Source: Corallococcus macrosporus (GTDB taxonomy: Bacteria > Myxococcota > Myxococcia > Myxococcales > Myxococcaceae). From it: a stretch of DNA of 64,000 nucleotides. The translations under genes were made by a program, and so were the position numbers. Where the stretch lies: positions 1,674,001-1,738,000 of the forward strand of contig NZ_JAFIMU010000007.1 in assembly GCF_017302985.1 (NCBI RefSeq), in the 5' to 3' direction. Under the pieces are notes generated by a model. The model was not told where the DNA came from and searched no databases. It saw only the letters and a program-made list of their open reading frames with translations. Within the stretch, counting starts at the first letter, position 1. Every line of letters starts with the position of its first letter. This document shows, in pieces, positions 1-64,000 of this stretch.

Positions 1-44
1 CCCCCTCGCGCATCCGCAACTAGCGCGAGAGGAGGAGGTGGAAA

Positions 45-70
45 CGCCCGGCGCTAGTCATCGCCGGGCG
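45..70 (-). terminator. Hairpin terminator after tspO-like gene
   Basis: A perfect 9-bp inverted repeat (CGCCCGGCG, 8-nt loop, CGCCGGGCG) sits just past the stop codon at 77. On the minus strand it is followed by only three T residues, so it is a weak intrinsic terminator or an RNA-stabilising hairpin. Confidence 0.5.
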
Positions 71-76
71 ATGCAC

Positions 77-607
77 TCAGGTGTTGCGCCGGGCGATGTC
101 CGTCGACAGCACGTTGGCGAAGGACACCCAGCCCAGATAGGGCGCCATGAACCACGGCGCCTTGCGGTCCACGCTGCTGGCGGCGGCGGTGTACGCCGCG
201 ATGCTGCCCAGCAGCGCCCAGTTCTCCACCGCCGCGGCCTTCAGCTGGCGCTTGCGGAAGAACAGGTGGGACCACGCGGCGTTGAGCCCCAACTGCACGA
301 ACCACAGGCCCAGCGCGCGCGAGCGCCGCGCGCCCGCCGGTGAGCCCCAGATGCGCCAGCCGGAGACGGCGATGAGGCCATAGAGCGCCGTCCATACGGG
401 CGCGAAGGCCTGGCGCGGCGGCTGATAAGGCGGCTTCTTCAGGCGCTTGTACCAGCCCTGCTGGACGGCCTCGCGCGTGCTCTTCGCGTTGAGGAAGACC
501 GCGCCCGCGGTGAGGGCACCGAAGGCGCCCAGCGCCACCATGGACTCACGGTTGAGCGTGGCGTTGTGTTCCAGGCCCTCGGAGCCTCCCAGCTCACTGA
601 GCTGCAT
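77..607 (-). CDS. TspO/MBR-family membrane protein
   Basis: A 176-residue polytopic membrane protein of the TspO/MBR (tryptophan-rich sensory protein / peripheral benzodiazepine receptor) family. The family binds porphyrins and related tetrapyrroles and regulates tetrapyrrole or stress responses. The sequence shows the family's WYKxLxKPPYQPP region near residues 53-65, a Trp-rich PVWTxLYG helix, and NAAWSxLFF in the fourth helix; about five hydrophobic segments are visible. The ATG at 607 is chosen because GGAGGG lies 6-7 bases upstream. The frame stays open further upstream, but that part runs through a terminator hairpin. The N-terminal ~25 residues are polar and precede the first helix. 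It follows the ferritin-like pair on the same strand but is separated from it by a strong terminator, so it is probably an independent unit. In phototrophs TspO is tied to pigment synthesis; here the ligand is unknown. Confidence 0.88.
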   Translation of the reverse strand: MQLSELGGSEGLEHNATLNRESMVALGAFGALTAGAVFLNAKSTREAVQQGWYKRLKKPPYQPPRQAFAPVWTALYGLIAVSGWRIWGSPAGARRSRALGLWFVQLGLNAAWSHLFFRKRQLKAAAVENWALLGSIAAYTAAASSVDRKAPWFMAPYLGWVSFANVLSTDIARRNT

Positions 608-630
608 GTCATCCCTCCAGACGTAGGAAA

Positions 631-671
631 GCCGTTGTGCGAAGCCACAAGCTGGGGCTTCACACAACGGC
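631..671 (-). terminator. Strong intrinsic terminator of ferritin-like operon
   Basis: A 16-bp stem (left arm 631-646, right arm 656-671, one G-T wobble) with a 9-nt loop lies 30 bases past the stop of the ferritin-like gene. On the minus strand it is followed by TTTCC. It is the longest hairpin I found in the window and is well placed to end the upstream two-gene operon before tspO. Confidence 0.75.
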
Positions 672-701
672 CTGCCACCCTTGCCTGCCTGCCCGGTCGC
701 C

Positions 702-1472
702 TCAGGGCTGCGCGGGCAATCCCGCGGACTCCATCGGGGCGCGGGCCTCCGTGGCCAGCCCCGCCGCGAGCCAGCCCTTCACCAGCGCCAGGTGCTCGGC
801 CTCGGCGTCCAGCGCCAGCTGGAAGCGGTCCGCCAGCGAGTCATGGCCCAGGCCGCGCGCCAGCTCGATGAGCAGCTCCCAGCTCGCGTTGTCCGTCAGC
901 TCCGCCACCAGCAGCGCCTGCACGGCCTGGCGCAGGTTGGTGCGCGCGTCGGAGATGGCCGCGGGCACGCCCATGGAGATGACCGACGTGAGGTTCGCGG
1001 ACGGCGTCACCGCCGTGGGGTCCGCGCCCATCTTCTCCATGGCCTCCACCAGCAGGGCGAAGTGGCCCAGCTCGTCGTCCATGATCTTCGTCAGCAGCTC
1101 ACGTGACGGGCCCCCTTCCCAGCTGCCGAAGACATCCAGCTTGGAGAGCGCGCCCTCGTAGAGCCGGACGCCGGAGCGCTCGAAGGCGAGCCGTTCCCCC
1201 AGCTTGTCGATGAACACGGTGGGCTTGCCGCCCTTGAGCATGTCCACCGCGGTCTTCGCCATGCCCTTCAAACTGGAAGGCGGCGGCACGCGGCCCAGGC
1301 CGTCACCGGACTCGCGCATGTACTGCTTGCGCACGTCCGCGATGGCCTGCGCGTCGCCCAGGCTGCTGGGCTGCGCGCGCTCCGCCTCCGCGATGATGTC
1401 CTTGCTGTCCACGGGCGACGTCTTGATGCCGGTGCGGTTCATGCCCACGTCGGCGATGGTGTCCTTGCTCAT
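702..1472 (-). CDS. Ferritin-like domain protein
   Basis: A 256-residue protein whose C-terminal ~150 residues form a ferritin-like four-helix bundle. The carboxylate/His pattern is ERSGVRLYE, then DDELGHFALL (an ExxH-type helix), a hydrophobic ELTDNASWELL helix, and a last AEAEHL helix, which fits a di-iron or iron-binding site. The N-terminal ~95 residues are polar and look unstructured. The ATG at 1472 overlaps the stop of the upstream gene as ATGA, so the two are almost certainly translated together; an upstream extension of the frame would lie inside that gene. No signal peptide, so cytoplasmic. The true activity (iron storage, peroxide detoxification or an oxygenase-like reaction) cannot be read from the sequence. 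Confidence 0.8.
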   Translation of the reverse strand: MSKDTIADVGMNRTGIKTSPVDSKDIIAEAERAQPSSLGDAQAIADVRKQYMRESGDGLGRVPPPSSLKGMAKTAVDMLKGGKPTVFIDKLGERLAFERSGVRLYEGALSKLDVFGSWEGGPSRELLTKIMDDELGHFALLVEAMEKMGADPTAVTPSANLTSVISMGVPAAISDARTNLRQAVQALLVAELTDNASWELLIELARGLGHDSLADRFQLALDAEAEHLALVKGWLAAGLATEARAPMESAGLPAQP

Positions 1473-2674
1473 TGCAGCCTCCTCCCCTCCAGCACCGAGC
1501 CCATGCGCTCCGCCTTCGCGGCGAGCTCCGTGCCGGGCCTCCATTTGTATCCAGCCGCCGCCGTCTCCGAGGGCGACCCTTCCGAGTTCATCTGCGCCTG
1601 GTACAGCAGCGTGCGGTGGTCCGGCGGCAGCTGCGACTTGTCCACGTACTCGGTGCCGTCGGAGCGCATGTCCACCTCCTGCGAGAGGACCTTGCGCACG
1701 AACTCACGGTGCTCCTTGAACGCGATGGGCTCCGGCAGCTCGCGGGGCAGCACCTCCGCGGGGTCGCGGCGCTCCAGGTTCTTGAACAGCTCCATCACGT
1801 AGTGGAGGTGGCCCAGCTCGTAGTCCACGAACCGCTGCCACACCTCCTTGATGCGCGGGTTCGACTCGTACGCGAGGCACGAGTAGTAGTTGTAGACCTC
1901 CATGGCCTCGTGGAGCATCCACTGCTCCAGCATGGACTCGTCCGGGTCGATGAGCGAACCGTACTGGGTGACGTGCTGCTCCTCGATGGAGGCGATCTCC
2001 GCGTAGAGCTGGCGCGCGACGGGGTCCGTGAACGTGGGGCCCACGGTCATGTAGTAGTCGTGCGTCTGGAACTCGGACGCGGTGATGGTCAGCGCGTGCA
2101 GCTTGGACAGCGGGGCCGCCGTCTTCGCGTCGTACGGGCGGCGCAGGTCATCCAGCGGATGGCGGTGCTCCACGACGGTGGGGCGGCCCGGGATGATGTC
2201 CGTATAGGACTGGGTGATGTTGTTGGGGTCCTGCCCCTCCAGCCGGTCGTAGAGCGCGGAGTAGCGGTACAGGTGGTCGAAGTCCTCCAGCATCCCGAAC
2301 CGGTACGTCTGCGCCAGATAGGGGTCGGGCTCGTGGATGGCCACGCTGGCCGTCACCTCGATGGCGAGCTGCTCGAAGCCCAGGGTGGTCTCGATGACCT
2401 TCTGGTCCGGAGGGGTGAGCCAGTTGACCAGCGTCTGCTGGTGGTGCTCGGCGCGGCGCACCAGCGCCAGGTGCGGGCGCAGGTCCCGGCTGCGGCGCGC
2501 GAAGATGTGCTTCATGCGCAGCGCGTCCGCCTCGATGCCGTTCATCAGGATGACGCGCGTCCGGGTGAAGGCGTCGTCGTCCAGCTTGCTGTAGGGCCGC
2601 CGCACCAGGTCCTTCCAGGTGAAGGATTGGCGCTCGACGGGAGTGCCTTTTTCTTTGAAGAGGTCCAAGGCCAC
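1469..2674 (-). CDS. Ferritin-like di-iron protein, double bundle
   Basis: A 401-residue protein with two consecutive ferritin-like helical regions. The first has HLALVRRAEHHQQ and LEDFDHLYRYSAL; the second has SIEEQHVTQY and FVDYELGHLHYVMELFK. These ExxH-type clusters would supply Glu/His ligands for two di-iron centres or one composite centre. The start is a GTG at 2674 preceded by AAGGAG with 7-base spacing; the frame is open further upstream but has no ribosome site there and no family-like sequence. It is the first gene of a coupled pair, with a 4-base ATGA overlap with the smaller ferritin-like protein, so the two may assemble or act on the same substrate. No signal peptide. Closest enzymatic role unknown. 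Confidence 0.8.
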   Translation of the reverse strand: MALDLFKEKGTPVERQSFTWKDLVRRPYSKLDDDAFTRTRVILMNGIEADALRMKHIFARRSRDLRPHLALVRRAEHHQQTLVNWLTPPDQKVIETTLGFEQLAIEVTASVAIHEPDPYLAQTYRFGMLEDFDHLYRYSALYDRLEGQDPNNITQSYTDIIPGRPTVVEHRHPLDDLRRPYDAKTAAPLSKLHALTITASEFQTHDYYMTVGPTFTDPVARQLYAEIASIEEQHVTQYGSLIDPDESMLEQWMLHEAMEVYNYYSCLAYESNPRIKEVWQRFVDYELGHLHYVMELFKNLERRDPAEVLPRELPEPIAFKEHREFVRKVLSQEVDMRSDGTEYVDKSQLPPDHRTLLYQAQMNSEGSPSETAAAGYKWRPGTELAAKAERMGSVLEGRRLQ

Positions 2675-2957
2675 GAGGTGACTCCTTCTGGGCGGGGACA
2701 GGGCGTTGAAACGAGGGCGGTGGACACCACCCCCTCGGGTCCCGATGTCCTGAAGGTCCGGTGGCCATCCACCAACGGCAACAGACGTGCAGGCGCCGGT
2801 CGGCGGACGCGAGGGGCTGCGACGGCTCGCCGGGTCCCCTGCTTCGCGGGCCTCTCCGGCCTCTCTTGGATGAAGGTCCAATACCCGCGGTGCGCGCGCG
2901 TGCCCGTGGGACTTGTCCCGGGGTAGCGTGACGGCACCGACCTCCCGGGGAGGGGCC

Positions 2958-5297
2958 GTGGCGGGTGAGACGTGGAAGACCATCCAGGAGCGCTGGCGCC
3001 ATCACCGGCTCCAGATGATCGGCATCGCGCTGGTGGCCGCGCTCATCGCGTGGGCGTGCGAGCGGACAGGGGTCCTGGAGAGCACGGAGCACATCGCCTA
3101 CGACGAGGCCCTGGTGCGGTACACGGGGGGCCGGGAGAAGTCCCAGCAGGTGGTCGTGGTGGCCATCGACCAGTCCACCCTCGACCGCATCAGCCAGGAC
3201 CCGCAGCTGCAGCTCAACTTCGGCAACTGGCCGTACACGCGCACGCTGTGGGCGCGCATCGCGCAGGAGATGAAGGCCGCGGGCGCCAGGGCCGTGCTGT
3301 TCGACGCGGTGATGGACGAGCGGACGGCCGACGAGTCCGCCGACCTGGGCTTCGCGCAGGTGCTGCGTGAGACGGGCCTCCCCTTCTACGTGGGCATGGC
3401 GAGCAGCGGCACCGCGAAGCCGCTGGCGCGCGCGGACTTCACGGCCCCCGTGCCGCTGAAGGCCCCCGAGCCCGCGCCCACTCCCGAGCCGCCGGGCGAT
3501 ACCTTCCCCGAGGAGTTCGAGGACGCCGCCGCCCCCGCCACACCCGTGCTGACGGACCAGGCCCTGGCGCGGGCGCTCGCCTTCCCCGCGCGCTGGACGG
3601 ATGGGAAGGCGTTGCCCCGGCTCGGGGACACGCCATCGCGGAAGGCATCGCCTCCCCGCTACCCGGTGCCTCCGACGCCCGCGCTGGTGGGCGCGGTGAA
3701 CGGGGTGGGACTGGTGGATATGGAGGCGGACGGGGACGGCTCCATCCGCCGCACGGCCTTCGCGTACACGGACGGCACCAACACCTACGTGACGCTGCCG
3801 GTGCGCATGATGGCGGACCTGCTGGGCGCGAAGGAGGTCACGCTCTCCGGCCGCACCCTCCGCCTGGGCGAGCGCACCTGGCGCGTGAACGACGACGGCA
3901 GCGCCGCGCTGGACTACGGCGGTCCGCTGGAAGAGCGCTTCAAGACGGTGCTCCTCTTCGACGTGCTGGACGACTGGATCCGCCGTTCCAAGGGTCGAGA
4001 GCCGGGCCTGGCCGCGGACACGTTCCGGGACAAGGTCGTCGTCATCGGCGGCACGGCGGTGGGGCTCAACGACATCAAGGCCACGCCCTTCTCCCCCATG
4101 CAGCCCGGGCTGGTGAAGCAGGCCACGGTGGTGGACACGCTGCTGTCGGGCGCGTTCATCACCCGCGCACCGGAGGGCGTGGACCTGGGCCTGACGTTCC
4201 TCGTGGCGCTGGTGTCCGCGGTGCTGCTGATGACGGCGCGCTGGACGATGCTGGAGGTGGTCTGGCCGCTGGCGCTGGTGCAGGGGCTGTTCGTGCTCAC
4301 GGGCCTGCTGCTCAAGACCACGCACACGCACGTGCTGATGGCGATGCCCGCGCTGGCGGGCGTGGGCGCCAGCGTGGGGGCGCTGGCGTTCAACCACCTG
4401 GTGGCCAACCGCGAGACGCAGTTCATCCGGCAGGCGTTCCACCGCTTCATGGAGCCGAAGCTGGTGGAGCAGATGATCCGCTCGCGGCAACTGCCGCGCC
4501 TGGATGGAGAGAACAAGGAGATCACCGCGTTCTTCAGCGACATCCGCGGCTTCTCCACCTTCAGCGAGCGCTTCAAGGAGGACCCGCGCCAGTTGGTGCG
4601 CATCCTCAACACGTACCTCACAGCGGTGAGCGGGGCGCTCTTGCGCGAGGGCGGGTGCCTGGACAAGTACATCGGCGACGCGGTGGTGTGCCTCTTCGGC
4701 GCGCCCATGGCCCAGGAGGACCACGCCGTGCGCGCGTGCCGGGGCGCGCTGGCGGCGAAGGCGGCCGTGGAGGCGCTGCGCGTGGACTTCCGCGAGAAGG
4801 GCTTCCCGGACGTGTACACGCGCATCGGCGTGAACAGCGCGGTGAACTTCGTGGGCAACTTCGGCAGCGACCAGCTCTTCAGCTACACGGCCATTGGCGA
4901 CGGCATGAACCTGGCCGCGCGCCTGGAGGGCGCGAACAAGGCCTACGGCTCCGTCATCATGATTGGCCCGCGCACGTATGAGCTGGCGCGCGAGCACATC
5001 GAAGTGCGCGAGCTGGACCGGGTGCGGGTGGCGGGCAAGACGGAGGCCGTCACGGTGTATGAGCTGCTGGCGCTCAGGGGGCAGCTGGACGCGTCCACCC
5101 GTCAGACGGTGGCGCGCTACCACCAGGCCCTGGGGCTGTACCGCGAGGCGCGCTTCGCGGAAGCCGCGGCGGTGCTGGAGGCGGAGGCCGCGCGGTCGCC
5201 GGAGGACGGGCCCACGGGCAAGCTGCTGGAGCGCTGCCGCGAGTATCTGGAGTCACTCCCGGAGAATTTCGATGGCGTCGCGAATCTGGAGAAGTGA
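2958..5297 (+). CDS. CHASE2-domain adenylate/guanylate cyclase
   Basis: A 779-residue membrane receptor cyclase. Order: one N-terminal transmembrane helix (~19-37), an extracytoplasmic CHASE2 sensor domain (~45-400, interrupted by a Pro/Glu-rich stretch around 170-195), three clustered transmembrane helices (~405-480), then a class III nucleotide cyclase domain (~515-700) and a ~70-residue TPR-like tail. Metal-binding aspartates are in FFSDIRGF (Asp528) and KYIGDAVV (Asp574); the Lys570 position favours ATP over GTP. The GTG at 2958 is taken as start; an in-frame TTG at 2913 is possible. The gene is divergent from the ferritin-like operon and heads a run with the SH3 protein 28 bases downstream. 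It should make cAMP in response to an unknown periplasmic signal. Confidence 0.9.
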   Translation: MAGETWKTIQERWRHHRLQMIGIALVAALIAWACERTGVLESTEHIAYDEALVRYTGGREKSQQVVVVAIDQSTLDRISQDPQLQLNFGNWPYTRTLWARIAQEMKAAGARAVLFDAVMDERTADESADLGFAQVLRETGLPFYVGMASSGTAKPLARADFTAPVPLKAPEPAPTPEPPGDTFPEEFEDAAAPATPVLTDQALARALAFPARWTDGKALPRLGDTPSRKASPPRYPVPPTPALVGAVNGVGLVDMEADGDGSIRRTAFAYTDGTNTYVTLPVRMMADLLGAKEVTLSGRTLRLGERTWRVNDDGSAALDYGGPLEERFKTVLLFDVLDDWIRRSKGREPGLAADTFRDKVVVIGGTAVGLNDIKATPFSPMQPGLVKQATVVDTLLSGAFITRAPEGVDLGLTFLVALVSAVLLMTARWTMLEVVWPLALVQGLFVLTGLLLKTTHTHVLMAMPALAGVGASVGALAFNHLVANRETQFIRQAFHRFMEPKLVEQMIRSRQLPRLDGENKEITAFFSDIRGFSTFSERFKEDPRQLVRILNTYLTAVSGALLREGGCLDKYIGDAVVCLFGAPMAQEDHAVRACRGALAAKAAVEALRVDFREKGFPDVYTRIGVNSAVNFVGNFGSDQLFSYTAIGDGMNLAARLEGANKAYGSVIMIGPRTYELAREHIEVRELDRVRVAGKTEAVTVYELLALRGQLDASTRQTVARYHQALGLYREARFAEAAAVLEAEAARSPEDGPTGKLLERCREYLESLPENFDGVANLEK

Positions 5298-5325
5298 CGG
5301 CGTATCAGGGTTGGGGAGCACGACG

Positions 5326-5883
5326 ATGAGACGATGGACCTGGGGCATCCTGCTGCTGTCGCTGGGAGTGCCGGTGACGGCCGCGTGGGCGGTGAAGAAG
5401 GACGAGAAGCTCTACGTGAAGGCGCGCAACACGCGCGTGCTCAAGAGCGCGGTGCCCACGGCGGACGTGGTGGCGGTGCTCCAGCCCGGGCAGCAGGTGA
5501 CGTGGAAGGGCGCGGACCCGAAGAATGCCCAGTGGCACCAGGTGACGGAGCCCGGCGGCAAGCCCGGCTACGTGTTCCAGACGAACCTGTCCACGAAGCC
5601 GCCCAACATGGAGCTGGTGTCCAAGGACGGCAAGACGCGCACCATCGACCCGGCTGCCTTCGTGTCCAGCGGCGCGGCGGTGAAGGCGCTGAGCCCGGGC
5701 GCGGAGAAGTACGGCAACGACAAGGGCGGCGACTACAAGGCCGCGGTGGCGCAGCTCCAGAAGCTGGAGGGGCTGGCGAAGGCGGTGACGCCCGTGCAGA
5801 TCGACAAGCACGTGAAGCAGGCCGGGCTGTTCCCGGTGGTGGCGCCCAACACGAAGCTGGGTCCCCAGAAGGGGGGCAGGTGA
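5326..5883 (+). CDS. Secreted SH3-domain protein
   Basis: A 185-residue protein with a cleavable signal peptide (MRRWTWGILLLSLGVPVTAAWA) and a bacterial SH3-like domain at ~25-85 (KLYVKARNTRVLKSAV ... QVTWKGADPKNAQWHQV ... GYVFQTNLS), a fold that commonly binds peptidoglycan or protein tails in the envelope. The C-terminal ~90 residues are Lys/Ala-rich and helical. The ATG at 5326 has GGGGAG 8 bases upstream. It lies between the cyclase and the M48 protease and its TGA shares a base with the next ATG (TGATG), so it is translated with the protease. It may target or regulate that protease in the periplasm; this is inferred from context only. Confidence 0.8.
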   Translation: MRRWTWGILLLSLGVPVTAAWAVKKDEKLYVKARNTRVLKSAVPTADVVAVLQPGQQVTWKGADPKNAQWHQVTEPGGKPGYVFQTNLSTKPPNMELVSKDGKTRTIDPAAFVSSGAAVKALSPGAEKYGNDKGGDYKAAVAQLQKLEGLAKAVTPVQIDKHVKQAGLFPVVAPNTKLGPQKGGR

Positions 5884-6863
5884 TGCGCTCGCGCGTGGGA
5901 GTCCTGGTGGCGGTGGGCCTGGGCCTGACGTCCTGTGCCCAGGTGACGAAGGAGCTGAAGAAGGCGAACCTGGGCAGTGACGTGAACCGGGTGGTGGCCG
6001 CGTCGGAGAAGGTGCAGTCCTGCGACAAGCTGAAGGTGGAGCCGGCCATCCAGGAGGAGTACGCGCTGGGCAGCGCGCTGGCCATCCACTGGGCGCAGCA
6101 GGGCGGCGGGCTGATGCTGGGCAACCCCGCGGAGGAGGCGCTGAGCACCTACGTCAACACGGTGGGCCGCAACCTGGCGATGCAGTCCCCCCGGCCGGAG
6201 CTGGGCTGGACGTTCGGCGTGCTCAAGGACGTGAAGCGCTTCAACGCGCTGTCCGCGCCCGCCGGCTACGTGTTCGTCACACAGGGGCTGCTCCAGGGCG
6301 TGGAGAACGAGGCGCAGCTCGCGGGCGTGCTGTCGCATGAGATTGCCCACGTCGTGCTCAAGCACGCGCTGCACCAGTACGTCTCCGTGAAGGTGAAGAC
6401 CTGCAAGGGCGCGGCGGTGACGGGCGCCGTGATGTCGGCGGTCGCCTCGAAGGTGGTGGGCGCGAGCCGGTCGGACGGCCGCCTGGACCTGGACTCGGAC
6501 ACGGGGCTGATGGGGGAGATGGTCGAAGGGACCGTGGACGTCTTCGGCAAGGGCAACCGCCGCGACGAGGAGCTGGCGGCGGATGCGCTCGCGGTGGAGC
6601 TGATGCTGTCCGCGGGCTACGACCCCCGGGAGTTCTCGCGCCTGCTCGACCGGACGTCCGGGGGCGGCGGATTCTGGGAGAACCACCCGAGCAAGAGGGA
6701 CCGCCAGGAGCAGATTGCCGACCTGCTCGACGCGCGGCGGAAGGACGCGGATCCGCTCGCGCGGCTGGACGTGGCGTCGCTCCAGCGCCCTGCCCTGCCC
6801 GCGGCCTTCGCCATCGTGGGGGCCGGGAAGAAGCCCACGGGCATGGCGAAGGACGCGAAGTAG
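5883..6863 (+). CDS. M48-family metalloprotease lipoprotein
   Basis: A 326-residue zinc metallopeptidase of family M48 with a lipoprotein signal (LTSC, lipidated Cys18). The zinc site is HEIAH at 152-156, and the third ligand is in EELAAD (Glu230). The N-terminal part of the mature protein resembles BepA/LoiP-type periplasmic proteases that act in outer-membrane quality control. It begins on the overlapping TGATG with the SH3-domain gene and ends 9 bases from the convergent pomX gene, leaving no room for a separate terminator. Glycine-rich SGGGGFWENHPS before the C-terminal helical segment is typical of the family (the HPs element). Substrate unknown. Confidence 0.9.
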   Translation: MRSRVGVLVAVGLGLTSCAQVTKELKKANLGSDVNRVVAASEKVQSCDKLKVEPAIQEEYALGSALAIHWAQQGGGLMLGNPAEEALSTYVNTVGRNLAMQSPRPELGWTFGVLKDVKRFNALSAPAGYVFVTQGLLQGVENEAQLAGVLSHEIAHVVLKHALHQYVSVKVKTCKGAAVTGAVMSAVASKVVGASRSDGRLDLDSDTGLMGEMVEGTVDVFGKGNRRDEELAADALAVELMLSAGYDPREFSRLLDRTSGGGGFWENHPSKRDRQEQIADLLDARRKDADPLARLDVASLQRPALPAAFAIVGAGKKPTGMAKDAK

Positions 6864-6872
6864 GACGGCGTT

Positions 6873-8591
6873 TCAGCGCACCGTGGCCTGGCTGAGGGCG
6901 CGGTGCACGGACTCCAGGGCCTTGCGCGCCTCCAGCAGCTCGGCGCGCTCGGCGGTGAGGGACGCGACCTGCTGGGCCAGCACGTCGCGTTCGCCCTGGA
7001 GCGTCTCCACGGCGCGGCGCAGGGAGGCGGACTCGTCCTTGGCGCCCTCCAGCTCCACGGCGAGGCGCTCCTCCTCCGCGAGGCTGTCGGCCAGGGCCAG
7101 CTTGCCCTTGTTCACGACCTGCTCCAGCGCGTCGTGCTCCTTCGCGGCGGCCTGGAGGGCCTGGCGGGACTCCTGGAGGGACAGGAGCGCTTCGTCGCGC
7201 TCGCCCTCCAGCGCGGCCAGCTCCCGCTCCAGGTCCGCGAGCAGCTTCACGCGGCCCTCCATCTCCGCGGACAGGCGGCGGGCCTCGTCCATGCGCAGAC
7301 GGGCTTCCTCGGTGGCCTTCTCCGCCTGACGGCGGGCGACCTCCAGGTCCTGGGTGAGCGTGAGGTTGAGCGCCTTGACCTTGGTGAGCTCCGCCTGGAG
7401 GTGGGTGATGCGCTCCACGGCGCGCTGGCCGGCTTCGGCGACGGTGGCGGGCAGCGGCTCCGGGCGCGGGTTCTCGCGCACGGCCTTGAGGCGGGCCTTG
7501 AGGCGCTCGCGGCGGGATTCGGAGTCCAGCTCCTCACGGGGAGGCGCGGGCGTCTGCACCTCGACGGGGGCGGGCGCGGCTTCCTGTCGGGCCACCGTCT
7601 CGGTGGTGGTGACGGTGGAGGCCTGGACGGCAGCGTACGTCGTCATGGGCTCGGCCTCGGAAGGCATGCGGAGGGCCTGAACGCCCATCCGTCCATCGAA
7701 CTGTACTCCGGGCGGAGGGCCCGCGAAGGTGGCCGGAGCCGCCCGGGGGGCTTCGGCCTGGGCCATCACCGGAGGCGGCGAGGCGAACGTCACCGGAGCG
7801 CTCCGCGTGTCAGCCGGAGCCGAGGCGCGAGGGGCCTCGGCGCGCAGCGCTTCGGTGTGCGTCACGGAGTGGGCCAGGGGCGCCACCCGCGTCGGATCCA
7901 CGTGCGTGGCGGCTTCCGGCCGTGCCGTCAGCGCGTCCCAGCGCGCGGCGGGCGGCGCGGGCGGCTCCACGTGCGTGGGCGTCGGCTCGGCGCCCAGGGA
8001 CTCCTGGCTGAAGGCCTCGACGGCGGTCTCCCGCTGCTGCGCGACGTGCGCGGCGGACAGGTTCCACGCGGACGCGGCGACGGCCTCCGCCACCTCCCGG
8101 TGCGACACCGGCGGCACGGCGTCCGCGTCCCAGACGGACTCCTCCGGCGCGGGCGCCTGCGCCACGTTCCAGTCCGGCGCGGTCTCCTGCGATTCCGGGT
8201 TCTGCCACGGCGCGGACTCCTCCTCGTGCCGGGCCTCCGGGGACACCAGCGCGGACAGCGCGTGGGACACCGGCGAGAAGCTCGGCGCCGTCACCGCGGG
8301 CAGGCCCTGCGCGGCCGGGGGCGGTGCGGCGTGCTTCGGCGGAGCGTTCAGCGCGGCCTCCATCGCCTCGGCGGCGGTGGGACGCGGGCCGGCGCGGCGC
8401 TCGATGCGGGCGCGCACCTCGGAGGACAGGTCCGGGCCTTCCGCGACGGGCGCGGGCGCTTCCGGCGCGGCGGGCTCCGGGTTCGCGGCGGCGGTCCCCG
8501 TGGGGTCGGACGGGTCGAGGGCACCGGTCAGCGCCCCCAGGCGGAGGCGCGGCTTCGCGCGGGACACGTTCTGTTCGAAGGCTTTCTTCAT
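6873..8591 (-). CDS. pomX: PomX-like cell-division site scaffold
   Basis: A 572-residue protein, third gene after pomY and pomZ. It has a short basic N-terminal peptide (MKKAFEQNVSRAKPRLRL), then a long Ala/Pro-rich low-complexity region (~25-360) and a C-terminal coiled coil (~365-570) full of heptads. In Myxococcus xanthus, PomX forms the cytoplasmic scaffold of the PomXYZ cluster that marks midcell. Its N-terminal peptide, through Lys13 and Arg15, stimulates the PomZ ATPase; both residues are in the same positions here. The coiled coil polymerises and binds PomY. The low-complexity part seems longer than in M. xanthus PomX (about 404 residues in total, from memory). The start at 8591 lies 9 bases after the pomZ stop; its ribosome site is weak, which suggests coupling. 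Confidence 0.88.
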   Translation of the reverse strand: MKKAFEQNVSRAKPRLRLGALTGALDPSDPTGTAAANPEPAAPEAPAPVAEGPDLSSEVRARIERRAGPRPTAAEAMEAALNAPPKHAAPPPAAQGLPAVTAPSFSPVSHALSALVSPEARHEEESAPWQNPESQETAPDWNVAQAPAPEESVWDADAVPPVSHREVAEAVAASAWNLSAAHVAQQRETAVEAFSQESLGAEPTPTHVEPPAPPAARWDALTARPEAATHVDPTRVAPLAHSVTHTEALRAEAPRASAPADTRSAPVTFASPPPVMAQAEAPRAAPATFAGPPPGVQFDGRMGVQALRMPSEAEPMTTYAAVQASTVTTTETVARQEAAPAPVEVQTPAPPREELDSESRRERLKARLKAVRENPRPEPLPATVAEAGQRAVERITHLQAELTKVKALNLTLTQDLEVARRQAEKATEEARLRMDEARRLSAEMEGRVKLLADLERELAALEGERDEALLSLQESRQALQAAAKEHDALEQVVNKGKLALADSLAEEERLAVELEGAKDESASLRRAVETLQGERDVLAQQVASLTAERAELLEARKALESVHRALSQATVR

Positions 8592-8600
8592 GGGGAAATC

Positions 8601-9563
8601 TCAGCCGGCTTTCGTCGCGGTGCCGGCCTTCACCGCCGCGGCGTGCGCGGCCACCAGGCGCGGCAGCACGTTGTCCAGCATGGCCTGGATGTCATTGGCC
8701 CCCTTGGACGTCGGGTCCGCCACGAACACCGGGCGGCCCTCGCTGGAGGCCTGCGCGAACTTGGTGCACTGCCGGATGATGGTGGGCAGCAGGTACTCGG
8801 GGTAGTGCGTCTGGAGCGCCTCCAGCGCCTCCTTCGCCAGCTTGAAGGTGGCGTTGAAGGAGTTCACCACGATGAACACGTGGTCCAGCACGTGGTTCAG
8901 GTCCTCCTCCAGGCTCTGCACCGTTTCGAACAGCAGCTTGAGGCCGTGGAAGGACAGGAAGTCCGCGAGCACCGGCACGAACAGGTCGTTCGCGGCCATC
9001 AGCGCGTTCAGGTTGAGCAGGCCGAAGGACGGGGGCGCGTCGAAGACGATGAAGTCGTACTGCGCCTCCACGTCCTTGAGCGCGTTGCGCAGCTTGAACT
9101 CACGGCCCGCCATGGGCATCAGCGCCAGGTCCACCGTGGACATGCTCAGGTTGGACGGGATGAAGTCCAGGTTGGGCAGGGTGGACTTCTGCACCACCTG
9201 CGCGAGCGGCGTCTTGCGGACCAGCACGTCCAGGAGCGTCTTCTCGAAGTCCTCGCCCTCGTAGCCCAGGCACTTGGTGGCATGGCCCTGGCTGTCCAGG
9301 TCGATGAGGAGGACGGCGTAGCCCAGCTCCGCCAGGCGCCACGCGTAGGACGTGGAGAGGGACGTCTTGCCGGTGCCGCCCTTGAAGTTGAGGAAGAGCT
9401 GTTTGCGCAGGCCCGCGGTGGGGGGGAACTTGTTGAGCGTCGTGCGCAGCTCCCACACGTCATCCGGGCCGTAGGCGTCCTTGCGCAGCTCCGACGGGAT
9501 GGACTTCGGAGTCACGCCGAGCATCTCGGCTACCTGCTTCGAGCTGTACGTCGGCGCTTCCAT
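8601..9563 (-). CDS. pomZ: PomZ ParA/MinD-type ATPase for division positioning
   Basis: A 320-residue ParA-family ATPase. An N-terminal helix-turn-helix-like segment (SSKQVAEMLGVTPKSI, ~7-22) precedes a deviant Walker A motif KGGTGKTS (61-68), Walker A' DLDSQ (Asp88, Asp90) and Walker B FDAPPSFG. M. xanthus PomZ binds the nucleoid as an ATP-dimer, carries the PomXY cluster to midcell by biased diffusion, and so positions FtsZ; the D90 position used to lock that protein in the ATP state is conserved here. The ATG at 9563 has AAGGG 6 bases upstream, and the open frame upstream of it lacks family sequence. It sits between pomY (49-base gap) and pomX (9-base gap), one operon. Cytoplasmic. Confidence 0.92.
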   Translation of the reverse strand: MEAPTYSSKQVAEMLGVTPKSIPSELRKDAYGPDDVWELRTTLNKFPPTAGLRKQLFLNFKGGTGKTSLSTSYAWRLAELGYAVLLIDLDSQGHATKCLGYEGEDFEKTLLDVLVRKTPLAQVVQKSTLPNLDFIPSNLSMSTVDLALMPMAGREFKLRNALKDVEAQYDFIVFDAPPSFGLLNLNALMAANDLFVPVLADFLSFHGLKLLFETVQSLEEDLNHVLDHVFIVVNSFNATFKLAKEALEALQTHYPEYLLPTIIRQCTKFAQASSEGRPVFVADPTSKGANDIQAMLDNVLPRLVAAHAAAVKAGTATKAG

Positions 9564-9612
9564 GAACGACCCTTCGGATGACGTGTGAGGCCCGGCTGCG
9601 GTGCACCTTGCC

Positions 9613-11796
9613 TCAAGCGGCGAAGTATTTGTGCCCCCTTCGCACGATGGCCCCTCGGGCCACCAGCAGGGCAACGGCCTCCTGGGCCAGCTCCGCCGGG
9701 GCGGACAGCCCGGACGTCAGCTCGGCGAGCGAGCGGCCACGGACGGCGACCCGCACCTCCTGCAACATCGCCCCACACAGCGCTTCCACGGGAGACGGGC
9801 CGCGCTTGGGAGGAACCGGCGGCGCGGCGGAAGGCGCGGGAGCCCGGGCGGGAGGAGGCGCGCCCATGGCGACCAGCGCGGCCTGCACGGGAGTCCGGCG
9901 CGCCGCGGGCTGCGCGGGCGCGGGCGGCACCGGGGCCACGGGGCGCGACGGAGGTGCGGAAGGGCCTGAAGCGAAGGACACGTGCCCGCCGTTCGCGACG
10001 CGGGCAGGAGCGGGAGGAGCCCCGTGCATCACGGCCGGCGCGGAACGGGCCGCGCCCACCGTGGCGACCGCGAGCACGGGGGCGGCCATCGGAGCAGCGG
10101 TCCACTGCGAGGTGTTCACGGCGACGTCCGCGAGCGACACCGGCACCGCGTGCGCGGGAATCGAAGGGATGGGCGGCTGCGCGGCGACCGGGACGTTCAC
10201 CTGCTGAGCGTCGTGCGCGATGACCTGGGCGCCCACCTGCTGCGCAACCGTCGCGCCCTGCGCCGCCACGGGCTGCACCTGAGCCATGGCCGCGTGCTGC
10301 ACGGTGGCCACCGGCTGCGCGGCATTCACGGCCACGGGCTGCACGCCGGCCACGGACTGCGCACCATGCACCGCCACGGGCTGCGCGCCAGCCACGGCCT
10401 GCGCGCCCTGCCCCACTGCCTGCGCCACCTCCGTGGCCACGGGCGCCACACGCACGGGCTCCACGGGCTTTGCTTCCAGCGTCGCGCGAACAGGCTTCAC
10501 GGGGAGCGTCGCCAGCCGGCGGATCTCCCGGCGCCGGTGCGCATCATCCAGCGCGACCACCGCGGACACGTCGTGGCCCAGGATGCGCGACAGGCTCTGC
10601 GCCGCCGCCTTGCGCACGCGCGCCTCGCTGTCGTCCAGCGCGCCCAAGAGCAGCGTCCGCGCGTTCTCGCCCCGGCCCGCGCCCAGCGCAAGCGCCGCCA
10701 GCGCTCGGACCTCCGGATCCGTGTCGTGGATCGCGTCCTCGCCCAGCCGCCGCGCCGTCTCTCCCTCCAACCCCAGGGCCAGCAGCGACGCCCGCCGGCG
10801 CACCGACCGGTCCGAGTCCTTCATCGCCTGCGCCAGGTGCGGCGCCGCGTCCTTCGGCGCCAGCACCAGCAGCGCCTTCAACGCCGCGATGCGCACCTCC
10901 GGCACCGGCGAAGACAGGAGCGGCGACACCACCGACGCGCCCTCCTCCCGGCACAGCCCCGCGAATGCCTGCACCAGCGCCACCTGCGCCGTCGCGTCCG
11001 TCTCCGCATGCAGCGCCGCCGCCAGCGCGGGCGCCGCCGCCGGGTGCGCCAGCGCCTTCAGCCGCTCCGCCGCCCGCACCCGCGCCGCCGCGTCCGCCGC
11101 CGACAGCTCCCGCACGGAGAACCCGAACAGCGTCTCGTCCGTGGTGCTGCCCGCGTGCCCCGACAGCTCCGCCATCTGCTCCGCGCTCACCCGCAGACGA
11201 CCCTCGCTGTGCAGCCGCTGCGCCTCGCGCGCCACCGGCGACAGCCCGGACTCCGCCGCGCTCGACGAGGCCGACGGCGCCCGGGGCGGGATGGGCGCGG
11301 GAGGACGCTCCGTCCACGGCACGGCCGGCTCCGCGGACTTCAGCGGCACCGCGGGCCCGCTGTACGGCGTGCGCACCGCGGGCACGTCCCCGCGGAGGAT
11401 CACCTCGCTGCGCAGCTGCGAGATGAACGACGCCAGGTCGAACCCCAGCTCGTCGGCATCGTCGTCCGCCACCGCGCGCGCCTGCCCCGAGGAGTGGATC
11501 CGGCTCGCGTCCAGCAGCTTCGCCATCAACTGGTCGCGCTCCAGCCGCAGCGCGTGGTTGACCCGGTTCAGCTCCTCGCGCTCCGTCTGCGCGCGGCCGC
11601 TCTTGACCTCCAGCTCGGCCAGCTCCCGGCGCAGGTCCAGCTCGCGCTGGTGCGCCTCCGCCAGGTCTTCCTTGAGGTGCGTCAGCTCGTCGCGCGCGGA
11701 CGCCAGCTCGCCATGCAACTGCTGCGCACGGGCCTCGAAGTAGACGATCTTTTCGAGTGCGCTCTTGAGCAGCGCGTCCGGACGCTCGTCACTCAC
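9613..11796 (-). CDS. pomY: PomY-like division-site protein (coiled coil, HEAT repeats)
   Basis: A 727-residue protein, first gene of the pom operon. Order: an N-terminal coiled coil (~5-110), a linker, HEAT-type helical repeats (~229-417, repeating patterns such as PEVRxAALKALxxL and DSEARVRKAAAQSL), a long disordered linker made of degenerate AQPVA repeats (~452-532) and Ala/Pro-rich sequence, and a small winged-helix-like C-terminal region (~665-727). In M. xanthus PomY binds the PomX scaffold, activates PomZ together with it, and forms condensates that nucleate FtsZ. The GTG at 11796 (SDERPDALLKSALEKIVYFEARAQ) is chosen because the coiled coil starts there; the upstream open frame has no coding character. 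The promoter should lie in 11797-12026, shared with a divergent gene. Confidence 0.85.
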   Translation of the reverse strand: MSDERPDALLKSALEKIVYFEARAQQLHGELASARDELTHLKEDLAEAHQRELDLRRELAELEVKSGRAQTEREELNRVNHALRLERDQLMAKLLDASRIHSSGQARAVADDDADELGFDLASFISQLRSEVILRGDVPAVRTPYSGPAVPLKSAEPAVPWTERPPAPIPPRAPSASSSAAESGLSPVAREAQRLHSEGRLRVSAEQMAELSGHAGSTTDETLFGFSVRELSAADAAARVRAAERLKALAHPAAAPALAAALHAETDATAQVALVQAFAGLCREEGASVVSPLLSSPVPEVRIAALKALLVLAPKDAAPHLAQAMKDSDRSVRRRASLLALGLEGETARRLGEDAIHDTDPEVRALAALALGAGRGENARTLLLGALDDSEARVRKAAAQSLSRILGHDVSAVVALDDAHRRREIRRLATLPVKPVRATLEAKPVEPVRVAPVATEVAQAVGQGAQAVAGAQPVAVHGAQSVAGVQPVAVNAAQPVATVQHAAMAQVQPVAAQGATVAQQVGAQVIAHDAQQVNVPVAAQPPIPSIPAHAVPVSLADVAVNTSQWTAAPMAAPVLAVATVGAARSAPAVMHGAPPAPARVANGGHVSFASGPSAPPSRPVAPVPPAPAQPAARRTPVQAALVAMGAPPPARAPAPSAAPPVPPKRGPSPVEALCGAMLQEVRVAVRGRSLAELTSGLSAPAELAQEAVALLVARGAIVRRGHKYFAA
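10200..10445 (-). repeat. Degenerate AQPVA-coding repeats inside pomY
   Basis: Imperfect tandem 18-24-base units built on GCCACGGGCTGC (plus-strand sense) recur at least eight times. They encode Gln/Ala/Val-rich linker repeats of PomY. Such a tract is prone to length change by slippage or recombination and probably differs between strains. Confidence 0.7.
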
Positions 11797-11909
11797 GACT
11801 GGCTCTGGCCTCCCCGCGAAGGCGCTCGGCGGCGCTCCCCGGTTCGCGACACCGAAGGGACTCCCCGGTTTCCCGACTCGGCGTCGGGGCGGGCACCTTA
11901 TGTCAGCCC

Positions 11910-11922
11910 TACGTGCTACGTA
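11910..11922. promoter_or_regulatory. Small palindrome in pomY/NMO divergent region
   Basis: TACGT-GCT-ACGTA is a perfect dyad in a locally AT-richer stretch between the divergent pomY (start 11796) and nitronate monooxygenase (start 12027) genes. It could be an operator or part of a promoter. Position and symmetry are the only evidence. Confidence 0.3.
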
Positions 11923-12026
11923 AACCACGGAAACACCAGGGGTTTTCCCCCGCCGGGACACGCTGTGATTGACAACGCCGCCCAGGCCGATTTTTCGGCC
12001 TCGCGCTCGCGTGCACGCATGCTCCA

Positions 12027-12917
12027 ATGCGCGTCATGGCCCCTTCGCGCATCGAGACGGACGTCACCCGGATGTTGGGCATCCGCTATCCCATCATCGC
12101 CGCCCCCATGTTCCTGGTGTCCAACGCTGGGCTGCTGGAGGCCGCCGGACGCGCGGGCGCCATCGGCGCGGTGCCGTCGCTCAACTACCGCACCGCGCAG
12201 GCGTACCGGGACTTCCTGGACACGTTCCCGAAGGACGTGCCCTTCGGCGTGAACCTCATCCTCAAGTGGGCCGAGCGCCTGGAGGAGGACGTGGCCGCGA
12301 CGGTGGAGCGCCAGGTGCCGCTGGTCATCACCAGCCTGGGCGACCCCACGCCCATCGTGGAGCGCGTGCACGCGTACGGCGGCAAGGTGTGGAGCGACGT
12401 GATTTCGCTGCGCCACGCGGAGAAGGCCGTGAAGGCCGGCGTGGACGCGCTGGTCGCGGTGGGCAGCGGCGCGGGCGGCCACGCGGGCAACCTGAGCCCC
12501 ATGGTGCTGGGCCCGTGGCTCAAGGCGGAGCTGGGCGTGCCCGTGGTGCTCGCGGGCGCGCTGTCCACGGGGCGCCACCTGGCCGCGACGCTCGCGCTGG
12601 GCATGGATGGCGCGTACGTGGGCACGCGCTTCCTGGCCACGGAAGAGGCCGGCGCCGCGCCCGACTACAAGCAGGCGCTGGTGGACTCCGGGCCCGAGGA
12701 CCTCGAGTACACGAAGGAGGTGACGGGCGTGCACGGCAACTTCATCAAGAGCGCGCTGGAGCGCTTCCGCGCGGGCCAGGGCAAGGCGTGGAAGGACACG
12801 TGGAGCGCGGGCCAGGGCGTGGCCTTCGTGAAGGACGTGCTGCCCGCCGCCACCGTCGTGGAGCGCATGGTGCGCGAGTACTCGGAAGCGCGCGCCGCAC
12901 TGCCGTCCGAATCCTGA
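12027..12917 (+). CDS. Nitronate monooxygenase (NPD family, FMN)
   Basis: A 296-residue TIM-barrel flavoprotein of the 2-nitropropane dioxygenase / nitronate monooxygenase family. Visible family features are the N-terminal YPIIAAPMFLVSN, the phosphate-binding GSGAGGHAGN near residue 150, and GALSTGRHLAATLALGMDGAYVGTRF, which holds FMN. The His of GGHAG corresponds to the catalytic His in class I enzymes. Such enzymes oxidise nitronates and some act as enoyl reductases, so the substrate is uncertain. The start at 12027 (or the in-frame ATG at 12036) has no clear ribosome site. It is divergent from pomY and followed by a hairpin at 12963. No signal peptide. Confidence 0.85.
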   Translation: MRVMAPSRIETDVTRMLGIRYPIIAAPMFLVSNAGLLEAAGRAGAIGAVPSLNYRTAQAYRDFLDTFPKDVPFGVNLILKWAERLEEDVAATVERQVPLVITSLGDPTPIVERVHAYGGKVWSDVISLRHAEKAVKAGVDALVAVGSGAGGHAGNLSPMVLGPWLKAELGVPVVLAGALSTGRHLAATLALGMDGAYVGTRFLATEEAGAAPDYKQALVDSGPEDLEYTKEVTGVHGNFIKSALERFRAGQGKAWKDTWSAGQGVAFVKDVLPAATVVERMVREYSEARAALPSES

Positions 12918-13357
12918 AGCAGCGCTGAAGCAGCACCGGAGCCACTTCGGGTCGCAGCGCCCCGCTTCCGGCCGCCCACCGCCGGAAGCGCGCGGTCTCC
13001 CCGGACCCTCGCGAAACCGTCTCCCAGCCCACGAAGCAACCTGGCACGTCGGGCGACCTCGCACGGCCTTCCCGTGACGTCATGGGAGGGGCGGAGGCGT
13101 GCCCGCCTACCACCCCGGTTCGACGCGCATCACACGCGCGAAAAAATCACCCGGGAAGCCTTGCGAAACGCGCGCGAGAGAACGGCGGAAACAGCGGATT
13201 GTCGCGGGTTTGCGGGCCCTGTCCGCACGCCCGGAGATGTCAGACCCCGCTCGTAATCTGTGTCTCACGAGGTCACGCATAGCAGCGACTTCTTCCCGGT
13301 ACCTCTCCGTCTGAAAAGCGGGGGGAGAAGCTCCTCTTTCGACAGGTTTTCCACGCC
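12918..13357. other. 440-base intergenic region
   Basis: No credible gene. It holds a terminator-like hairpin (12963-12990), a TGACGTCA palindrome (13075-13082), an A-rich stretch around 13140, and an inverted CTCGT/ACGAG pair (13250-13254, 13267-13271) about 90-105 bases before the XRE regulator start, which could be part of its promoter or an autoregulatory site. Short open frames here lack ribosome sites and protein-like composition. Confidence 0.5.
12963..12990 (+). terminator. Hairpin after nitronate monooxygenase
   Basis: A perfect 10-bp stem (CGCTTCCGGC / GCCGGAAGCG) with an 8-nt loop lies 46 bases after the stop. There is no T-tract after it, so it may act with Rho or mainly protect the transcript 3' end. 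Confidence 0.5.
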
Positions 13358-13732
13358 ATGGAACAACGACTGGCAACCCTCATTGGAAACGCGGTGCGAG
13401 TGGCCCGGCAGCGCCTGGAGCTGACGCAGGCCGATGTCGCCGAGCGCGTCGGCATCGCCACCGAGGTGTACGGGCGGCTGGAGCGCGGGCACATGCTGCC
13501 CAGCGTGCGGACGTTGAGGAAGTTGTGCCTGGTGCTCAGCTGCTCGTCGGATGTGCTGCTCGGGTTGAGCGCGACGGCGGCGGTGACCGAGGACGGCGCG
13601 CCGCAGCTCGCGGAGGATCCGCCGGAGTACCGCGAGCGTCCGGAAGTGCGCCGCCTGATGCGCACCGTGCGCAAGCTGGACTCCCCGCGCCTGCGCCTGT
13701 TGGGGCAGGTCGCGCACGCGCTGGAGCGATGA
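13358..13732 (+). CDS. XRE-family transcriptional regulator
   Basis: A 124-residue protein with an N-terminal Cro/C1-type helix-turn-helix (residues ~8-65: VARQRLELTQADVAERVG, then ATEVYGRLERGHMLPSVRTLRKL). The tail (~70-124) is basic and helical (PEVRRLMRTVRKLDSPRLRLLGQVAHALER), probably for dimerisation. It stands alone after a 440-base non-coding region and converges with a histidine kinase gene only 4 bases away. No partner toxin or phage gene lies nearby, so this is more likely a chromosomal regulator than an antitoxin or prophage repressor. Target genes unknown; self-regulation is plausible. Confidence 0.88.
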   Translation: MEQRLATLIGNAVRVARQRLELTQADVAERVGIATEVYGRLERGHMLPSVRTLRKLCLVLSCSSDVLLGLSATAAVTEDGAPQLAEDPPEYRERPEVRRLMRTVRKLDSPRLRLLGQVAHALER

Positions 13733-13736
13733 GGCG

Positions 13737-15128
13737 CTACTCCGCCGCGGGCTCCGCGTTCGCGTCCACGGCGGCGGGGGGCTCCCGGTGGACAGGGGGG
13801 GATGAAGTCCCGGCGACGGGCAGCCGGAGGATGAAGCGCGCACCGCCTTCCGCGCGGTTCTCCGCCTCCAGGGTGCCGCCCGCGCGCGCCACGTAGTCGC
13901 GGCAGAGCGCCAGGCCCAGGCCGGTGCCCTTGCCGGGCGGCTTGGTGGTGAAGAAGGGCTCGAAGAGGCGCGGCAGCGCGGCCTCCGGGATGCCCGGCCC
14001 GTTGTCCTCCACCTCCACCCGCACGCGGCCGTCGTCCATGCGCGCGCGCAGCGTCACGTGCGCGGGCTTGCTGGAGCGCGAGCCCTCCAGCGCGTCCGCG
14101 GCGTTGAGCAGCAGGTTCACCAGCACCTGCACCAGGTGGCGGGCCGTGACGCGCGCGGGGGCCAGCCCCGGCGCCACGTCGCGCTCCACCACGCCCAGAC
14201 TCCGCAGCCGCACCGAGGCCAGCCGCTGCGCCTCGGCCAGCGTCTCCGCGACGTCGCAGGACTCCGCGCCGTCGGGGGCCTCGCGGGAGAACAGGCGCAG
14301 GTCGGTGACGATTTGCTGGATGCGCAGCACGCCCTGCTGCGTCTCCTCCAGCACGCGCCGCACGTCCTCCAGGTCGTCGGGCGCGCCGTGGGCCCATTCC
14401 TCCTGGAGGTAGTGCAGGTTCGACTTCACGTACGCGAGCGGGTTGTTCACCTCGTGGGCCACGCCCGCGGCCAATTGCCCCACCACCACCAGCCGCTCCA
14501 CCTCCGCGCGCTGGCGCTCCACGCGCGCGCGGCGCGACTCGCTCTCCGCCAGCTGGCGCAGGGCCTCCACGCGCTCCAGGTGCGCGGTGCGCTCCGCGGC
14601 GCGCAGCTTGCGGAAGGCCTCCGCGCCGTGCGCGGACACCGCGAACACGAAGAGCAGGCTGATGCACTGGCTGACGAACGTCGCCCACGGCACGTGGGAC
14701 AGCCACGTCATCACCACCACCGCCACCAGCGTGCCGCCGATGGCGAACCACACCGGCAGCCGCTGGCCCGGGACGAAGACGGTGACGAAGAGGGGCACCG
14801 TGTAGAAGGCGGGGAACAGCGGGCTGGACAGGCCCCCGGTGAGCTGGATGCACACGGTGAGCGCCGCCAGGCTGACGATGCCGGACGCGATGCCGCTGAA
14901 CGGAGGCCTCAGCCACCCCGCGCCCACCAGGGCCCCCAGCACGAGGAACGACCCGGCCCACAGCAGGTGCACCGCCAGGAAGTCCGCGCGGAAGCCGCCC
15001 AGCACCAGCGGGTGCGCCAGCGAGCCCAGCGCGATGAGCAGCGCGCACAGCCAATACGTGCGCCGCCGGACCCGCTGACGGGCCCGGACATCCGCGTCGT
15101 CCCACGCGCTGGCGGCCAGAGGCGTCAC
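13737..15128 (-). CDS. Membrane sensor histidine kinase
   Basis: A 463-residue kinase. About six hydrophobic helices fill residues ~24-180 with very short loops, so the signal is probably sensed in or near the membrane. A coiled linker leads to a HisKA dimerisation domain with phospho-accepting His225 (AAGVAHEVNNPLAYVKS) and an HATPase domain with N-box NLLLNAADALEG, G1 DNGPGIP and G2 GKGTGLGLALC. The Pro/Ala-rich last 25 residues are disordered. The start is a GTG at 15128 without a good ribosome site, so a slightly different start is possible. No response regulator is adjacent; orphan kinases are common in myxobacteria. The gene follows a PLD-like gene by 46 bases on the same strand. Confidence 0.88.
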   Translation of the reverse strand: MTPLAASAWDDADVRARQRVRRRTYWLCALLIALGSLAHPLVLGGFRADFLAVHLLWAGSFLVLGALVGAGWLRPPFSGIASGIVSLAALTVCIQLTGGLSSPLFPAFYTVPLFVTVFVPGQRLPVWFAIGGTLVAVVVMTWLSHVPWATFVSQCISLLFVFAVSAHGAEAFRKLRAAERTAHLERVEALRQLAESESRRARVERQRAEVERLVVVGQLAAGVAHEVNNPLAYVKSNLHYLQEEWAHGAPDDLEDVRRVLEETQQGVLRIQQIVTDLRLFSREAPDGAESCDVAETLAEAQRLASVRLRSLGVVERDVAPGLAPARVTARHLVQVLVNLLLNAADALEGSRSSKPAHVTLRARMDDGRVRVEVEDNGPGIPEAALPRLFEPFFTTKPPGKGTGLGLALCRDYVARAGGTLEAENRAEGGARFILRLPVAGTSSPPVHREPPAAVDANAEPAAE

Positions 15129-15174
15129 TCCGAGCGGGTCCGCCCGTGCACGCCGCGAGGCGCGAAGTACGGCT

Positions 15175-15804
15175 TCATGTGGATTTCTCCCGGGGACGGC
15201 TCAAGCGCCGGGACTTCCCCAACCGCACCGCGTCCCGTCCCCGTTTCTTCGCCTGTCCGCCGCCGGAGGGCAAGATGGGGTCCGGACACACCGCGCGCAG
15301 CCGACAGCCGCGGCACTCGGCGCCGCTCCACACCGCGTCAAAGAGGGCGGTCGTCCGGTCGATGGTGTCGAAGTCCTCGGTCACGAAGCCCAGCTCGAAG
15401 TTGCGGACGTCATCGCCCTTGGCGCCCAGTCCCGCGCCGGTGAGGTTGGCGCTTCCCAGGTAGACCCAGGCGCCATCCACCACCACCGCCTTGAAGTGCA
15501 CGCGCGGGCACACCTTCAGTTCCAGCCCCCCCTTCACCAGCCGGGAGCGGGCGTCGAACGCGGCCCGGAACGGCCGGCTGGGCAGCTCCGCGTGCAGGAG
15601 CCGCAGCGCCACGCCCCGGGCGGCCAGCCCGTCCAGCACCTCCAGCAGCGGCACGAACGCCCCCTTCGAGCGCTCCACGTACATGGCCTTCACGTTGGCG
15701 GTGGCCATCCACACCGACTCGCGCGCGTGGGCCAGCTTGCGCAGCACGACCTCCCGGTACAGCGCGCTCCCCGACAGCAGCTCCGCGTCGATGGGCCTTG
15801 TCAT
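15175..15804 (-). CDS. PLD-like protein with one HKD motif and Cys cluster
   Basis: A 209-residue phospholipase D superfamily protein with a single HKD signature: His103-x-Lys105, Asp110 and GSAN at 117-120. Single-HKD members work as dimers and include nucleases and phosphodiesterases. After the domain comes CRGCRLRAVC (Cys164, Cys167, Cys173), a small cysteine cluster that could bind zinc or an Fe-S centre, then a basic tail (KKRGRDAVRLGKSRRLSRPREK) suited to nucleic-acid binding. No signal peptide, so cytoplasmic. The ATG at 15804 is clear. A nuclease role is my inference; a lipid-processing role is less likely given the tail. Confidence 0.75.
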   Translation of the reverse strand: MTRPIDAELLSGSALYREVVLRKLAHARESVWMATANVKAMYVERSKGAFVPLLEVLDGLAARGVALRLLHAELPSRPFRAAFDARSRLVKGGLELKVCPRVHFKAVVVDGAWVYLGSANLTGAGLGAKGDDVRNFELGFVTEDFDTIDRTTALFDAVWSGAECRGCRLRAVCPDPILPSGGGQAKKRGRDAVRLGKSRRLSRPREKST

Positions 15805-15892
15805 GTCACCCAGCGTCGCACACAGGATTACACGACGCCATCCCCCGCCGCCCGGGACCGTCCTGCGGTGGATGCGGCCCCCCGTGGCGACT

Positions 15893-15912
15893 TGACCGGT
15901 GACCGGCGGTCA
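15893..15912. promoter_or_regulatory. Putative TetR operator upstream of regulator
   Basis: Two direct TGACCGG half-sites (15893-15899 and 15900-15906) are followed by CGGTCA; the second copy forms a perfect 13-bp palindrome TGACCG-G-CGGTCA (15900-15912). It ends 14 bases before the ATG of the TetR gene, the usual place for autorepression. The same site may control the two aldehyde dehydrogenases if they share the transcript. Confidence 0.6.
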
Positions 15913-15926
15913 TTTAACTCCGGGTC

Positions 15927-16601
15927 ATGGCGGGAGCACTGGCCGCGAAGCGCGTCGTGGCGCCGCGGGCGCGGCGGGACGAGGACAAGGAAGCGCGGCG
16001 GCGGGAGCTGCTGGACGCGGCGCGCGAGCTGTTCGAGGCCACGTCGTTCGCCCAGGTGAAGATGGCGGACGTCGCGGCGCGCACGGGCCTGGCGAAGGGG
16101 ACGGTGTTCCTCTACTTCCCGACGAAGGAGGCGCTGTTCCTGGCGCTCCTGGACGACCTGCTCACCGCGTGGTTCGCGAAGCTGAACGGCCAGCTGTCCT
16201 CCCAGGGCGGCACGTGGACGGGCCACCAGCTGGCGCGCACGTTGGCCGCGTCGCTGGAGGGGGAAGAGACCTTCACGCGGCTCCTGGCGCTGATGCAGAC
16301 GGTGCTGGAGCAGAACGTGACCGTGGCCCAGACGCAGGCGTTCAAGGAGCGCGTGCTGATGGCCATGGGGACGACGGCGGCGCTGCTCCAGGCGCGGCTG
16401 CCCTTCCTCACGCCGGAGACCGCGGGCCAGGTCATCCGCCACGTGCACGCGCTGATGACGGGCCTGCGGCAGATGGCGGACATCGCGCCCGTGGCGCGCG
16501 AGGTGCTGACGCTGCCGCACATGGCGCCCCTGCGCGTGGACTTCACCGCCGAGCTGACGGCGGCCATCACCACCCTTCTTCGCGGGCTCGAGCCCCGCTG
16601 A
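15927..16601 (+). CDS. TetR/AcrR-family transcriptional regulator
   Basis: A 224-residue regulator. The N-terminal DNA-binding domain (~22-75) shows the standard pattern RRRELLDAARELFE ... VKMADVAARTGLAKGTVFLYFPTKEALF; the rest is an all-helical ligand-binding and dimerisation domain. A short basic leader (AAKRVVAPRARRDEDKEARR) precedes the first helix. A palindrome TGACCGGCGGTCA just upstream of the start is a likely autoregulatory operator. The gene is followed after 33 bases by two aldehyde dehydrogenases in the same direction, so it may respond to an aldehyde, a fatty acid or a related hydrophobic compound; that ligand is inferred from context only. Confidence 0.9.
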   Translation: MAGALAAKRVVAPRARRDEDKEARRRELLDAARELFEATSFAQVKMADVAARTGLAKGTVFLYFPTKEALFLALLDDLLTAWFAKLNGQLSSQGGTWTGHQLARTLAASLEGEETFTRLLALMQTVLEQNVTVAQTQAFKERVLMAMGTTAALLQARLPFLTPETAGQVIRHVHALMTGLRQMADIAPVAREVLTLPHMAPLRVDFTAELTAAITTLLRGLEPR

Positions 16602-16634
16602 CCCTTTGCGCATTTCCTGAAACGGAGCTCCGTC

Positions 16635-18086
16635 ATGCTGGAAGCCGTCGCGTCCCTCCTTCCCCAGACCTCGGTTGAAGTGGACCGCATCCGCGCGGTG
16701 TTCGAAGCGCAGCGCGCGAACCGCTGGAACCTGTCGCGCAGCACCGCGGCGGAGCGCATCGCGCGGCTGCGCAAGCTGCGCGAGGCCATCATCGCGCGGC
16801 GCGAGCAGCTGGCGGAGGCCATCCACCAGGACTTCCGCAAGCCGGCGATGGAGGTGGAGCTGACGGAGATCCATCCGACGCTGGAGGAGCTGAACCACAC
16901 GGTGAAGCACCTCAAGTCGTGGATGAAGCCCAAGCGCGTGGCGACGCCGCTGACGCTCAAGGGCGCGTCCAGCCACGTGCGCTTCGAGGCGAAGGGCGTG
17001 GTGGTCATCCTGTCGCCGTGGAACTACCCGTTCCAGCTCCTGGCGGCGCCGCTCATCGCGGCCATCGCCGCGGGCAACGCGGTGATGCTCAAGCCCAGTG
17101 AGAAGACGCCGCACACGTCGCGCTTCCTGGCGAAGCTGGTGCGGGACGTGTACCCGGAGAACGAGGTGGCGGTGTTCGAGGGCGGCGCGGAGGTGGCGGA
17201 GGCGCTGCTCCAGCACCCGTTCGACCACTTCTTCTTCACGGGCAACCCGAACATCGGCCGCAAGGTGATGATGGCGGCGACGAAGTTCCTCTCCAGCGTG
17301 ACGCTGGAATTGGGCGGCAAGTCGCCGGTCATCATTGATGAATCCGCGAACCTGAAGGCGGCGGCGGAGGCGCTGGCGTGGGGCAAGTTCGTCAACGCGG
17401 GCCAGACGTGCGTGGCGCCGGACTACATCTACGTGCCGGCGTCGAAGCAGCAGGCCTTCCTGGAGGCCTTCAAGGCGGTGCTGACGCGCTTCTACGGTGA
17501 GACGGAGGCCGAGCGTCAGGCGAGCCCGGACTTCGCTCGCGTGGTGGACCCGGCGGCGTGGAGGCGGCTCAAGGAGGTGCTCGACCGCACGGTCGCCGCG
17601 GGAGCGAAGGTGGAGGCCGGCGGGACGGCGGACGGACCGTCGCGCTACCTGTCACCCACGGTGTTGTCCGGGGTGACGACGAAGAGCCCCATCATGGAGG
17701 GTGAAATCTTCGGGCCGGTGTTGCCGGTGCTGACGTACGAGCGGCGCGAGGAGATCTACGCGCACATCAACGAAGGCGGGAAGCCGCTGGCGCTCTACGT
17801 GTTCTCCCAGGACTCGAAGATGGTGGAGGAGGTGCTCCAGCACACGACGTCGGGCGGGGTGGTGGTGAACAACGTGCTCATCCACGTGGCGAACCCGAAC
17901 CTGCCGTTTGGCGGGGTGGGGATGAGCGGGTTGGGGAACTACCACGGGCACTACGGCTTCAAGACGTTCAGCCACGAGCGGGCCGTGATGGTCCAGTGGA
18001 TGAAGTCGCTGGCCGCGGTGTTCTTCCCGCCGTATCGCGGAAAGGCCCAGGAATGGGCCTCCCGCGCGACCCGGATGCTGGAGTAG
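16635..18086 (+). CDS. Aldehyde dehydrogenase, class 3 type (first copy)
   Basis: A 483-residue NAD(P)-dependent aldehyde dehydrogenase of the class-3/fatty-aldehyde/coniferyl-aldehyde branch, shown by the lack of the long N-terminal extension, the SPWNYPF cofactor loop and a hydrophobic C-terminal tail. Catalytic residues are Glu225 (LELGGKSP) and Cys259 (NAGQTC). EIFGPVLPV and PNLPFGGVGMSG are also present. The last ~35 residues (SLAAVFFPPYRGKAQEWASRATRMLE) may associate with membrane, as in fatty aldehyde dehydrogenases. The ATG at 16635 has GGAG 8 bases upstream. It lies between the TetR gene and a close paralogue and is probably co-transcribed with both. Confidence 0.92.
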   Translation: MLEAVASLLPQTSVEVDRIRAVFEAQRANRWNLSRSTAAERIARLRKLREAIIARREQLAEAIHQDFRKPAMEVELTEIHPTLEELNHTVKHLKSWMKPKRVATPLTLKGASSHVRFEAKGVVVILSPWNYPFQLLAAPLIAAIAAGNAVMLKPSEKTPHTSRFLAKLVRDVYPENEVAVFEGGAEVAEALLQHPFDHFFFTGNPNIGRKVMMAATKFLSSVTLELGGKSPVIIDESANLKAAAEALAWGKFVNAGQTCVAPDYIYVPASKQQAFLEAFKAVLTRFYGETEAERQASPDFARVVDPAAWRRLKEVLDRTVAAGAKVEAGGTADGPSRYLSPTVLSGVTTKSPIMEGEIFGPVLPVLTYERREEIYAHINEGGKPLALYVFSQDSKMVEEVLQHTTSGGVVVNNVLIHVANPNLPFGGVGMSGLGNYHGHYGFKTFSHERAVMVQWMKSLAAVFFPPYRGKAQEWASRATRMLE

Positions 18087-18113
18087 GTCCCGGGGTTGGA
18101 GAGAGGAACCGGC

Positions 18114-19553
18114 ATGCGCGTGGTGTCAGTGGAGGAGGCCCTGGTCCCGGGTGACCTGCAGGCGGTGTTCGACCGCCTCCAGGCGCGCCGCTGGGAGCTG
18201 GCGAAGACGGGGCCGAAGGAGCGCCTCGCGCGGCTGGAGAAGCTCAAGGCGCTGCTCTTGGAGCGGCGCGAGGAGCTGGCGGACGCGCTGCACGAGGACT
18301 TCCACAAGCCGCCCGCGGAGGTGGAGGCGACGGAAATCCTCCCCGTGCTGCTGGAGCTGGCGCACGTGCAGAAGCACCTGAAGGCGTGGATGAAGCCGCG
18401 CAAGGTGGGGGCGCCGCTGCTGCTCGCGGGCACGAAGAGCGAGGTGCATCCGGAGCCCAAGGGCGTGGTGCTCATCCTCGCGCCGTGGAACTACCCCTTC
18501 CACCTGCTGGTGTCGCCGCTGGTGGCGGCGGTGGCGGCGGGCAACGCCGTCGTGTGCAAGCCCAGTGAGAAGACGCCGGGCACGGCGCGCTTCATCGCCC
18601 AGCTGCTGCGGGACGTGTTTCCGCAGGACGAAGTCGCGCTGGTGGAGGGCGGACCGGAGGTGGGCGAGGCGCTGCTGCGGCTGCCCTTCGACCACTTCTT
18701 CTTCACGGGCGGGCCGCGCGTGGGCCGCCGCGTGATGGAGGCGGCGGCGCGGCACCTGGCGGGCGTGACGCTGGAGTTGGGCGGCAAGTCACCGGTCATC
18801 GTGGATGCGTCCGCGGACGTGGACGCGGCGGCGGAGCGCATCGTCTGGGGGAAGTTCCTCAACGCGGGGCAGACGTGCATCGCGCCGGACCACGTCTGGG
18901 TGCACGCGTCGAAGGAGGAGGCGCTGCTGGCGGGGATGAAGGCCGCGCTGGAGCGCTTCTACGGCAAGACGGAGGAGGCGCGGCGGGCGACGCCGGACTT
19001 CTGCCGGATGGTGGATGACGGCGCGTTCAAGCGCGTGAGAGGCCTGCTGGACGAATCCGTGACGCAGGGAGCGCGCGTGGTGGCGGGAGGCGGCGTGCAC
19101 GCGGAGACGCGCTACATCGCGCCCACGGTGCTGGCGGACGTGACGCCGGAGTCGGCGGTGATGGACGAGGAGATCTTCGGGCCGCTGTTGCCGGTGCTGC
19201 GCTTCGAGTCACTCGACGAGGTGGTGACGCACGTGCGCGCGGGCGGCAAGCCGCTGGCCATGTATGTCTTCAGCCACGAAGAGGCCACGGTGGAGCGCCT
19301 GCTCAAGGAGACGAGCGCGGGCGGCACCGTGGTGAACAACGTGGTGTTGCACAACGTGAACCCGCACCTGCCCTTCGGAGGCATCGGGCAGAGCGGGCTG
19401 GGCGCGTATCACGGCGAGGCGGGCTTCAAGGCCTTCAGCCACGAGCGCGCGGTCGTGCGGCAGGGCCGCACGGCCTTCACGAACCTCTTCTTCCCGCCGT
19501 ACCGGGGCAAGGCCCAGCGCCTGGCCCGGCTCGCGAGCAAGCTGTTCGAATAA
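18114..19553 (+). CDS. Aldehyde dehydrogenase, class 3 type (second copy)
   Basis: A 479-residue paralogue of the preceding enzyme, from a tandem duplication that has diverged well. Catalytic Glu221 (LELGGKSP) and Cys255 (NAGQTC) are present, with APWNYPF and a C-terminal FFPPYRGKAQRLARLASKLFE tail. The ATG at 18114, preceded by GAGAGG at 7 bases, is preferred to an in-frame TTG at 18096. It begins 27 bases after the first copy stops. Two enzymes under one regulator suggests either different chain-length preferences or dosage; I cannot tell which aldehydes are used. Confidence 0.92.
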   Translation: MRVVSVEEALVPGDLQAVFDRLQARRWELAKTGPKERLARLEKLKALLLERREELADALHEDFHKPPAEVEATEILPVLLELAHVQKHLKAWMKPRKVGAPLLLAGTKSEVHPEPKGVVLILAPWNYPFHLLVSPLVAAVAAGNAVVCKPSEKTPGTARFIAQLLRDVFPQDEVALVEGGPEVGEALLRLPFDHFFFTGGPRVGRRVMEAAARHLAGVTLELGGKSPVIVDASADVDAAAERIVWGKFLNAGQTCIAPDHVWVHASKEEALLAGMKAALERFYGKTEEARRATPDFCRMVDDGAFKRVRGLLDESVTQGARVVAGGGVHAETRYIAPTVLADVTPESAVMDEEIFGPLLPVLRFESLDEVVTHVRAGGKPLAMYVFSHEEATVERLLKETSAGGTVVNNVVLHNVNPHLPFGGIGQSGLGAYHGEAGFKAFSHERAVVRQGRTAFTNLFFPPYRGKAQRLARLASKLFE

Positions 19554-19564
19554 CCTCCTCGAGC

Positions 19565-19879
19565 ATGAGCTGGAATGCCATCCCCCTGCGCGGTGCCGCG
19601 AGCATCTCGAGGGTCGCCAACATCTACGAAGTGCAGGACCTCCGCGCCCCGAGCACCCGGTACAGGATCAAGGTGCTGGAGCGGGCCCTCGGCGACTTTC
19701 TCGCGGTGCCGAACCTGTGCGTGAAGACGCGGACCGGAGAACCGGACTGGATTGCGGGGCTCGGCCGGACAGAGCTGGAGGCGCTAGAGGACGCGATAGC
19801 GCGCATGGGCGAGGCCCTGGGCGCCGCGGAGCGCCTGACCCCGGACGACTTCGAGTGGAGTGACCCGCACGACTTCTAA
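19565..19879 (+). CDS. Small acidic hypothetical protein
   Basis: A 104-residue acidic protein, no signal peptide or membrane segment. A mixed beta/alpha N-terminus (VANIYEVQDLRAPSTRYRIKVLE) is followed by an amphipathic helix (RTELEALEDAIARMGEAL) and an acidic end (TPDDFEWSDPHDF). I do not recognise the family. It starts 11 bases after the second aldehyde dehydrogenase without a clear ribosome site, so it probably depends on translation of that gene. A bidirectional hairpin follows. Confidence 0.6.
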   Translation: MSWNAIPLRGAASISRVANIYEVQDLRAPSTRYRIKVLERALGDFLAVPNLCVKTRTGEPDWIAGLGRTELEALEDAIARMGEALGAAERLTPDDFEWSDPHDF

Positions 19880-19902
19880 AGGGCCGTGGACCGGCAGGAC
19901 GC

Positions 19903-19922
19903 GGGGAGACGGGCGTCTCCCC
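19903..19922. terminator. Bidirectional hairpin terminator
   Basis: GGGGAGAC-GGGC-GTCTCCCC, an 8-bp perfect stem with a 4-nt loop, lies between convergent genes ending at 19879 and 19939. No strong T-run on either side. Confidence 0.6.
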
Positions 19923-19938
19923 TGCCCTCCGACTCCTG

Positions 19939-21561
19939 CTAGCTGCGCAGACCCGGGGCTTCGTGGCCCGTGCGTGCGACGTACTCGGTGTAGCCGCCGC
20001 CGTACTTGTGGATGCCGTCCGGCGTCAGCTCCAGCACGCGGTTGGAGAGGGCGCCCAGGAAGTGCCGGTCGTGGGACACGAAGAGCATCGTGCCCTCGTA
20101 GCGCGACAGCGCGGTGATCAGCATCTCCTTCGTGCCCATGTCCAGGTGGTTCGTGGGCTCGTCCAGCACCAGGAAGTTCGGCGGGTCGTAGAGCATCTGC
20201 GCCATCACCAGACGCGCCTTCTCACCACCCGACAGCACCCGGCACTTCTTCTCCACCTCGTCGCCGCTGAAGCCGAAGCAGCCCGCCAGCGCGCGCAGCG
20301 AACCCTGGCCCGCGCGGGGGAACGCGTCGGAGAGCTGCTCGAAGACTGTCTTCTCTCCGTCCAGCAGGTCCATGGCGTGCTGCGCGAAGTAGCCCATCTT
20401 CACGCTGCCACCCAGCGCCACCGTGCCCTCATCCGGCTGCGTCGTGCCCGTCACCAGCTTGAGCAGCGTGGACTTGCCCGCGCCGTTCACGCCCATCACG
20501 CACCAGCGCTCCGCGCGGCGCACCAGGAAGTCCAGACCGTCGTAGATGGTCCGCTTGCCGTAGCCCTTGCAGACGTTCTTCAGGTTCACCACGTCGTCAC
20601 CGGAGCGCGGCGGCGGCTGGAACTCGAAGAGCACCGTGGAGCGGCGCTTGGGCGGCTCCACCTTTTCAATCTTCTCCAGCTTCTTCACCCGGCTCTGCAC
20701 CTGCGCGGCGTGCGACGCGCGGGCCTTGAAGCGCTCGATGAACTTGATCTCCTTCGCGAGCATCGCCTGCTGGCGCTCGTACTGCGCCTGCTGCTGCGCC
20801 TCGTTCTGCGCGCGCTGGCCCTCGTAGAAGTCGTAGTTGCCCGAGTACGTCGTCAGCGAGCCGCCGTCGATCTCGACCACCTTCGTCACGATGCGGTTCA
20901 TGAACTCGCGGTCGTGCGACGTCATCAGGAGCGCGCCCTCGTACCCCTTGAGGAAGCCCTCCAGCCAGATGAGCGACTCCAGGTCCAGGTGGTTGGAGGG
21001 CTCGTCCAGGAACATGGCGTCCGGGCGCATCAGGAGGATGCGGGCCAGGGCCACGCGCATCTTCCAACCGCCGGACAGCTTGCCCACGTCGCCGTCCATC
21101 ATCTCCTCGCTGAAGCCCAGGCCCGCGAGGATTTCGCGCGCGCGGCCCTCCAGCGCGTACCCGCCCAGCTCCTCGAAGCGGCCCTGCGCGACGCCGTAGC
21201 GCTCGACGAGCTTCTCCATGTTGTCCGCCTGGTCCGGGTCACCCATGGCGGCTTCCAGCTCCTTCATCTCCGCCGCGACGGTGCTCACCGGGCCCGCGCC
21301 GTCCATGACCTCGGTCACGGCGCTGCGGCCGTCCATCTCACCGACGTCCTGGCTGAAGTAGCCAATGGTGACGCCACGGTCGATGGAGACCTGTCCCTCG
21401 TCCGGGTACTCCTGGCCGGTCATCATCCGGAACAGCGTCGTCTTGCCCGCGCCGTTCGGGCCCACCAGGCCCACCTTTTCGCCCTTGTGGAGCGCGGCCG
21501 ACGCCTCGATGAAGAGGATCTGCTGACCGTGTTGCTTGCCAATGTTGTCGAGACGGATCAT
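19939..21561 (-). CDS. ABC-F family ATPase
   Basis: A 540-residue soluble protein with two ABC ATPase domains and no membrane part: Walker A GPNGAGKTT (~34-42) with signature LSGGWKMR, and Walker A GVNGAGKST (~355-363) with signature LSGGEKAR. Both have Walker B followed by a Glu (FLDEPSNHLD, VLDEPTNHLD). The linker (~240-310) is charged and helical, matching the P-site tRNA-interaction motif of ABC-F proteins. These act on the ribosome (EttA, YbiT, Uup) or give antibiotic resistance by ribosome protection. The layout is closest to the YbiT group. The ATG at 21561 begins the conserved MIRLDNIGK; the frame is open further upstream but non-coding in character. Confidence 0.92.
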   Translation of the reverse strand: MIRLDNIGKQHGQQILFIEASAALHKGEKVGLVGPNGAGKTTLFRMMTGQEYPDEGQVSIDRGVTIGYFSQDVGEMDGRSAVTEVMDGAGPVSTVAAEMKELEAAMGDPDQADNMEKLVERYGVAQGRFEELGGYALEGRAREILAGLGFSEEMMDGDVGKLSGGWKMRVALARILLMRPDAMFLDEPSNHLDLESLIWLEGFLKGYEGALLMTSHDREFMNRIVTKVVEIDGGSLTTYSGNYDFYEGQRAQNEAQQQAQYERQQAMLAKEIKFIERFKARASHAAQVQSRVKKLEKIEKVEPPKRRSTVLFEFQPPPRSGDDVVNLKNVCKGYGKRTIYDGLDFLVRRAERWCVMGVNGAGKSTLLKLVTGTTQPDEGTVALGGSVKMGYFAQHAMDLLDGEKTVFEQLSDAFPRAGQGSLRALAGCFGFSGDEVEKKCRVLSGGEKARLVMAQMLYDPPNFLVLDEPTNHLDMGTKEMLITALSRYEGTMLFVSHDRHFLGALSNRVLELTPDGIHKYGGGYTEYVARTGHEAPGLRS

Positions 21562-21731
21562 GTGCGTACCGAAAGGGCCCGGGGAATCAGGCGGCGCGCC
21601 CTTATGCCACGAGCCGCCCGCCGGAGGGATGCTTCCGAACCCCCATCCACCCCCGTTCCATCCACGCACCCAGGCAGGCAGGCCCCTGTCCGGGATTCCG
21701 CCCGGCTTGGAACCACGAGGCTCGGCGCTCC

Positions 21732-22094
21732 TCAGGCGTCCCGGTGCACGGTGCCCGGGGAGAACGCCGGGGTGCAGATGGCCACGTACTCCGCGCCCTC
21801 CTCCTCGGGGGTGCTGTAGCGGACCCACTCGCCGGGCTCGCACACCACGGTCTGGCCGGCGTGCACGTCCATCACCCCGCCCTTGTGCTCCACGCGCAGC
21901 ATGCCCGCGAGCACCAGGGTGATTTCACGGAACTCGGGCGTCTGACCCGGCTCCTCCCAGCCGCCCGGGCTGCGCATGTGCGCCACGCTGATGTTGGACG
22001 TCTTGGAGTTCACCCTGCCGACGTACTCGTCGATGAGCTTCGGCTTGTTGCCCACCGCCGTCACACGGATGGGCTTCGGGATGAGCGTGGGCAT
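21732..22094 (-). CDS. Cupin-domain protein
   Basis: A 120-residue single-domain cupin. The barrel is seen as GMLRVEHKGGVMDVHAGQTVVCEPGEWVRYSTPE, with EFREITLVLAG for the first motif. The usual HxH pair of cupin motif 1 is reduced; Glu replaces His in FREITLV, so metal binding is uncertain. Such small cupins bind or isomerise small polar molecules. Encoded between an ABC-F gene on the same strand and a divergent B3/4-domain gene; no pathway context. Confidence 0.75.
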   Translation of the reverse strand: MPTLIPKPIRVTAVGNKPKLIDEYVGRVNSKTSNISVAHMRSPGGWEEPGQTPEFREITLVLAGMLRVEHKGGVMDVHAGQTVVCEPGEWVRYSTPEEEGAEYVAICTPAFSPGTVHRDA

Positions 22095-22169
22095 GCGAAA
22101 GGCTCCAGGCGGACGAAGGGGGAACAGCGCGCATCCCTACCCTACCAGCGCGTGGCGTAGAGTGCCGCC

Positions 22170-22796
22170 GTGCTGACCGTCGACAACCATCCCCTCCTCG
22201 ACCTCATCGCCTTCACCTCCTCCTTTCCCGCCCCCCTGGGAGACCTGCCCGCGCCCGACTGGCTGCAGGCCCTGCTGAAGCCGGGCGCCACCGCGCCCCT
22301 CCAGAGCGACGACGCCGTGCGGGGCGCCGTGCGCGACCTGCTCCGCCACGGCGGCTACAAGCCCACGGGCCGGGGCAAGCCCGCGTCCGAGTACCTGGTG
22401 CGCGCCTCCGGTGACGGCACCCTGGGCACCATCAACGCCGCGGTGGACGCGTGCAATGCCGTGTCGCTGCACAGCGGCCTGCCCATCAGCGTGGTGGACC
22501 TGGACAAGGCCCAAGCGCCCTTCCGCGTCTCCACCGCCATCCAGGGCGACCACTACGTCTTCAACGCCTCGGGGCAGACCATCGACCTGGAGGGGCTCCT
22601 GTGCCTCTTCGACGCGCAGGGCCCGTGCGCCAACGCGGTGAAGGACGCCCAGCGCACCAAGACGGACGCCACCACGCGCCGCACCCTCACGCTGCTGTGG
22701 GGCACGAAGGAATTGAAGGGCCACACCGAGCGCGCCTTCACCTGGTACCGCGAGCTGCTGGAGCGCCTGGGCGCCACCGTCGAGCCCGTGCGCTGA
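22170..22796 (+). CDS. B3/B4 tRNA-synthetase-like domain protein
   Basis: A 208-residue protein consisting mostly of a B3/4 domain, the fold found in the beta subunit of phenylalanyl-tRNA synthetase where it edits mischarged tRNA. The diagnostic stretch is KPTGRGKPASEYLVRA followed by TINAAVDACNAVSLHSGLP and later WGTKELKGHTE. Stand-alone versions are widespread and may hydrolyse misacylated tRNA or a related ester; activity is not established. The start is a GTG at 22170. It converges on the gluconokinase gene with a 6-base gap. Cytoplasmic. Confidence 0.8.
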   Translation: MLTVDNHPLLDLIAFTSSFPAPLGDLPAPDWLQALLKPGATAPLQSDDAVRGAVRDLLRHGGYKPTGRGKPASEYLVRASGDGTLGTINAAVDACNAVSLHSGLPISVVDLDKAQAPFRVSTAIQGDHYVFNASGQTIDLEGLLCLFDAQGPCANAVKDAQRTKTDATTRRTLTLLWGTKELKGHTERAFTWYRELLERLGATVEPVR

Positions 22797-22802
22797 CCCG
22801 GA

Positions 22803-23297
22803 CTAGCGGGGCTTCAACCCCAGCCCGTCCAGGACGCGCTGGACCACGACGTCCGGCGGGTCGGTCACGTCCACGGTGAACGCGTCCTCGGGCACCTCCA
22901 GCGTCTCCAGCTGGCTCCGCAGCAGCGACGCGGGCATGAAGTGTCCCAGGCGCTTCTGGAGCCGCTCGCGGATGAGGGACTCGGACGCGGTCAGGTACAC
23001 CCAGCGCTCGCGCGCGGCGTCCACGGTGAGCCTGGCGCGGTAGAGCTGCTTGAGGCCGGAGAACGCCAGCACCAGGTCCTCGTGCTGATCCAGCGCCTTC
23101 TCCATCCGCGCGCGCAACAGCTCCAGCCACGGCTGCCGGTCCACGTCCGTCAGCGCCGTGCCCGCGGCCATCTTCCGGCGGTTCTCCACCGAGTGCAGGT
23201 CGTCCGCGTCCACGAACGTCCACCCCAGCCGGTCCGCGAGCGCCCGGCCCACCGTGGACTTCCCGGTCCCTGAAACGCCCATGACGATGACCACCAT
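22803..23297 (-). CDS. gntK: Gluconokinase (GntK-type)
   Basis: A 164-residue P-loop kinase that phosphorylates D-gluconate to 6-phosphogluconate for the pentose-phosphate pathway. It has Walker A GVSGTGKST near residue 6, the DADDLH substrate loop, and CSxLK-like FSGLKQLYR, all typical of the short thermoresistant gluconokinase family; length is normal for the family. The ATG at 23297 lies 10 bases from GGAGG; upstream open sequence is non-coding. No other gluconate gene is near. It shares a 200-base divergent promoter region with a Cys-rich lipoprotein. Confidence 0.88.
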   Translation of the reverse strand: MVVIVMGVSGTGKSTVGRALADRLGWTFVDADDLHSVENRRKMAAGTALTDVDRQPWLELLRARMEKALDQHEDLVLAFSGLKQLYRARLTVDAARERWVYLTASESLIRERLQKRLGHFMPASLLRSQLETLEVPEDAFTVDVTDPPDVVVQRVLDGLGLKPR

Positions 23298-23497
23298 GCC
23301 GTTGCCGCCTCCCTCGGGCTCGCTCGGTCCCCATGCTGTGGCCTTCCCGCTTCCGGCGCCACGCGAGATGCATGTCCGGTGACACACCGGACATCCCGGG
23401 ATACCGCGGGGTGAGCGTCCGCTGTCCAACGCCCTCGAGCCCGCGGCCACCATGCCTTCCACTTCGCGGCGGAGGAACCGCTACCCTCCTTCGCATC

Positions 23498-24349
23498 ATG
23501 ACTTCCGTGGGAGCCCCCCCTGGCCGGACGCTCGTCCGGCTCCTCCTGTGCAGCGGACTGCTGACCCTGGTGACCCTGGCCGCCTGCCGCGACCCCGCCG
23601 CCGCGTCCGGTACCGCCCTCTTCGTCACCACCGAGTTCGAGCCCTCGATGGGCCTCACCCGGCTGCGCGTCTCCGGTACGGCGGACGGCTCGGAGGTCCC
23701 CACCACGCTCCTGCCGGAGGACTCCAGCCGCGAGCTCCAGAGCGGTGAGACCTTCCGCGTCCTCCTGGACGGCGCCGCCAACGGCACCCAGGCCACCGTC
23801 CGCGTGGAGGGCCTGAACGGCGACGCCCTGGTCGCCACGGGCGAGGCCACCGCCAGCGTGCGCGACGGCTACGAGGTGGAGGTCACCGTGCGGCTGACGA
23901 CCTCCGGCCCCAAGCCGGATGGTGGCACCGACGGCGGCACCGACACCTTCTGCCTGGACTGCCCGGATGGCTGCTGCCGCGAGGGCATCTGCACGGCGCG
24001 CACCTTCCGCACCTGCGGCGTGGGCGGCGGCGCGTGTGAAATCTGCGACGCGGACCGCGCCAACACCTGCACCGACCGGGGCACCTGCGGCTGCGGCAAC
24101 GGCCCGGCCTGTGACATCAACGCCAACCGCTGCGCCGGGGGCAAGTGCGTCTGCGGCCTCTCGAACAACGCGTGCGGCCCGGGCCTGGCGTGCATTGGCG
24201 GCTTCTGTCGCTGCGACCCGTCCACCTGCAACGGCTGCTGCGAAGGCAACAGCTGCATCCCCGACACGAACAAGAACCAGTGCGGCAAGGGCGGCGCGGC
24301 CTGCAAGAAGTGCGACAAGAAGTGCAACCCGGACGGCACCTGCGACTGA
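23498..24349 (+). CDS. Cysteine-rich lipoprotein
   Basis: A 283-residue lipoprotein (lipobox LAAC, Cys30). The mature N-terminal ~110 residues look like a beta-rich domain (GTALFVTTEFEPSMGLTRLRVSG ... GYEVEVTVRL). After a Gly/Asp/Thr hinge (GPKPDGGTDGGTD) the last ~130 residues carry about 28 cysteines in short loops such as CLDCPDGCC, CGVGGGACEICD and CDPSTCNGCCEGNSC. Such disulfide-rich modules are common in myxobacterial surface proteins and probably fold as small knots outside the cell. Function unknown. It converges on the ceramidase gene with a 9-base gap. Confidence 0.82.
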   Translation: MTSVGAPPGRTLVRLLLCSGLLTLVTLAACRDPAAASGTALFVTTEFEPSMGLTRLRVSGTADGSEVPTTLLPEDSSRELQSGETFRVLLDGAANGTQATVRVEGLNGDALVATGEATASVRDGYEVEVTVRLTTSGPKPDGGTDGGTDTFCLDCPDGCCREGICTARTFRTCGVGGGACEICDADRANTCTDRGTCGCGNGPACDINANRCAGGKCVCGLSNNACGPGLACIGGFCRCDPSTCNGCCEGNSCIPDTNKNQCGKGGAACKKCDKKCNPDGTCD

Positions 24350-24358
24350 CGCCGCCCG

Positions 24359-26443
24359 CTACCGCACGGTGAACGGGCGCGAGTTCCCCGAGTACGGGTG
24401 CACGCGCCCGTCCCAGCCGGACTTCCAGTTGCCCTCGTGCACCAGCCGGTAGGTGCCCGGCGGCGTGTCCGGCGGGATGGGCCAGTCGATGCGCACCTTC
24501 GAGCACGCGAGCGTGGGCACGCAGTACTCGCGCTGCCAGTGGTACAGCGCGCCGCCCTCCCCGTCGTGCGCCACGTCCCGCCACACGCCGTCCGCCTGCC
24601 TCCGCTGCACGCGCAGGTAGGTGCCGCCCAGCTTCAGGTCATTGCGCGGATGGCCGCCCCAGAAGGTGACGCTCGCGGTGTCGCCGCGCGCGTAGGACGC
24701 CTTCGCCTCCTCCGCCACGGCGCCGAAGTCCACCCACAGCAGCTTGTCGTCGAACACCACGCCGGGCTGCAGCCCCACCACCGCCTTGCGCAGGTCGCGC
24801 GGCGTGGGCCCGGGCGCCACGGGCGCCCCTTCGCGCAGGCGGGTCGCGAGCCCCGTGAAGGACTGCTGTAGCGCCGCCAGCGTCCACGGGCCGAAGTGCG
24901 TGGACGCGCCCTCGTAGTCCTGGCGCGCGTACTCCTCGCGCGTAGCCACGTAGCCCGAGTAGTCATTGGCCGGCCCCGCGATGACCACGTCCGTCACGCC
25001 CGCGCCCTGCAGCTGCGCGCGCACCGTGTCGCGCAGCCGCCGGCCCGCCATGGTGGTCATCTCGAAGGGCACCGCCACCAGGGCCAGCGGTCCCACCGTC
25101 ACCAGCTGCAGCGGCAGCACCTCCGGCGACCACGGGTAGGGCTTCATCGCGCCCATCTCCAGGACGATGGGCTTCTCCCCCTGGCAGGGCGTGGTGACGG
25201 CGGCGCAGGTGAACTGGGTCCACACGTCGTGCACGGACTCGCACGTCGCCCCTTCCGAACCGAAGCCGGGCCCGTCCTCCGCGCCCGCGATCATGGACAG
25301 GCCGATGGCCGCGGGGCAGGTGCGGTGCGCGGTGCCATCCGCGAACGTGGGCGCGACGTCCACCGCGTCCATCTTCACGTAGGCGTGCCGGTAGTCCACG
25401 CCACCCATCACGGGCATCGCGGCGGTGGCCCACAGGTGCGCGGCGAAGTCGTACTGCTTCTTCGCGGAGAGGGCCGCGTCCTCGAAGTCGTTCGCGCCGC
25501 CGCCGTTGGTGCCGCCCAGGATGTTGGGCGTGACGTCGCCTTCATTCGAGTTGGCGAACGCCGCGACGAAGCTGTCCGGGCCTCCAGGCGTCAGCCCGCC
25601 CTGCCCCACCTCGAACGCGTGCGCCGCGAGCCCCTTGTTGTCGCCGCTGATGTAGTGGTTCGTGTTGCCGAAGGACGTGGCGTGCACCGCGAACCAGTTG
25701 ACGAGCCCCAGCTCGCGCCCGTCCGCGCCCGTCATCCGCAGCAGCGTCATGCGGGTGTCCACGTTGTCGGGATAGCGGGCGCGCTCGGCCTCCGGGTTGC
25801 GCAGGTAGGCCTCCGGTGAGCGGTTGGCGCTGGCGCCGCGCAGGTCGCCCGAGGCCAGCCGCAGCGAGCCCTCGGCCAGCCGGGCGTTCGCGCGCAGGAT
25901 GGAGTCCGTGATGCCGGAGACGATGGCCTCGAAGTTCTGGGGCACGAAGCCGAAGGTGGTCAGGTTGTAGAGCGTGTAGTGGCTGAAGCCGCCCGGCCCG
26001 GAGTGCGTGTGCGTGGCGCTGAGCAGCACGTTGTCGTCGGAGAACGTGTCCCCCAGCTTCGCGCGCAGCCGCTCCACCACCTGCTGCTTCACCGCCTGGA
26101 ACACCATGCCCAGGTCCGCGCTGACAAAGGCCACGCGCCGGCCGTTGCACGGCGAGGCGATGACGAACGCGCGCGAGTACAGCCGCAGGTGGATGCCCTC
26201 CGTCTTCTGGCCCACCTGCGCGTAGCCCATCATCCCCACCTCCGCCGCGGGGCCGGTGATGTCCGAGCGCGCCGCGCCGATGAGGAAGTTCGCGGAGTTC
26301 GCGCACGCGTTCGCCGCGGGCCCGGCGGGCATTTCGGCCGCGTCCGCCGTGGGCAGCCTCGGGGAAGCCCCCGGCCCCAGCGCCAGCACGGTGCCCAGCA
26401 GCAGCCCGAGCACGGGGACAAGGCGAGCGTTCAGCGTGCGCAT
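24359..26443 (-). CDS. Neutral ceramidase-like secreted hydrolase
   Basis: A 694-residue secreted enzyme of the neutral/alkaline non-lysosomal ceramidase family, which cleaves ceramide into sphingosine and fatty acid. It has a signal peptide (~1-36), HTHSGPGGF (zinc His pair) near 146, later HATSFGNTNH, and a C-terminal beta-sandwich from ~560. The catalytic hexapeptide known in the family as GDVSPN reads GDVTPN, with Thr305 at the place of the nucleophilic Ser; other landmarks are intact. The ATG at 26443 is clear from the signal peptide. In a predatory bacterium it may attack eukaryotic or own sphingolipids; several myxobacteria make ceramides themselves. Confidence 0.88.
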   Translation of the reverse strand: MRTLNARLVPVLGLLLGTVLALGPGASPRLPTADAAEMPAGPAANACANSANFLIGAARSDITGPAAEVGMMGYAQVGQKTEGIHLRLYSRAFVIASPCNGRRVAFVSADLGMVFQAVKQQVVERLRAKLGDTFSDDNVLLSATHTHSGPGGFSHYTLYNLTTFGFVPQNFEAIVSGITDSILRANARLAEGSLRLASGDLRGASANRSPEAYLRNPEAERARYPDNVDTRMTLLRMTGADGRELGLVNWFAVHATSFGNTNHYISGDNKGLAAHAFEVGQGGLTPGGPDSFVAAFANSNEGDVTPNILGGTNGGGANDFEDAALSAKKQYDFAAHLWATAAMPVMGGVDYRHAYVKMDAVDVAPTFADGTAHRTCPAAIGLSMIAGAEDGPGFGSEGATCESVHDVWTQFTCAAVTTPCQGEKPIVLEMGAMKPYPWSPEVLPLQLVTVGPLALVAVPFEMTTMAGRRLRDTVRAQLQGAGVTDVVIAGPANDYSGYVATREEYARQDYEGASTHFGPWTLAALQQSFTGLATRLREGAPVAPGPTPRDLRKAVVGLQPGVVFDDKLLWVDFGAVAEEAKASYARGDTASVTFWGGHPRNDLKLGGTYLRVQRRQADGVWRDVAHDGEGGALYHWQREYCVPTLACSKVRIDWPIPPDTPPGTYRLVHEGNWKSGWDGRVHPYSGNSRPFTVR

Positions 26444-26660
26444 GGCGTCCTCCACGGCCTCCGGAAAGAATGGGGCCCGGCGGCAAGGCAACCCCAGGGT
26501 GTCGCCATCATTTCCGCGAGGGCAGCACACACCGGGGCAGGCCGTCCGGCGCTCCACACTCGAACATGGGGGCGCGGCGGCTTCAGTCCAGTTCGCGGCA
26601 GCACGAGGCGCCGGGCACGCTCGGCCCGCTACCCCTGGCGGACGCGGAATGCGGGCTTCG

Positions 26661-28796
26661 TCAGGCCGCGCGTGAAGGCCGCGAGGCGTGCAGGGTGACG
26701 CGGAAGGTGGCGCCGTGGCCCGGCGTGGACTCCGCCGCGATGCTGCCGCCCAGCGCGCGCACGATGGTGTCGCAGATGGACAGGCCCAGGCCGGTGCCCT
26801 GGCCCGGTGCCTTGGTGGTGAAGAAGGGGTCGAAGATGCGGCGCAGCAGCTCCGGCGCGATGCCCCGGCCCGTGTCGCGCACGTCCACCAGGATGCGGCC
26901 GTCGTCGTCCACGCGGGTGATGAGCCGGATCTCGTGCTCGTCCGTGAAGCCTTCCGGAATGGCGTGCGCGGCGTTGATGACCAGGTTGAGGAACACCTGG
27001 AACAGCTTGCCCTCGTTGGCGCGCACCGTCGGCACGGTGCCGTACTGCTTCACCAGCCGGGCGCGCGGGCGGATCTCACTCGCGGCCATCTGCGCCACGG
27101 AGTCGAGCACGCGGTGCACGTCCACCGCCTCCTCGTGCGCGTCGTCCACGCGGGAGAAGACCTTGAGCTGGCGGACGATCTGCCGCATCCGCTCGGAGCC
27201 CTCGCGCGCGTCGTCCAGCACCTGCTGGTACTCCAGCAGCTCCTCGGTGCCCAGGGGCCGGGGCATGGGGCCCAGCGCGCGGTGCAGGAACTCCAGGTTG
27301 GAGAGCACGTAGGACAGCGGGTTGTTCAGCTCGTGCGCGATGCCCGCGGCCAGCATGCCCATGGAGGCCAGGCGGTCCCCCAGCATGAGCTGCGCCTGCA
27401 TGCGCTTGCGCTCGGTGAAGTCGCGCGCCACCGTCACGCGCGCGGGCACGCCGTCGAAGAGCACGCCCAGCGTCACCAGGTCCGCGCTCACCACCTGCCC
27501 GTCGCGGCGCACCAGGGGCACCTCGTGCGAGCGGGCCGCCAGCGCTCCGTCCTGCGCCTCCTCCAGGTGGCGGCGCGCCACCTCCTGGTCCTCGCGGCGC
27601 ACCAGGCCCAGCAGGTGCCGGCCCAGCAGCTCCGCCGGGTCCTGGTAGCCCAGGTAGTTGGCCATGGCCGGGTTCACCGACAGGAGCATGCCGTCCGTCG
27701 TGTGCACCACCACGGGGTCCGGGAAGCCTTCGATGAGCAGGTGGAAGCCCGCCTCCGTGCGGCGCAGCGCCGTCTCCGTGCGCATGCGCAGCGCGTCCGT
27801 GGTGTGCTGCTCCAGCGCCAGCGACAGCGCGCCGGCCGCGCCGGAGAGCAGCTTCACCTCCACGTGCGACCAGGGCCGCGCGTCGTCGCAGTTGTCGAAG
27901 CCGATGAAGCCGAACGGCTCGCCGTGCACCACCAGGGGCAGCACCAGCAGCGAGCGGATGCCCTGCGCCACCAGCACCCGCGCGTTGTCCGCGCCGAAGT
28001 CCTCCGGCTTGCCCTGCACGGCCTCGCCCCGGTGCAGCTGCTCCAGCTGTTGCAGCACGAAGGCCTGATCCACCGGCCACGCCTGCGTGTCCGGGTTGTC
28101 CAGCTCGCGCGAGATGCCGGGCGCGCACCACTCCGCGCGCTGGGACTGGAGCATCCGGCCGGAGGCGTCGCGGTGGAACTCGAAGACGTAGGCGCGGCTG
28201 GCGCCCGCGACGCGGCCCAGCGGCTCCAGGATGGAGTTGTAGAGGTCCGCGGCGGCCTCCGGCGCGAGCAGCCGCCGCTGCACCTCCACCATCGCGCCCA
28301 GGTAGCGCTCACGCGTGGCGGCGGCCTCTTCCGCCAGCCTGCGCGGCGTGACGTCCACCAGCGTGCCCAGCACGCCGCCCAGGTGCTCCGGGTCACCCGT
28401 CGCGGACAGCTCCACCCAGCGCGGCTGGGGGCCGCCCGACGACAGCCGCAGCTCCAGCCGCGAGGGCACGTCCGTGCGCGCGCTCGCCGTGCGCAGCAGC
28501 GCGCGCGCCTGGTCGCGGTCCTCCGGGTGGAACAGCTCCACCAGGGCGCGGCCGGTCCACGCGTGCACGGGTGCGCCCACCAGGCGCTCCCAGGCGGGGC
28601 TCGCCAGGATGAGGCGGCCCGCGGCGTCCAGCTCGAAGAGCACCTCGCGAAGAAGGGAGCCCGCTCGCAGGAAGCGACGGGTGTCCACGAGGTCGCTCGC
28701 CACGGAGGACTGCCCCGGCGCGGCGACGTTTCCCGTCTCGCGTTGCTCCTGCGACACCGCGGCCTCCTTCAGCACGAATGAAACGGACTCAGCCAT
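26661..28796 (-). CDS. PAS-GAF-PAS sensor histidine kinase
   Basis: A 711-residue soluble kinase. Order: PAS (~45-160), GAF (~175-345, with the FIGFDNCDDARPW family hallmark), second PAS (~365-480), HisKA with His488 (AAGIAHELNNPLSYV) and HATPase (NLVINAAHAIPEG, DTGRGIAPE, GQGTGLGLSIC). No transmembrane helix, so it should sense a cytoplasmic signal through cofactors or small ligands. The ATG at 28796 is used; a GTG at 28814 is in frame. No response regulator adjacent. Downstream on the same strand is the ceramidase gene after 217 bases. Confidence 0.88.
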   Translation of the reverse strand: MAESVSFVLKEAAVSQEQRETGNVAAPGQSSVASDLVDTRRFLRAGSLLREVLFELDAAGRLILASPAWERLVGAPVHAWTGRALVELFHPEDRDQARALLRTASARTDVPSRLELRLSSGGPQPRWVELSATGDPEHLGGVLGTLVDVTPRRLAEEAAATRERYLGAMVEVQRRLLAPEAAADLYNSILEPLGRVAGASRAYVFEFHRDASGRMLQSQRAEWCAPGISRELDNPDTQAWPVDQAFVLQQLEQLHRGEAVQGKPEDFGADNARVLVAQGIRSLLVLPLVVHGEPFGFIGFDNCDDARPWSHVEVKLLSGAAGALSLALEQHTTDALRMRTETALRRTEAGFHLLIEGFPDPVVVHTTDGMLLSVNPAMANYLGYQDPAELLGRHLLGLVRREDQEVARRHLEEAQDGALAARSHEVPLVRRDGQVVSADLVTLGVLFDGVPARVTVARDFTERKRMQAQLMLGDRLASMGMLAAGIAHELNNPLSYVLSNLEFLHRALGPMPRPLGTEELLEYQQVLDDAREGSERMRQIVRQLKVFSRVDDAHEEAVDVHRVLDSVAQMAASEIRPRARLVKQYGTVPTVRANEGKLFQVFLNLVINAAHAIPEGFTDEHEIRLITRVDDDGRILVDVRDTGRGIAPELLRRIFDPFFTTKAPGQGTGLGLSICDTIVRALGGSIAAESTPGHGATFRVTLHASRPSRAA

Positions 28797-28908
28797 GAAC
28801 GCGAGGATTCCCACCCGGTGCGTCCGGGGCCGGGTCCTCTCTCCGTCTCACCGCGGGCTGAAGCATAAGTCGGTCGAATGTTTCAAAGTCAATGGACCCA
28901 CCGGGGAC

Positions 28909-29577
28909 TCAAGGGTTTCCCTCGGAGTCAGGGGGCTCCCAGCCCCCGGGGATTCCGGAACGCGGGCGTTGACGCCGGTCTCCAAGCAGGCGGGCAGGCA
29001 CTCCACCGACGATGGCCCACGGGGGCACGTCGCGGGTGACGACAGCGCCCATTCCAATCACCGCGTGGTCACCCACGGTGACGCCGTCGGTGATGCCCGC
29101 GTTGGCGCCCACCCAGACGTCCTGGCCGATCACGATGCCCTTCGACGTGACGGGCTGCTCCCGCACGGGGCGGTCCGGCGCCAGCCCGTGGTCGAAGGCG
29201 TAGAGCGTCGCGCCGGTGGCGATGCGGCTGCCCTCGCCGATGCGGATGCCGCACGCGCCGCCGTCCAGGCTGACGCGCGCGTTGAGGCTGACGCGCGGCC
29301 CCAGCACCACCGGCCCGTGCACGAAGGCATCCGCGCCAATGCTGCACCCCGGTCCAATGCGCACCGTGCGGCCGGGCTCCGCGAAGATGCGCGCCTCCGG
29401 AGCAATGAAACATCCTTCGGCGATTTCAACCGTCTCCAGCGCGCGCAGGCGGTCCTGCACCTCGCGCTGCCAGGCCTCGGCCCACTCGCGGTGGCGCGGC
29501 TTGAGACTGAAGTAGAGCCACGGCATCCACGACAGCCGCAGCTTGTGCTGTTCACGGCGTTGCGCTTCCAGGTCCAC
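28909..29577 (-). CDS. Left-handed beta-helix acyltransferase
   Basis: A 222-residue hexapeptide-repeat O-acetyltransferase. Isoleucine-patch repeats run from ~50 to 190 ([59 protein letters not shown]) with the likely catalytic His130 in YAFDHG and the usual [17 protein letters not shown] end. The ~45-residue N-terminal helix is amphipathic. Enzymes of this type acetylate sugars of polysaccharides, LPS or antibiotics. GTG start at 29577. It lies 26 bases after the deacetylase-like gene, and they are probably co-transcribed. Sugar substrate unknown. Confidence 0.85.
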
Positions 29578-29603
29578 GCCGGATGACTACCACGGGCGCG
29601 GCG

Positions 29604-31373
<1,770 letters not shown>

Positions 31374-31476
31374 CCGCGCCTCGCGGGCGGCTGGGGACGG
31401 CGGGCGTTCACGGGGGCGCGGGACATGGTGGAGGTGCAGACCCCTTCATCCTGCGTAGGGGGCGTGAGCGCAAGGC

Positions 31477-32205
31477 TCATTCCACGGGGCGCTGGGCCTC
31501 CTCGCGCAGGGCGGGGCTGCGGCGGCGCACGGTGCGGGCGGCGACGGTGACGAAGAGGGCCCACGCGAGCCCGGCCACCCAGCCGCCGAGCACGTCCGAG
31601 GGGTAGTGCACGCCCAGGTACACGCGGGTGCAGCCCACGAGCACGGACAGAATCAGGGCCACGGTGAGGAGGTACACCTTCACGCGGCGGTGCTCGGCGA
31701 ACTGGGCCAGCAGCGCGCCCAGCGTGAGGTAGGTGATGGCGGACAGCATCGCGTGGCCGCTGGGGAAGCTGGTGGACATGGTCTCGGTGAGGTGGGGCAC
31801 CACCGAGGGGCGCGGGCGGTGGAACAGGTTCTTGAGCAGCGCGTTGAGGATCCACCCGCCGACGATGGAGGCCAGGACGAACAGGCTGGTGCGGTAGCGG
31901 CGGGCCACGACCAGGAAGCCGCACACGGCCGCGGTGAGCAGCGACAGCACGGGGAAGCCGCCCAGCGACGTCACGTCGCGAGCGGTCTCCGCCAGCCACC
32001 ACGGCCCGCGAGGCAGCGCGGGGTCCTCCTCACGGCGCAGGGAGCGCACGATGCGCTCGTCGATGTCCTGCGTGTCGCCCTCATGCACCTCGTCCGACAG
32101 GACGACGAAGCCCAGGACGCACGCGACCACCAGCAACAGCAACCCCAGGGGCCGCGTCACCATCGCATCCCAACCCGACAACCACCGCCAAGGCCCTCGT
32201 GACAT
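31477..32205 (-). CDS. PAP2-family membrane phosphatase
   Basis: A 242-residue polytopic phosphatase with the three acid-phosphatase motifs: KNLFHRPRP (~121-129), SFPSGHAM (~146-153) and GCTRVYLGVHYPSDVLGG (~188-205), plus six transmembrane helices. Enzymes of this group dephosphorylate undecaprenyl pyrophosphate, phosphatidic acid or phosphatidylglycerophosphate at the outer face of the inner membrane. Without more context the lipid cannot be named. The ATG at 32205 is used; an in-frame ATG at 32163 is an alternative. It precedes the deacetylase-like gene by 103 bases. Confidence 0.88.
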   Translation of the reverse strand: MSRGPWRWLSGWDAMVTRPLGLLLLVVACVLGFVVLSDEVHEGDTQDIDERIVRSLRREEDPALPRGPWWLAETARDVTSLGGFPVLSLLTAAVCGFLVVARRYRTSLFVLASIVGGWILNALLKNLFHRPRPSVVPHLTETMSTSFPSGHAMLSAITYLTLGALLAQFAEHRRVKVYLLTVALILSVLVGCTRVYLGVHYPSDVLGGWVAGLAWALFVTVAARTVRRRSPALREEAQRPVE

Positions 32206-32281
32206 GGCCGTGACTTAAGGCAGCGGGTGCGGGCTGGCCACGGGCTTTTCGCCGCGAGTGTCCGGCAGGCTCCAGGTGCGC

Positions 32282-32713
32282 TCAGGGATGTTCGACGGAC
32301 AGGCCCAGGGCTTCCGCGCCCGCGGCCTTCGCGCCGTCGAGGGCGCGGATGAGCTGTGCATATGGGGCGCGGGCGTCCGGCTGGAAGAACAGGCCGCGCT
32401 GTCCCTGGGGACGGGCCTCCAGGAAGGCCTTCAGGCGCGCGACATACTCCGCCTCGCTCACGGGCTGGCCCTCCAGCAGGAGCGTGCCGTCCGCGGTGAG
32501 GCGCACGAGGCCGGGGGCCAGCTCCTTCGTGGCCGGGGCTTCGGCGGTCGCGGGCTCCTGGGAGGGGAGCTGGAGGGCGAACTCGCCGCGCATGAGTGGG
32601 GTGACGACCATGAAGATGATCAGCAGCACGAGCACCACGTCCACGAGCGGCGTGACGTTGATGTCCGACTGGAGTCCGGACTGGGGCTTCACGATGGAGC
32701 GTCTGGAGCGCAT
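32282..32713 (-). CDS. ExbD/TolR-family protein (copy 2)
   Basis: A 143-residue protein with one transmembrane helix (~20-40) carrying the channel Asp in the TPLVDVVLVLLIIF segment and a periplasmic domain. ExbD/TolR proteins use the proton gradient together with ExbB/TolQ to energise TonB or Tol. No exbB, tolQ or tonB gene is in the window, so partners are elsewhere. Its N-terminal 20+ residues are identical to the adjacent paralogue and the DNA is nearly identical there. Between the helix and the folded domain is a PA/EAPAT linker. Confidence 0.88.
   Translation of the reverse strand: MRSRRSIVKPQSGLQSDINVTPLVDVVLVLLIIFMVVTPLMRGEFALQLPSQEPATAEAPATKELAPGLVRLTADGTLLLEGQPVSEAEYVARLKAFLEARPQGQRGLFFQPDARAPYAQLIRALDGAKAAGAEALGLSVEHP
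32598..32665. repeat. 68-nt near-identical direct repeat, unit 1
   Basis: 66 of 68 bases match 33035-33102. The repeat covers the membrane-helix codons of the two exbD-like genes, starting GGGGTGACGACC and ending GATGTC on the plus strand. The flanking gene parts are much more diverged. Confidence 0.85.
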
Positions 32714-32727
32714 GGTGGGTTCTCCCT

Positions 32728-33141
32728 TCAGTTCTTCTTCATGGAGACGCCGAGGGACACCTTGCGAGCGCCGGCATCGCGCGACTGCTGGAGGACGCCG
32801 AGCACGTCGCCGCAGGTCAGCGCCTCATCCGCCTTGAGCAGCAGCTTGCGTTCGGGCTGGGCGCGCAGCTCCTGCTGGACGCGTTCCTGGAAGGAGGCCG
32901 CGTCCGGGAAGGCGTCGGTGTCGACGAACAGCGCCTTGTCGGCGGTGAGGGAGAACACGAGCGGCTCGGGCTTGTCGCGATGTTCTCCTTCAGCGGCGGT
33001 GGGCAGGGTGACGTCCTTGCCCTGCTGGGTCATCGGGGTGACGACCATGAAGATGATGAGCAGCACCAGCACCACGTCCACGAGCGGCGTGACGTTGATG
33101 TCTGCCTTCACTCCGCCCCTGCTTCCCACGGCCATTCCCAT
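32728..33141 (-). CDS. ExbD/TolR-family protein (copy 1)
   Basis: A 137-residue paralogue of the ExbD-like protein that follows 14 bases downstream. Same single helix with the proton-carrying Asp (TPLVDVV), followed by a periplasmic domain with a Cys (EALTCGDVLGVL). The ATG at 33141 is preferred because GGAGG sits 6 bases upstream. Tandem ExbD pairs occur in TonB-like systems where the two proteins form a heterodimer inside an ExbB pentamer; that arrangement is inferred here. The ExbB/TonB partners are not in the window. Confidence 0.88.
   Translation of the reverse strand: MGMAVGSRGGVKADINVTPLVDVVLVLLIIFMVVTPMTQQGKDVTLPTAAEGEHRDKPEPLVFSLTADKALFVDTDAFPDAASFQERVQQELRAQPERKLLLKADEALTCGDVLGVLQQSRDAGARKVSLGVSMKKN
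33035..33102. repeat. 68-nt near-identical direct repeat, unit 2
   Basis: Second copy of the unit at 32598-32665, in the helix of the first exbD-like gene. The 437-base spacing equals one gene, so recombination between the copies would delete or fuse one paralogue. Confidence 0.85.
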
Positions 33142-33246
33142 GCAAGACCTCCGCGAGTCCGACGCCATGGGACCACGGCTCCGGGGAGCCGTTGGCCGTG
33201 GGCACCCGGTGGTTCGGTCATGGTTCGGTCACGGGCGCCGCGTTCG

Positions 33247-33759
33247 TCAGACGTCCTGATAGGCGTAGGGCACGTCGGGGAAGTGGGGCCTCGCCTGGCC
33301 TTCAATGAATACGTCTGGACCGACCATGCGTGCCGCACCGACGGTGTTGAGAACGAAGCCAGGGCCCGTGGGGACGCCGTCGTCGAACCAGTGCAGCAGC
33401 AACTCGTGAGCGAAGAAGTCGAGGACAGGTGGGGCCGTCAACGGATCCGCAAGCGCGCGTGCCGGCTCGGGCCAGTCCAGGGCACGCAATGCCTGATCCA
33501 ATGGATCCTCTGGCGCCGGAAAGCGCTGATGGTCCTCAACCAGGCCGGCCCAATGCTGCTCGAGCAGCGCCACGGCGTAGGCGCCAGGCAGAATGACTTC
33601 ATAGCGAACCTCAACGATGCCGGGTGTCCTCCAGTGCTGGCTGAAGTTCAGGGTGCGAACGCGCAATGCGTCGACCCCCACAGGGCGTCCCTCCACGATG
33701 TAGCTCGACTTGTGGTGCACCCCGGAGAAGCGGGGCCGCCACTCGTTCTGGTAGGCCAT
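33247..33759 (-). CDS. Hypothetical protein
   Basis: A 170-residue soluble protein, not recognised. It is rich in aromatic residues and Pro, with segments such as GVHHKSSYIVEGRPVGVDALRV and FAHELLLHWFDDGVPTGPGF; the N-terminal part looks beta-rich and the middle helical. The ATG at 33759 has a consensus AGGAGG 5 bases upstream, so it is a real gene. It uses more A/T-ending codons (GTA, ATT, GAA) than its neighbours, which hints at recent acquisition. No signal peptide. Confidence 0.72.
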   Translation of the reverse strand: MAYQNEWRPRFSGVHHKSSYIVEGRPVGVDALRVRTLNFSQHWRTPGIVEVRYEVILPGAYAVALLEQHWAGLVEDHQRFPAPEDPLDQALRALDWPEPARALADPLTAPPVLDFFAHELLLHWFDDGVPTGPGFVLNTVGAARMVGPDVFIEGQARPHFPDVPYAYQDV

Positions 33760-33903
33760 GGATCCTCCTGCCGTACGATACGGGAGTGGGATGGCCGACT
33801 GCTGAAGCGGCGTACGCCCCTGGACGCTCTGCCCCGGGAGGCATTGTCAGGGGTGCGTGGCCTGTTATCACCCGGAGTCGTTCGCCCCGGGAGGCACCCG
33901 CAC

Positions 33904-35310
33904 ATGGCCATCGCCACCATCAGCCCCACCACCGGCAAGACGCTGCGCACCTTCGACGTGCTGTCGTCCCAGGAGCTGGAGCGCAAGCTGCAACGGGCCG
34001 CGGACACGTTCCGCTCCTACCGCGAGACGTCCTTCGCCGACCGCGCCCGCTGGATGCGCCGCGCCGCTGAAATCCTCGAGGTCGAGGCCGACCGCTTCGG
34101 CCGCATGATGACGGAGGAGATGGGCAAGCCCCTGGAGGCAGCCAAGGCGGAGTCCATCAAGAGCGCCACCGCGTGCCGCTACTACGTCACCCGCGCGGAG
34201 AAGCTCCTGCGCGACACGCCCATCGACGTGGATGGCGACACCGCCTTCGTGCGCTACCAGCCGCTGGGGCCCGTGCTGGCCATCATGCCGTGGAACTTCC
34301 CCTTCTGGCAGGTCGTGCGCTTCGCCGCCCCCGCCCTCATGGCCGGCAACGTGGGCCTGCTCAAGCACGCCAGCAACGTGCCCCAGTGCGCCCTCGCACT
34401 CGAAGAGATCTTCCGCACCGCCGGCTTCCCCGAGGGCGCCTTCCAGTCCCTGTTCATCGAGACGTCGGAGGTGAACCGCGTCATCGAGGATCCGCGCGTG
34501 AAGGCCGTCACCCTCACCGGCAGCGAGGGCGCGGGCCGCGCGGTCGGCGCCGCCGCGGGCCGGGCCATCAAGAAGGTCGTCCTGGAGCTGGGCGGCAGCG
34601 ACCCGTTCATCGTCATGCCCAGCGCGGACCTGGACAAGGCCGTGCACACCGCCGTCTCCGCGCGCCTCATCAACAACGGCCAGTCCTGCATCGCCGCCAA
34701 GCGCTTCATCGTCGCGGATCCCATCGCGCAGGAGTTCGAGCGCCGCTTCGTGGAGCGCATGAAGACCATGGTGGTCGGCGACCCCATGGACCCGAAGACG
34801 GACGTCGGTCCGCTCGCCACGCCCGGCATCCTGGAAGGGCTGCACGCGCAGGTGCAGGAGAGCGTGAAGGCCGGCACCCGGCTGCTGCTGGGCGGCAAGC
34901 CCCAGGGCGGCCCCGGCAACTTCTACCCGCCCACCGTCCTGGCGGATCCGCCGCCCAAGGCACCCGCGTTCCACGACGAGCTCTTCGGCCCCGTGGCCAC
35001 GCTGCTGCGCGCCCGCGACCTGGAGCACGCCATCGAGCTGGCCAACGCGACGCCCTTCGGCCTGGGCGCCAGCGTGTGGACGCAGGACGCGAACGAGCAG
35101 CGCCGGTTCATCGACGGCATCGACGCCGGCATGGTGTTCGTCAACGCGCTCGTCGCGTCCGACGCGCGCCTGCCCTTCGGCGGCGTGAAGCACTCCGGCC
35201 ACGGCCGCGAGCTGGCCGACCTGGGCATCCGCGAGTTCGTCAACGCGAAGACCGTGCGCATCACCAGCGCGTCCGGCGCACCGCCGCCGTCCAAGCACGC
35301 GGGCGAGTAA
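33904..35310 (+). CDS. Succinate-semialdehyde dehydrogenase-type ALDH
   Basis: A 468-residue NAD(P)-dependent aldehyde dehydrogenase of the succinate-semialdehyde dehydrogenase branch. It has the MPWNFPFWQV cofactor loop, LTGSEGAG nucleotide-binding segment, Glu228 (LELGGSDP) and catalytic Cys262 (NNGQSC followed by IAAKRF, the form typical of GabD2-like enzymes), and FGGVKHSGHGRELADLGIREFVN near the end. It should oxidise succinate semialdehyde to succinate in GABA catabolism or a bypass of the citric-acid cycle; other short semialdehydes are possible. ATG at 33904. No transaminase gene nearby. It converges on the coiled-coil gene with a 7-base gap. Confidence 0.88.
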   Translation: MAIATISPTTGKTLRTFDVLSSQELERKLQRAADTFRSYRETSFADRARWMRRAAEILEVEADRFGRMMTEEMGKPLEAAKAESIKSATACRYYVTRAEKLLRDTPIDVDGDTAFVRYQPLGPVLAIMPWNFPFWQVVRFAAPALMAGNVGLLKHASNVPQCALALEEIFRTAGFPEGAFQSLFIETSEVNRVIEDPRVKAVTLTGSEGAGRAVGAAAGRAIKKVVLELGGSDPFIVMPSADLDKAVHTAVSARLINNGQSCIAAKRFIVADPIAQEFERRFVERMKTMVVGDPMDPKTDVGPLATPGILEGLHAQVQESVKAGTRLLLGGKPQGGPGNFYPPTVLADPPPKAPAFHDELFGPVATLLRARDLEHAIELANATPFGLGASVWTQDANEQRRFIDGIDAGMVFVNALVASDARLPFGGVKHSGHGRELADLGIREFVNAKTVRITSASGAPPPSKHAGE

Positions 35311-35317
35311 CGCGGCT

Positions 35318-36442
35318 TCAGCGCGTGCGCACCCGGCCGTCCATGGGCGCGCCATGCACCTCTTCCAGCGCGGACGTGACGGCGTCCACCTCCGCGCCCA
35401 GTTGCTCCACGCTGTGGCGCAGGCCCGCGCCCGCCACGTCCGCGTCCGCCGCGTCCGCCGAGCGCACCCGAAGCACCTGCGCGTAGAGGTTCTCCAGCGT
35501 GTACGCCAGCCGCGTGAACTCGGCCTCCAGCCGGTCCGCGGCCCGGGTCAGCTCCGCGCGCTGGCGCACCTGTTCATCCAGCACCTGCAACGCCGCGCGC
35601 AGCCGGTCGCGCACCACCGCGTCCTCTTCCGAGGCCCAGCGCGTCTCCAGCTTCTTGCGCTCGTCCGCCAACCGCTGCACGTCCTCCGGCGGCGCCACCG
35701 TGCGCAGCTCGCGCTCGCGGCGGACCAATTCATGGCAGCTCTTGCGCAGGTCCTGCACGGTGCGCTCCGGAGAGCGCACCATCTCCTGCAACACGCCCTT
35801 GCCCGCGCGCAGCTCCGCGAGCAGCTTCTCGCAGACGGCGTCCACGCGCGTCAGGCGCGGATCCGCGGGAGCCTCCGGCACCTTCTCCCGCGGCAGCACC
35901 GGCGCGGGCGGCTCCTCCACGCGCGTGAGCAGCGGGTTGTTGGCCGGGCGCAGGTGCTTCGCCGCGCCCTTGAAGAACCCGAGCGCCACGAACACGAGCC
36001 ACCAGTACTGCTGCGGCAGCCGCAGCACCGTGACGATGCACGCGAACGCGACGATGAGCATCCCCACGCCCACCACCGGGTTGCGCGAGGCCTCCTCCCG
36101 CGCCGCCCGCTCCGCGCGCTTGGCGTCCCGGTGCGCCTGCTGCTGGGCGATGTACGCGTCGCGCTTGGCCTGCCGCTCCGCGCGGCGCAGGGCGTCCTTG
36201 GACTCACGCTCCCACTGCTTCTCCCACCGCTGGCGCTCCCGCTCCGCGCCGCGCTCCCACTCCCGCTCCCAGCGGTCGCGCTCCTTCTCGGTGGGCAGGC
36301 GGCCCATGCGGCGCACCCACCCCTCCAGGGCCGCGTCCTTGCGCGCCCGGCCCTCCTCGATGGCCAGCTCCAGCCGTCGCAGGCGCTCGGCCGCGTCGTG
36401 GGGGGGCGAGGAGGCAGGCGGCGCTTCGCGATCTCGGGGCAC
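35318..36442 (-). CDS. Coiled-coil membrane protein, hypothetical
   Basis: A 374-residue protein. The N-terminal ~115 residues are a highly charged Arg/Glu single-helix or coiled coil (EKERDRWEREWERGAERERQ). Two closely spaced transmembrane helices follow (~122-158). After a Pro-rich joint the C-terminal part (~195-370) is again coiled coil. Both charged ends should face the cytoplasm, so it may be a membrane-anchored scaffold. GTG start at 36442. I do not recognise the family. Confidence 0.72.
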   Translation of the reverse strand: MPRDREAPPASSPPHDAAERLRRLELAIEEGRARKDAALEGWVRRMGRLPTEKERDRWEREWERGAERERQRWEKQWERESKDALRRAERQAKRDAYIAQQQAHRDAKRAERAAREEASRNPVVGVGMLIVAFACIVTVLRLPQQYWWLVFVALGFFKGAAKHLRPANNPLLTRVEEPPAPVLPREKVPEAPADPRLTRVDAVCEKLLAELRAGKGVLQEMVRSPERTVQDLRKSCHELVRRERELRTVAPPEDVQRLADERKKLETRWASEEDAVVRDRLRAALQVLDEQVRQRAELTRAADRLEAEFTRLAYTLENLYAQVLRVRSADAADADVAGAGLRHSVEQLGAEVDAVTSALEEVHGAPMDGRVRTR

Positions 36443-36589
36443 GGGGTGACGCTAACAACTTCTCCCCCCCTTGGGGACTGTCGCACGCGGCCCCATAAGC
36501 CCAGGTGTTGAGCCATTGGCGCGCGGCGGCCAGGCGGACGCAGGGGCGCGGTGGTCCCCCGGGAAGGGATGCGGTAGTGGGAGGGCACG

Positions 36590-37564
36590 ATGACCCTTCC
36601 CACCGCCGCCACCCGCCGCTTCCAGTGGTTCAGCCAGGGCGTGCTCCTCTACACCCTGGGCGTCATCCTCTGGGGCGCGTTCGTGCGGGCCACCGGCTCC
36701 GGCGCGGGCTGCGGCGACCACTGGCCCGTCTGCAACGGCGAGGTGGTGCCCCGCGCGCCCTCCCTCCAGACCCTCATCGAGTACACGCACCGGCTCACCA
36801 GCGGCCTGGCCACGGTGCTGGCCGTCGCGCTCTACGTGTGGGGCCGGCGCGAGTTCCCCAAGGGCCACCCGGGCCGCCGCGCGGCGTTCTGGGCGCTGGT
36901 GTTCATGCTCACGGAAGGCCTGGTGGGCGCGGGCATCGTGCTGCTCAAGTACGTGGCGCAGGACGCGCGCCTGGGCCGCGCGGTGTGGATGGGCGTGCAC
37001 CTGACCAACACCTTCCTCCTGGTGGGCGCGCAGACCCTGGTGGTGTGGGCGTCCAGGGGCCGCGCGCGCATGGTGCTGCGGGGCCAGGGCTCGGCGGGCG
37101 CGGTGCTGGGCGCGAGCATCCTCGGCATGCTGGTGCTGGGCGTCAGCGGCGCGGTGGCCGCGCTGGGCGACACGCTGTTCCCCGCCACCAGCCTCGCGCA
37201 CGGCTTCGAGCAGGACCTGTCGGAGGCGGCGCACGTGCTGCTGCGGCTGCGCGTGTTCCACCCCATCATCGCGGTGGGCATGGGCGCGCTGCTGGTGTTC
37301 GGCGGCCGCTGGGTGGCGCGGGTGCGGCCCTCGCCGGACGTGCGGCGCGCTTCCACGCTGCTCACCGCCGTGTACGTCGCGCAGCTGGGCGCGGGCGTCG
37401 TGAACCTGGTGCTGCTGGCGCCGGTGGCGATGCAGTTGGTGCACCTGCTGCTCGCGGACTGCGTGTGGATGTGCGTGGTGCGGCTGTGCGCGGCGGGGCT
37501 CGCGGAGGACGCGCCGCGCCTGGAGCCCTCGGCCGATCCTGCGTCCCGCGTGGAGCCGGTGTAG
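36590..37564 (+). CDS. ctaA: Haem A synthase (COX15/CtaA)
   Basis: A 324-residue membrane protein with eight hydrophobic helices that oxidises the C8 methyl of haem O to make haem A for aa3-type cytochrome oxidases. Conserved haem-ligand histidines are visible in GDHWPVCNG, IEYTHRLTSG, MGVHLTNTF and LRVFHPIIAV, and MQLVHLLLAD at the end. The paired cysteines of Gram-positive CtaA (loop 1) are represented by CGDHWPVC. The ATG at 36590 is 5 bases after GGAGG. No other oxidase gene lies here, so it is an isolated biogenesis gene. Confidence 0.88.
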   Translation: MTLPTAATRRFQWFSQGVLLYTLGVILWGAFVRATGSGAGCGDHWPVCNGEVVPRAPSLQTLIEYTHRLTSGLATVLAVALYVWGRREFPKGHPGRRAAFWALVFMLTEGLVGAGIVLLKYVAQDARLGRAVWMGVHLTNTFLLVGAQTLVVWASRGRARMVLRGQGSAGAVLGASILGMLVLGVSGAVAALGDTLFPATSLAHGFEQDLSEAAHVLLRLRVFHPIIAVGMGALLVFGGRWVARVRPSPDVRRASTLLTAVYVAQLGAGVVNLVLLAPVAMQLVHLLLADCVWMCVVRLCAAGLAEDAPRLEPSADPASRVEPV

Positions 37565-37571
37565 CGCGGTT

Positions 37572-39059
37572 TCAGCCGCGCAGGCCCCGGGGCACCAGCA
37601 CGCGGGCCACTGCTTCGAAGAGGCCGCTGACGGCGAGCGCGAGCACCGCCGCGGGCACCGCGCCCTCCAGGATGAGCCCCACGTCGTCCAGGCGGATGCC
37701 GGTGAGGATGGGCTGGCCGTAGCCGCCCGCGCCCACCAGCGCGCCCAGCGTGGCCGTCCCCACGTTGATGACCGCCGCCGTCTGGATGCCCGCGAGGATG
37801 GACGCCGCCGCCATGGGCAGCTCGACGCGCCACAGCCTCGCGCCGGACGGCAGGCCCAGCGCCTCCGCGGACTCGCGCACCTCCCACGGGATGCCCTGGA
37901 GCCCCGCCGCCGTGTTCCGCACGATGGGCAGCAGGCTGTAGAGGAACAGCGCCGCGATGGCCGGCTTCGAGCCGATGCCCAAGAGCGGAATCATGAACAC
38001 CAGCAGCGCCAGCGACGGCACCGTCTGGATGACGCTGGAGAGCCCCAGCACGCCCTGCCCCAGGCGCGGACGGCGCGCGGCCACCACGCCCAGCGGGATG
38101 GCCAGCGCGATGGCCGCCAGCAGCGACAGCCCCACGAGGAACAGGTGCTCGCGCGTGCGCTGCCAGACGCGGGACGCCCGCCCGTCCGTGCGCACCTCCG
38201 CCGTCAGCCCCAGCGACGCCTGGAGGAAGTCCGCGGCCACCTGCGCCTCCGGCACGTGCTCCAGCCGCGCGCGGGCGTTGAGCTGGACCATCTTCGCCTC
38301 CGACAGCGAGCCCTCCAGCCGGCCCAGCGCCCGGACCACTTCGGGCGTGCGCGTCTCCAGGTCCGCGCGGTAGAGGAGCACGGCGTCGTACGCGGGGAAG
38401 TGGTGCCGGTCGTCCTCCAGCACGCGCAAGCCATAGGCGGCCACTTCCGCGTCCGTGGAGTACAGGTCCGTGAGCTGGATGGCGCCGCTCTCCATGCCCC
38501 GGTACGCCAGGTCGTGGTCCAGGCCGCGCACGTCGCGCTGGGGCAGGCCGTATGCGTCGCGCAGCGCGGGCCAGCCGTCGCCCCGCTGCATGAACTCGTT
38601 GCTGAAGCCCACGCGCAGCTCCGGGTGGGCCGTCAGGTCGGAGATGCGCCGGATGCCCAGCCGCTGGGCCTCCGCTTCCTTCATGCCCAGCGCGTACGTG
38701 TTGTTGAAACCCAATGGCGCGCTCATCCGCAGGCCCTCGCCCGCGAGCGCCTTCATCAACGCCACGTCGTCCGGCAGCGCGCGCCCCACGAGCAGCTCCT
38801 GGCGCAGCGTCCCGGTGTACTCGGGGTAGACGTCCAGCTCGCCCCGGCGCAACGCTTCCCAGAGCACCGTGGTGCCGCCCAGCTCGCGCCGGTGCGAGGC
38901 CCGCGCGCCGGCGTCCTTCGCCACCTGCGCCACCATCTCCCCGAGGATGACGGACTCGGTGAACTTCTTGGACCCCACGCGCACCTGGGGGCCCCCGCCG
39001 TCGGTGCGCGTGCACGCGACGCCGGACAGCAGCAGACACACCAGCGCCAGCGCGCGCAT
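37572..39059 (-). CDS. Fused glycine-betaine-type binding protein and permease
   Basis: A 495-residue osmoprotectant-type ABC transporter subunit. A lipoprotein signal (SGVAC, Cys16) leads to a periplasmic OpuAC/ProX-like binding domain (~24-290, starting VRVGSKKFTESVILGEM), followed by five or six transmembrane helices (~300-490) with the permease EAA-type loop (ESAEALGLPSGARLWRVELP). Substrates of this class are choline, glycine betaine, carnitine or ergothioneine. The binding domain is N-terminal here; fused systems such as EgtU and OpuF-like proteins usually place it after the membrane part. Start ATG 39059 overlaps the ATPase gene stop as TGATG. Confidence 0.88.
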   Translation of the reverse strand: MRALALVCLLLSGVACTRTDGGGPQVRVGSKKFTESVILGEMVAQVAKDAGARASHRRELGGTTVLWEALRRGELDVYPEYTGTLRQELLVGRALPDDVALMKALAGEGLRMSAPLGFNNTYALGMKEAEAQRLGIRRISDLTAHPELRVGFSNEFMQRGDGWPALRDAYGLPQRDVRGLDHDLAYRGMESGAIQLTDLYSTDAEVAAYGLRVLEDDRHHFPAYDAVLLYRADLETRTPEVVRALGRLEGSLSEAKMVQLNARARLEHVPEAQVAADFLQASLGLTAEVRTDGRASRVWQRTREHLFLVGLSLLAAIALAIPLGVVAARRPRLGQGVLGLSSVIQTVPSLALLVFMIPLLGIGSKPAIAALFLYSLLPIVRNTAAGLQGIPWEVRESAEALGLPSGARLWRVELPMAAASILAGIQTAAVINVGTATLGALVGAGGYGQPILTGIRLDDVGLILEGAVPAAVLALAVSGLFEAVARVLVPRGLRG

Positions 39060-39817
39060 CACCCGGACCTCCGCAGGGGCAGCGGGCGCTGGGCCTGGAT
39101 GAACCGCGTGACGAACGGCTCCGAGGGCCGCGTCTCCAGTGCGTCCAGCGTGCCCTCCTGCACCACCTGGCCCTCGCGCATCAGCACGATGCCGTCGCCC
39201 AGGAAGGCGGCCTCCGCCAGGTCGTGGGTGACGAGCACCACCGTCTTGCCCAGGCGCTCGAAGATGCCGCGCAGGTCCGTCTGGAGGTCGTGGCGCACCA
39301 GCGGATCCAACGCGCCCAGCGGTTCGTCCAGGAGCAGCACGTCCGGGTCCAGCATCAACGCGCGCATCAGCGCCACGCGCTGCCGCTGGCCTCCGGAGAG
39401 CTCGCCGGGAAAGCGCTCCAGCGCGTCCGCCGGCAATCGCGTCAGGTCCATCAACTGCGCCAGCCGCTCGCGGATCCGCGCCTCCGGCCAGCGCAGGTGC
39501 CGCGCCATCAGCGTGACGTTCCGCGCGCCGGTGAGGTGCGGGAACAGGCCTCCGCCCTGGAGCGCGTAGCCCACGCGGCGGCGCACGGCGAGCAGCGCGT
39601 CCGCGTCCCGTGGCAGGGGCTGTCCGTCGAAGAGCACGCGCCCCGTGTCGGGACGGAGCAGGCCGTTGAGCAGCCGCAGCAGCGTGGACTTCCCGCAGCC
39701 GCTGGGGCCGATGAGCACCGTGGTGGCGCCCTTTGGCAGCGTCAGGCTCAGCGGGTGCAGGGCCTGCGCGGCACCGAAGCGCTTGGAGACTTCTTCCAGG
39801 AGGAACACGGACGCCAC
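39059..39817 (-). CDS. ABC transporter ATPase for osmolyte/quaternary amine import
   Basis: A 252-residue ABC ATPase, partner of the fused binding protein/permease encoded next. It has Walker A GPSGCGKST (~37-45), a Q-loop around ALQGGGLFPHLT, signature LSGGQRQR (~140-147), Walker B LLLDEPLGALDP and a switch His in VTHDLAEA. No CBS domains follow (these sense ionic strength in OpuA-like ATPases), so regulation is different. GTG start at 39817. With the next gene it forms a complete two-gene importer. Confidence 0.9.
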   Translation of the reverse strand: MASVFLLEEVSKRFGAAQALHPLSLTLPKGATTVLIGPSGCGKSTLLRLLNGLLRPDTGRVLFDGQPLPRDADALLAVRRRVGYALQGGGLFPHLTGARNVTLMARHLRWPEARIRERLAQLMDLTRLPADALERFPGELSGGQRQRVALMRALMLDPDVLLLDEPLGALDPLVRHDLQTDLRGIFERLGKTVVLVTHDLAEAAFLGDGIVLMREGQVVQEGTLDALETRPSEPFVTRFIQAQRPLPLRRSG

Positions 39818-39823
39818 GTCCCT

Positions 39824-40798
39824 TCAGCGCGGAGCGAACACGCCGTTGCAGGCGGTCGGCAGGGGGAAGGAAGCGCTCGCCGGAAGGCTGCACGCCGCGA
39901 ACAGGCCCCAGCCGCTCCGGTCCACGCCGCCGGCCCAGACCTGGACGTCGCCCCCCGGACCGGGCGCGGTGAAGTGGAGGCAGCGCGTGGCCAGGCCCTC
40001 CACGTAGCAGTCGCGCACCTCCACCGGACCGGCGCCCGGGAGCGCGTCACGCAGCTCCTCCACGCTCCGGTCGCGCCACCGCTCCACCTGGGCCGCGCTC
40101 GGATGTGCCGGGAAGAAGACGCTCCAGGAGAAGGTGGACGCGGCACAGCGGATCCTCCCCGCGCGCGTCGTCGAGTCCGCGAGCTCGCAGCCCTCCGGCA
40201 GATACAGCAACCGCCACGGCAGGCGCGGCGGCGTGATGAGCGACGAGGGCGCCAGCACGTCGCCTTCCGGGTTGCCCCGCGTGGCCAGGTACGCGAACAG
40301 CTCCAGGCACCGGCCCAGCCCCGAGCGGACGGGCTCGCGCGCCACGCAGCCCAGCTGCCGCACGTGGCCCGCGGAGGGCGTCACCGCCGCGACGTATCCG
40401 CCCACGGGGCATGGCCCTTCGCCCTTCGCACCGGCGCACTGCTCGAAGCGCAGGGACGGGTGCGGATGTCCCGCGAGCGGCAGCTCTCCCCGGACCTCCG
40501 TGAGCACCGGGCCCAGGCGCGCATGGACGCGGGCGCGTCCCGACTCCACCGCCTGCGCCTCGCTCAGCCCGGGCTGTTCATGCAGCCACACGGAGAGCGC
40601 GCCGCAGCGGTACGTGCGCGACGTGGCGCTGTCCGGGACGGGGACGCAGCCCTCGAAGAGGGAACGCGCGTCGTCGACGAAGGGGCCCGCGGGTGTCGCT
40701 CCCACGGGCGGGACGGCGGGGACCACCGGCATGGACGCCTGACACGCGCCCAGCAGCCCCGCGAGCATCCCCCCCACCGCCGACAGTGCCGTGCGCAT
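39824..40798 (-). CDS. Hypothetical lipoprotein
   Basis: A 324-residue lipoprotein (lipobox LGAC, Cys19). After an Ala/Pro hinge the mature protein appears to contain two similar halves, each with a Cys-bounded beta/alpha unit: GCVPVPDSATSRTYRCGALSVWLHE (~50-75) and GCELADSTTRAGRIRCAASTFSWSV (~205-230), each followed by a helix and RFEQC or TRCLHF. This suggests an internal duplication with paired disulfides. It precedes the ABC importer ATPase by 6 bases on the same strand. I do not recognise the family. Confidence 0.75.
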   Translation of the reverse strand: MRTALSAVGGMLAGLLGACQASMPVVPAVPPVGATPAGPFVDDARSLFEGCVPVPDSATSRTYRCGALSVWLHEQPGLSEAQAVESGRARVHARLGPVLTEVRGELPLAGHPHPSLRFEQCAGAKGEGPCPVGGYVAAVTPSAGHVRQLGCVAREPVRSGLGRCLELFAYLATRGNPEGDVLAPSSLITPPRLPWRLLYLPEGCELADSTTRAGRIRCAASTFSWSVFFPAHPSAAQVERWRDRSVEELRDALPGAGPVEVRDCYVEGLATRCLHFTAPGPGGDVQVWAGGVDRSGWGLFAACSLPASASFPLPTACNGVFAPR

Positions 40799-40877
40799 TC
40801 GCGAGGGATTAGGCGCCGGACCCGGCCGAGTCAACCGGCCCGTCGGCCCGACGCCCACCGCGCTACACACGCGACTG

Positions 40878-41552
40878 CTACTTCTTCATCTGCTTCTCGA
40901 GGTCCTTCGCCTGCATCTCGTTGTTGCTGACGACGGTCTCGGTGTCGCTCAGGAGCGCCAGGAAGGTGCCGTCGTTCTTGTACTCCTTGCGGCCCTCCTT
41001 GAGGATCTCCTTGCCCTTCTTCTGGTCCTCCGCGATGCGCGACAGGAAGGCCTTGTCGAATTCGGGGCCCTGCTTGGACTGGAGCTTGGTGATCTCCTCG
41101 TTCGTCTTGTCCATGGCCTTGCCCAGCTTCTCGTCGGCGCCCTTCATCTTCTTGTCGTAGCCCTCCTGCACGCCGGAGCCGCCCGTGCCCTCCTCGGAGG
41201 TCTGGCGGCTGTCGTTGAGCGCGCTGATCTGCATCTGCTGGTGCTGGGCCCAGGTGCGCAGCGACTCCTGGCTCTTCTCGTGGTCCTCGCGCAGCTTGGT
41301 GGCGAACTCCTTCACGCGCGGATCCGACGCCTGCTGCTCCGCGAGCCGCGCCATCTCGATCTGGCGGTTGTTGAAGACAGCCAGCTTGCCCACGTACTGC
41401 ACGCGCTTGCCGGCCGCTTCGCCCACGGCCTTGCCCTGCTTCATCTCCTGCTTGGCCTGCTTGGACTCGTCGTTGGCGTGGGCCGCGAAGCCCATCAGCC
41501 CCGTCACGACCGCCACCGTCACCGCCCGCGCCTTCCAGTTCGTCTTGACCAT
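40878..41552 (-). CDS. DUF4142-type periplasmic helical protein
   Basis: A 224-residue exported protein (signal peptide ~1-26) with a DUF4142-like ferritin-fold helical region: YVGKLAVFNNRQIEMARLAEQQASDPRVKEFATKL ... DHEKSQESLRTWA, then two further helices rich in Lys/Glu/Gln. DUF4142 proteins are periplasmic and are often linked with stress or envelope homeostasis; their activity is not known. The middle has a Gly/Ser linker (SEEGTGGSG). The ATG at 41552 has GGAGG about 9 bases upstream. Stand-alone gene. Confidence 0.85.
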   Translation of the reverse strand: MVKTNWKARAVTVAVVTGLMGFAAHANDESKQAKQEMKQGKAVGEAAGKRVQYVGKLAVFNNRQIEMARLAEQQASDPRVKEFATKLREDHEKSQESLRTWAQHQQMQISALNDSRQTSEEGTGGSGVQEGYDKKMKGADEKLGKAMDKTNEEITKLQSKQGPEFDKAFLSRIAEDQKKGKEILKEGRKEYKNDGTFLALLSDTETVVSNNEMQAKDLEKQMKK

Positions 41553-41682
41553 GGTTCCAGCCTCCCCGCCTCCGCGGATGAAAGATCGACGGAAGCAAGG
41601 TGGGGCCGGGACCGCGCGGTGCCAGGGCCGCCCGGCCGAGCGCCCCGCCCTCGCGGACGAGGCCCCGGGGAAGGACGCCGCG

Positions 41683-42708
41683 TCACTCCATGGACAGCAG
41701 GCCGCGCACCACCGCGCCGCGCCCCGGCGCCGTGGCCTGGGCCCAGCCGCGCAGCAGCGCCAGCACCTCCGTGGAGAAGCCCGGCGTGTCGAGCAGCGTG
41801 ACGGTGGTGGACGTCCCGCCCGTCTGCGCCTGCTCGAAGCGCGCGGTGAGCCAGCACGTCCCGGCGTTCGCGCCCTCGGGCACCGTGCGCGACACCTCCA
41901 GCTCCAGCAGCGCGGAGGGACACAGCCAGGCTTCCGCCCAGCGCAGCCGCCGCTCCAGCAGCGCGCCCAGGGACGCGTTCGCGGCGGTGGCCTCCAGCGC
42001 CAGGGGCATGCCGTCGCCGGACGGCGGCAGGTACACCTCGCGCAGGAAGGGCGGCTCGCGGGTCAGCGCGTGCGCCGTCGCGCGCAGCCACAGGCGGCAG
42101 TCGCGCAGCACCTCCGCCGTGGGCGCCTCGAAGGGGGGCAGCGGGTGGCGCGTCGCGGAGCGGCGGCTGCTCTTGCGGTCCGCCTCCACCTCCACGAAGG
42201 GGGACACGCGCGCGCGGCCCTCCACCGCGCCCTCCACCTCCAGGCCCAGCCGCTCCAGCCGCGAGCCCCGGCCCAGGCCGCGCCACAGGTCCACGAAGGC
42301 CGCCGCCAGCGGCGCCGCGTTCGCGACCGAGTACGGCCGCCACTCCACGCGCTGGCACACCACGCGCGCCGAAGGCACCCGCGCGCCCGGAGGCCCCAGG
42401 CCCAGCGTCAGGTCTTCGCCGCCCACCGCCACGCGCGCGGACAGCACGTGCCGCACCGGGCCCTCCAGAAGCCACACCCGCAGGGCCCCGCGCGGCACCG
42501 CGCCCTCCACGTAGCGAGCCCCCAACAGCCACAGCTCGCCCTGGATGAGCACGTCCTCGCCCCGGGGCGCGTGCAGGTTCGGCTTCGAGTCCTGACAGCC
42601 CAGGACCCAGGCCCCGCGGCCCTCCTGGACCCAGCGCACCCGAAGGCCCTCCGGCAACGCCTCCAACGCGCGCCGCGTGGCCTCCGCCTCGCTCATTCCC
42701 TCCGCCAT
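41683..42708 (-). CDS. Hypothetical protein
   Basis: A 341-residue soluble protein I do not recognise. It has beta-rich segments with many Arg/Glu (LLGARYVEGAVPRGALRVWLLEG, SARVAVGGEDLTLGLG), a central RKSSRRSATRHPLPPFE linker and a helical C-terminal half ending VLALLRGWAQATAPGRGAVVRGLL. No signal peptide. ATG at 42708. The gene lies downstream of the alpha-2-macroglobulin operon but has its own promoter-like elements and an operator-like dyad, so it is probably controlled separately. Confidence 0.72.
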   Translation of the reverse strand: MAEGMSEAEATRRALEALPEGLRVRWVQEGRGAWVLGCQDSKPNLHAPRGEDVLIQGELWLLGARYVEGAVPRGALRVWLLEGPVRHVLSARVAVGGEDLTLGLGPPGARVPSARVVCQRVEWRPYSVANAAPLAAAFVDLWRGLGRGSRLERLGLEVEGAVEGRARVSPFVEVEADRKSSRRSATRHPLPPFEAPTAEVLRDCRLWLRATAHALTREPPFLREVYLPPSGDGMPLALEATAANASLGALLERRLRWAEAWLCPSALLELEVSRTVPEGANAGTCWLTARFEQAQTGGTSTTVTLLDTPGFSTEVLALLRGWAQATAPGRGAVVRGLLSME

Positions 42709-42725
42709 TGGGCCCCTCGCACCAA

Positions 42726-42757
42726 ACAGCGCTACGGTATTCTTCCGTAATAGCTGT
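42726..42757. promoter_or_regulatory. Operator-like dyad over promoter
   Basis: Nested inverted arms ACAGC/GCTGT (outer, 42726-42730 and 42753-42757) and TACGG/CCGTA (inner, 42733-42737 and 42745-42749) surround a 7-base AT-rich centre. It covers the putative -10 region and transcription start of the gene beginning at 42708, the position expected for a repressor. Confidence 0.5.
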
Positions 42758-42776
42758 GATTAGGGGCACCTGTCAG
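42747..42776 (-). promoter_or_regulatory. Sigma-70-type promoter
   Basis: On the minus strand CTGACA (-35, 42776-42771), an 18-base spacer and TATTAC (-10, 42752-42747) match the housekeeping consensus in 5 of 6 and 4 of 6 bases. The local stretch is much more AT-rich than its surroundings. A start near 42740 would leave a ~30-base leader. Confidence 0.5.
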
Positions 42777-42867
42777 CACGTTTTTCGCGGTTTCCCGGAT
42801 GGGTAATGGGAAACCCTGTAGGCCTGGGTAGGGATGGCAAGGGCCGCCCTCCGGAGCCGGAGCGCCT

Positions 42868-42894
42868 CAACTGGTCCGACAGTCGGACCAGTTG
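42868..42894. promoter_or_regulatory. Perfect 27-bp palindrome (regulator site or terminator)
   Basis: CAACTGGTCCGAC, one base, then its exact complement GTCGGACCAGTTG, between the alpha-2-macroglobulin operon end (42936) and the next gene. Outer arms GCCGCCC/GGGCGGC (42843-42849, 42894-42900) could extend it. Each half resembles the CTGGTCCGAC half of FadR-type GntR operators. There is no T-tract, so a DNA-binding site is at least as likely as a terminator. Confidence 0.6.
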
Positions 42895-42935
42895 GGCGGC
42901 AGCCGCTCCCGGGTGGGGGCCCTGCCGGTTTCCCG

Positions 42936-45191
42936 TCAGGGGGACCGGGGGCCGCCCCGGGCTCCGAAAGCGCGCTCCAGGAGGGCGTCGCTGGAGAGGC
43001 CGGGACTGGCCTTGGCGGCTTCGACGTCCAGGCCCTCGCCGTGGCCCCGGCCCTGGCCTTCGAAGCGGACCTGGGGGCCGTCGAAGGAGGCGCGCTGGGG
43101 GCAGGATGGGAGCTGGAGGCCGGCGCGCAGCGTGTCGCACGGGAGGGAGCGCGCGTCCTCGTAGGGGGCGCTGGGGGTGCCTTCGGTGCGCAGGTAGCGC
43201 ACGCGGCCGGACTCGAAGCGCAGGGAGACGAGGTGGGTGCCCAGCAGGGACTCCACCTGGGCGCGGGTGCGGACTTCGCTCCAGGGGGTGGAGCCCCCCT
43301 GCGAGAAGGTGAGCCACGCGTCCCACTTCAGCGGCGGGAGCTGGAGGGCGCGGGACTCTTCCGGGCGGATGCGCACGGTGCCCCGGAAGGCCTGGCAGTG
43401 GGTGGTGTCGCAGAGGGCGCGGCCGGGGTGGCGCGTGTCGGCGTGGCGCTCGTTGTGCGCGGCCACGCGGGCCAGCGCGACGCGGGCCTCGCCCTGGAGC
43501 GTGACGTCCTCGGCGGCGACGACGCCGGCGGTGTACTGCACGCGCGTGGTGCGGAACACGAAGTCGGAGCCGCGCCGGGCCTTGAGCGCGCTGGGCGTGG
43601 TGGGCACGCCGGGCGGTGGGCGGTACGGCGGAGGCGTGGACCAGGTGAAGACGCCCGCGTAGTCGCGGCCACCGTCGGGGCCGTCCGGGAAGCGCACGCG
43701 CCAGGGGCTGCCCAGGCAGACGGCGGGGCCCTTCGAGGTGAGCGCGTCCAGGCGCGAGAAGTCCGTCGGTGCGGCGCGCGGCGTGCCGCCATCGACGGAG
43801 AAGCCCGCGCCCGCGCAGCGGGCCTCCACGGTGGCGGAGGGCAGCAGGCCGAGCACCTGCACACGCGCGGCGTCCAGGCCGCCCTGTCGTCTCACGCGGG
43901 TGAGGAGCGCGGGGAGTTCATCCACGAAGTGCCTGGGCATCTTGCCGGGCCGCACGATGACGGCGACGAGGTCCGCGTCCACGGCGGCGATCCATCCGAA
44001 CTGGGGGCGGCTCGCGGCATCGCGCACGGTGCCTGTCTTCGTGGCCACGCCCTTGAGCGCCTTCGACGTGGAGAGGCCGCTGAGCGTGCCTTCGTCCACG
44101 TTGCCGGTGAGGAGCGCGAGCACGTCCGGCCGCGCCTCCGCGAGCAGCCGGTACGCCTGCGCCATGCCCCACGGAGACAGGCCATGCGCGGAGCGAAGCC
44201 CGATGGCCTCGGTCATGTCCGAGGGCAGCCCGGTGAGGCCCACAGCGGAGAGCACCGGGCCCCAGACACCAAAGGCCCTGGGAGCACGGCCCGTGGCCTC
44301 CCAGTCCAGGAACCAGCCGTTGCAGGAGCGCAGCAGCGCGAGCCGCGCATCCACCTTCGGAGGCAGGCCCGCGCCGCACGCCCACTCCTGCACGCCCGGA
44401 CGCGGAGGAAGCAGTGGCGGCGCGTTGGCTTCCGGAGCGCTCCCGGTTCCCGCCGCGTACAGGAACGGCTTGAGCGCGGAGCCGTAGGGCACCGCGCGCC
44501 TCACGTCTCCTTCCGCGAGCAGCACTTCTCCGGAGTGCCGGCTCACCACCACCGTGGCCGCTTCGGGCGCGAGCACCGCCACGTCCGCCAGCTCCTCCAC
44601 CGTCAGCGGCGCCGCCCACCGCGCTCCGTCGTGACACTGGCGCAGCCTGCGGGTCAGCGCGGCCGGAAACCCCGTGTGCTCGCCGAGGATCCGCGCCAGT
44701 CCCCTCCTCGCTCGCGGCGTGTCCACCGCGGGCGCGCTCGCCACCTCCTTCGCCGCGCGTGACAGCGATTGATAGGGGCCCTCGCGCCACGCGGGCAGCT
44801 CGCCGCTCACGGTCAGCGCGAAGGCTTCGTGGAAGAGCCGGTCCTCGCTGGATGCGGGACAGGCCCACCAGAGCAACTGGTGCGCGAGCTCATGCCGCAG
44901 CGCCGTGCGCAGCCTCGCGTCCAGCACACCGGGCGCGTTCTGCCGCAGCTCCACGACGCCGGGCCGGCCCTGCGCGTTGCGCTCGGGCGCGAGCGATGCG
45001 CCCTTCTGGAGCGTCACGGTGGCGGGGGCCCTCGTGGGAAGGCCGCCCGCCTGCGCCGCGTACTGCGTCTCCAGCGCCGTCCAGGCGGCCTGGGCCTCCC
45101 GGCGCAGGTCCGCTTCCGGCGTCACATCCCCCCGCGTGACGAACGTGGGCGAAGCCGACAACAGCACGGCGACGGCGACGGCCCACCCCAT
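42936..45191 (-). CDS. DUF2300/YfaQ-type protein with peptidase, transpeptidase and SpoIID-like signatures
   Basis: A 751-residue exported protein (short signal peptide), last gene of the alpha-2-macroglobulin operon. From N to C: HELAH (100-104) with downstream FHEAF (Glu122), a gluzincin-like zinc site; GSALKPF with Ser238/Lys241 (SxxK), SCN (289-291) and KTG (385-387), the three motifs of a penicillin-binding transpeptidase; then CDTTHCQ (594-600) and GRGHGEGLD (714-722), signatures of SpoIID/LytB-type lytic transglycosylases. E. coli YfaQ, a tandem DUF2300 protein, is the positional counterpart. No GT51 glycosyltransferase domain. Start ATG 45191 lies 3 bases after the macroglobulin stop. 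I infer a peptidoglycan-acting partner of the macroglobulin. Confidence 0.82.
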   Translation of the reverse strand: MGWAVAVAVLLSASPTFVTRGDVTPEADLRREAQAAWTALETQYAAQAGGLPTRAPATVTLQKGASLAPERNAQGRPGVVELRQNAPGVLDARLRTALRHELAHQLLWWACPASSEDRLFHEAFALTVSGELPAWREGPYQSLSRAAKEVASAPAVDTPRARRGLARILGEHTGFPAALTRRLRQCHDGARWAAPLTVEELADVAVLAPEAATVVVSRHSGEVLLAEGDVRRAVPYGSALKPFLYAAGTGSAPEANAPPLLPPRPGVQEWACGAGLPPKVDARLALLRSCNGWFLDWEATGRAPRAFGVWGPVLSAVGLTGLPSDMTEAIGLRSAHGLSPWGMAQAYRLLAEARPDVLALLTGNVDEGTLSGLSTSKALKGVATKTGTVRDAASRPQFGWIAAVDADLVAVIVRPGKMPRHFVDELPALLTRVRRQGGLDAARVQVLGLLPSATVEARCAGAGFSVDGGTPRAAPTDFSRLDALTSKGPAVCLGSPWRVRFPDGPDGGRDYAGVFTWSTPPPYRPPPGVPTTPSALKARRGSDFVFRTTRVQYTAGVVAAEDVTLQGEARVALARVAAHNERHADTRHPGRALCDTTHCQAFRGTVRIRPEESRALQLPPLKWDAWLTFSQGGSTPWSEVRTRAQVESLLGTHLVSLRFESGRVRYLRTEGTPSAPYEDARSLPCDTLRAGLQLPSCPQRASFDGPQVRFEGQGRGHGEGLDVEAAKASPGLSSDALLERAFGARGGPRSP

Positions 45192-45194
45192 GGG

Positions 45195-48100
45195 CTACAG
45201 GTCGCTCACGGACGTCTTCGAGGGCACCACCTTCAACACGTCCGACGCCGTGCGGCCCCGGATGCGCGCCGAGTACATGTCCTCGATGGTCGCGGGCGGC
45301 GCCGCGAACGTGCCCGCGAACTGCGCGCGCATCACGTAGCCCACCGTGCGCGGGCTGTTGCTCCACCACGCCGGCTCCTCGAAGAAGAACGTCGCGTGCG
45401 AGGGGTCCAGCTGCCGGCGCTTGAGCGCCTCCGGAGCCAGCGGCAGCGAGTGCGGCGGCCCGCGGAAGCCCTTGTCCTCCAGGAGCGGAACGAAGCCCGC
45501 CGGCACCGCGTCCTCCACCACGTAGTACGCCGAGCGCGCCCGGTTCTCCCCGCGCGCGTCCAGCGTCAGCTCCACGTAGACGTCCTCGCCCTGGGACACC
45601 TGCGTGCCCGCGTCCAGCTTCACCTTCCCGCCCTCGCGCAGCACGTAGTACGCGCGCTCCACGGACATGCCGTTCACGCGCGGCTGCACGTCCTTGAGCG
45701 GCGTCATCGCGGCGGCGCGCAGCGTGGCCACGCCGTCGAAGCCGCCCACGTCCACCGTGCGGGTCCCCGCCGGCAGCGTGGCCACCAGGCCCATGCCGCG
45801 CGACGCGAACTTCACCGGCGCCGAAGCCCCCTTCACCTCCGGAGGCGCCATGCCCTTGAACGCCTTCGCGTCACGCTCCACCAGCCAGAGCGAGTGCAAC
45901 AGCGCCGTGCTCCGGTCGAACGTGGACAGGCCCGGCTCGCTCAGCATCTCCAGGATGCGCTTGCGCGCGCGCGTGACATCCAGCGAGCCGAACGATGCCG
46001 CGTGCGCGGTGATGGCGGTGAGGCCCACGCGCCGCAGCGGGAAGCGGTAGAACGCCTCGGGCATCTCCGCCTCGCTCTTGAGCCCCGCGAGCTTCACGAA
46101 GCCCTCGCCGCTCTGCTTCACCAGCGACTGGATGCGCTCCTGGAGGCCGGGCTCCTTCATCACGCCCGCCTTCTCCGCGGCCAGCACCGCGAGCGCCAGC
46201 GGGTACAGGTCCCCCGGCTTCGCGGCCTCCACCAGCGCGCGCACCCGCGCCGCCTGACGCGGGCCCTGGAGCCGCGCCAGCACGTACGCGCGCGTGGCGT
46301 CGTACTCCAGCGGCAGGCCCTCCTGCGCCTCCAGCCACTTCGCGCTCTCCTGGATGCGCGCGTCGTCGCGGTCCACCAGCCCCGCCTCGGACGCGTACGC
46401 CAGGCCGTCCAGCGCGATGAGCGTGAGCGGCAGGCTGGGCTCGCTGTAGCCACCGAACCACGTGAAGCCGCCGCCCTTCACCGCGAGCCCCAGGATGCGG
46501 GCCGTGCCCTGCACGGAGCGGCTGCGCGCCTCCGCCAGCAGCGCCTGCGACTCCGGGTCCAGCTTGTCCAGCGCGCCCGCCTTCTGGAGCACCTGGTACA
46601 CCGCCACGTTGGGCACCGTCGTGGAGACGAGCTGCTCCAGGCAGCCGTACGGATACGTGAGCAGCTCGCGCACGTTGGTGAGCGCCGCGTCCACCGTGGA
46701 CGGCTGGAGCACCAGCTCCACGCGCGTCAGCGCCGACTTCTCCGGGGCCTCCAGCGACAGCGCCCCGCCGCCCCACGCGCTCACCTGCACCGCGTCCTCC
46801 ACCGCGGCCGGCGCCACGTCGAAGCGCTTCAGGTCGCGCAAGGGGTCCTTGCCGCCCACGACGTCCACCGCGAGCTGCGCCGGGCCCGTCTTCGCCGCGC
46901 GCAGCGTCACCGGCACCACCTGCTCACCGCCCTGCCCCAGTTCCACCTTGCGCTGGAGCGCTTCCGCCTGGAGCGCGCCGCCCGGCCGCAGGCTGACGTC
47001 CAGCAACTGGCTGCCCTTGGACTTCTCACCGGCGGCCAGGCGCACCGACGCGAGCGCCTCGTCGCCCTCGCGCAGGAACTGCGGCAGCGCCGCGTAGAGG
47101 TTCAACCCGCCGCGCGTGGCGAACTCCGCCGTGCCCTCACCGAAGCGGCCGGACGTGTCCGCCGCCACCGCCGTCACCACCCACAGCGTCTGGTTGGAGG
47201 GCAGCGTGAAGCGCACCGTCGCGCGCCCGTCCCGGTCCGTCACCACCGCCGGGTCCCAGTGCGCCGTGTCCTTCTCCAGGTCCTTCGCGTTGCGCGTGGG
47301 CGGCTTGATGGACGCGAACGCATGGTCCGGCAGCCCCGCCATCTTGCGCGCCAGCTGCTCGCCGTAGCCGTAGCCCTGGAACTCCGCCGAGTAGAAGCTC
47401 GTCACGTTGTCGCGCGCGGGCGGATAGAAGAAGTCCAGCACACCGGGGCGGAACTCGGACTGGATGGCGTAGACGGCCTTGTCCACCACGCCCACGGACA
47501 GCTGCGCGGACACGCCGTTGCCGTCGCTGTCGGTGACGCGCACGTCGATGGCCTGCTCCGTCAGCGGCAGCGCCTCCGCGCGGCGCGGCTGCAGCGCCAC
47601 CGTGAGCGTGCGCTCCTTGGGCACCACGCGGAACGCCACCGTGCGCTCCTCCCAGCGGCCCGTCGCCGTGGGGTACGCCACGGACGCGTACACCGCGCTG
47701 CCGAAGCGCTTCTCCACCGGGAAGGCGTGCACCAGCGTGCGGCCCGTGAGCTTCACCACCGAGGTGCCGTACAGGCCCGCGCCCGTCAGCGTCACCCACA
47801 CGGGCCCCGCGTCCTTGCCGCCCTGGCCCCAGCCATCCGGCATCAGCGCCACCAGCTTCGCGCTGTCCCCCGGCGCCAGCGTGCCGGACAGCGACGCGAG
47901 CGTGAGGTTGGGCACCTGCGCCACGGGCTCGTCCGCGCCGCCGATGACGAGCAGCGACTCCTCGCCCTCCCACGTCTCGCCCTTCTTGTCCTTCACCGTC
48001 ACGCTCGCGACCACCCGGCCCACGTCCGTGGTGGGCACCTTCAGGCGGGACGTGCCGTCCTGCTGCGTGGTGAAGCTCTGCGTGCCCAGCTCCTTCTCGC

Positions 48101-49910
48101 TGCCGTCCGCGCGGACCAGCGTGAAGTCCACCTGCCCCGTGGTGACGCCGTAGGGCTTGCCGGACAGCGTGGTGGCGCGCACGGACAACTGTGCTTCCGC
48201 GCCCTTCTGCACCACCGCGTCGGAATAGCGCGCCACGCCCAGCACCTCCACCTTCGACAGGAAGAAGGCGGCGGTGCCGGTGGCGAACGTCTGCTGATCA
48301 TCCCGCGCGCGCACGGTAAGGCTGTAGCGGTACGGCAGATCCTCGTCGCCCGGATTGAGCGCGGGCACGGCGACCTCCACCTGGGCTTCACCCTCCGCGT
48401 TGAACTCGCTGGCGGTGGACCACGGGTCGTCCGTGGCCTGGCGCTCCGCGACGGAGGAGTACAGCCGCTCCGGTACGCTCAGCTTGCCCTCGGTGCTGGA
48501 GGTGGTGCCGTACGTCACCGCGCTGCCCTGGCCGCCGCGGCCGGAGTCGTCCACCCACGCGGGCGCGTCCAGCAAGGAACGGTAGAGGAACACCTCGTAC
48601 TTCGCGCCCTTGGGCACACCGCCCGCGTAGCGGCGCGCGCGCACCGTCACGCTCACCGTGGAGCCCGGCACCACCGTCTCCGAAGCGGGTTGCACCTCCA
48701 GGTAGAACGTGGGCTTCACGTAGTCCTGCACGCGCGCCTCGCCCTGGTAGGGGTTCTGGTCCAGGTCCGCCTCGATGCGCAGCACGCCCGTGCCCAGGTC
48801 GTCCGGCACCTTGAGCGTGCCGTTGAACGCGCCGAACTCATCCACCGCCGCGCGCGTGATGATCTCGCGGCCCTCCTGCGACACCAGCTTCACGCGCACG
48901 TCGCGCTTCTTCGGCGTGAAGAGGCGCGCCAGGAACGTGTCCGGCTGACGCACGAGCCCGCGGAACTTCACCTCGTTGCCCGGCTTGTAGATGGGCCGGT
49001 CGCTGTAGATGAACACGTCCGGCGCCACCGCCAGCGTGGAGTAGAAGTCCGTGTCCACGATGGCCGTGTCCTGCCCGGCCGTCACCGTCGCGATGATGCG
49101 CGGCTCCGTCACCGCGAGCGTCACCTCGCCCTTCTCATCCGTCGTGCCCGAGGGCCCCTTGCCCGTGGGCAGGTACACCTGCACCTGCGCGCCCGCGCGC
49201 GGCTGCTGGTCGCGTCCCGCCGCGCGCACCAGCACCTGGCCGTCGGTCTGCTTGAGCTGCACGGTGACGTCGCTGACGACGAGCACCACCTGCCCCTCCA
49301 CCCGGCCCTGCACCAGTTGGAGCACGTACGTGCCCGCGGGCAGCGGCGCGAGCAGCACGCGGCGCTCCTGGAAGCCGCTGCTGCGGTTGCCCGTGTCGAA
49401 GCCCGGCACGTTGAAGTCCCGGTCCTCGCCGCCCAGGTCCAGGTTGAGCCACTGGCTGCGCACCACGGAGAACCCCGGCGGCGTGCCCACCAGCTTCTCC
49501 GGCCCTTCGGCCACCTTCGCCAGCGGCTCGCTGGAAGAAGACTCCGCCGGCGGCTTCGGCAGCGTCTTCCCCACCTCCTGGCGGAACGCGGGCGACAGCG
49601 CCTCCATCAGCACGATGCCCGGCGAGCGCACCGCGTTGAGGCCCCGGCTCAGGCCGCGGCCCGGGTTGGCCAGCGTGGGCGGCGTCTCGTACGCGCGCCG
49701 CAGGTCGCCCTGCGCGCGGATGAACGCGTCCAGGTTCGCGGGCTTGAGCACGCGCAGCTCGACGGGGCCCTTGTCCTCGAAGGCGACGTCCACCGCCACC
49801 GGCTCGCCGCTGCCGTAGGAGCGCGGGACGGTGATGTAGAGCGGCTTGGCCAGCGCCACGCCGGACAGCAGGAGCGCGGCCAGCGCCGCGAAACGCAGGG
49901 AGGTCTTCAT
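45195..49910 (-). CDS. Bacterial alpha-2-macroglobulin (YfaS/MagD-type locus)
   Basis: A 1571-residue periplasmic protein with a cleavable, non-lipoprotein signal peptide (ALLLSGVALA, mature start KPLY). Macroglobulin-like beta domains include the YSDRPIYKPGNEVKFRG hallmark (~310) and a long middle region that would hold the bait loop; the alpha-alpha toroid thioester domain carries YGCLEQ (Cys1090, Gln1093), and helices with FGGYSEPSLPLT and GQGGEQV-type segments follow. These proteins trap proteases that cut the bait, with covalent capture by the thioester. Genes overlap by ATGA with the DUF2138 gene upstream and touch the DUF2300 gene downstream. Likely role: guarding the periplasm against foreign proteases when the outer membrane is breached. 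Confidence 0.93.
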   Translation of the reverse strand: MKTSLRFAALAALLLSGVALAKPLYITVPRSYGSGEPVAVDVAFEDKGPVELRVLKPANLDAFIRAQGDLRRAYETPPTLANPGRGLSRGLNAVRSPGIVLMEALSPAFRQEVGKTLPKPPAESSSSEPLAKVAEGPEKLVGTPPGFSVVRSQWLNLDLGGEDRDFNVPGFDTGNRSSGFQERRVLLAPLPAGTYVLQLVQGRVEGQVVLVVSDVTVQLKQTDGQVLVRAAGRDQQPRAGAQVQVYLPTGKGPSGTTDEKGEVTLAVTEPRIIATVTAGQDTAIVDTDFYSTLAVAPDVFIYSDRPIYKPGNEVKFRGLVRQPDTFLARLFTPKKRDVRVKLVSQEGREIITRAAVDEFGAFNGTLKVPDDLGTGVLRIEADLDQNPYQGEARVQDYVKPTFYLEVQPASETVVPGSTVSVTVRARRYAGGVPKGAKYEVFLYRSLLDAPAWVDDSGRGGQGSAVTYGTTSSTEGKLSVPERLYSSVAERQATDDPWSTASEFNAEGEAQVEVAVPALNPGDEDLPYRYSLTVRARDDQQTFATGTAAFFLSKVEVLGVARYSDAVVQKGAEAQLSVRATTLSGKPYGVTTGQVDFTLVRADGSEKELGTQSFTTQQDGTSRLKVPTTDVGRVVASVTVKDKKGETWEGEESLLVIGGADEPVAQVPNLTLASLSGTLAPGDSAKLVALMPDGWGQGGKDAGPVWVTLTGAGLYGTSVVKLTGRTLVHAFPVEKRFGSAVYASVAYPTATGRWEERTVAFRVVPKERTLTVALQPRRAEALPLTEQAIDVRVTDSDGNGVSAQLSVGVVDKAVYAIQSEFRPGVLDFFYPPARDNVTSFYSAEFQGYGYGEQLARKMAGLPDHAFASIKPPTRNAKDLEKDTAHWDPAVVTDRDGRATVRFTLPSNQTLWVVTAVAADTSGRFGEGTAEFATRGGLNLYAALPQFLREGDEALASVRLAAGEKSKGSQLLDVSLRPGGALQAEALQRKVELGQGGEQVVPVTLRAAKTGPAQLAVDVVGGKDPLRDLKRFDVAPAAVEDAVQVSAWGGGALSLEAPEKSALTRVELVLQPSTVDAALTNVRELLTYPYGCLEQLVSTTVPNVAVYQVLQKAGALDKLDPESQALLAEARSRSVQGTARILGLAVKGGGFTWFGGYSEPSLPLTLIALDGLAYASEAGLVDRDDARIQESAKWLEAQEGLPLEYDATRAYVLARLQGPRQAARVRALVEAAKPGDLYPLALAVLAAEKAGVMKEPGLQERIQSLVKQSGEGFVKLAGLKSEAEMPEAFYRFPLRRVGLTAITAHAASFGSLDVTRARKRILEMLSEPGLSTFDRSTALLHSLWLVERDAKAFKGMAPPEVKGASAPVKFASRGMGLVATLPAGTRTVDVGGFDGVATLRAAAMTPLKDVQPRVNGMSVERAYYVLREGGKVKLDAGTQVSQGEDVYVELTLDARGENRARSAYYVVEDAVPAGFVPLLEDKGFRGPPHSLPLAPEALKRRQLDPSHATFFFEEPAWWSNSPRTVGYVMRAQFAGTFAAPPATIEDMYSARIRGRTASDVLKVVPSKTSVSDL

Positions 49911-51487
49911 GTCCCGAACCCTTCCGACAGCATGACGTAGCCCTGCACGTTGCCCCGGAAGCCCAGGTACGGCAGGGCCTCCAGGTCGCGGCGGGCCGCT
50001 TCGATTTCCGGGGGAACCACCGTGGCGCGCGGCGCGTAGCCGTCCATCGCGAGTCCGCCGAGCAGCCGCCCCATGTTGACGCCCAGCACCACCGAGGAGG
50101 GCGCGCGCAGCCCCGCGACCACCGGCCCCGCGGCGTTGAGCATGTTGGGGGCGCGGCCCTCGCAGGCCTTCTGGAGCCGCTCGACCTCCTGCGCGCTCGT
50201 GGCCAGCACCACGTGCTTGCACAGCGTGGCGCGCGTCAGCGTCCGGGCGCCGCCGGAGAACAGCGCGGCCAGGCCCTCCGCGTCCTTCTCATCCCCCCAC
50301 AACAGCGCCAGCTCCGGCTCCAGCGACGTGCTGCCGCGCGGCGTCCACACCAGGGCCACCTGGCGCGTGCGCACCCGGGGCTGGCCCTCGTTCTTCCAGA
50401 AGGCGTTGAGCTGCGCGGGCTCCAGCGACTCCGGCAGCGTGAGCTGGAACGCGAACAGCACCGGCGTGTCCTCCGGGACCAGCTTGAGCAGGTCGTCGGA
50501 GAGGGGCTTGCCATCGTTGGCGTGTCCGTCCGGGCGCAGCTTCCCGGCGATGCCCTTCGCCACCAGCCGGTCGCCGTCCACGCGCAACTGGAGCCGCGTG
50601 TCCTCGCCCAGGCCCAGCACGTGGGTGAAGAGCTGCACCTCGCGGCCGTAGGCGTTCGGGTCGAAGCCCACCTCCACGTCCACGCCGTCCTCGGCCTCCA
50701 GCTCCGGCAGCGCCGTGCACAGCGCCTGGAGCACCACCACCGGGTGGCGCGCCAGCACCAGCCGGTCCTCCGTGCGCGCGGCCCACAGCGTCTGCTCGGC
50801 GACGAGCCAGCGCGACAGGTGGAAGCCGTCCTTGGGCACCGTCCCGTCCATCCCGGACGGGCAGGTGTCCGCGAGCATCCCGCCGCGCTTCGCCACCGCG
50901 TCCAGCGCGTCCCACGCGGCCAGCGACGTCTTGTTCGCCTTGGGGACCAGGAGCGCGGGCGTGCCCACGCGCGCGTCACCGCTGAACCACACGGTGCGGA
51001 ACGGCGCGTCGAGCAACTGCCCCGCGACGACGTCCAGCACCGCGCCCTTGAAGGACGCCTTCAGGTCGTTGCCGGTGGAGCCCAGGAACGCGGCCCAGCC
51101 GCTCACGAAGCCCTGGCCCAGCGGCTTGTCCCACTGCGACTTCAGCCACGCGTTGCGCGCCAGCGCGTCGCGCACCTTCGCGGGCGAGTGCACGTCCACC
51201 CAGATGGCGGCGGTGGCGGCCGCGCCGGGCACCTCCATCTTCGAGGGCTCGGAGGGCACGTCCGGCATGCCCTCCACGGTGGCGCCCGCGGTCGGCGGGC
51301 CCTTGGGTTCACCCGAGGAGAAGGCGGGGCCGGAGCCGCCGCCCCCGCCGCTCTTGCGGCCGATGACGAAGGCCCCCACGCCGACGCCCACGACGAGGGC
51401 GCCGATGAGCGCGATGCGCACGGCGGAGGAAGGGCCCTTGCCACCGCCTCCAGCGGGGGGCGGCGGCGGGCTCACGGGAGACGTCAT
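49907..51487 (-). CDS. DUF2138 (YfaA-type) membrane-anchored protein
   Basis: A 526-residue protein. A Pro/Gly-rich cytoplasmic leader and one transmembrane anchor (VRIALIGALVVGVGVGAFVIG, ~24-44) precede a Gly/Ser linker and a large periplasmic domain. The domain has repeated units in which DALARNAWLKSQ..., FRTVWFSGDARVG and LSRWLVAEQTLWAARTEDRLVLARHP recall the DUF2138 family of the yfa operon. Function of DUF2138 is unknown; being anchored in the inner membrane, it could hold the macroglobulin complex there. It overlaps its neighbours on both sides by ATGA, so it is strictly coupled. Confidence 0.82.
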   Translation of the reverse strand: MTSPVSPPPPPAGGGGKGPSSAVRIALIGALVVGVGVGAFVIGRKSGGGGGSGPAFSSGEPKGPPTAGATVEGMPDVPSEPSKMEVPGAAATAAIWVDVHSPAKVRDALARNAWLKSQWDKPLGQGFVSGWAAFLGSTGNDLKASFKGAVLDVVAGQLLDAPFRTVWFSGDARVGTPALLVPKANKTSLAAWDALDAVAKRGGMLADTCPSGMDGTVPKDGFHLSRWLVAEQTLWAARTEDRLVLARHPVVVLQALCTALPELEAEDGVDVEVGFDPNAYGREVQLFTHVLGLGEDTRLQLRVDGDRLVAKGIAGKLRPDGHANDGKPLSDDLLKLVPEDTPVLFAFQLTLPESLEPAQLNAFWKNEGQPRVRTRQVALVWTPRGSTSLEPELALLWGDEKDAEGLAALFSGGARTLTRATLCKHVVLATSAQEVERLQKACEGRAPNMLNAAGPVVAGLRAPSSVVLGVNMGRLLGGLAMDGYAPRATVVPPEIEAARRDLEALPYLGFRGNVQGYVMLSEGFGT

Positions 51488-52125
51488 GACATCCACTCCT
51501 TGAAGCGGAAGAAGCCGAGGAAGGCGGTGTTGCCCGGCACGGGGCGCCACTCCAGCGGCGCATCGGTGGCGAGCGAGTCCAGGATGCCGGTGCGCACGGG
51601 GGCGCCGGCCTCACCGGGGTGGTAGACGACGCGCGCGGGCGCATGGGCCCGGTCCTCCGGGCGCACCACGAGCATCAGGTGGAAGACGGGCCCCGCGTCG
51701 TGCTCCTGGCGGAAGGCCAGCACGTCCCCGGTGCGCAGCGCGGCGAGCACGTCCGCGCCCCGGCCCAGCGGAACGAAGCTGCGGGTGAGCAGCGTCTCCG
51801 CGTCCGCGAAGTCGGAAGGGTTGCCGCGCGTGTCCCGCCACAATGGCGAGGCCAGGCGCTCCGAGGCCACGCGCCGGTACGCCGTGCGGTACGCGTAGCG
51901 GATGAGGCCCGCGCAGTCTCGCTGCGCCGGCTGCCACGCCGCGTCCGGGGCCTTGAGCTGCGCGAGCGCCACCTGCGCGACCTCGCGGCGCAAGAGCCGC
52001 GCGCGAGTCTCCGGAGCGACCGGCTCCGCCGCGATGACCGCGCCCTCACGATTGGCGGACACGGGGGCCGTCCCGGACGGAGGCGGGCCCGCGTGCAGCA
52101 ACAGCGTGAGCATCAGGACGCGCAT
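51484..52125 (-). CDS. DUF1175 (YfaT-type) protein, papain/NlpC-like
   Basis: A 213-residue exported protein (hydrophobic N-terminus MRVLMLTLLLHAG). The core shows RDCAGLIRYAYRTAYR with Cys71, FHLMLVVRP with His149, and VVYHPGE with His169, an order and spacing like the Cys-His-His of NlpC/P60 and CHAP peptidases that cleave cell-wall peptides. E. coli YfaT (DUF1175) is the positional counterpart. Peptidoglycan hydrolysis is inferred. ATG 52125 starts 22 bases after the DUF2135 gene stop and its own stop overlaps the DUF2138 start. Confidence 0.82.
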   Translation of the reverse strand: MRVLMLTLLLHAGPPPSGTAPVSANREGAVIAAEPVAPETRARLLRREVAQVALAQLKAPDAAWQPAQRDCAGLIRYAYRTAYRRVASERLASPLWRDTRGNPSDFADAETLLTRSFVPLGRGADVLAALRTGDVLAFRQEHDAGPVFHLMLVVRPEDRAHAPARVVYHPGEAGAPVRTGILDSLATDAPLEWRPVPGNTAFLGFFRFKEWMS

Positions 52126-52147
52126 GGCTTCGGCCGTGCCGGGCGCT

Positions 52148-53056
52148 TCAGTAGCCGCCTTCGTCGCCGCCGCCGCTGTCCCCACTCTGCTGGAGTTCCT
52201 TCAGCGCCTCCTCCAGGTTCGTGGGCCAGCCCTTCCCCTTCGGCTTCGGATCCGCGGACGGCACGTACACCTCCGCCTGCCCGTCGCCCAGGATGTTCAC
52301 CCACGCGAGCACGCGCGTCGTGCCGGGCGTCGCCAGCGGGATGCGCACGCGGCGGCGGAGCTCTCCCGGCGTGCCCTCGAAGAGCGCCAGGTTGAGCGTG
52401 GCCACCGTGTGCGCCTTGTCCCCGCTGGGCCAGTAGTTCGTCGCCACCAGGTACACGCCCTTCGGCGGCGCGCGGTGGATGTAGAGGTACGGGCCGTACG
52501 CCGGCTGGTCGAAGTCGCCGCCCTGCTCGTTGAGGAAGAACGTGCCGCCGGACGGGCTCGCCGTGTTCGCCCAGTACACGTGCGCCATCGCGCTCACGGA
52601 CAGCGTGTCGTCCGAGCTGCTCCCGTCCGTGGGCTCGTAGATGTGCAGGTCCGTGTAGACGCCGTCCGTGTCGCTCGTGAGGATGGCCTTGAGCGGCACC
52701 GGGGGCACCTGCGCGTAGCTCGTCGCCTGCGTGCGCCCCGTGCCGCCCTTGTTCGTCGCCGTCACCGTGACGACGTTCTTGCCGCTGGCCGCGGGGAACT
52801 TGCGGCTGAAGCGGCCCCCCTGGGTGCGCATCAGGTAGCGGTCGCCGTTGATGGACACGACCACCGGATCCACCGTCGCGTCGCTCACCGTGCCTTCAAT
52901 CAGCATCATCCGGTCCACCGTCCAACCGCCGGACGGCGCGCTCAACACCACCGTGGGCACCTTGTCCCCCCGGCCCATGGGCACACCCTGCTGGCGAGCG
53001 GACACCGACGGCGCCGTCTGCGACAGCAGCCCGGCGAGAAGGACGGAGAGCATCAT
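52148..53056 (-). CDS. DUF2135 (YfaP-type) secreted protein
   Basis: A 302-residue periplasmic protein with signal peptide (~1-20), first gene of the operon. The N-terminal part (~30-120) is an immunoglobulin-like beta domain (VTVTATNKGGTGRTQ). The DUF2135 domain follows: LKAILTSDTDGVYTDLHIYEP, then a GGTFFLNEQGGDF ... YGPYLYIHRAPPKGVYLVATNYW pattern, which is typical of YfaP. The end is Gly/Asp-rich. Likely a structural or adhesion partner of the macroglobulin. Two adjacent ATGs at 53056/53053 can start it. Its promoter should lie in 53057-53302. Confidence 0.85.
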   Translation of the reverse strand: MMLSVLLAGLLSQTAPSVSARQQGVPMGRGDKVPTVVLSAPSGGWTVDRMMLIEGTVSDATVDPVVVSINGDRYLMRTQGGRFSRKFPAASGKNVVTVTATNKGGTGRTQATSYAQVPPVPLKAILTSDTDGVYTDLHIYEPTDGSSSDDTLSVSAMAHVYWANTASPSGGTFFLNEQGGDFDQPAYGPYLYIHRAPPKGVYLVATNYWPSGDKAHTVATLNLALFEGTPGELRRRVRIPLATPGTTRVLAWVNILGDGQAEVYVPSADPKPKGKGWPTNLEEALKELQQSGDSGGGDEGGY

Positions 53057-53119
53057 GGAGCCTGGGGACCTGGACGTGGGTTGCGCGAACCGCGTGTCCG
53101 CGAAAGGACACAGCGTGCG

Positions 53120-53133
53120 GCAAGCTCCTGCCC
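53120..53133 (-). promoter_or_regulatory. Weak sigma-54-like element before the macroglobulin operon
   Basis: On the minus strand GG, 10 bases, GC with TTGC at the -12 side (GGGCAGGAGCTTGC) fits the sigma-54 spacing but not the whole -24 consensus. It would start transcription about 50 bases before the DUF2135 gene, and a small GTGTCC/GGACAC hairpin (53094-53111) lies in the leader. Confidence 0.25.
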
Positions 53134-53302
53134 GTTTTCAAGCCACCCACCCCCGGCCAGCACCCCGGCCCGGGAGGCCCCCCCCACCGCGACGCCACGA
53201 AGGCGCGCGGGTTCCACACCTTCCTCGCGTGTCCGTCCGTCCACCCTCGGGCCCGGACACCCACGGTCACGCGTCAGAAGGGTGCTGCCTCCCACACCCT
53301 GC

Positions 53303-53713
53303 CTACTGCGGGCGTTCCCAGCCGTTGCGGTTCACGAAGTCCGACACGATGGCGGCGGTCATGTCGCGGATCTTCTCCACCTCCGCCGCGGACTTGCCCG
53401 CCGTGTCCTCGATCATGGGCCAGTCCTCGCGCTTCTGGTCCGCCACCACCGGCACGTCCGGCAGTCCGCCCAGCGTCACCACAATCTGCGCGCTCTTCAC
53501 CAGCTCCGGCGTCAGCCGCTGCGGCTTCGCGTCTCCCAGGTCCACGCCCATCTCCTTCATGGTCGCGAGCACTTCGGGATGCAGACGCTCGGCCGGCTGC
53601 GTCCCCGCGGAGATCGCGCGCGCCTTCGCCGGGTCCGCCAGCAGGTTGAAGAAGGCCGCTGCGATCTGCGAGCGACCCGCGTTCTGCGTACAAGCGAAGA
53701 TGACCGTGTTCAT
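53303..53713 (-). CDS. Low-molecular-weight phosphatase / ArsC-like protein
   Basis: A 136-residue protein of the low-molecular-weight protein tyrosine phosphatase fold. The P-loop is CTQNAGRS (Cys8, Arg14, the CX5R motif). It ends with the DDxP-like region EDWPMIEDTAGKS and helix VEKIRDMTAAIVSDFV that is typical of ArsC-annotated proteins. In thioredoxin-coupled arsenate reductases a second pair of cysteines follows LxxLGCGDxxxCP; here that place reads TLGGLPDVPVV with no Cys, so classical arsenate reduction is doubtful and a phosphatase or another thiol-dependent mechanism is possible. ATG at 53713; divergent from terC. Confidence 0.82.
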   Translation of the reverse strand: MNTVIFACTQNAGRSQIAAAFFNLLADPAKARAISAGTQPAERLHPEVLATMKEMGVDLGDAKPQRLTPELVKSAQIVVTLGGLPDVPVVADQKREDWPMIEDTAGKSAAEVEKIRDMTAAIVSDFVNRNGWERPQ

Positions 53714-53923
53714 CGCACCGCCTTTGGAGTGTTGAGAATCATGAGGTTCCTGGGCTTCCCCGGAAGTATCACATCCTGAGCGCGGAAGAGGACAACGCTC
53801 GCCCGGCCCCATCCCCATTCCGCCCGGCCCGGGGCGTCACGCACCGGGATATGGGTAGGATTTGACTCCGCGCGAAGGCTTTGTGCGAGCGGATGCCGGG
53901 GGCGTGCCTAGCTTGGAGGGGTC

Positions 53924-54847
53924 ATGCAAAGCACCCCTTCCTGGGCCTGGATCGTCTTCTGGGCGCTGCTGCTGGCGCTGCTGGTGGTGGACCTGCTCGC
54001 GCACCGGGGCGGGCGGGGGCAGTCGCGCCGCGCGGCAATCCTCTGGAGCCTGGCCTGGGTGGGGCTGGGGCTGGGCTTCTGCGGCTTCGTGTGGGTGACG
54101 CTGGGCAGCCAGCGGGGCCACGAGTACCTGGCGGCCTGGCTCATCGAGAAGAGCCTCAGCCTGGACAACGTCTTCGTCTTCCTCGTCATCTTCCGCAGCC
54201 TGAACGTGCCCCAGCGCTACCAGCACGAGGTGCTCTTCCTGGGCATCTTCGGCGCGCTGGTGTTCCGCGCCCTGTTCATCTTCGTGGGCGCGGCGGCGCT
54301 GGAGCGCTGGGGCTGGGTGTCGTACGTCTTCGGCGCCATCCTGCTCGTGACCGCGTGGCGCGTCTTGCGCGAGGACCCGTCGAAGCAGGAGGACAACCGC
54401 GTCGTCAGCTGGCTGTCGAAGAAGCTGCCGGTGACGGACCAGGTGGAGGGGCCGCACTTCCTGGTGAAGCACCAGGGCCGCAGGCTGGCCACGCCGCTCC
54501 TGCTGGCGCTGGTGGGCCTGGAGGTGACGGACATCCTGTTCGCGGTGGACTCGGTGCCGGCGGCGTTTTCCGTCACCACGGACACGTTCATCCTCTACAG
54601 CTCCAACGCCTTCGCCATCCTGGGGCTGCGCGCGCTCTACCTCGTCATCGCCGGGGCCGTGGGGCAGTTGAAGTACCTGCACTACGGCCTGGCGGGGGTG
54701 CTGGCGTTCGCGGGCGTGAAGATGGTGCTGGAGCAGTGGGTGCACATCCCGCCGCTCTTGTCGGTGGCCGTCATCCTCGCGGTGATTGGCGGCGCGGTGG
54801 CAGCCAGCCTCGTGCACCGGCGCTCCGGGCGTCAGGTGGAGGCCTGA
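53924..54847 (+). CDS. TerC/Alx-family membrane protein
   Basis: A 307-residue integral membrane protein with about nine helices. The two conserved acidic motifs are LIEKSLSLDNVFVF (~74-87) and LEVTDILFAVDSVPAAFS (~198-215), which line the ion path in this family. Members (Alx, TerC, YceF/YkoY) export manganese or assist metal loading of exported proteins, and some give tellurite resistance. GGAGGGG precedes the ATG at 53924. No yybP-ykoY manganese riboswitch signature was seen in the 210-base upstream region. It converges on the next gene 5 bases away. Confidence 0.9.
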   Translation: MQSTPSWAWIVFWALLLALLVVDLLAHRGGRGQSRRAAILWSLAWVGLGLGFCGFVWVTLGSQRGHEYLAAWLIEKSLSLDNVFVFLVIFRSLNVPQRYQHEVLFLGIFGALVFRALFIFVGAAALERWGWVSYVFGAILLVTAWRVLREDPSKQEDNRVVSWLSKKLPVTDQVEGPHFLVKHQGRRLATPLLLALVGLEVTDILFAVDSVPAAFSVTTDTFILYSSNAFAILGLRALYLVIAGAVGQLKYLHYGLAGVLAFAGVKMVLEQWVHIPPLLSVAVILAVIGGAVAASLVHRRSGRQVEA

Positions 54848-54852
54848 CGGCT

Positions 54853-55668
54853 TCAGGGCGTGGGCAGGCCCGCGGTGCCGGGGGCCTCCAGCGGCTTCGT
54901 CAACAGCTCGTCGAAGGTGGGGTTCGCCGCCTTCGCGATGCGCTCCGCGTGCTTCTTCAGGAGCGCGGCGTTGGCGTCCTTCACGTCCTTGCCCGAGGAG
55001 AGCTCCAGCTGGGTGATGTACTTGCGCAGCCCGGCGCGGCGCTGCTCCAGTTGCAGCCGCTCGGCCTCGGAGAGCTTCGGGTCCTCCAGCTGCGGCCCCA
55101 GCGCGGCGAGCTGCGCCTCCAGCTGCGCGAGGTTCGTCGGGTCCGACGCCTGGGACACCGCCGCCACGCCCGCGTCCGGCGCGGCCCCGGGCGCCGGATA
55201 GACCACGGCGGTGAGGCGGCGGAACTCCTGGGGCGACATGCGCTGGGCCTCCAGGTTCTGCAGGAGCACGGTCTGGGCCTTGCCCATGATGCGCATGGAG
55301 GCGCCCGCGGCCTGGAGCATCGCGCGCCGGCCGCCGCGGTTGATCTCCTGGCCGTGCGTCCGCATGTACTCGAGCGACTCCTTCTCCATCGCCTGGTAGG
55401 CGGGCAGGGTCGCTTCGCGCACCGCGAGGTAGGTCTCCAGCCGCGCCTCCTCCAGCTTCAGCACCTTGCCCGCGGGGGGCGGCTGGAAGGGATAGCGGGC
55501 GTTGAGGTCCGCGGTCCGCTGGGCCCGGGCCTGGGTCTGCGCCAGGGCCTCCATGCCGCCGCCGCCCATCGCGCCGTCCGCCCAGTACCCTGTCGCGACC
55601 AGCCCTCCGCCCACCAGGAGCAGCCCGCCGACACCCAGCCCCACCCCGAGGATCCACTTCTTGTTCAT
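54853..55668 (-). CDS. Membrane-anchored helical protein, hypothetical
   Basis: A 271-residue protein with an N-terminal signal anchor (Gly-rich helix ~5-28, followed by GAMGGGGMEAL) and an all-helical periplasmic region (~45-260) rich in Gln/Ala/Glu/Arg (LEEARLETYLAVREATLPAYQAMEKESLEYMRTH, LEAQLAALGPQLEDPKLSEAERLQL). A Pro/Ala/Asp linker near 165-175 splits it. AAGGAG lies 9-10 bases before the ATG at 55668. I do not recognise a family; it may be an envelope structural protein. It follows the PAS kinase gene by 98 bases. Confidence 0.75.
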   Translation of the reverse strand: MNKKWILGVGLGVGGLLLVGGGLVATGYWADGAMGGGGMEALAQTQARAQRTADLNARYPFQPPPAGKVLKLEEARLETYLAVREATLPAYQAMEKESLEYMRTHGQEINRGGRRAMLQAAGASMRIMGKAQTVLLQNLEAQRMSPQEFRRLTAVVYPAPGAAPDAGVAAVSQASDPTNLAQLEAQLAALGPQLEDPKLSEAERLQLEQRRAGLRKYITQLELSSGKDVKDANAALLKKHAERIAKAANPTFDELLTKPLEAPGTAGLPTP

Positions 55669-55766
55669 GGCGCCGCTCTCCTTCCGCGGAGGGCAGGGCC
55701 CGCCGTCGAAGCCCCTTTGCTACCCGGGCCGTCCCTCCAGGGCAAGCGCGCCCCGGGAGCGCCGCC

Positions 55767-58031
55767 TCAGTCCCGGGGCGGCGGCCGGCGCGGCAGCTGG
55801 ACGAGGAAGGTGGTGCCGTCCTGGAGCGTGGAGCGCACGCGCAGCCGGCCGCCGTGCGCGTCCACGATGTGCTTCACGATGAAGAGCCCCAGCCCCAGCC
55901 CGTGCGCGGGGCGTCCGCCCTCGCGGGCCTCCGCGCGCTTGAGGGGCTCGAAGAGGTGCGGCAGCAGGTCCTGCGGAATGGGGTGCCCCTGGTTCTTCAC
56001 CGCGAGCGTCACCGACCCCGGCGTGCCGCGCAGCCGCACGCGCACCGGGCAGAAGGCGTCGCCGTAGGCGAGCGCGTTGTTCACCAGGTTGGTGATGACC
56101 TGCGCCAGCCGGTCCGGGTCGCACCACAGCCGGGCATCCCCCCGTCCGTCCACCTCCAGGCGCCGGTCCGGGTGGGCCTGCTGCACCTCGTCCATCACCT
56201 GGCGCACCAGCTCCAGCAGGTCCACGTCGCGCGGGGCCATGGGGATGCCGCCGCCCAGCCGCGCCTGGGTGAAGTCCAGCACGTCGCGCAGCATGCGGTG
56301 CGCGCGCTCGGCGCTGGAGAGGATGCGGGCCACGGCCTTCTGGTCGCGCGGGTCGGCGTCCTCGCGCTTCGCCAGTGTGGTGGCCGCCATGGTGATGGCG
56401 GAGATGGGGTTGCGCAGGTCGTGGCCCACGATGCCGATGAGCAGCTGCTCGAACTCCGCGCGGCGCTTCGCCTCCGCCTCCGCCTCGTGCCGGCCGGTGA
56501 CGTCCTGCATGGCGCCCACCATGCGCACCGGGCGGCCCTGGAGGTCCTTCACCACGCGGCCGCGGTCCTCGACGAAGGCCCAGGTCCCGTCGCCCCGCCG
56601 GAGCCGGTACTCGGCCATCCAGTGGCCCTCCGGGCTGTCGAGCGCCTGCTGGAGCCCCCGCACCACCCGTTCGCGCTCGTCGGGGTGCAGGCTGTCCGTC
56701 CACCAGGCCACGTCCATGACGGGCGGCCCCCGGGTCGGGTCCAGCCGGAGGATGCGCGGCGCCATGTCGCTCCAGTGGACTTCATCCGTCACCAGGTCCC
56801 AGTCCCAGATGATGTCGCGGGTGGCCTGGGTGGCCAGCCGGTAGCGGGTCTCCGACGCGCGCAGCTCCTGCTCCGCCCGGCGCCGCTCGGTGATGTCCAG
56901 CGACACGCCCGACACGCTGACCACGCGCCCGCCGGGGTCGAACACCGGCAGCAGGCGGACCTCGAACCACACGCCCATGAGGTACAGCTCCGTGGACAGC
57001 CGCTCCCCGGCCAGCGCGCGCAGGATGACCTCCAGCACGTCGCGCCGGTCCCGGAAGACCTCGAAGACGGAGCGCCCGCGCATAACCTGGGCGGGCACGG
57101 CCGTGGACGTCACGCCCTCGCCCTCGAAGAGGGTGAACACGCCCTGCGTGTCGAAGGCCCACAGCACGACGGGCAGTTGGGTGAGCACGCGCTGGAGCTG
57201 CTCGCGGGCCTCGTCGCGCTCCTGGCGCAGCGTGCGCGTGGTGGTGATGTCCGTGGACACGCCGCAGAGCGCCCACGGCTCCCCTTCCGCGACGCTGGGC
57301 AGGGGGAACTTCATCGTGTGGTAGAGGTGCGGCCCGTCGGGCTGGAGCACCTCCTCGTCGAACACCAGCGGCGCCTTCGCCGCCAGCACGCGGCGGTCGT
57401 TGTGCCGGAAGCGCTCCGCCGTCTCCTGGGGGAACAGCTCCAGGTCCGAGCGCCCCAGCACCGCCGCGCGCTCGTGGCCGGAGATGGACTCGAAGGGGCG
57501 GTTGATGAAGAGGTACCGCCCGAGCGCGTCCTTCGCGTAGATGGCGGCCGGGGCGTGGTCGAGGATCTCCTGCAGCCGCAGCTCCCGGCCGCGCAGCGCC
57601 TGCTCGTGTTCGTGGACGTAGTGCGCCACCGCCTCCGTCAGGCTGCGGTCCAGCGCGCGCCAGAGGGTGCGCAGCTCGTCCGTGCCGAGCGGCGGGTGGG
57701 ACGCATCCAGCACCTCCAGGATGGCCTCGCGCAGGAAGCTGTACTCCTGCACCAGCGTCTCCACGCGGGCACCGGACTGGAAGCGCCGCAGCCCAATCTC
57801 CCGGGCATGCGCCCAGACCTCCCCCTGGGCCCACGTCTCCACGGGCCCCTGGCGGAGGACGAGCACGAGCGCGTCCACCAGCTTGAGCATCCCCTCCAGC
57901 CGGTCCTGGAACTCCACGGACATGCCCGGCGGGGCCGGCTCCAGCCGCGCGCCCCAGCGCCGGAGGATGTCCTCGCGCCGCCCCTCCACGAGGTCCGCGA
58001 GCGAGTTCGTCGTGGACGTGACGGGGTTCAT
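55767..58031 (-). CDS. Multi-PAS sensor histidine kinase with RsbRD-like N-terminus
   Basis: A 754-residue soluble kinase. The N-terminal ~150 residues (NSLADLVEGRREDILRRWGARLE ... LVQEYSFLREAILEVL ... VAHYVHEHEQALRGRE) resemble the RsbRD/RsbT co-antagonist sensor domain. Three PAS domains follow (~160-290, 295-410, 410-530), then HisKA with His537 (IVGHDLRNPISAIT) and HATPase (NLVNNALAYGD ... HGLGLGLFIVKHIV). The G1 box is degenerate (KNQGHPIP in place of DNGxGIP), typical of HDLRNP kinases. The ATG at 58031 opens MNPVTSTTNSL; the open frame continues upstream without coding character. Confidence 0.87.
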   Translation of the reverse strand: MNPVTSTTNSLADLVEGRREDILRRWGARLEPAPPGMSVEFQDRLEGMLKLVDALVLVLRQGPVETWAQGEVWAHAREIGLRRFQSGARVETLVQEYSFLREAILEVLDASHPPLGTDELRTLWRALDRSLTEAVAHYVHEHEQALRGRELRLQEILDHAPAAIYAKDALGRYLFINRPFESISGHERAAVLGRSDLELFPQETAERFRHNDRRVLAAKAPLVFDEEVLQPDGPHLYHTMKFPLPSVAEGEPWALCGVSTDITTTRTLRQERDEAREQLQRVLTQLPVVLWAFDTQGVFTLFEGEGVTSTAVPAQVMRGRSVFEVFRDRRDVLEVILRALAGERLSTELYLMGVWFEVRLLPVFDPGGRVVSVSGVSLDITERRRAEQELRASETRYRLATQATRDIIWDWDLVTDEVHWSDMAPRILRLDPTRGPPVMDVAWWTDSLHPDERERVVRGLQQALDSPEGHWMAEYRLRRGDGTWAFVEDRGRVVKDLQGRPVRMVGAMQDVTGRHEAEAEAKRRAEFEQLLIGIVGHDLRNPISAITMAATTLAKREDADPRDQKAVARILSSAERAHRMLRDVLDFTQARLGGGIPMAPRDVDLLELVRQVMDEVQQAHPDRRLEVDGRGDARLWCDPDRLAQVITNLVNNALAYGDAFCPVRVRLRGTPGSVTLAVKNQGHPIPQDLLPHLFEPLKRAEAREGGRPAHGLGLGLFIVKHIVDAHGGRLRVRSTLQDGTTFLVQLPRRPPPRD

Positions 58032-58427
58032 GCCCGCGCCCCGGAGACACGGGTCGGACAAGGCAGGCCGCCTGCTGTCGGAAGAGTGAAGGTCACCGTT
58101 CCCCTGCTCCCTGGACATGGCCGGAGTGGAGAGAAGATGGGCACGGCGCGCCGTGGGATGGATGGGGCGTGCGGGAGGGGGTGGGGTGGGTTGCCCACCT
58201 CTGGGATGGGACCCCGGGGGGTGGCAGGCGGCCATGGCGGGCCATTGCGAACCGCTGGGTCCCACCCGGGACCTGGGGGAGACTGGCGCCCAGGCACACG
58301 GGAGGCAGCAGGCCATGGCATTCGCGGAACGCAGCATCGGAGGGCAGGGCGCGGACGCGCCGTCGACGGGGCGGTTGCCCCCGGGGACGGTCCTCCAGGG
58401 GCAGGCCCTGGCCGGGGAGGGCCGGTC
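58032..58427. other. 396-base divergent intergenic region
   Basis: Lies between the divergent PAS kinase and a hypothetical gene. It is G-rich (tracts such as GGGAGGGGGTGGGGTGGG around 58170-58189 on the plus strand) and contains no hairpin terminator or AT-rich promoter that I can point to. A small frame at 58315-58431 is discussed as a finding. Confidence 0.5.
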
Positions 58428-59135
58428 ATGATGACGCCCAAGCTGGTGGATCCGCTGGAGTCGCTGGCCCGGGGCCCCGTGCGCAGCCCCTGGGAGGTGC
58501 TGGAAGCCCTGAGCATCCTCATGCGGCGCTACAACGAGGGCCTGCCGTTGAACCTGCCGCAGGTGACGCTGTTCCTGCGCAGCGGCCGCGAGGTCATCGG
58601 GCTCGTCCGCGAGTACGGCGAGTTCCGCCAGGGCCGGGGCGTGCTGCTCATCACCACCGGCGGCTACGGCTCGCACGGGGAAGGCCTGGACGTGACGTTC
58701 GTGCCGGACGGGGTCATCGAGGCGCTCACGCTGCACGACGCCACGGTGCTGGACGCGCCCGCGAAGTCGATGCCCGAGTCCTCGCCCATGCACCTGCGCC
58801 GGCACCTGCCCGCGATGGCCGACACGCTGTCCAGCGCCTGGGGCACGAAGGTGACGGCGGAGTTCGGCACGGCCACGGAGCTGGAGCCGGACGCCAACAT
58901 CCAGCCCCTGGCGTGGCTCGTCGAGCGCACCGGCGAGGTGCTGAGCAGGCTGGCCTCGACGCCCGACGTGGGTGACGTGCTCCGGGACAAGGTGCGCAAG
59001 GTGCGGCTGTCCGTGGGTGAGTCCTTCGGGGTGAAGCTCGCGAACGGCACGCTGGACCTCACCACGTCGCGCCGTCCGCCGGCCTGGCCGCTGGACTCGG
59101 AGCTGGCCCAGGCGGTGATGGACACGCTGCCGTAG
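58428..59135 (+). CDS. Hypothetical protein
   Basis: A 235-residue soluble protein. It has regular beta/alpha segments: LNLPQVTLFLRSGREVIGLVREYGEF, GVLLITTGGYGSHGEGLDVTFVPDGVIEALTLHDATVLD, and a helical C-terminal half (MHLRRHLPAMADTLSSAWG, WLVERTGEVLSRLAS). The N-terminal part looks like a small Sm-like or beta-barrel fold. I do not recognise the family. GGAGG lies 7 bases before the ATG at 58428. It converges on the nuclease-like gene, whose frame runs on through this gene on the other strand. Confidence 0.75.
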   Translation: MMTPKLVDPLESLARGPVRSPWEVLEALSILMRRYNEGLPLNLPQVTLFLRSGREVIGLVREYGEFRQGRGVLLITTGGYGSHGEGLDVTFVPDGVIEALTLHDATVLDAPAKSMPESSPMHLRRHLPAMADTLSSAWGTKVTAEFGTATELEPDANIQPLAWLVERTGEVLSRLASTPDVGDVLRDKVRKVRLSVGESFGVKLANGTLDLTTSRRPPAWPLDSELAQAVMDTLP

Positions 59136-59639
59136 CGTGGACGCTGGCGGGCGCTGGCCCCGGGGGCATGGCGCCGGGCAGCGGCCCCACAGGCCCCTGC
59201 GGGAGCGCCGGGCCTCCTGCTCCAGGGCCTCGAACTCGCCGCGCCGGGAGGCACCGGCCGGCGGGATGAAGAGCGTGCACGCGTAGCCCCGCTGCACGAG
59301 CAGCGCGTTCACGTCCTGGCCGTCCACGGACACGTAGGCGAGCCGCCGTCCGAAGCGGTCCGTGCACGCCTCCGCGTCCCGCAGCCGCACCGTGCGGCCC
59401 TCCACGAGCGAGCGGTTGAACGCCGCGGCCTCTTCCCCGAAGCAGTCGTCGTGGCCCCGGGTCGTCTCCGGGGTGTCGGCGAGCAGGTAGCGGATCCGCT
59501 CGCCGTCCTGGAGCACCACGGTGTCCCCGTCGATGACCTTCGTCACCACACCCGTGGCCGGTCCGCACTCCCCTTCCCCGCCGCCACAGGCGGACAGGAC
59601 GGTGAGCCACAGCAGCCATCCCAGTCCCCACGTCCTCAT
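59136..59639 (-). CDS. Thermonuclease-like (SNase) lipoprotein without its own stop
   Basis: At least 168 residues. Lipoprotein signal LSAC (Cys18) and a staphylococcal-nuclease domain (~28-157): TKVIDGDTVVL, then the catalytic triad Arg50 (ERIRYLL), Glu58 (ADTPET) and Arg98 (DRFGRRLAY), ending RRSRRGLWGRCPAPC as in other secreted members. It starts on the 4-base ATGA overlap with the lamin-tail gene, so it is a true operon member. After the domain the frame has no stop codon for more than 3 kb; it runs antisense through the neighbouring gene and in frame into the PAS kinase. The given end is where the domain ends; the actual end is not defined by this sequence. Confidence 0.7.
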
Positions 59640-61378
59640 GGCGCGCACGTCCGGTTCTCCCGGCCCGGGGTGCCCAGGTCGCCCACGCCATAGGTCACAC
59701 CGGCGGGAGTGAGGCAGAAGGCCCCGGCCGCGTCGTTGCGTGTGGCGTCCCGTACACGTGCATCCAACTGCGACGACACACCGGGGCTGGCGGCGTTCGT
59801 GAAGGCCACCGCGTCCAGGACGGCTCCCTGCGCTGACAGCTTGAGCACATGGGCTCCCGCGCCGTTGCCCAGGCCGAACCCGAACGTGCCGAGCACGGCG
59901 GGCAACCCGCCGTTGAGCGAAGCGTCCTCGCCGCGCGCGAGGACCGCGAAGCCTCCGGCCTTCAGCGAAAGACAGAGGGGAGACTCCAGGACGGCGCTGC
60001 CCGCCTCGTTGGCGAGCGTCACCCCGTTGAGGTCCACCTCGCGCAGCGCGAGCACCTCCACCCATTCCCCCAGCGCATCCGGGACGGCGACGGGATCCGC
60101 CATGAACTCGGTGATCACCAGCGAGCCCACGGAGGGAGCGCGAAGCGCACGGGGCTGTCCCGTCGTCCGGTCAATGCAACCCGCCTGCGCCGCGCCCGCG
60201 TCCGTCCCGGTGCAGGTGCGGTTGCCGCGCCCCGGTGTGCCCAGGTTGCCCTTGTCACCGTAGGGTTCCGTGGCCGCGCACCAGGACGCCGCGACGTCGT
60301 TGCCCTTCGCATCGGCGGTGAGCGGCGCGGACACCTGGATGGCCACGCCATCCTGGGCCGGGCCATACAGCGCGCTGTCGATGAGCACGCCTCCCGCGCG
60401 CACGGCGACCCCTCCGCCCGCGTTGCGCAGGTCCACGGAGAACGTGGCCAGGGGCTCCGGCAGGCCTCCGTTCACCTCCGGCTCCTTCCTGCGCGCGAGC
60501 AGCGCGGACTCTCCAGCAGCCAGGGACAGACAGCGCTCCGACTCCAGCCGTGTGCCCTGGGTGTCCGTCCCCACCGTCAGCCCATTGAGGTCCACGGGCG
60601 CGGTGGCACGGACCTCCAGCCACTCGCCCACCGTGTCGTCGCCTCGTGGGTTGGCCATCACCTCGGTGATGATCAGCTCGCCGGGACGCGGGGGTTGGAC
60701 CTCCCGGGGAGAGACAGCGCCCGGCGGCAGGCACGTCGTGACGCCGGAAGGCACCCCGCCATCCGCCAGCGCGGGACACGGGGCGTTCGCGCTCCCCGGA
60801 CTGCCCCGGGTTGCATCCGGCGCATCACACCAGCGTGACGGGTCGTCATTACCCTCCGCATCGGGAACGAGCCGGCCGTCATAGGTCCGCGCCACGCCCG
60901 ACTTCGCCGGTGCGCCGAGCACCACTGTGTCGAGCACGCGCGTCCCGCACCGAAGGCCCAGCAACCCCGCGCTGTTCCCCAGCGCACCGAGCGCATCCCC
61001 ATAGGTCTGGTCCACGTGCTCGGGCAGTGCCCCCTCGCGCACGTCGCCCAGCACGACGAAGGCCCCCGCATCCACTGGCAGGCCCGTGGTGAACGTGTAG
61101 ACCCGCTCCTGTGCCGCCTCGTCGCGCGCGGTGAAGAGCGTCACGCCCAACAGGTCCACGGTCCCTCGCGTGGGGTTGTGCAGCTCCACGTACTCCCTGC
61201 CCGTGTCCGCTCCCGTGGGGTCGTTGAGGTACTCGGTGATGACCACGTCCCCCGGCAGCAGCGCTGCACAGGCTTGCGGCTCCTCCTCCCACGCCGACAG
61301 TCCGCACGCGCCCATCCATCCCACCAGACAACCCAATCCCAGCCTCACGCCCCATCCCCGCACTGCCCAAGCCGCCAC
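59636..61378 (-). CDS. Lamin-tail-domain lipoprotein
   Basis: A 580-residue surface lipoprotein (WMGAC, Cys25). Three lamin-tail (LTD) beta-sandwich domains are visible by their openings VVITEYLNDPTGADTGREYVEL (~43), LIITEVMANPRGDDTVGEWLEV (~235) and LVITEFMADPVAVPDALGEWVEV (~430), each closed by a Cys pair and a GxxGTPGRxNRTC or SPGSANAPC end. LTD domains in bacteria accompany nucleases and surface proteins and may bind DNA or polysaccharide. GTG at 61378 with GGGAG 7 bases upstream; its stop overlaps the nuclease-like gene start. Second in the operon. Confidence 0.85.
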   Translation of the reverse strand: MAAWAVRGWGVRLGLGCLVGWMGACGLSAWEEEPQACAALLPGDVVITEYLNDPTGADTGREYVELHNPTRGTVDLLGVTLFTARDEAAQERVYTFTTGLPVDAGAFVVLGDVREGALPEHVDQTYGDALGALGNSAGLLGLRCGTRVLDTVVLGAPAKSGVARTYDGRLVPDAEGNDDPSRWCDAPDATRGSPGSANAPCPALADGGVPSGVTTCLPPGAVSPREVQPPRPGELIITEVMANPRGDDTVGEWLEVRATAPVDLNGLTVGTDTQGTRLESERCLSLAAGESALLARRKEPEVNGGLPEPLATFSVDLRNAGGGVAVRAGGVLIDSALYGPAQDGVAIQVSAPLTADAKGNDVAASWCAATEPYGDKGNLGTPGRGNRTCTGTDAGAAQAGCIDRTTGQPRALRAPSVGSLVITEFMADPVAVPDALGEWVEVLALREVDLNGVTLANEAGSAVLESPLCLSLKAGGFAVLARGEDASLNGGLPAVLGTFGFGLGNGAGAHVLKLSAQGAVLDAVAFTNAASPGVSSQLDARVRDATRNDAAGAFCLTPAGVTYGVGDLGTPGRENRTCAP

Positions 61379-61390
61379 ACTCCGCTCCCT

Positions 61391-63439
61391 TCAGAACCGC
61401 GTCTCCACTTCCAGCGCGAACAGGTGCCGGGGCGCATCCGGCGGCGTCCGGGCACCTCGCGCGTCCTTCAAGTCGACGACCCACGCGTACCGGGCCCGCG
61501 TCGTCACCGCGTCGGCCGCCGTCCAGCTCGCATCGAGCGTGGCCCGGAAGGACTGCTCCAGCCGGTTGCGCGTCGACAGGTCCTCGTCCTTCCACACGGC
61601 GCGGCCGCGCAGCCGGACGGCCTCGCAAGGCCGCACCTGGGTCTCCACCACCGCCTGCGCGTCCTGCCGCACGCCGCGGTTCACCGGATCATCCACACGT
61701 GCATGCGCGTACTGCGCGGCCACGGACACGGCCTCGTGAAGCTCCGTCTTCACGCGGGCCGTCACCCGCAGGAGCGAACCCGAGCAGGGCTCCTCCCCCG
61801 AACCGTCGAAGCAGTCCCCCGCCACGCCGACGTCCTTGTCCCGGTACTCGCCCCACAGCGACGGCTGGAACAGGGCATGGGCCCGCCAGTCCACCCGGGC
61901 CGAGGCCCGCAGGTTCACCGTGCCGGCACTGCCCACCGCCGCACCGTCGGAAGGCAGCGTCCACGCATCCACCTCCCCGCGCAGCCGCAGCGCGTCCTCC
62001 CACCGGTGCAGGTAGCGGGCGCGTGCGCCCACCTCGTTTCGGGCTCGTGAGCCCTCCAGCTCGTCCGGCCCGGACATCGCGCCCGTGTAGGGATTGGCGA
62101 AGCCGCGACCGTAGGCACGCAGCGACAGCTCCAGCTCCTTCGACGTGCCCGCCACCACCGTGCGCTGGAGCACGCCGAACCCGCCGCCTCCGTCCGGCGC
62201 CGCATCGAACGTGCGCGCCACCTCCACGAAGAGGTCCACGGGCCCCGTGCCCCACGCGCCATCAAGGCCCACCGCGCCGAAAGCACCGCCCGCCGGGTAG
62301 CCCGCCGTGGAGCGGAAATCGAGCGCCGCTCCCTCCACGCTCCACACCGGCCGCGCGCCCCACGCCGTCATTCCGGCCTGGGCTCGCGAGGTCCATGCGA
62401 TCGCCGCATGGCCCCCGCCCGCCCACTCATGGAACACGCCGGGCAGCGAGCGCGACACCACGCGTGCGTCCCTGCCCGCGAGCCACACCGCTGGCGCCTT
62501 GCAGGCAGCACCTTCACAGGGGCCCTGCTCCCTCAGCGCATGCGAGAGCAGTGAACGGGATTGATACGAACCAAAGCCTGTCACCGACACCGCCGGGGAG
62601 CTCCGCACCGTGCCCACCACGCCCCGGAAGCCTTCGTCCCACTGGAAGTCCGGCGTCACGTCCGCGGCGCGCTCCTCGGGCGCGCAGGCCCCCTCTCCCA
62701 GGAAGCACCAGCGCTCCACGCCACCCGGTGCACGCACGGTGTCGTCGGGCAGGAAGCCATCCGGCGTGGGCAGCCCGGTGGTGTCCAGCGTCAGCCGCTG
62801 ACCGAACCCCAGCCGGTACGAGCCCACCAGCACGGAAGCCCGCTCGCCCGACCACTGACCGTGGAACTTGGGTACGGCCACCGACACACCGGGCGCCTCC
62901 GCCACCAGCGTCCGCCGGCTCGCATCCCGGTGCACCGCGCCCAACCGCCTCCGGGTCAGCGACGTGAGCAGCCCCACGCGCCAGCCCTCTGGCCCCGCCA
63001 CGCGAACCTGGAGCGCCAGCGGAGGGAGCACCGGATCCGACGCGGCGAACGCCGTCAGCAGCCGCGCATCCCCCGACACCCGCTCCGGCGTCGACGTCAC
63101 CAGGAAGGGCGACAGCCTGCGCCGCTCCTCCGGCGTCAGTCCCCCGGAAGCCTCGAGCCCATCCACGCGCGCGTACGTCAGTCCCGGCAACGCATAGAGC
63201 CCCGCACGCGACGCATGCGCCGGATCCACGCCCGAGCGCCGCAGCACCAGGAGCGCCGCCAGCGTCTCAGCCTTGATGGCGCCGTCCTCCCTCAGCGCGA
63301 ACAGCGCCTGCTCACCACTGTCCTCGGGTTCCACCTCGTAGGAGGCCGCGAGCGACGCGATGGGCAGCACCAGGAGCAACAGCCACACGGCAGCAAGGAC
63401 GGAGCGCACGCGGCGGGCCCTCTGCACGAGCGGGACCAC
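61391..63439 (-). CDS. Outer-membrane beta-barrel with HhH segment
   Basis: A 682-residue exported protein (signal peptide ~1-32). Residues ~40-115 form a helical unit resembling a ComEA-like helix-hairpin-helix (LYALPGLTYARVDGLEASGGL). From ~130 the protein is a series of amphipathic beta strands with aromatic ends (VGSYRLGFGQRLTLDT, LELSLRAYGRGFANPY, LRGEVDAWTLPSDG) and it ends in an alternating strand with a final Phe (HLFALEVETRF), the outer-membrane beta-barrel signal. GTG start at 63439. It heads the operon with the lamin-tail lipoprotein and the nuclease-like lipoprotein. A pore or scaffold role in DNA handling is inferred from the company. Confidence 0.8.
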   Translation of the reverse strand: MVPLVQRARRVRSVLAAVWLLLLVLPIASLAASYEVEPEDSGEQALFALREDGAIKAETLAALLVLRRSGVDPAHASRAGLYALPGLTYARVDGLEASGGLTPEERRRLSPFLVTSTPERVSGDARLLTAFAASDPVLPPLALQVRVAGPEGWRVGLLTSLTRRRLGAVHRDASRRTLVAEAPGVSVAVPKFHGQWSGERASVLVGSYRLGFGQRLTLDTTGLPTPDGFLPDDTVRAPGGVERWCFLGEGACAPEERAADVTPDFQWDEGFRGVVGTVRSSPAVSVTGFGSYQSRSLLSHALREQGPCEGAACKAPAVWLAGRDARVVSRSLPGVFHEWAGGGHAAIAWTSRAQAGMTAWGARPVWSVEGAALDFRSTAGYPAGGAFGAVGLDGAWGTGPVDLFVEVARTFDAAPDGGGGFGVLQRTVVAGTSKELELSLRAYGRGFANPYTGAMSGPDELEGSRARNEVGARARYLHRWEDALRLRGEVDAWTLPSDGAAVGSAGTVNLRASARVDWRAHALFQPSLWGEYRDKDVGVAGDCFDGSGEEPCSGSLLRVTARVKTELHEAVSVAAQYAHARVDDPVNRGVRQDAQAVVETQVRPCEAVRLRGRAVWKDEDLSTRNRLEQSFRATLDASWTAADAVTTRARYAWVVDLKDARGARTPPDAPRHLFALEVETRF

Positions 63440-63604
63440 CCTTCCCTACAGAGCAGTCCTGACGAAGCGTCTGTCCCTTCCCCGGACCCTGCGTCCAGGC
63501 AAGGGACGGCGGGCCAATCCCATCCACGTGGGCGTCGGGCGGTGCGGCTATGCTGTGGCCACATCCTCGCGAGGGCCGGCCCCGTCCGGCCCCAAGAACA
63601 GTGC

Positions 63605-64000
63605 ATGGGCCACGTCCACATCCTTCGCCACTTCCCCTCTCCCCAGGAGGGATTCAACCGCACCGTCCGCATCTACACGCCGGACAACTACGACGCCTGG
63701 CGCGACCACCGCTTCCCGGTGCTCTACATGCACGACGGGCAGAACGTCTTCGCGCATCCGGAGTCCGCCGTCTTCGACACGTGGTGCGCCAACCGCGTCG
63801 CGGCGGAGGGCGTGAACGCGGGACGGATGGAGCCGTGGCTCATCGTCGCGGTGGACTCCGGTCCCGGCCGCTTCCAGGAGTACTCGCCGTGGGACGAGCC
63901 GCGCAACGGTGTCTCCGCGCGCGGTGAGGCCTACGGGCGCTTCCTCGTGGAGGAGCTGAAGCCATACATCGACCGGACGTACCGCACGCGCCAGGGCAGC
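63605..64000 (+). CDS. Putative esterase (N-terminal part, runs off the window)
   Basis: The first 132 residues of an alpha/beta-hydrolase esterase of the enterochelin-esterase/esterase D type. Family features are the RTVRIYTPDNYD entry, FPVLYMHDGQNVF (oxyanion region), WLIVAVDSG and the EYSPWDEPRNG ... YGRFLVEELKPYID lid and helix. The nucleophile Gly-x-Ser-x-Gly should lie just beyond the window. The ATG at 63605 is preferred. No signal peptide. Substrate unknown: siderophore ester, acyl-sugar or other. Confidence 0.85.
   Translation, partial: MGHVHILRHFPSPQEGFNRTVRIYTPDNYDAWRDHRFPVLYMHDGQNVFAHPESAVFDTWCANRVAAEGVNAGRMEPWLIVAVDSGPGRFQEYSPWDEPRNGVSARGEAYGRFLVEELKPYIDRTYRTRQGS

Follow-up and report, generated by a model that had tools for sequence, protein, structure and literature searches.

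A nuclease gene without a nearby stop codon throughout the sampled Corallococcus genomes

The closest described systems are genes whose stop codon has shifted, convergent genes that overlap, and genes whose message has no usable stop. In stop-codon shifts, as cited in the excerpted texts of PMC4161906 and PMC4494051, a stop is lost and the frame continues downstream, and in convergent overlaps (excerpt of PMC4161906) the stop moves into the convergent neighbour. In arfA and brfA, according to the excerpt of PMC8012679, nonstop RNA arises through an intragenic terminator or RNase III site. A nuclease gene in Corallococcus shares a feature with each: its stop is lost and its frame continues downstream and into a convergent neighbour, and its message would be without a usable stop. 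Unlike the stop-codon shifts in these excerpts, the frame here goes on for at least 213 codons in 16 genomes, runs antisense through the neighbour and in eight genomes enters the frame of another gene. Unlike the convergent overlaps described there, the frame spans the neighbour entirely or except for its first codons, with the next gene included in eight genomes; unlike arfA and brfA as excerpted, the gene has no such terminator that we could find. A literature search for Corallococcus and thermonuclease found nothing on Corallococcus (the match was on Pectobacterium), and a search for antisense open frames in GC-rich genomes found nothing on point in titles and the opening of abstracts.

Corallococcus is a genus of soil predators. 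The gene lies on the minus strand of the window, the whole 64,000-nucleotide stretch that was analyzed, and encodes a predicted lipoprotein of the staphylococcal nuclease (SNase) family (59166..59639, residues 1-158), with an LSAC motif that we take to be the lipobox, an SNase domain at about residues 48-151, and Cys158 as the last residue. A profile search matched it to PF00565 (E 7e-20, 71.8 bits, above the curated cut-off of 21). By alignment, Arg50, Glu58 and Arg98 correspond to what we take to be the catalytic Arg35, Glu43 and Arg87 of SNase, and Asp37 and Asp55 are presumably the metal-site aspartates. These five predicted catalytic and metal positions were kept in all 15 Corallococcus genomes that have this part of the gene, in agreement with a first-pass annotation of the locus that had reported retention of all three catalytic residues; residue 56 was Ala rather than Thr in three of the 15. 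The domain and the catalytic positions are common to this protein and staphylococcal nuclease, which differs in that the Corallococcus protein is a predicted lipoprotein from a gene without a stop of its own. The ATGA overlap reported at the nuclease start (59639, minus), with the LTD (lamin tail domain) gene (59636..61378, minus), was present in all 15 genomes whose 5' end is complete. One metagenome-assembled genome (G026) is missing the first 75 codons.

Starting at the ATG at 59639, the frame stays open for 1290 codons, to a TGA at 55769-55767, passing antisense through the gene at 58428-59135 and into a PAS kinase exactly as the first-pass annotation had described. Among 16 Corallococcus genomes, the frame past Cys158 reached into the kinase in eight, with lengths of 919-1133 codons, ended at 213 codons in four, and met the end of a contig at 289-330 codons in the other four. 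The tail lengths therefore vary widely (213, 919 and 1127-1133 codons), with no accompanying sign of decay in the nuclease. In the window, the continuation up to the kinase start (58032..59165, minus, 378 codons) had no Pfam or NCBIfam match.

The length of this frame alone is ordinary, and the absent proximal stop is the remarkable part. Without their stops, 12 of the 39 gene-like frames of the window would exceed 214 codons. From local codon usage, the antisense of the plus-strand gene is expected to be open in about 50-63% of genomes; a 132-codon stretch resembling the intergenic piece before the kinase is open with a probability of 0.22-0.41 in one genome; and the kinase frame is expected to coincide with the nuclease frame by chance one time in three. 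Given these estimates, a GC content of about 72% and an antisense gene in register, the length is unremarkable.

The proximal stop is missing throughout Corallococcus and present almost everywhere else. In all 16 Corallococcus genomes the first 213 codons past Cys158 are free of stops; of 60 loci examined from other genera, 59 have a stop after 5-7 sense codons beyond the aligned Cys154 (Fisher P 1.6e-15, a value that overstates the difference because related genomes are not independent). Of the other-genus loci, 46 have a Cys that aligns with Cys158; the stop was the third codon after it in 34, the second in 11 and the first in one. The third codon, the commonest stop position there, is a glycine codon (GGN; 59157..59159, minus) in 16 of 16 Corallococcus genomes, so that orthologues have a stop where the Corallococcus gene has a sense codon, as in a stop-codon shift. 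In a tree with 15 Corallococcus rows (G026 left out), the stop-less genes formed one side of one branch with support 99/99. The difference between genera is observed directly; the change from stop to glycine would have been a single event, and the tree fits one loss on the Corallococcus stem. A distant match, G013, was left out of the tree, the dN/dS estimates, the window-frame count, the other-genera stop count and the block shuffles below.

The first-pass annotation had offered a stop lost by mutation or a sequencing error. The first is supported, the loss being fixed in all 16 Corallococcus genomes examined. The second is contradicted by 16 assemblies that agree in lacking a proximal stop, three of them with the locus in one contig (G018, G027 and G028), and we regard a sequencing or assembly error as having a negligible chance of explaining the missing stop. 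The annotation had also held that a relative with a stop directly after the GLWGRCP segment would refute its reading. Such relatives occur in other genera and in none of the 16 Corallococcus genomes, and a stop found only outside the genus dates the loss and does not refute it.

The nuclease part is under normal purifying selection despite the loss of its stop. Its dN/dS was 0.186 in Corallococcus (15 genomes, G026 left out), compared with 0.185 in genus g19 (26 genomes), 0.160 in g3 (6), 0.187 in g6 (4) and 0.326 in g26 (7). The match with g19 indicates that the gene is not decaying. A pseudogene in which the stop loss was neutral might be suggested by the truncated G026, and is highly improbable in view of a dN/dS like that of other genera and of catalytic positions and an ATG start that are intact in 15 of 15 genomes. 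The fixation, in one genus, of a working gene that has no stop nearby offers a natural experiment on what bacteria will tolerate at a coding region's 3' end and on whether translation that is nonstop or antisense can last.

Ten codons past Cys158 the frame meets a convergent gene (58428..59135, plus, 235 amino acids) whose codon register coincides with that of the nuclease frame, read on the opposite strand. It had no Pfam or NCBIfam match. It was matched in 16 of 16 Corallococcus genomes (only a remnant in G029) and also in G014 and G015, both of which retain the nuclease stop.

With confidence a little above even, we favour a sequence of events in which the stop was lost on the Corallococcus stem and readthrough now yields the nuclease with a variable, dispensable basic tail, the kinase being made separately. 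The stop codon of the SNase lipoprotein would have been replaced by a glycine codon, in a gene whose frame is overlapped from ten codons further on by the convergent gene. The register of that gene, together with the rarity of Leu TTA and CTA and Ser TCA codons at about 72% GC, would account for the lack of a replacement stop nearby and for a frame of at least 213 codons in 16 of 16 genomes. Ribosomes would continue, and the resulting lipoprotein nuclease would carry a basic tail, mostly unconserved, that may be trimmed or tolerated outside the cytoplasm. The kinase would be made from its own start, and it would be by chance that kinase and nuclease have the same frame and stop.

The ten codons that separate Cys158 from the end of the convergent gene form a linker (59136..59165, minus; type (P/S)(R/K)G(R/Q)R(P/A)) that varies somewhat as codons do. 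Column shuffles in the nuclease frame gave P 0.029 with 16 aligned linkers and 0.052 with G026 and G029 left out, and pN/pS was 0.44 (interval 0.26-0.75; G026 and G029 left out). This variation hints weakly at translation in the nuclease frame. It also bears on the possibility of a nonstop mRNA, in which Rho or cleavage would end the transcript between the two convergent genes ahead of every stop codon, ribosomes would be rescued by tmRNA or another factor, and the nuclease would be exported or released before or despite tagging. A convergent gene ending 30 nt past Cys158 is in keeping with such a message, and the length downstream would then be immaterial, in line with the unchanged dN/dS of the nuclease. 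A tmRNA is found in the genome, which says little because bacteria generally have one, and arfA and brfA are published cases of the mechanism (excerpt of PMC8012679). Against it, the linker looks translated, the RNA fold at the junction is not unusual (z 0.29), and no intrinsic terminator or hairpin of the arfA type precedes a stop there: the only terminator-like site in 58000-59700 was at 58152-58140, about 1 kb from the junction. We consider a nonstop message unlikely, while still the main rival to readthrough.

The linker likewise argues against a programmed -1 frameshift that would end the nuclease soon after its domain. The annotation had noted that a -1 shift would end the protein at 59059; a stop does exist there, and in 13 of 16 genomes the -1 stop is 104-107 nt past Cys158. 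In the other three genomes it is at 62, 128 and 434 nt, and it lies within the antisense of a conserved gene that could retain it independently. It is in the zero frame that the linker residues are least variable (P 0.052, versus 0.25 and 0.97 in the other frames), and inspection by eye of the 16 aligned linkers revealed no common slippery heptamer. Such a frameshift is very unlikely.

Beyond the linker, the tail appears to be without strong protein conservation overall. Fourfold-site variation was 0.189 in the plus-strand gene, 0.175 in the nuclease and 0.226 in the kinase start (G029 left out). Because the fourfold sites of the plus-strand gene are as variable as those of the nuclease, the overlapping tail does not seem to be held like a protein domain. 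Across the overlap, pN/pS was 1.06 in the nuclease frame versus 0.66 in the plus frame (G026 and G029 left out). The first 80 overlap codons hint at some constraint, and the tail may not be wholly unconserved: pN/pS in the nuclease frame was 0.76 for codons 1-40 and 0.69 for codons 41-80, with intervals that touch or come near 1, and shuffles of the linker plus these 80 codons gave P 0.016 in the nuclease frame and 0.020 in the plus frame (G026 and G029 again left out; uncorrected for nine segments).

Coding on both strands across the whole overlap was also tested, and neither the fourfold sites nor the pN/pS values for the overlap as a whole supported it. An AlphaFold model of the nuclease plus tail was uninformative (mean pLDDT 33), perhaps due to an alignment of seven rows. 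A tail of hundreds of residues is usually expected to harm folding or export, which counts against readthrough.

The frame ends in a PAS/HisKA/HATPase sensor kinase of 754 residues (55767..58031, minus), which has its frame and stop in common with the nuclease. We took its start as the ATG at 58031, a judgement, since other in-frame ATGs lie upstream. In GC-rich genomes, a gene that ends at the same stop, and in the same frame, as the gene downstream of it may be overlooked by gene callers.

The intergenic piece before the kinase was stop-free in the nuclease/kinase frame in all 10 of the 16 genomes that span it, the set used for a neutral simulation and shuffles. Ten of 10 stop-free was never reached in 600 runs of the simple neutral simulation, which predicts too many stops. 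For the shuffles, columns with gaps were removed (leaving 368 of 396), which shifted the frame label, and the frame nearest the nuclease frame on the kept columns had one stop (G024) that is absent from the real sequence. Block shuffles of the same columns gave at most one genome with a stop with P 0.017-0.08, and P 0.05-0.22 for the best of three frames. The open frame is at most a weak hint of selection. A working nuclease gene kept genus-wide without a usable stop, either with constant ribosome rescue of its message or with ribosomes kept running through the neighbour's antisense into the kinase frame, where selection on the frame and not the sequence would couple nuclease and kinase expression, strikes us as improbable.

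The very long readthrough product that the annotation had offered as an alternative would be no more than a candidate: the frame runs 919-1133 codons in eight of 16 genomes, ends at 213 codons in four and meets a contig end in four, and the tail is not clearly conserved as protein. The long frame in those eight genomes, open into the kinase also in G029, would favour a long functional fusion of nuclease, tail and PAS kinase, made and selected as such. Also in its favour, 8 of 11 distinct intergenic indels, counted from the alignment, were multiples of three (binomial P 0.009). Three control intergenic regions had 8 of 21 in multiples of three, and the difference gave Fisher P 0.068. The fusion is further opposed by the four genomes with short tails, by an intergenic piece with no codon periodicity (0.237, 0.225, 0.236) and a pN/pS of 0.93 (7 genomes), by frame-breaking indels of 1 or 98 nt in G021, G022, G023 and G025, and by a lipoprotein signal that would take a cytoplasmic kinase across the membrane. 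We consider it very improbable. In these counts the 98-nt gap in G023 was taken as one frame-breaking indel, and gaps where a contig ended or where a 2000-nt slice had been cut were not counted. G029 has lost the plus-strand gene through a 639-nt deletion, a length divisible by three, and its frame is still open into the kinase.

The nuclease gene lacks a proximal stop codon in all 16 Corallococcus genomes examined. In the window its frame runs on the minus strand for 1290 codons, from the ATG at 59639 to 55767. Residues 1-158 form a predicted lipoprotein that carries a lipobox and an SNase domain (71.8 bits against PF00565) and matches staphylococcal nuclease chains (best E 6e-16). The start lies on the stop of an LTD-domain gene (ATGA overlap). 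Beyond Cys158, the last cysteine of the domain, the frame passes through the antisense of a convergent plus-strand gene (58428-59135), 396 nt of intergenic DNA, and the PAS/HisKA/HATPase kinase gene (55767-58031, minus strand), whose start we took as the ATG at 58031. The coordinates in the first-pass annotation were correct, including a stop at 59059 in the -1 frame. The LTD gene (59636-61378) and the SNase lipoprotein gene (59166-59639) look like a conserved pair: within the stretch fetched, 58 of the 60 loci outside Corallococcus have an LTD protein match, the two others being G013, with a distant nuclease, and G052, with little upstream DNA present.

The proximal stop, present in other genera, was probably lost in Corallococcus. 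Searching 96 genomes of the family at the protein level gave nuclease matches in 77. We examined the loci of all 16 Corallococcus genomes and, outside the genus, of 60 of the 61 genomes with a match. None of the 16 Corallococcus genomes has a stop in the 213 codons that follow Cys158. In 59 of the 60 outside loci, by contrast, a stop comes after 5-7 sense codons beyond the aligned Cys154; only G013 departs from this, and it is a distant match with 40% identity that begins at residue 68. A cysteine aligns with Cys158 in 46 of the outside loci, and the stop follows it most often as the third codon (34 loci), less often as the second (11) or the first (1). All 16 Corallococcus genomes carry GGN (glycine) at that third codon. 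A tree built from 74 nucleotide rows placed the 15 from Corallococcus on one side of a single branch (support 99/99); G026, missing half of the nuclease, was excluded. Based on these results, we infer that a single stop loss, fixed on the Corallococcus stem, explains both the stop distribution and the tree, bearing out the loss by mutation that the first-pass annotation had proposed beside sequencing error and a long readthrough product. In G026, a Myxococcaceae MAG, the first 75 nuclease codons (225 nt, homologous to 59415-59639) are missing through deletion or misassembly.

The Corallococcus frames end at different places: after 213 codons past Cys158 in four genomes (G022, G024, G026, and G030), 919 codons past it in G029, and 1127-1133 codons past it in seven, with a contig end cutting the frame after 289-330 codons in the remaining four. 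A nuclease-kinase fusion protein, encoded by the whole open frame, is unlikely because the lipoprotein signal would send a kinase across the membrane, the frame ends early in four genomes, and frame-breaking indels occur in four (G022 belongs to both groups).

The length of the open frame is explained by its context. The codons of the plus-strand gene and of the nuclease frame are in register, so a stop in the latter can arise only from TTA, CTA, or TCA in the former. From codon usage in the window, the probability that the plus-strand gene leaves the nuclease frame open is 0.50-0.63 per genome; across 15 genomes we observed 4 such codons (all TCA) against 8.4 expected. Among 39 gene-like frames of the window, obtained by crude gene calling, the next in-frame stop lies a median of 51 codons beyond the real one and more than 214 codons beyond it in 12. 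Because of these probabilities and frame lengths, one lost stop could easily yield a frame of such length.

The plus-strand gene is probably older than the stop loss, because G014 and G015, which retain the nuclease stop, carry this gene at the same place, with its end 20-22 nt beyond that of the nuclease match. In genus g19, a kinase-like match follows the nuclease in 26 of 26 loci, and none of the 26 has a match to the plus-strand gene within the stretch fetched. The gene had no Pfam or NCBIfam match. At overlap codons 121-200, on the N-terminal side, pN/pS in the gene's own frame was 0.25-0.33; at codons 1-120 it was 1.05-1.17. The latter codons form the C-terminal half of the gene, which is still alignable with G014 and G015. 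G029 (Corallococcus sp. AS-1-6) lost the gene by a 639-nt deletion, a multiple of three, leaving a match to residues 219-235 only; the nuclease frame still continues into the kinase.

The enzyme itself is under functional constraint. The dN/dS of the nuclease domain was 0.186 in 15 Corallococcus genomes, compared to 0.185 in g19 (26 genomes), 0.160 in g3 (6), 0.187 in g6 (4), and 0.326 in g26 (7), all other genera of the family. The catalytic positions are conserved in 15 of 15 Corallococcus genomes, three of which have Ala at residue 56. Because dN/dS is in the range of other genera and the catalytic positions are kept, we see no sign of relaxed selection after the stop loss.

The start of the tail varies like a translated stretch. 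In its first ten codons (59136-59165), before the overlap, diversity by codon position was 0.244, 0.077, and 0.329 (shuffles, P 0.029 and 0.052), and pN/pS was 0.44. Over the entire overlap, pN/pS was 1.06 (0.87-1.31) in the nuclease frame and 0.66 (0.54-0.81) in the plus-strand frame. However, the first 80 overlap codons leaned the opposite way (0.76 and 0.69 versus 1.15 and 1.05), and shuffles of these together with the ten codons gave uncorrected P values of 0.016 and 0.020 for the respective frames. Fourfold-site variation was about alike in the plus-strand gene (0.189) and the nuclease (0.175), and was 0.226 at the kinase start. The tail matched no Pfam or NCBIfam family. Given the codon-like start, the whole-overlap ratio, the fourfold-site variation, and the lack of a family match, a conserved domain in the tail seems unlikely and a short translated extension past Cys158 plausible.

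In the most likely reading, ribosomes would run past the position of the old stop, and the resulting tail would be either tolerated or cut back. The main competing explanation is a nonstop message with ribosome rescue, for which the genome has a tmRNA; however, neither a terminator-like site nor an unusual fold marks the junction. Nonstop genes have already been described for arfA and brfA (PMC8012679), as have stop shifts and convergent overlaps (PMC4161906 and PMC4494051). Searches confined to an open-licence library listed no report on this nuclease locus.

In all 10 genomes that span the intergenic piece (58032-58427), the nuclease/kinase frame is free of stops there, and each of the other frames is interrupted in 5 to 9 of the 10. 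Block shuffles gave P 0.003-0.019 for the stop-free frame; on matching gap-free columns P was 0.017-0.08, or 0.05-0.22 when the best of the three frames is taken. By hand count, 8 of 11 distinct indels are multiples of three, versus 8 of 21 in three control intergenic regions (Fisher P 0.068). There was no codon periodicity in the piece, and pN/pS was 0.93 (7 genomes). The stop-free frame may concern the kinase rather than the nuclease, or be due to chance, because G024 and G030 have an upstream stop and keep it open all the same. Strongly conserved blocks in the piece (e.g., about 58296-58330) are perhaps divergent promoters. One control region, 37565-38144, is well conserved in Corallococcus and has 74-75% GC; one of its reverse frames is free of stops in all 10 genomes, and the region may hold a gene missed by the crude caller.
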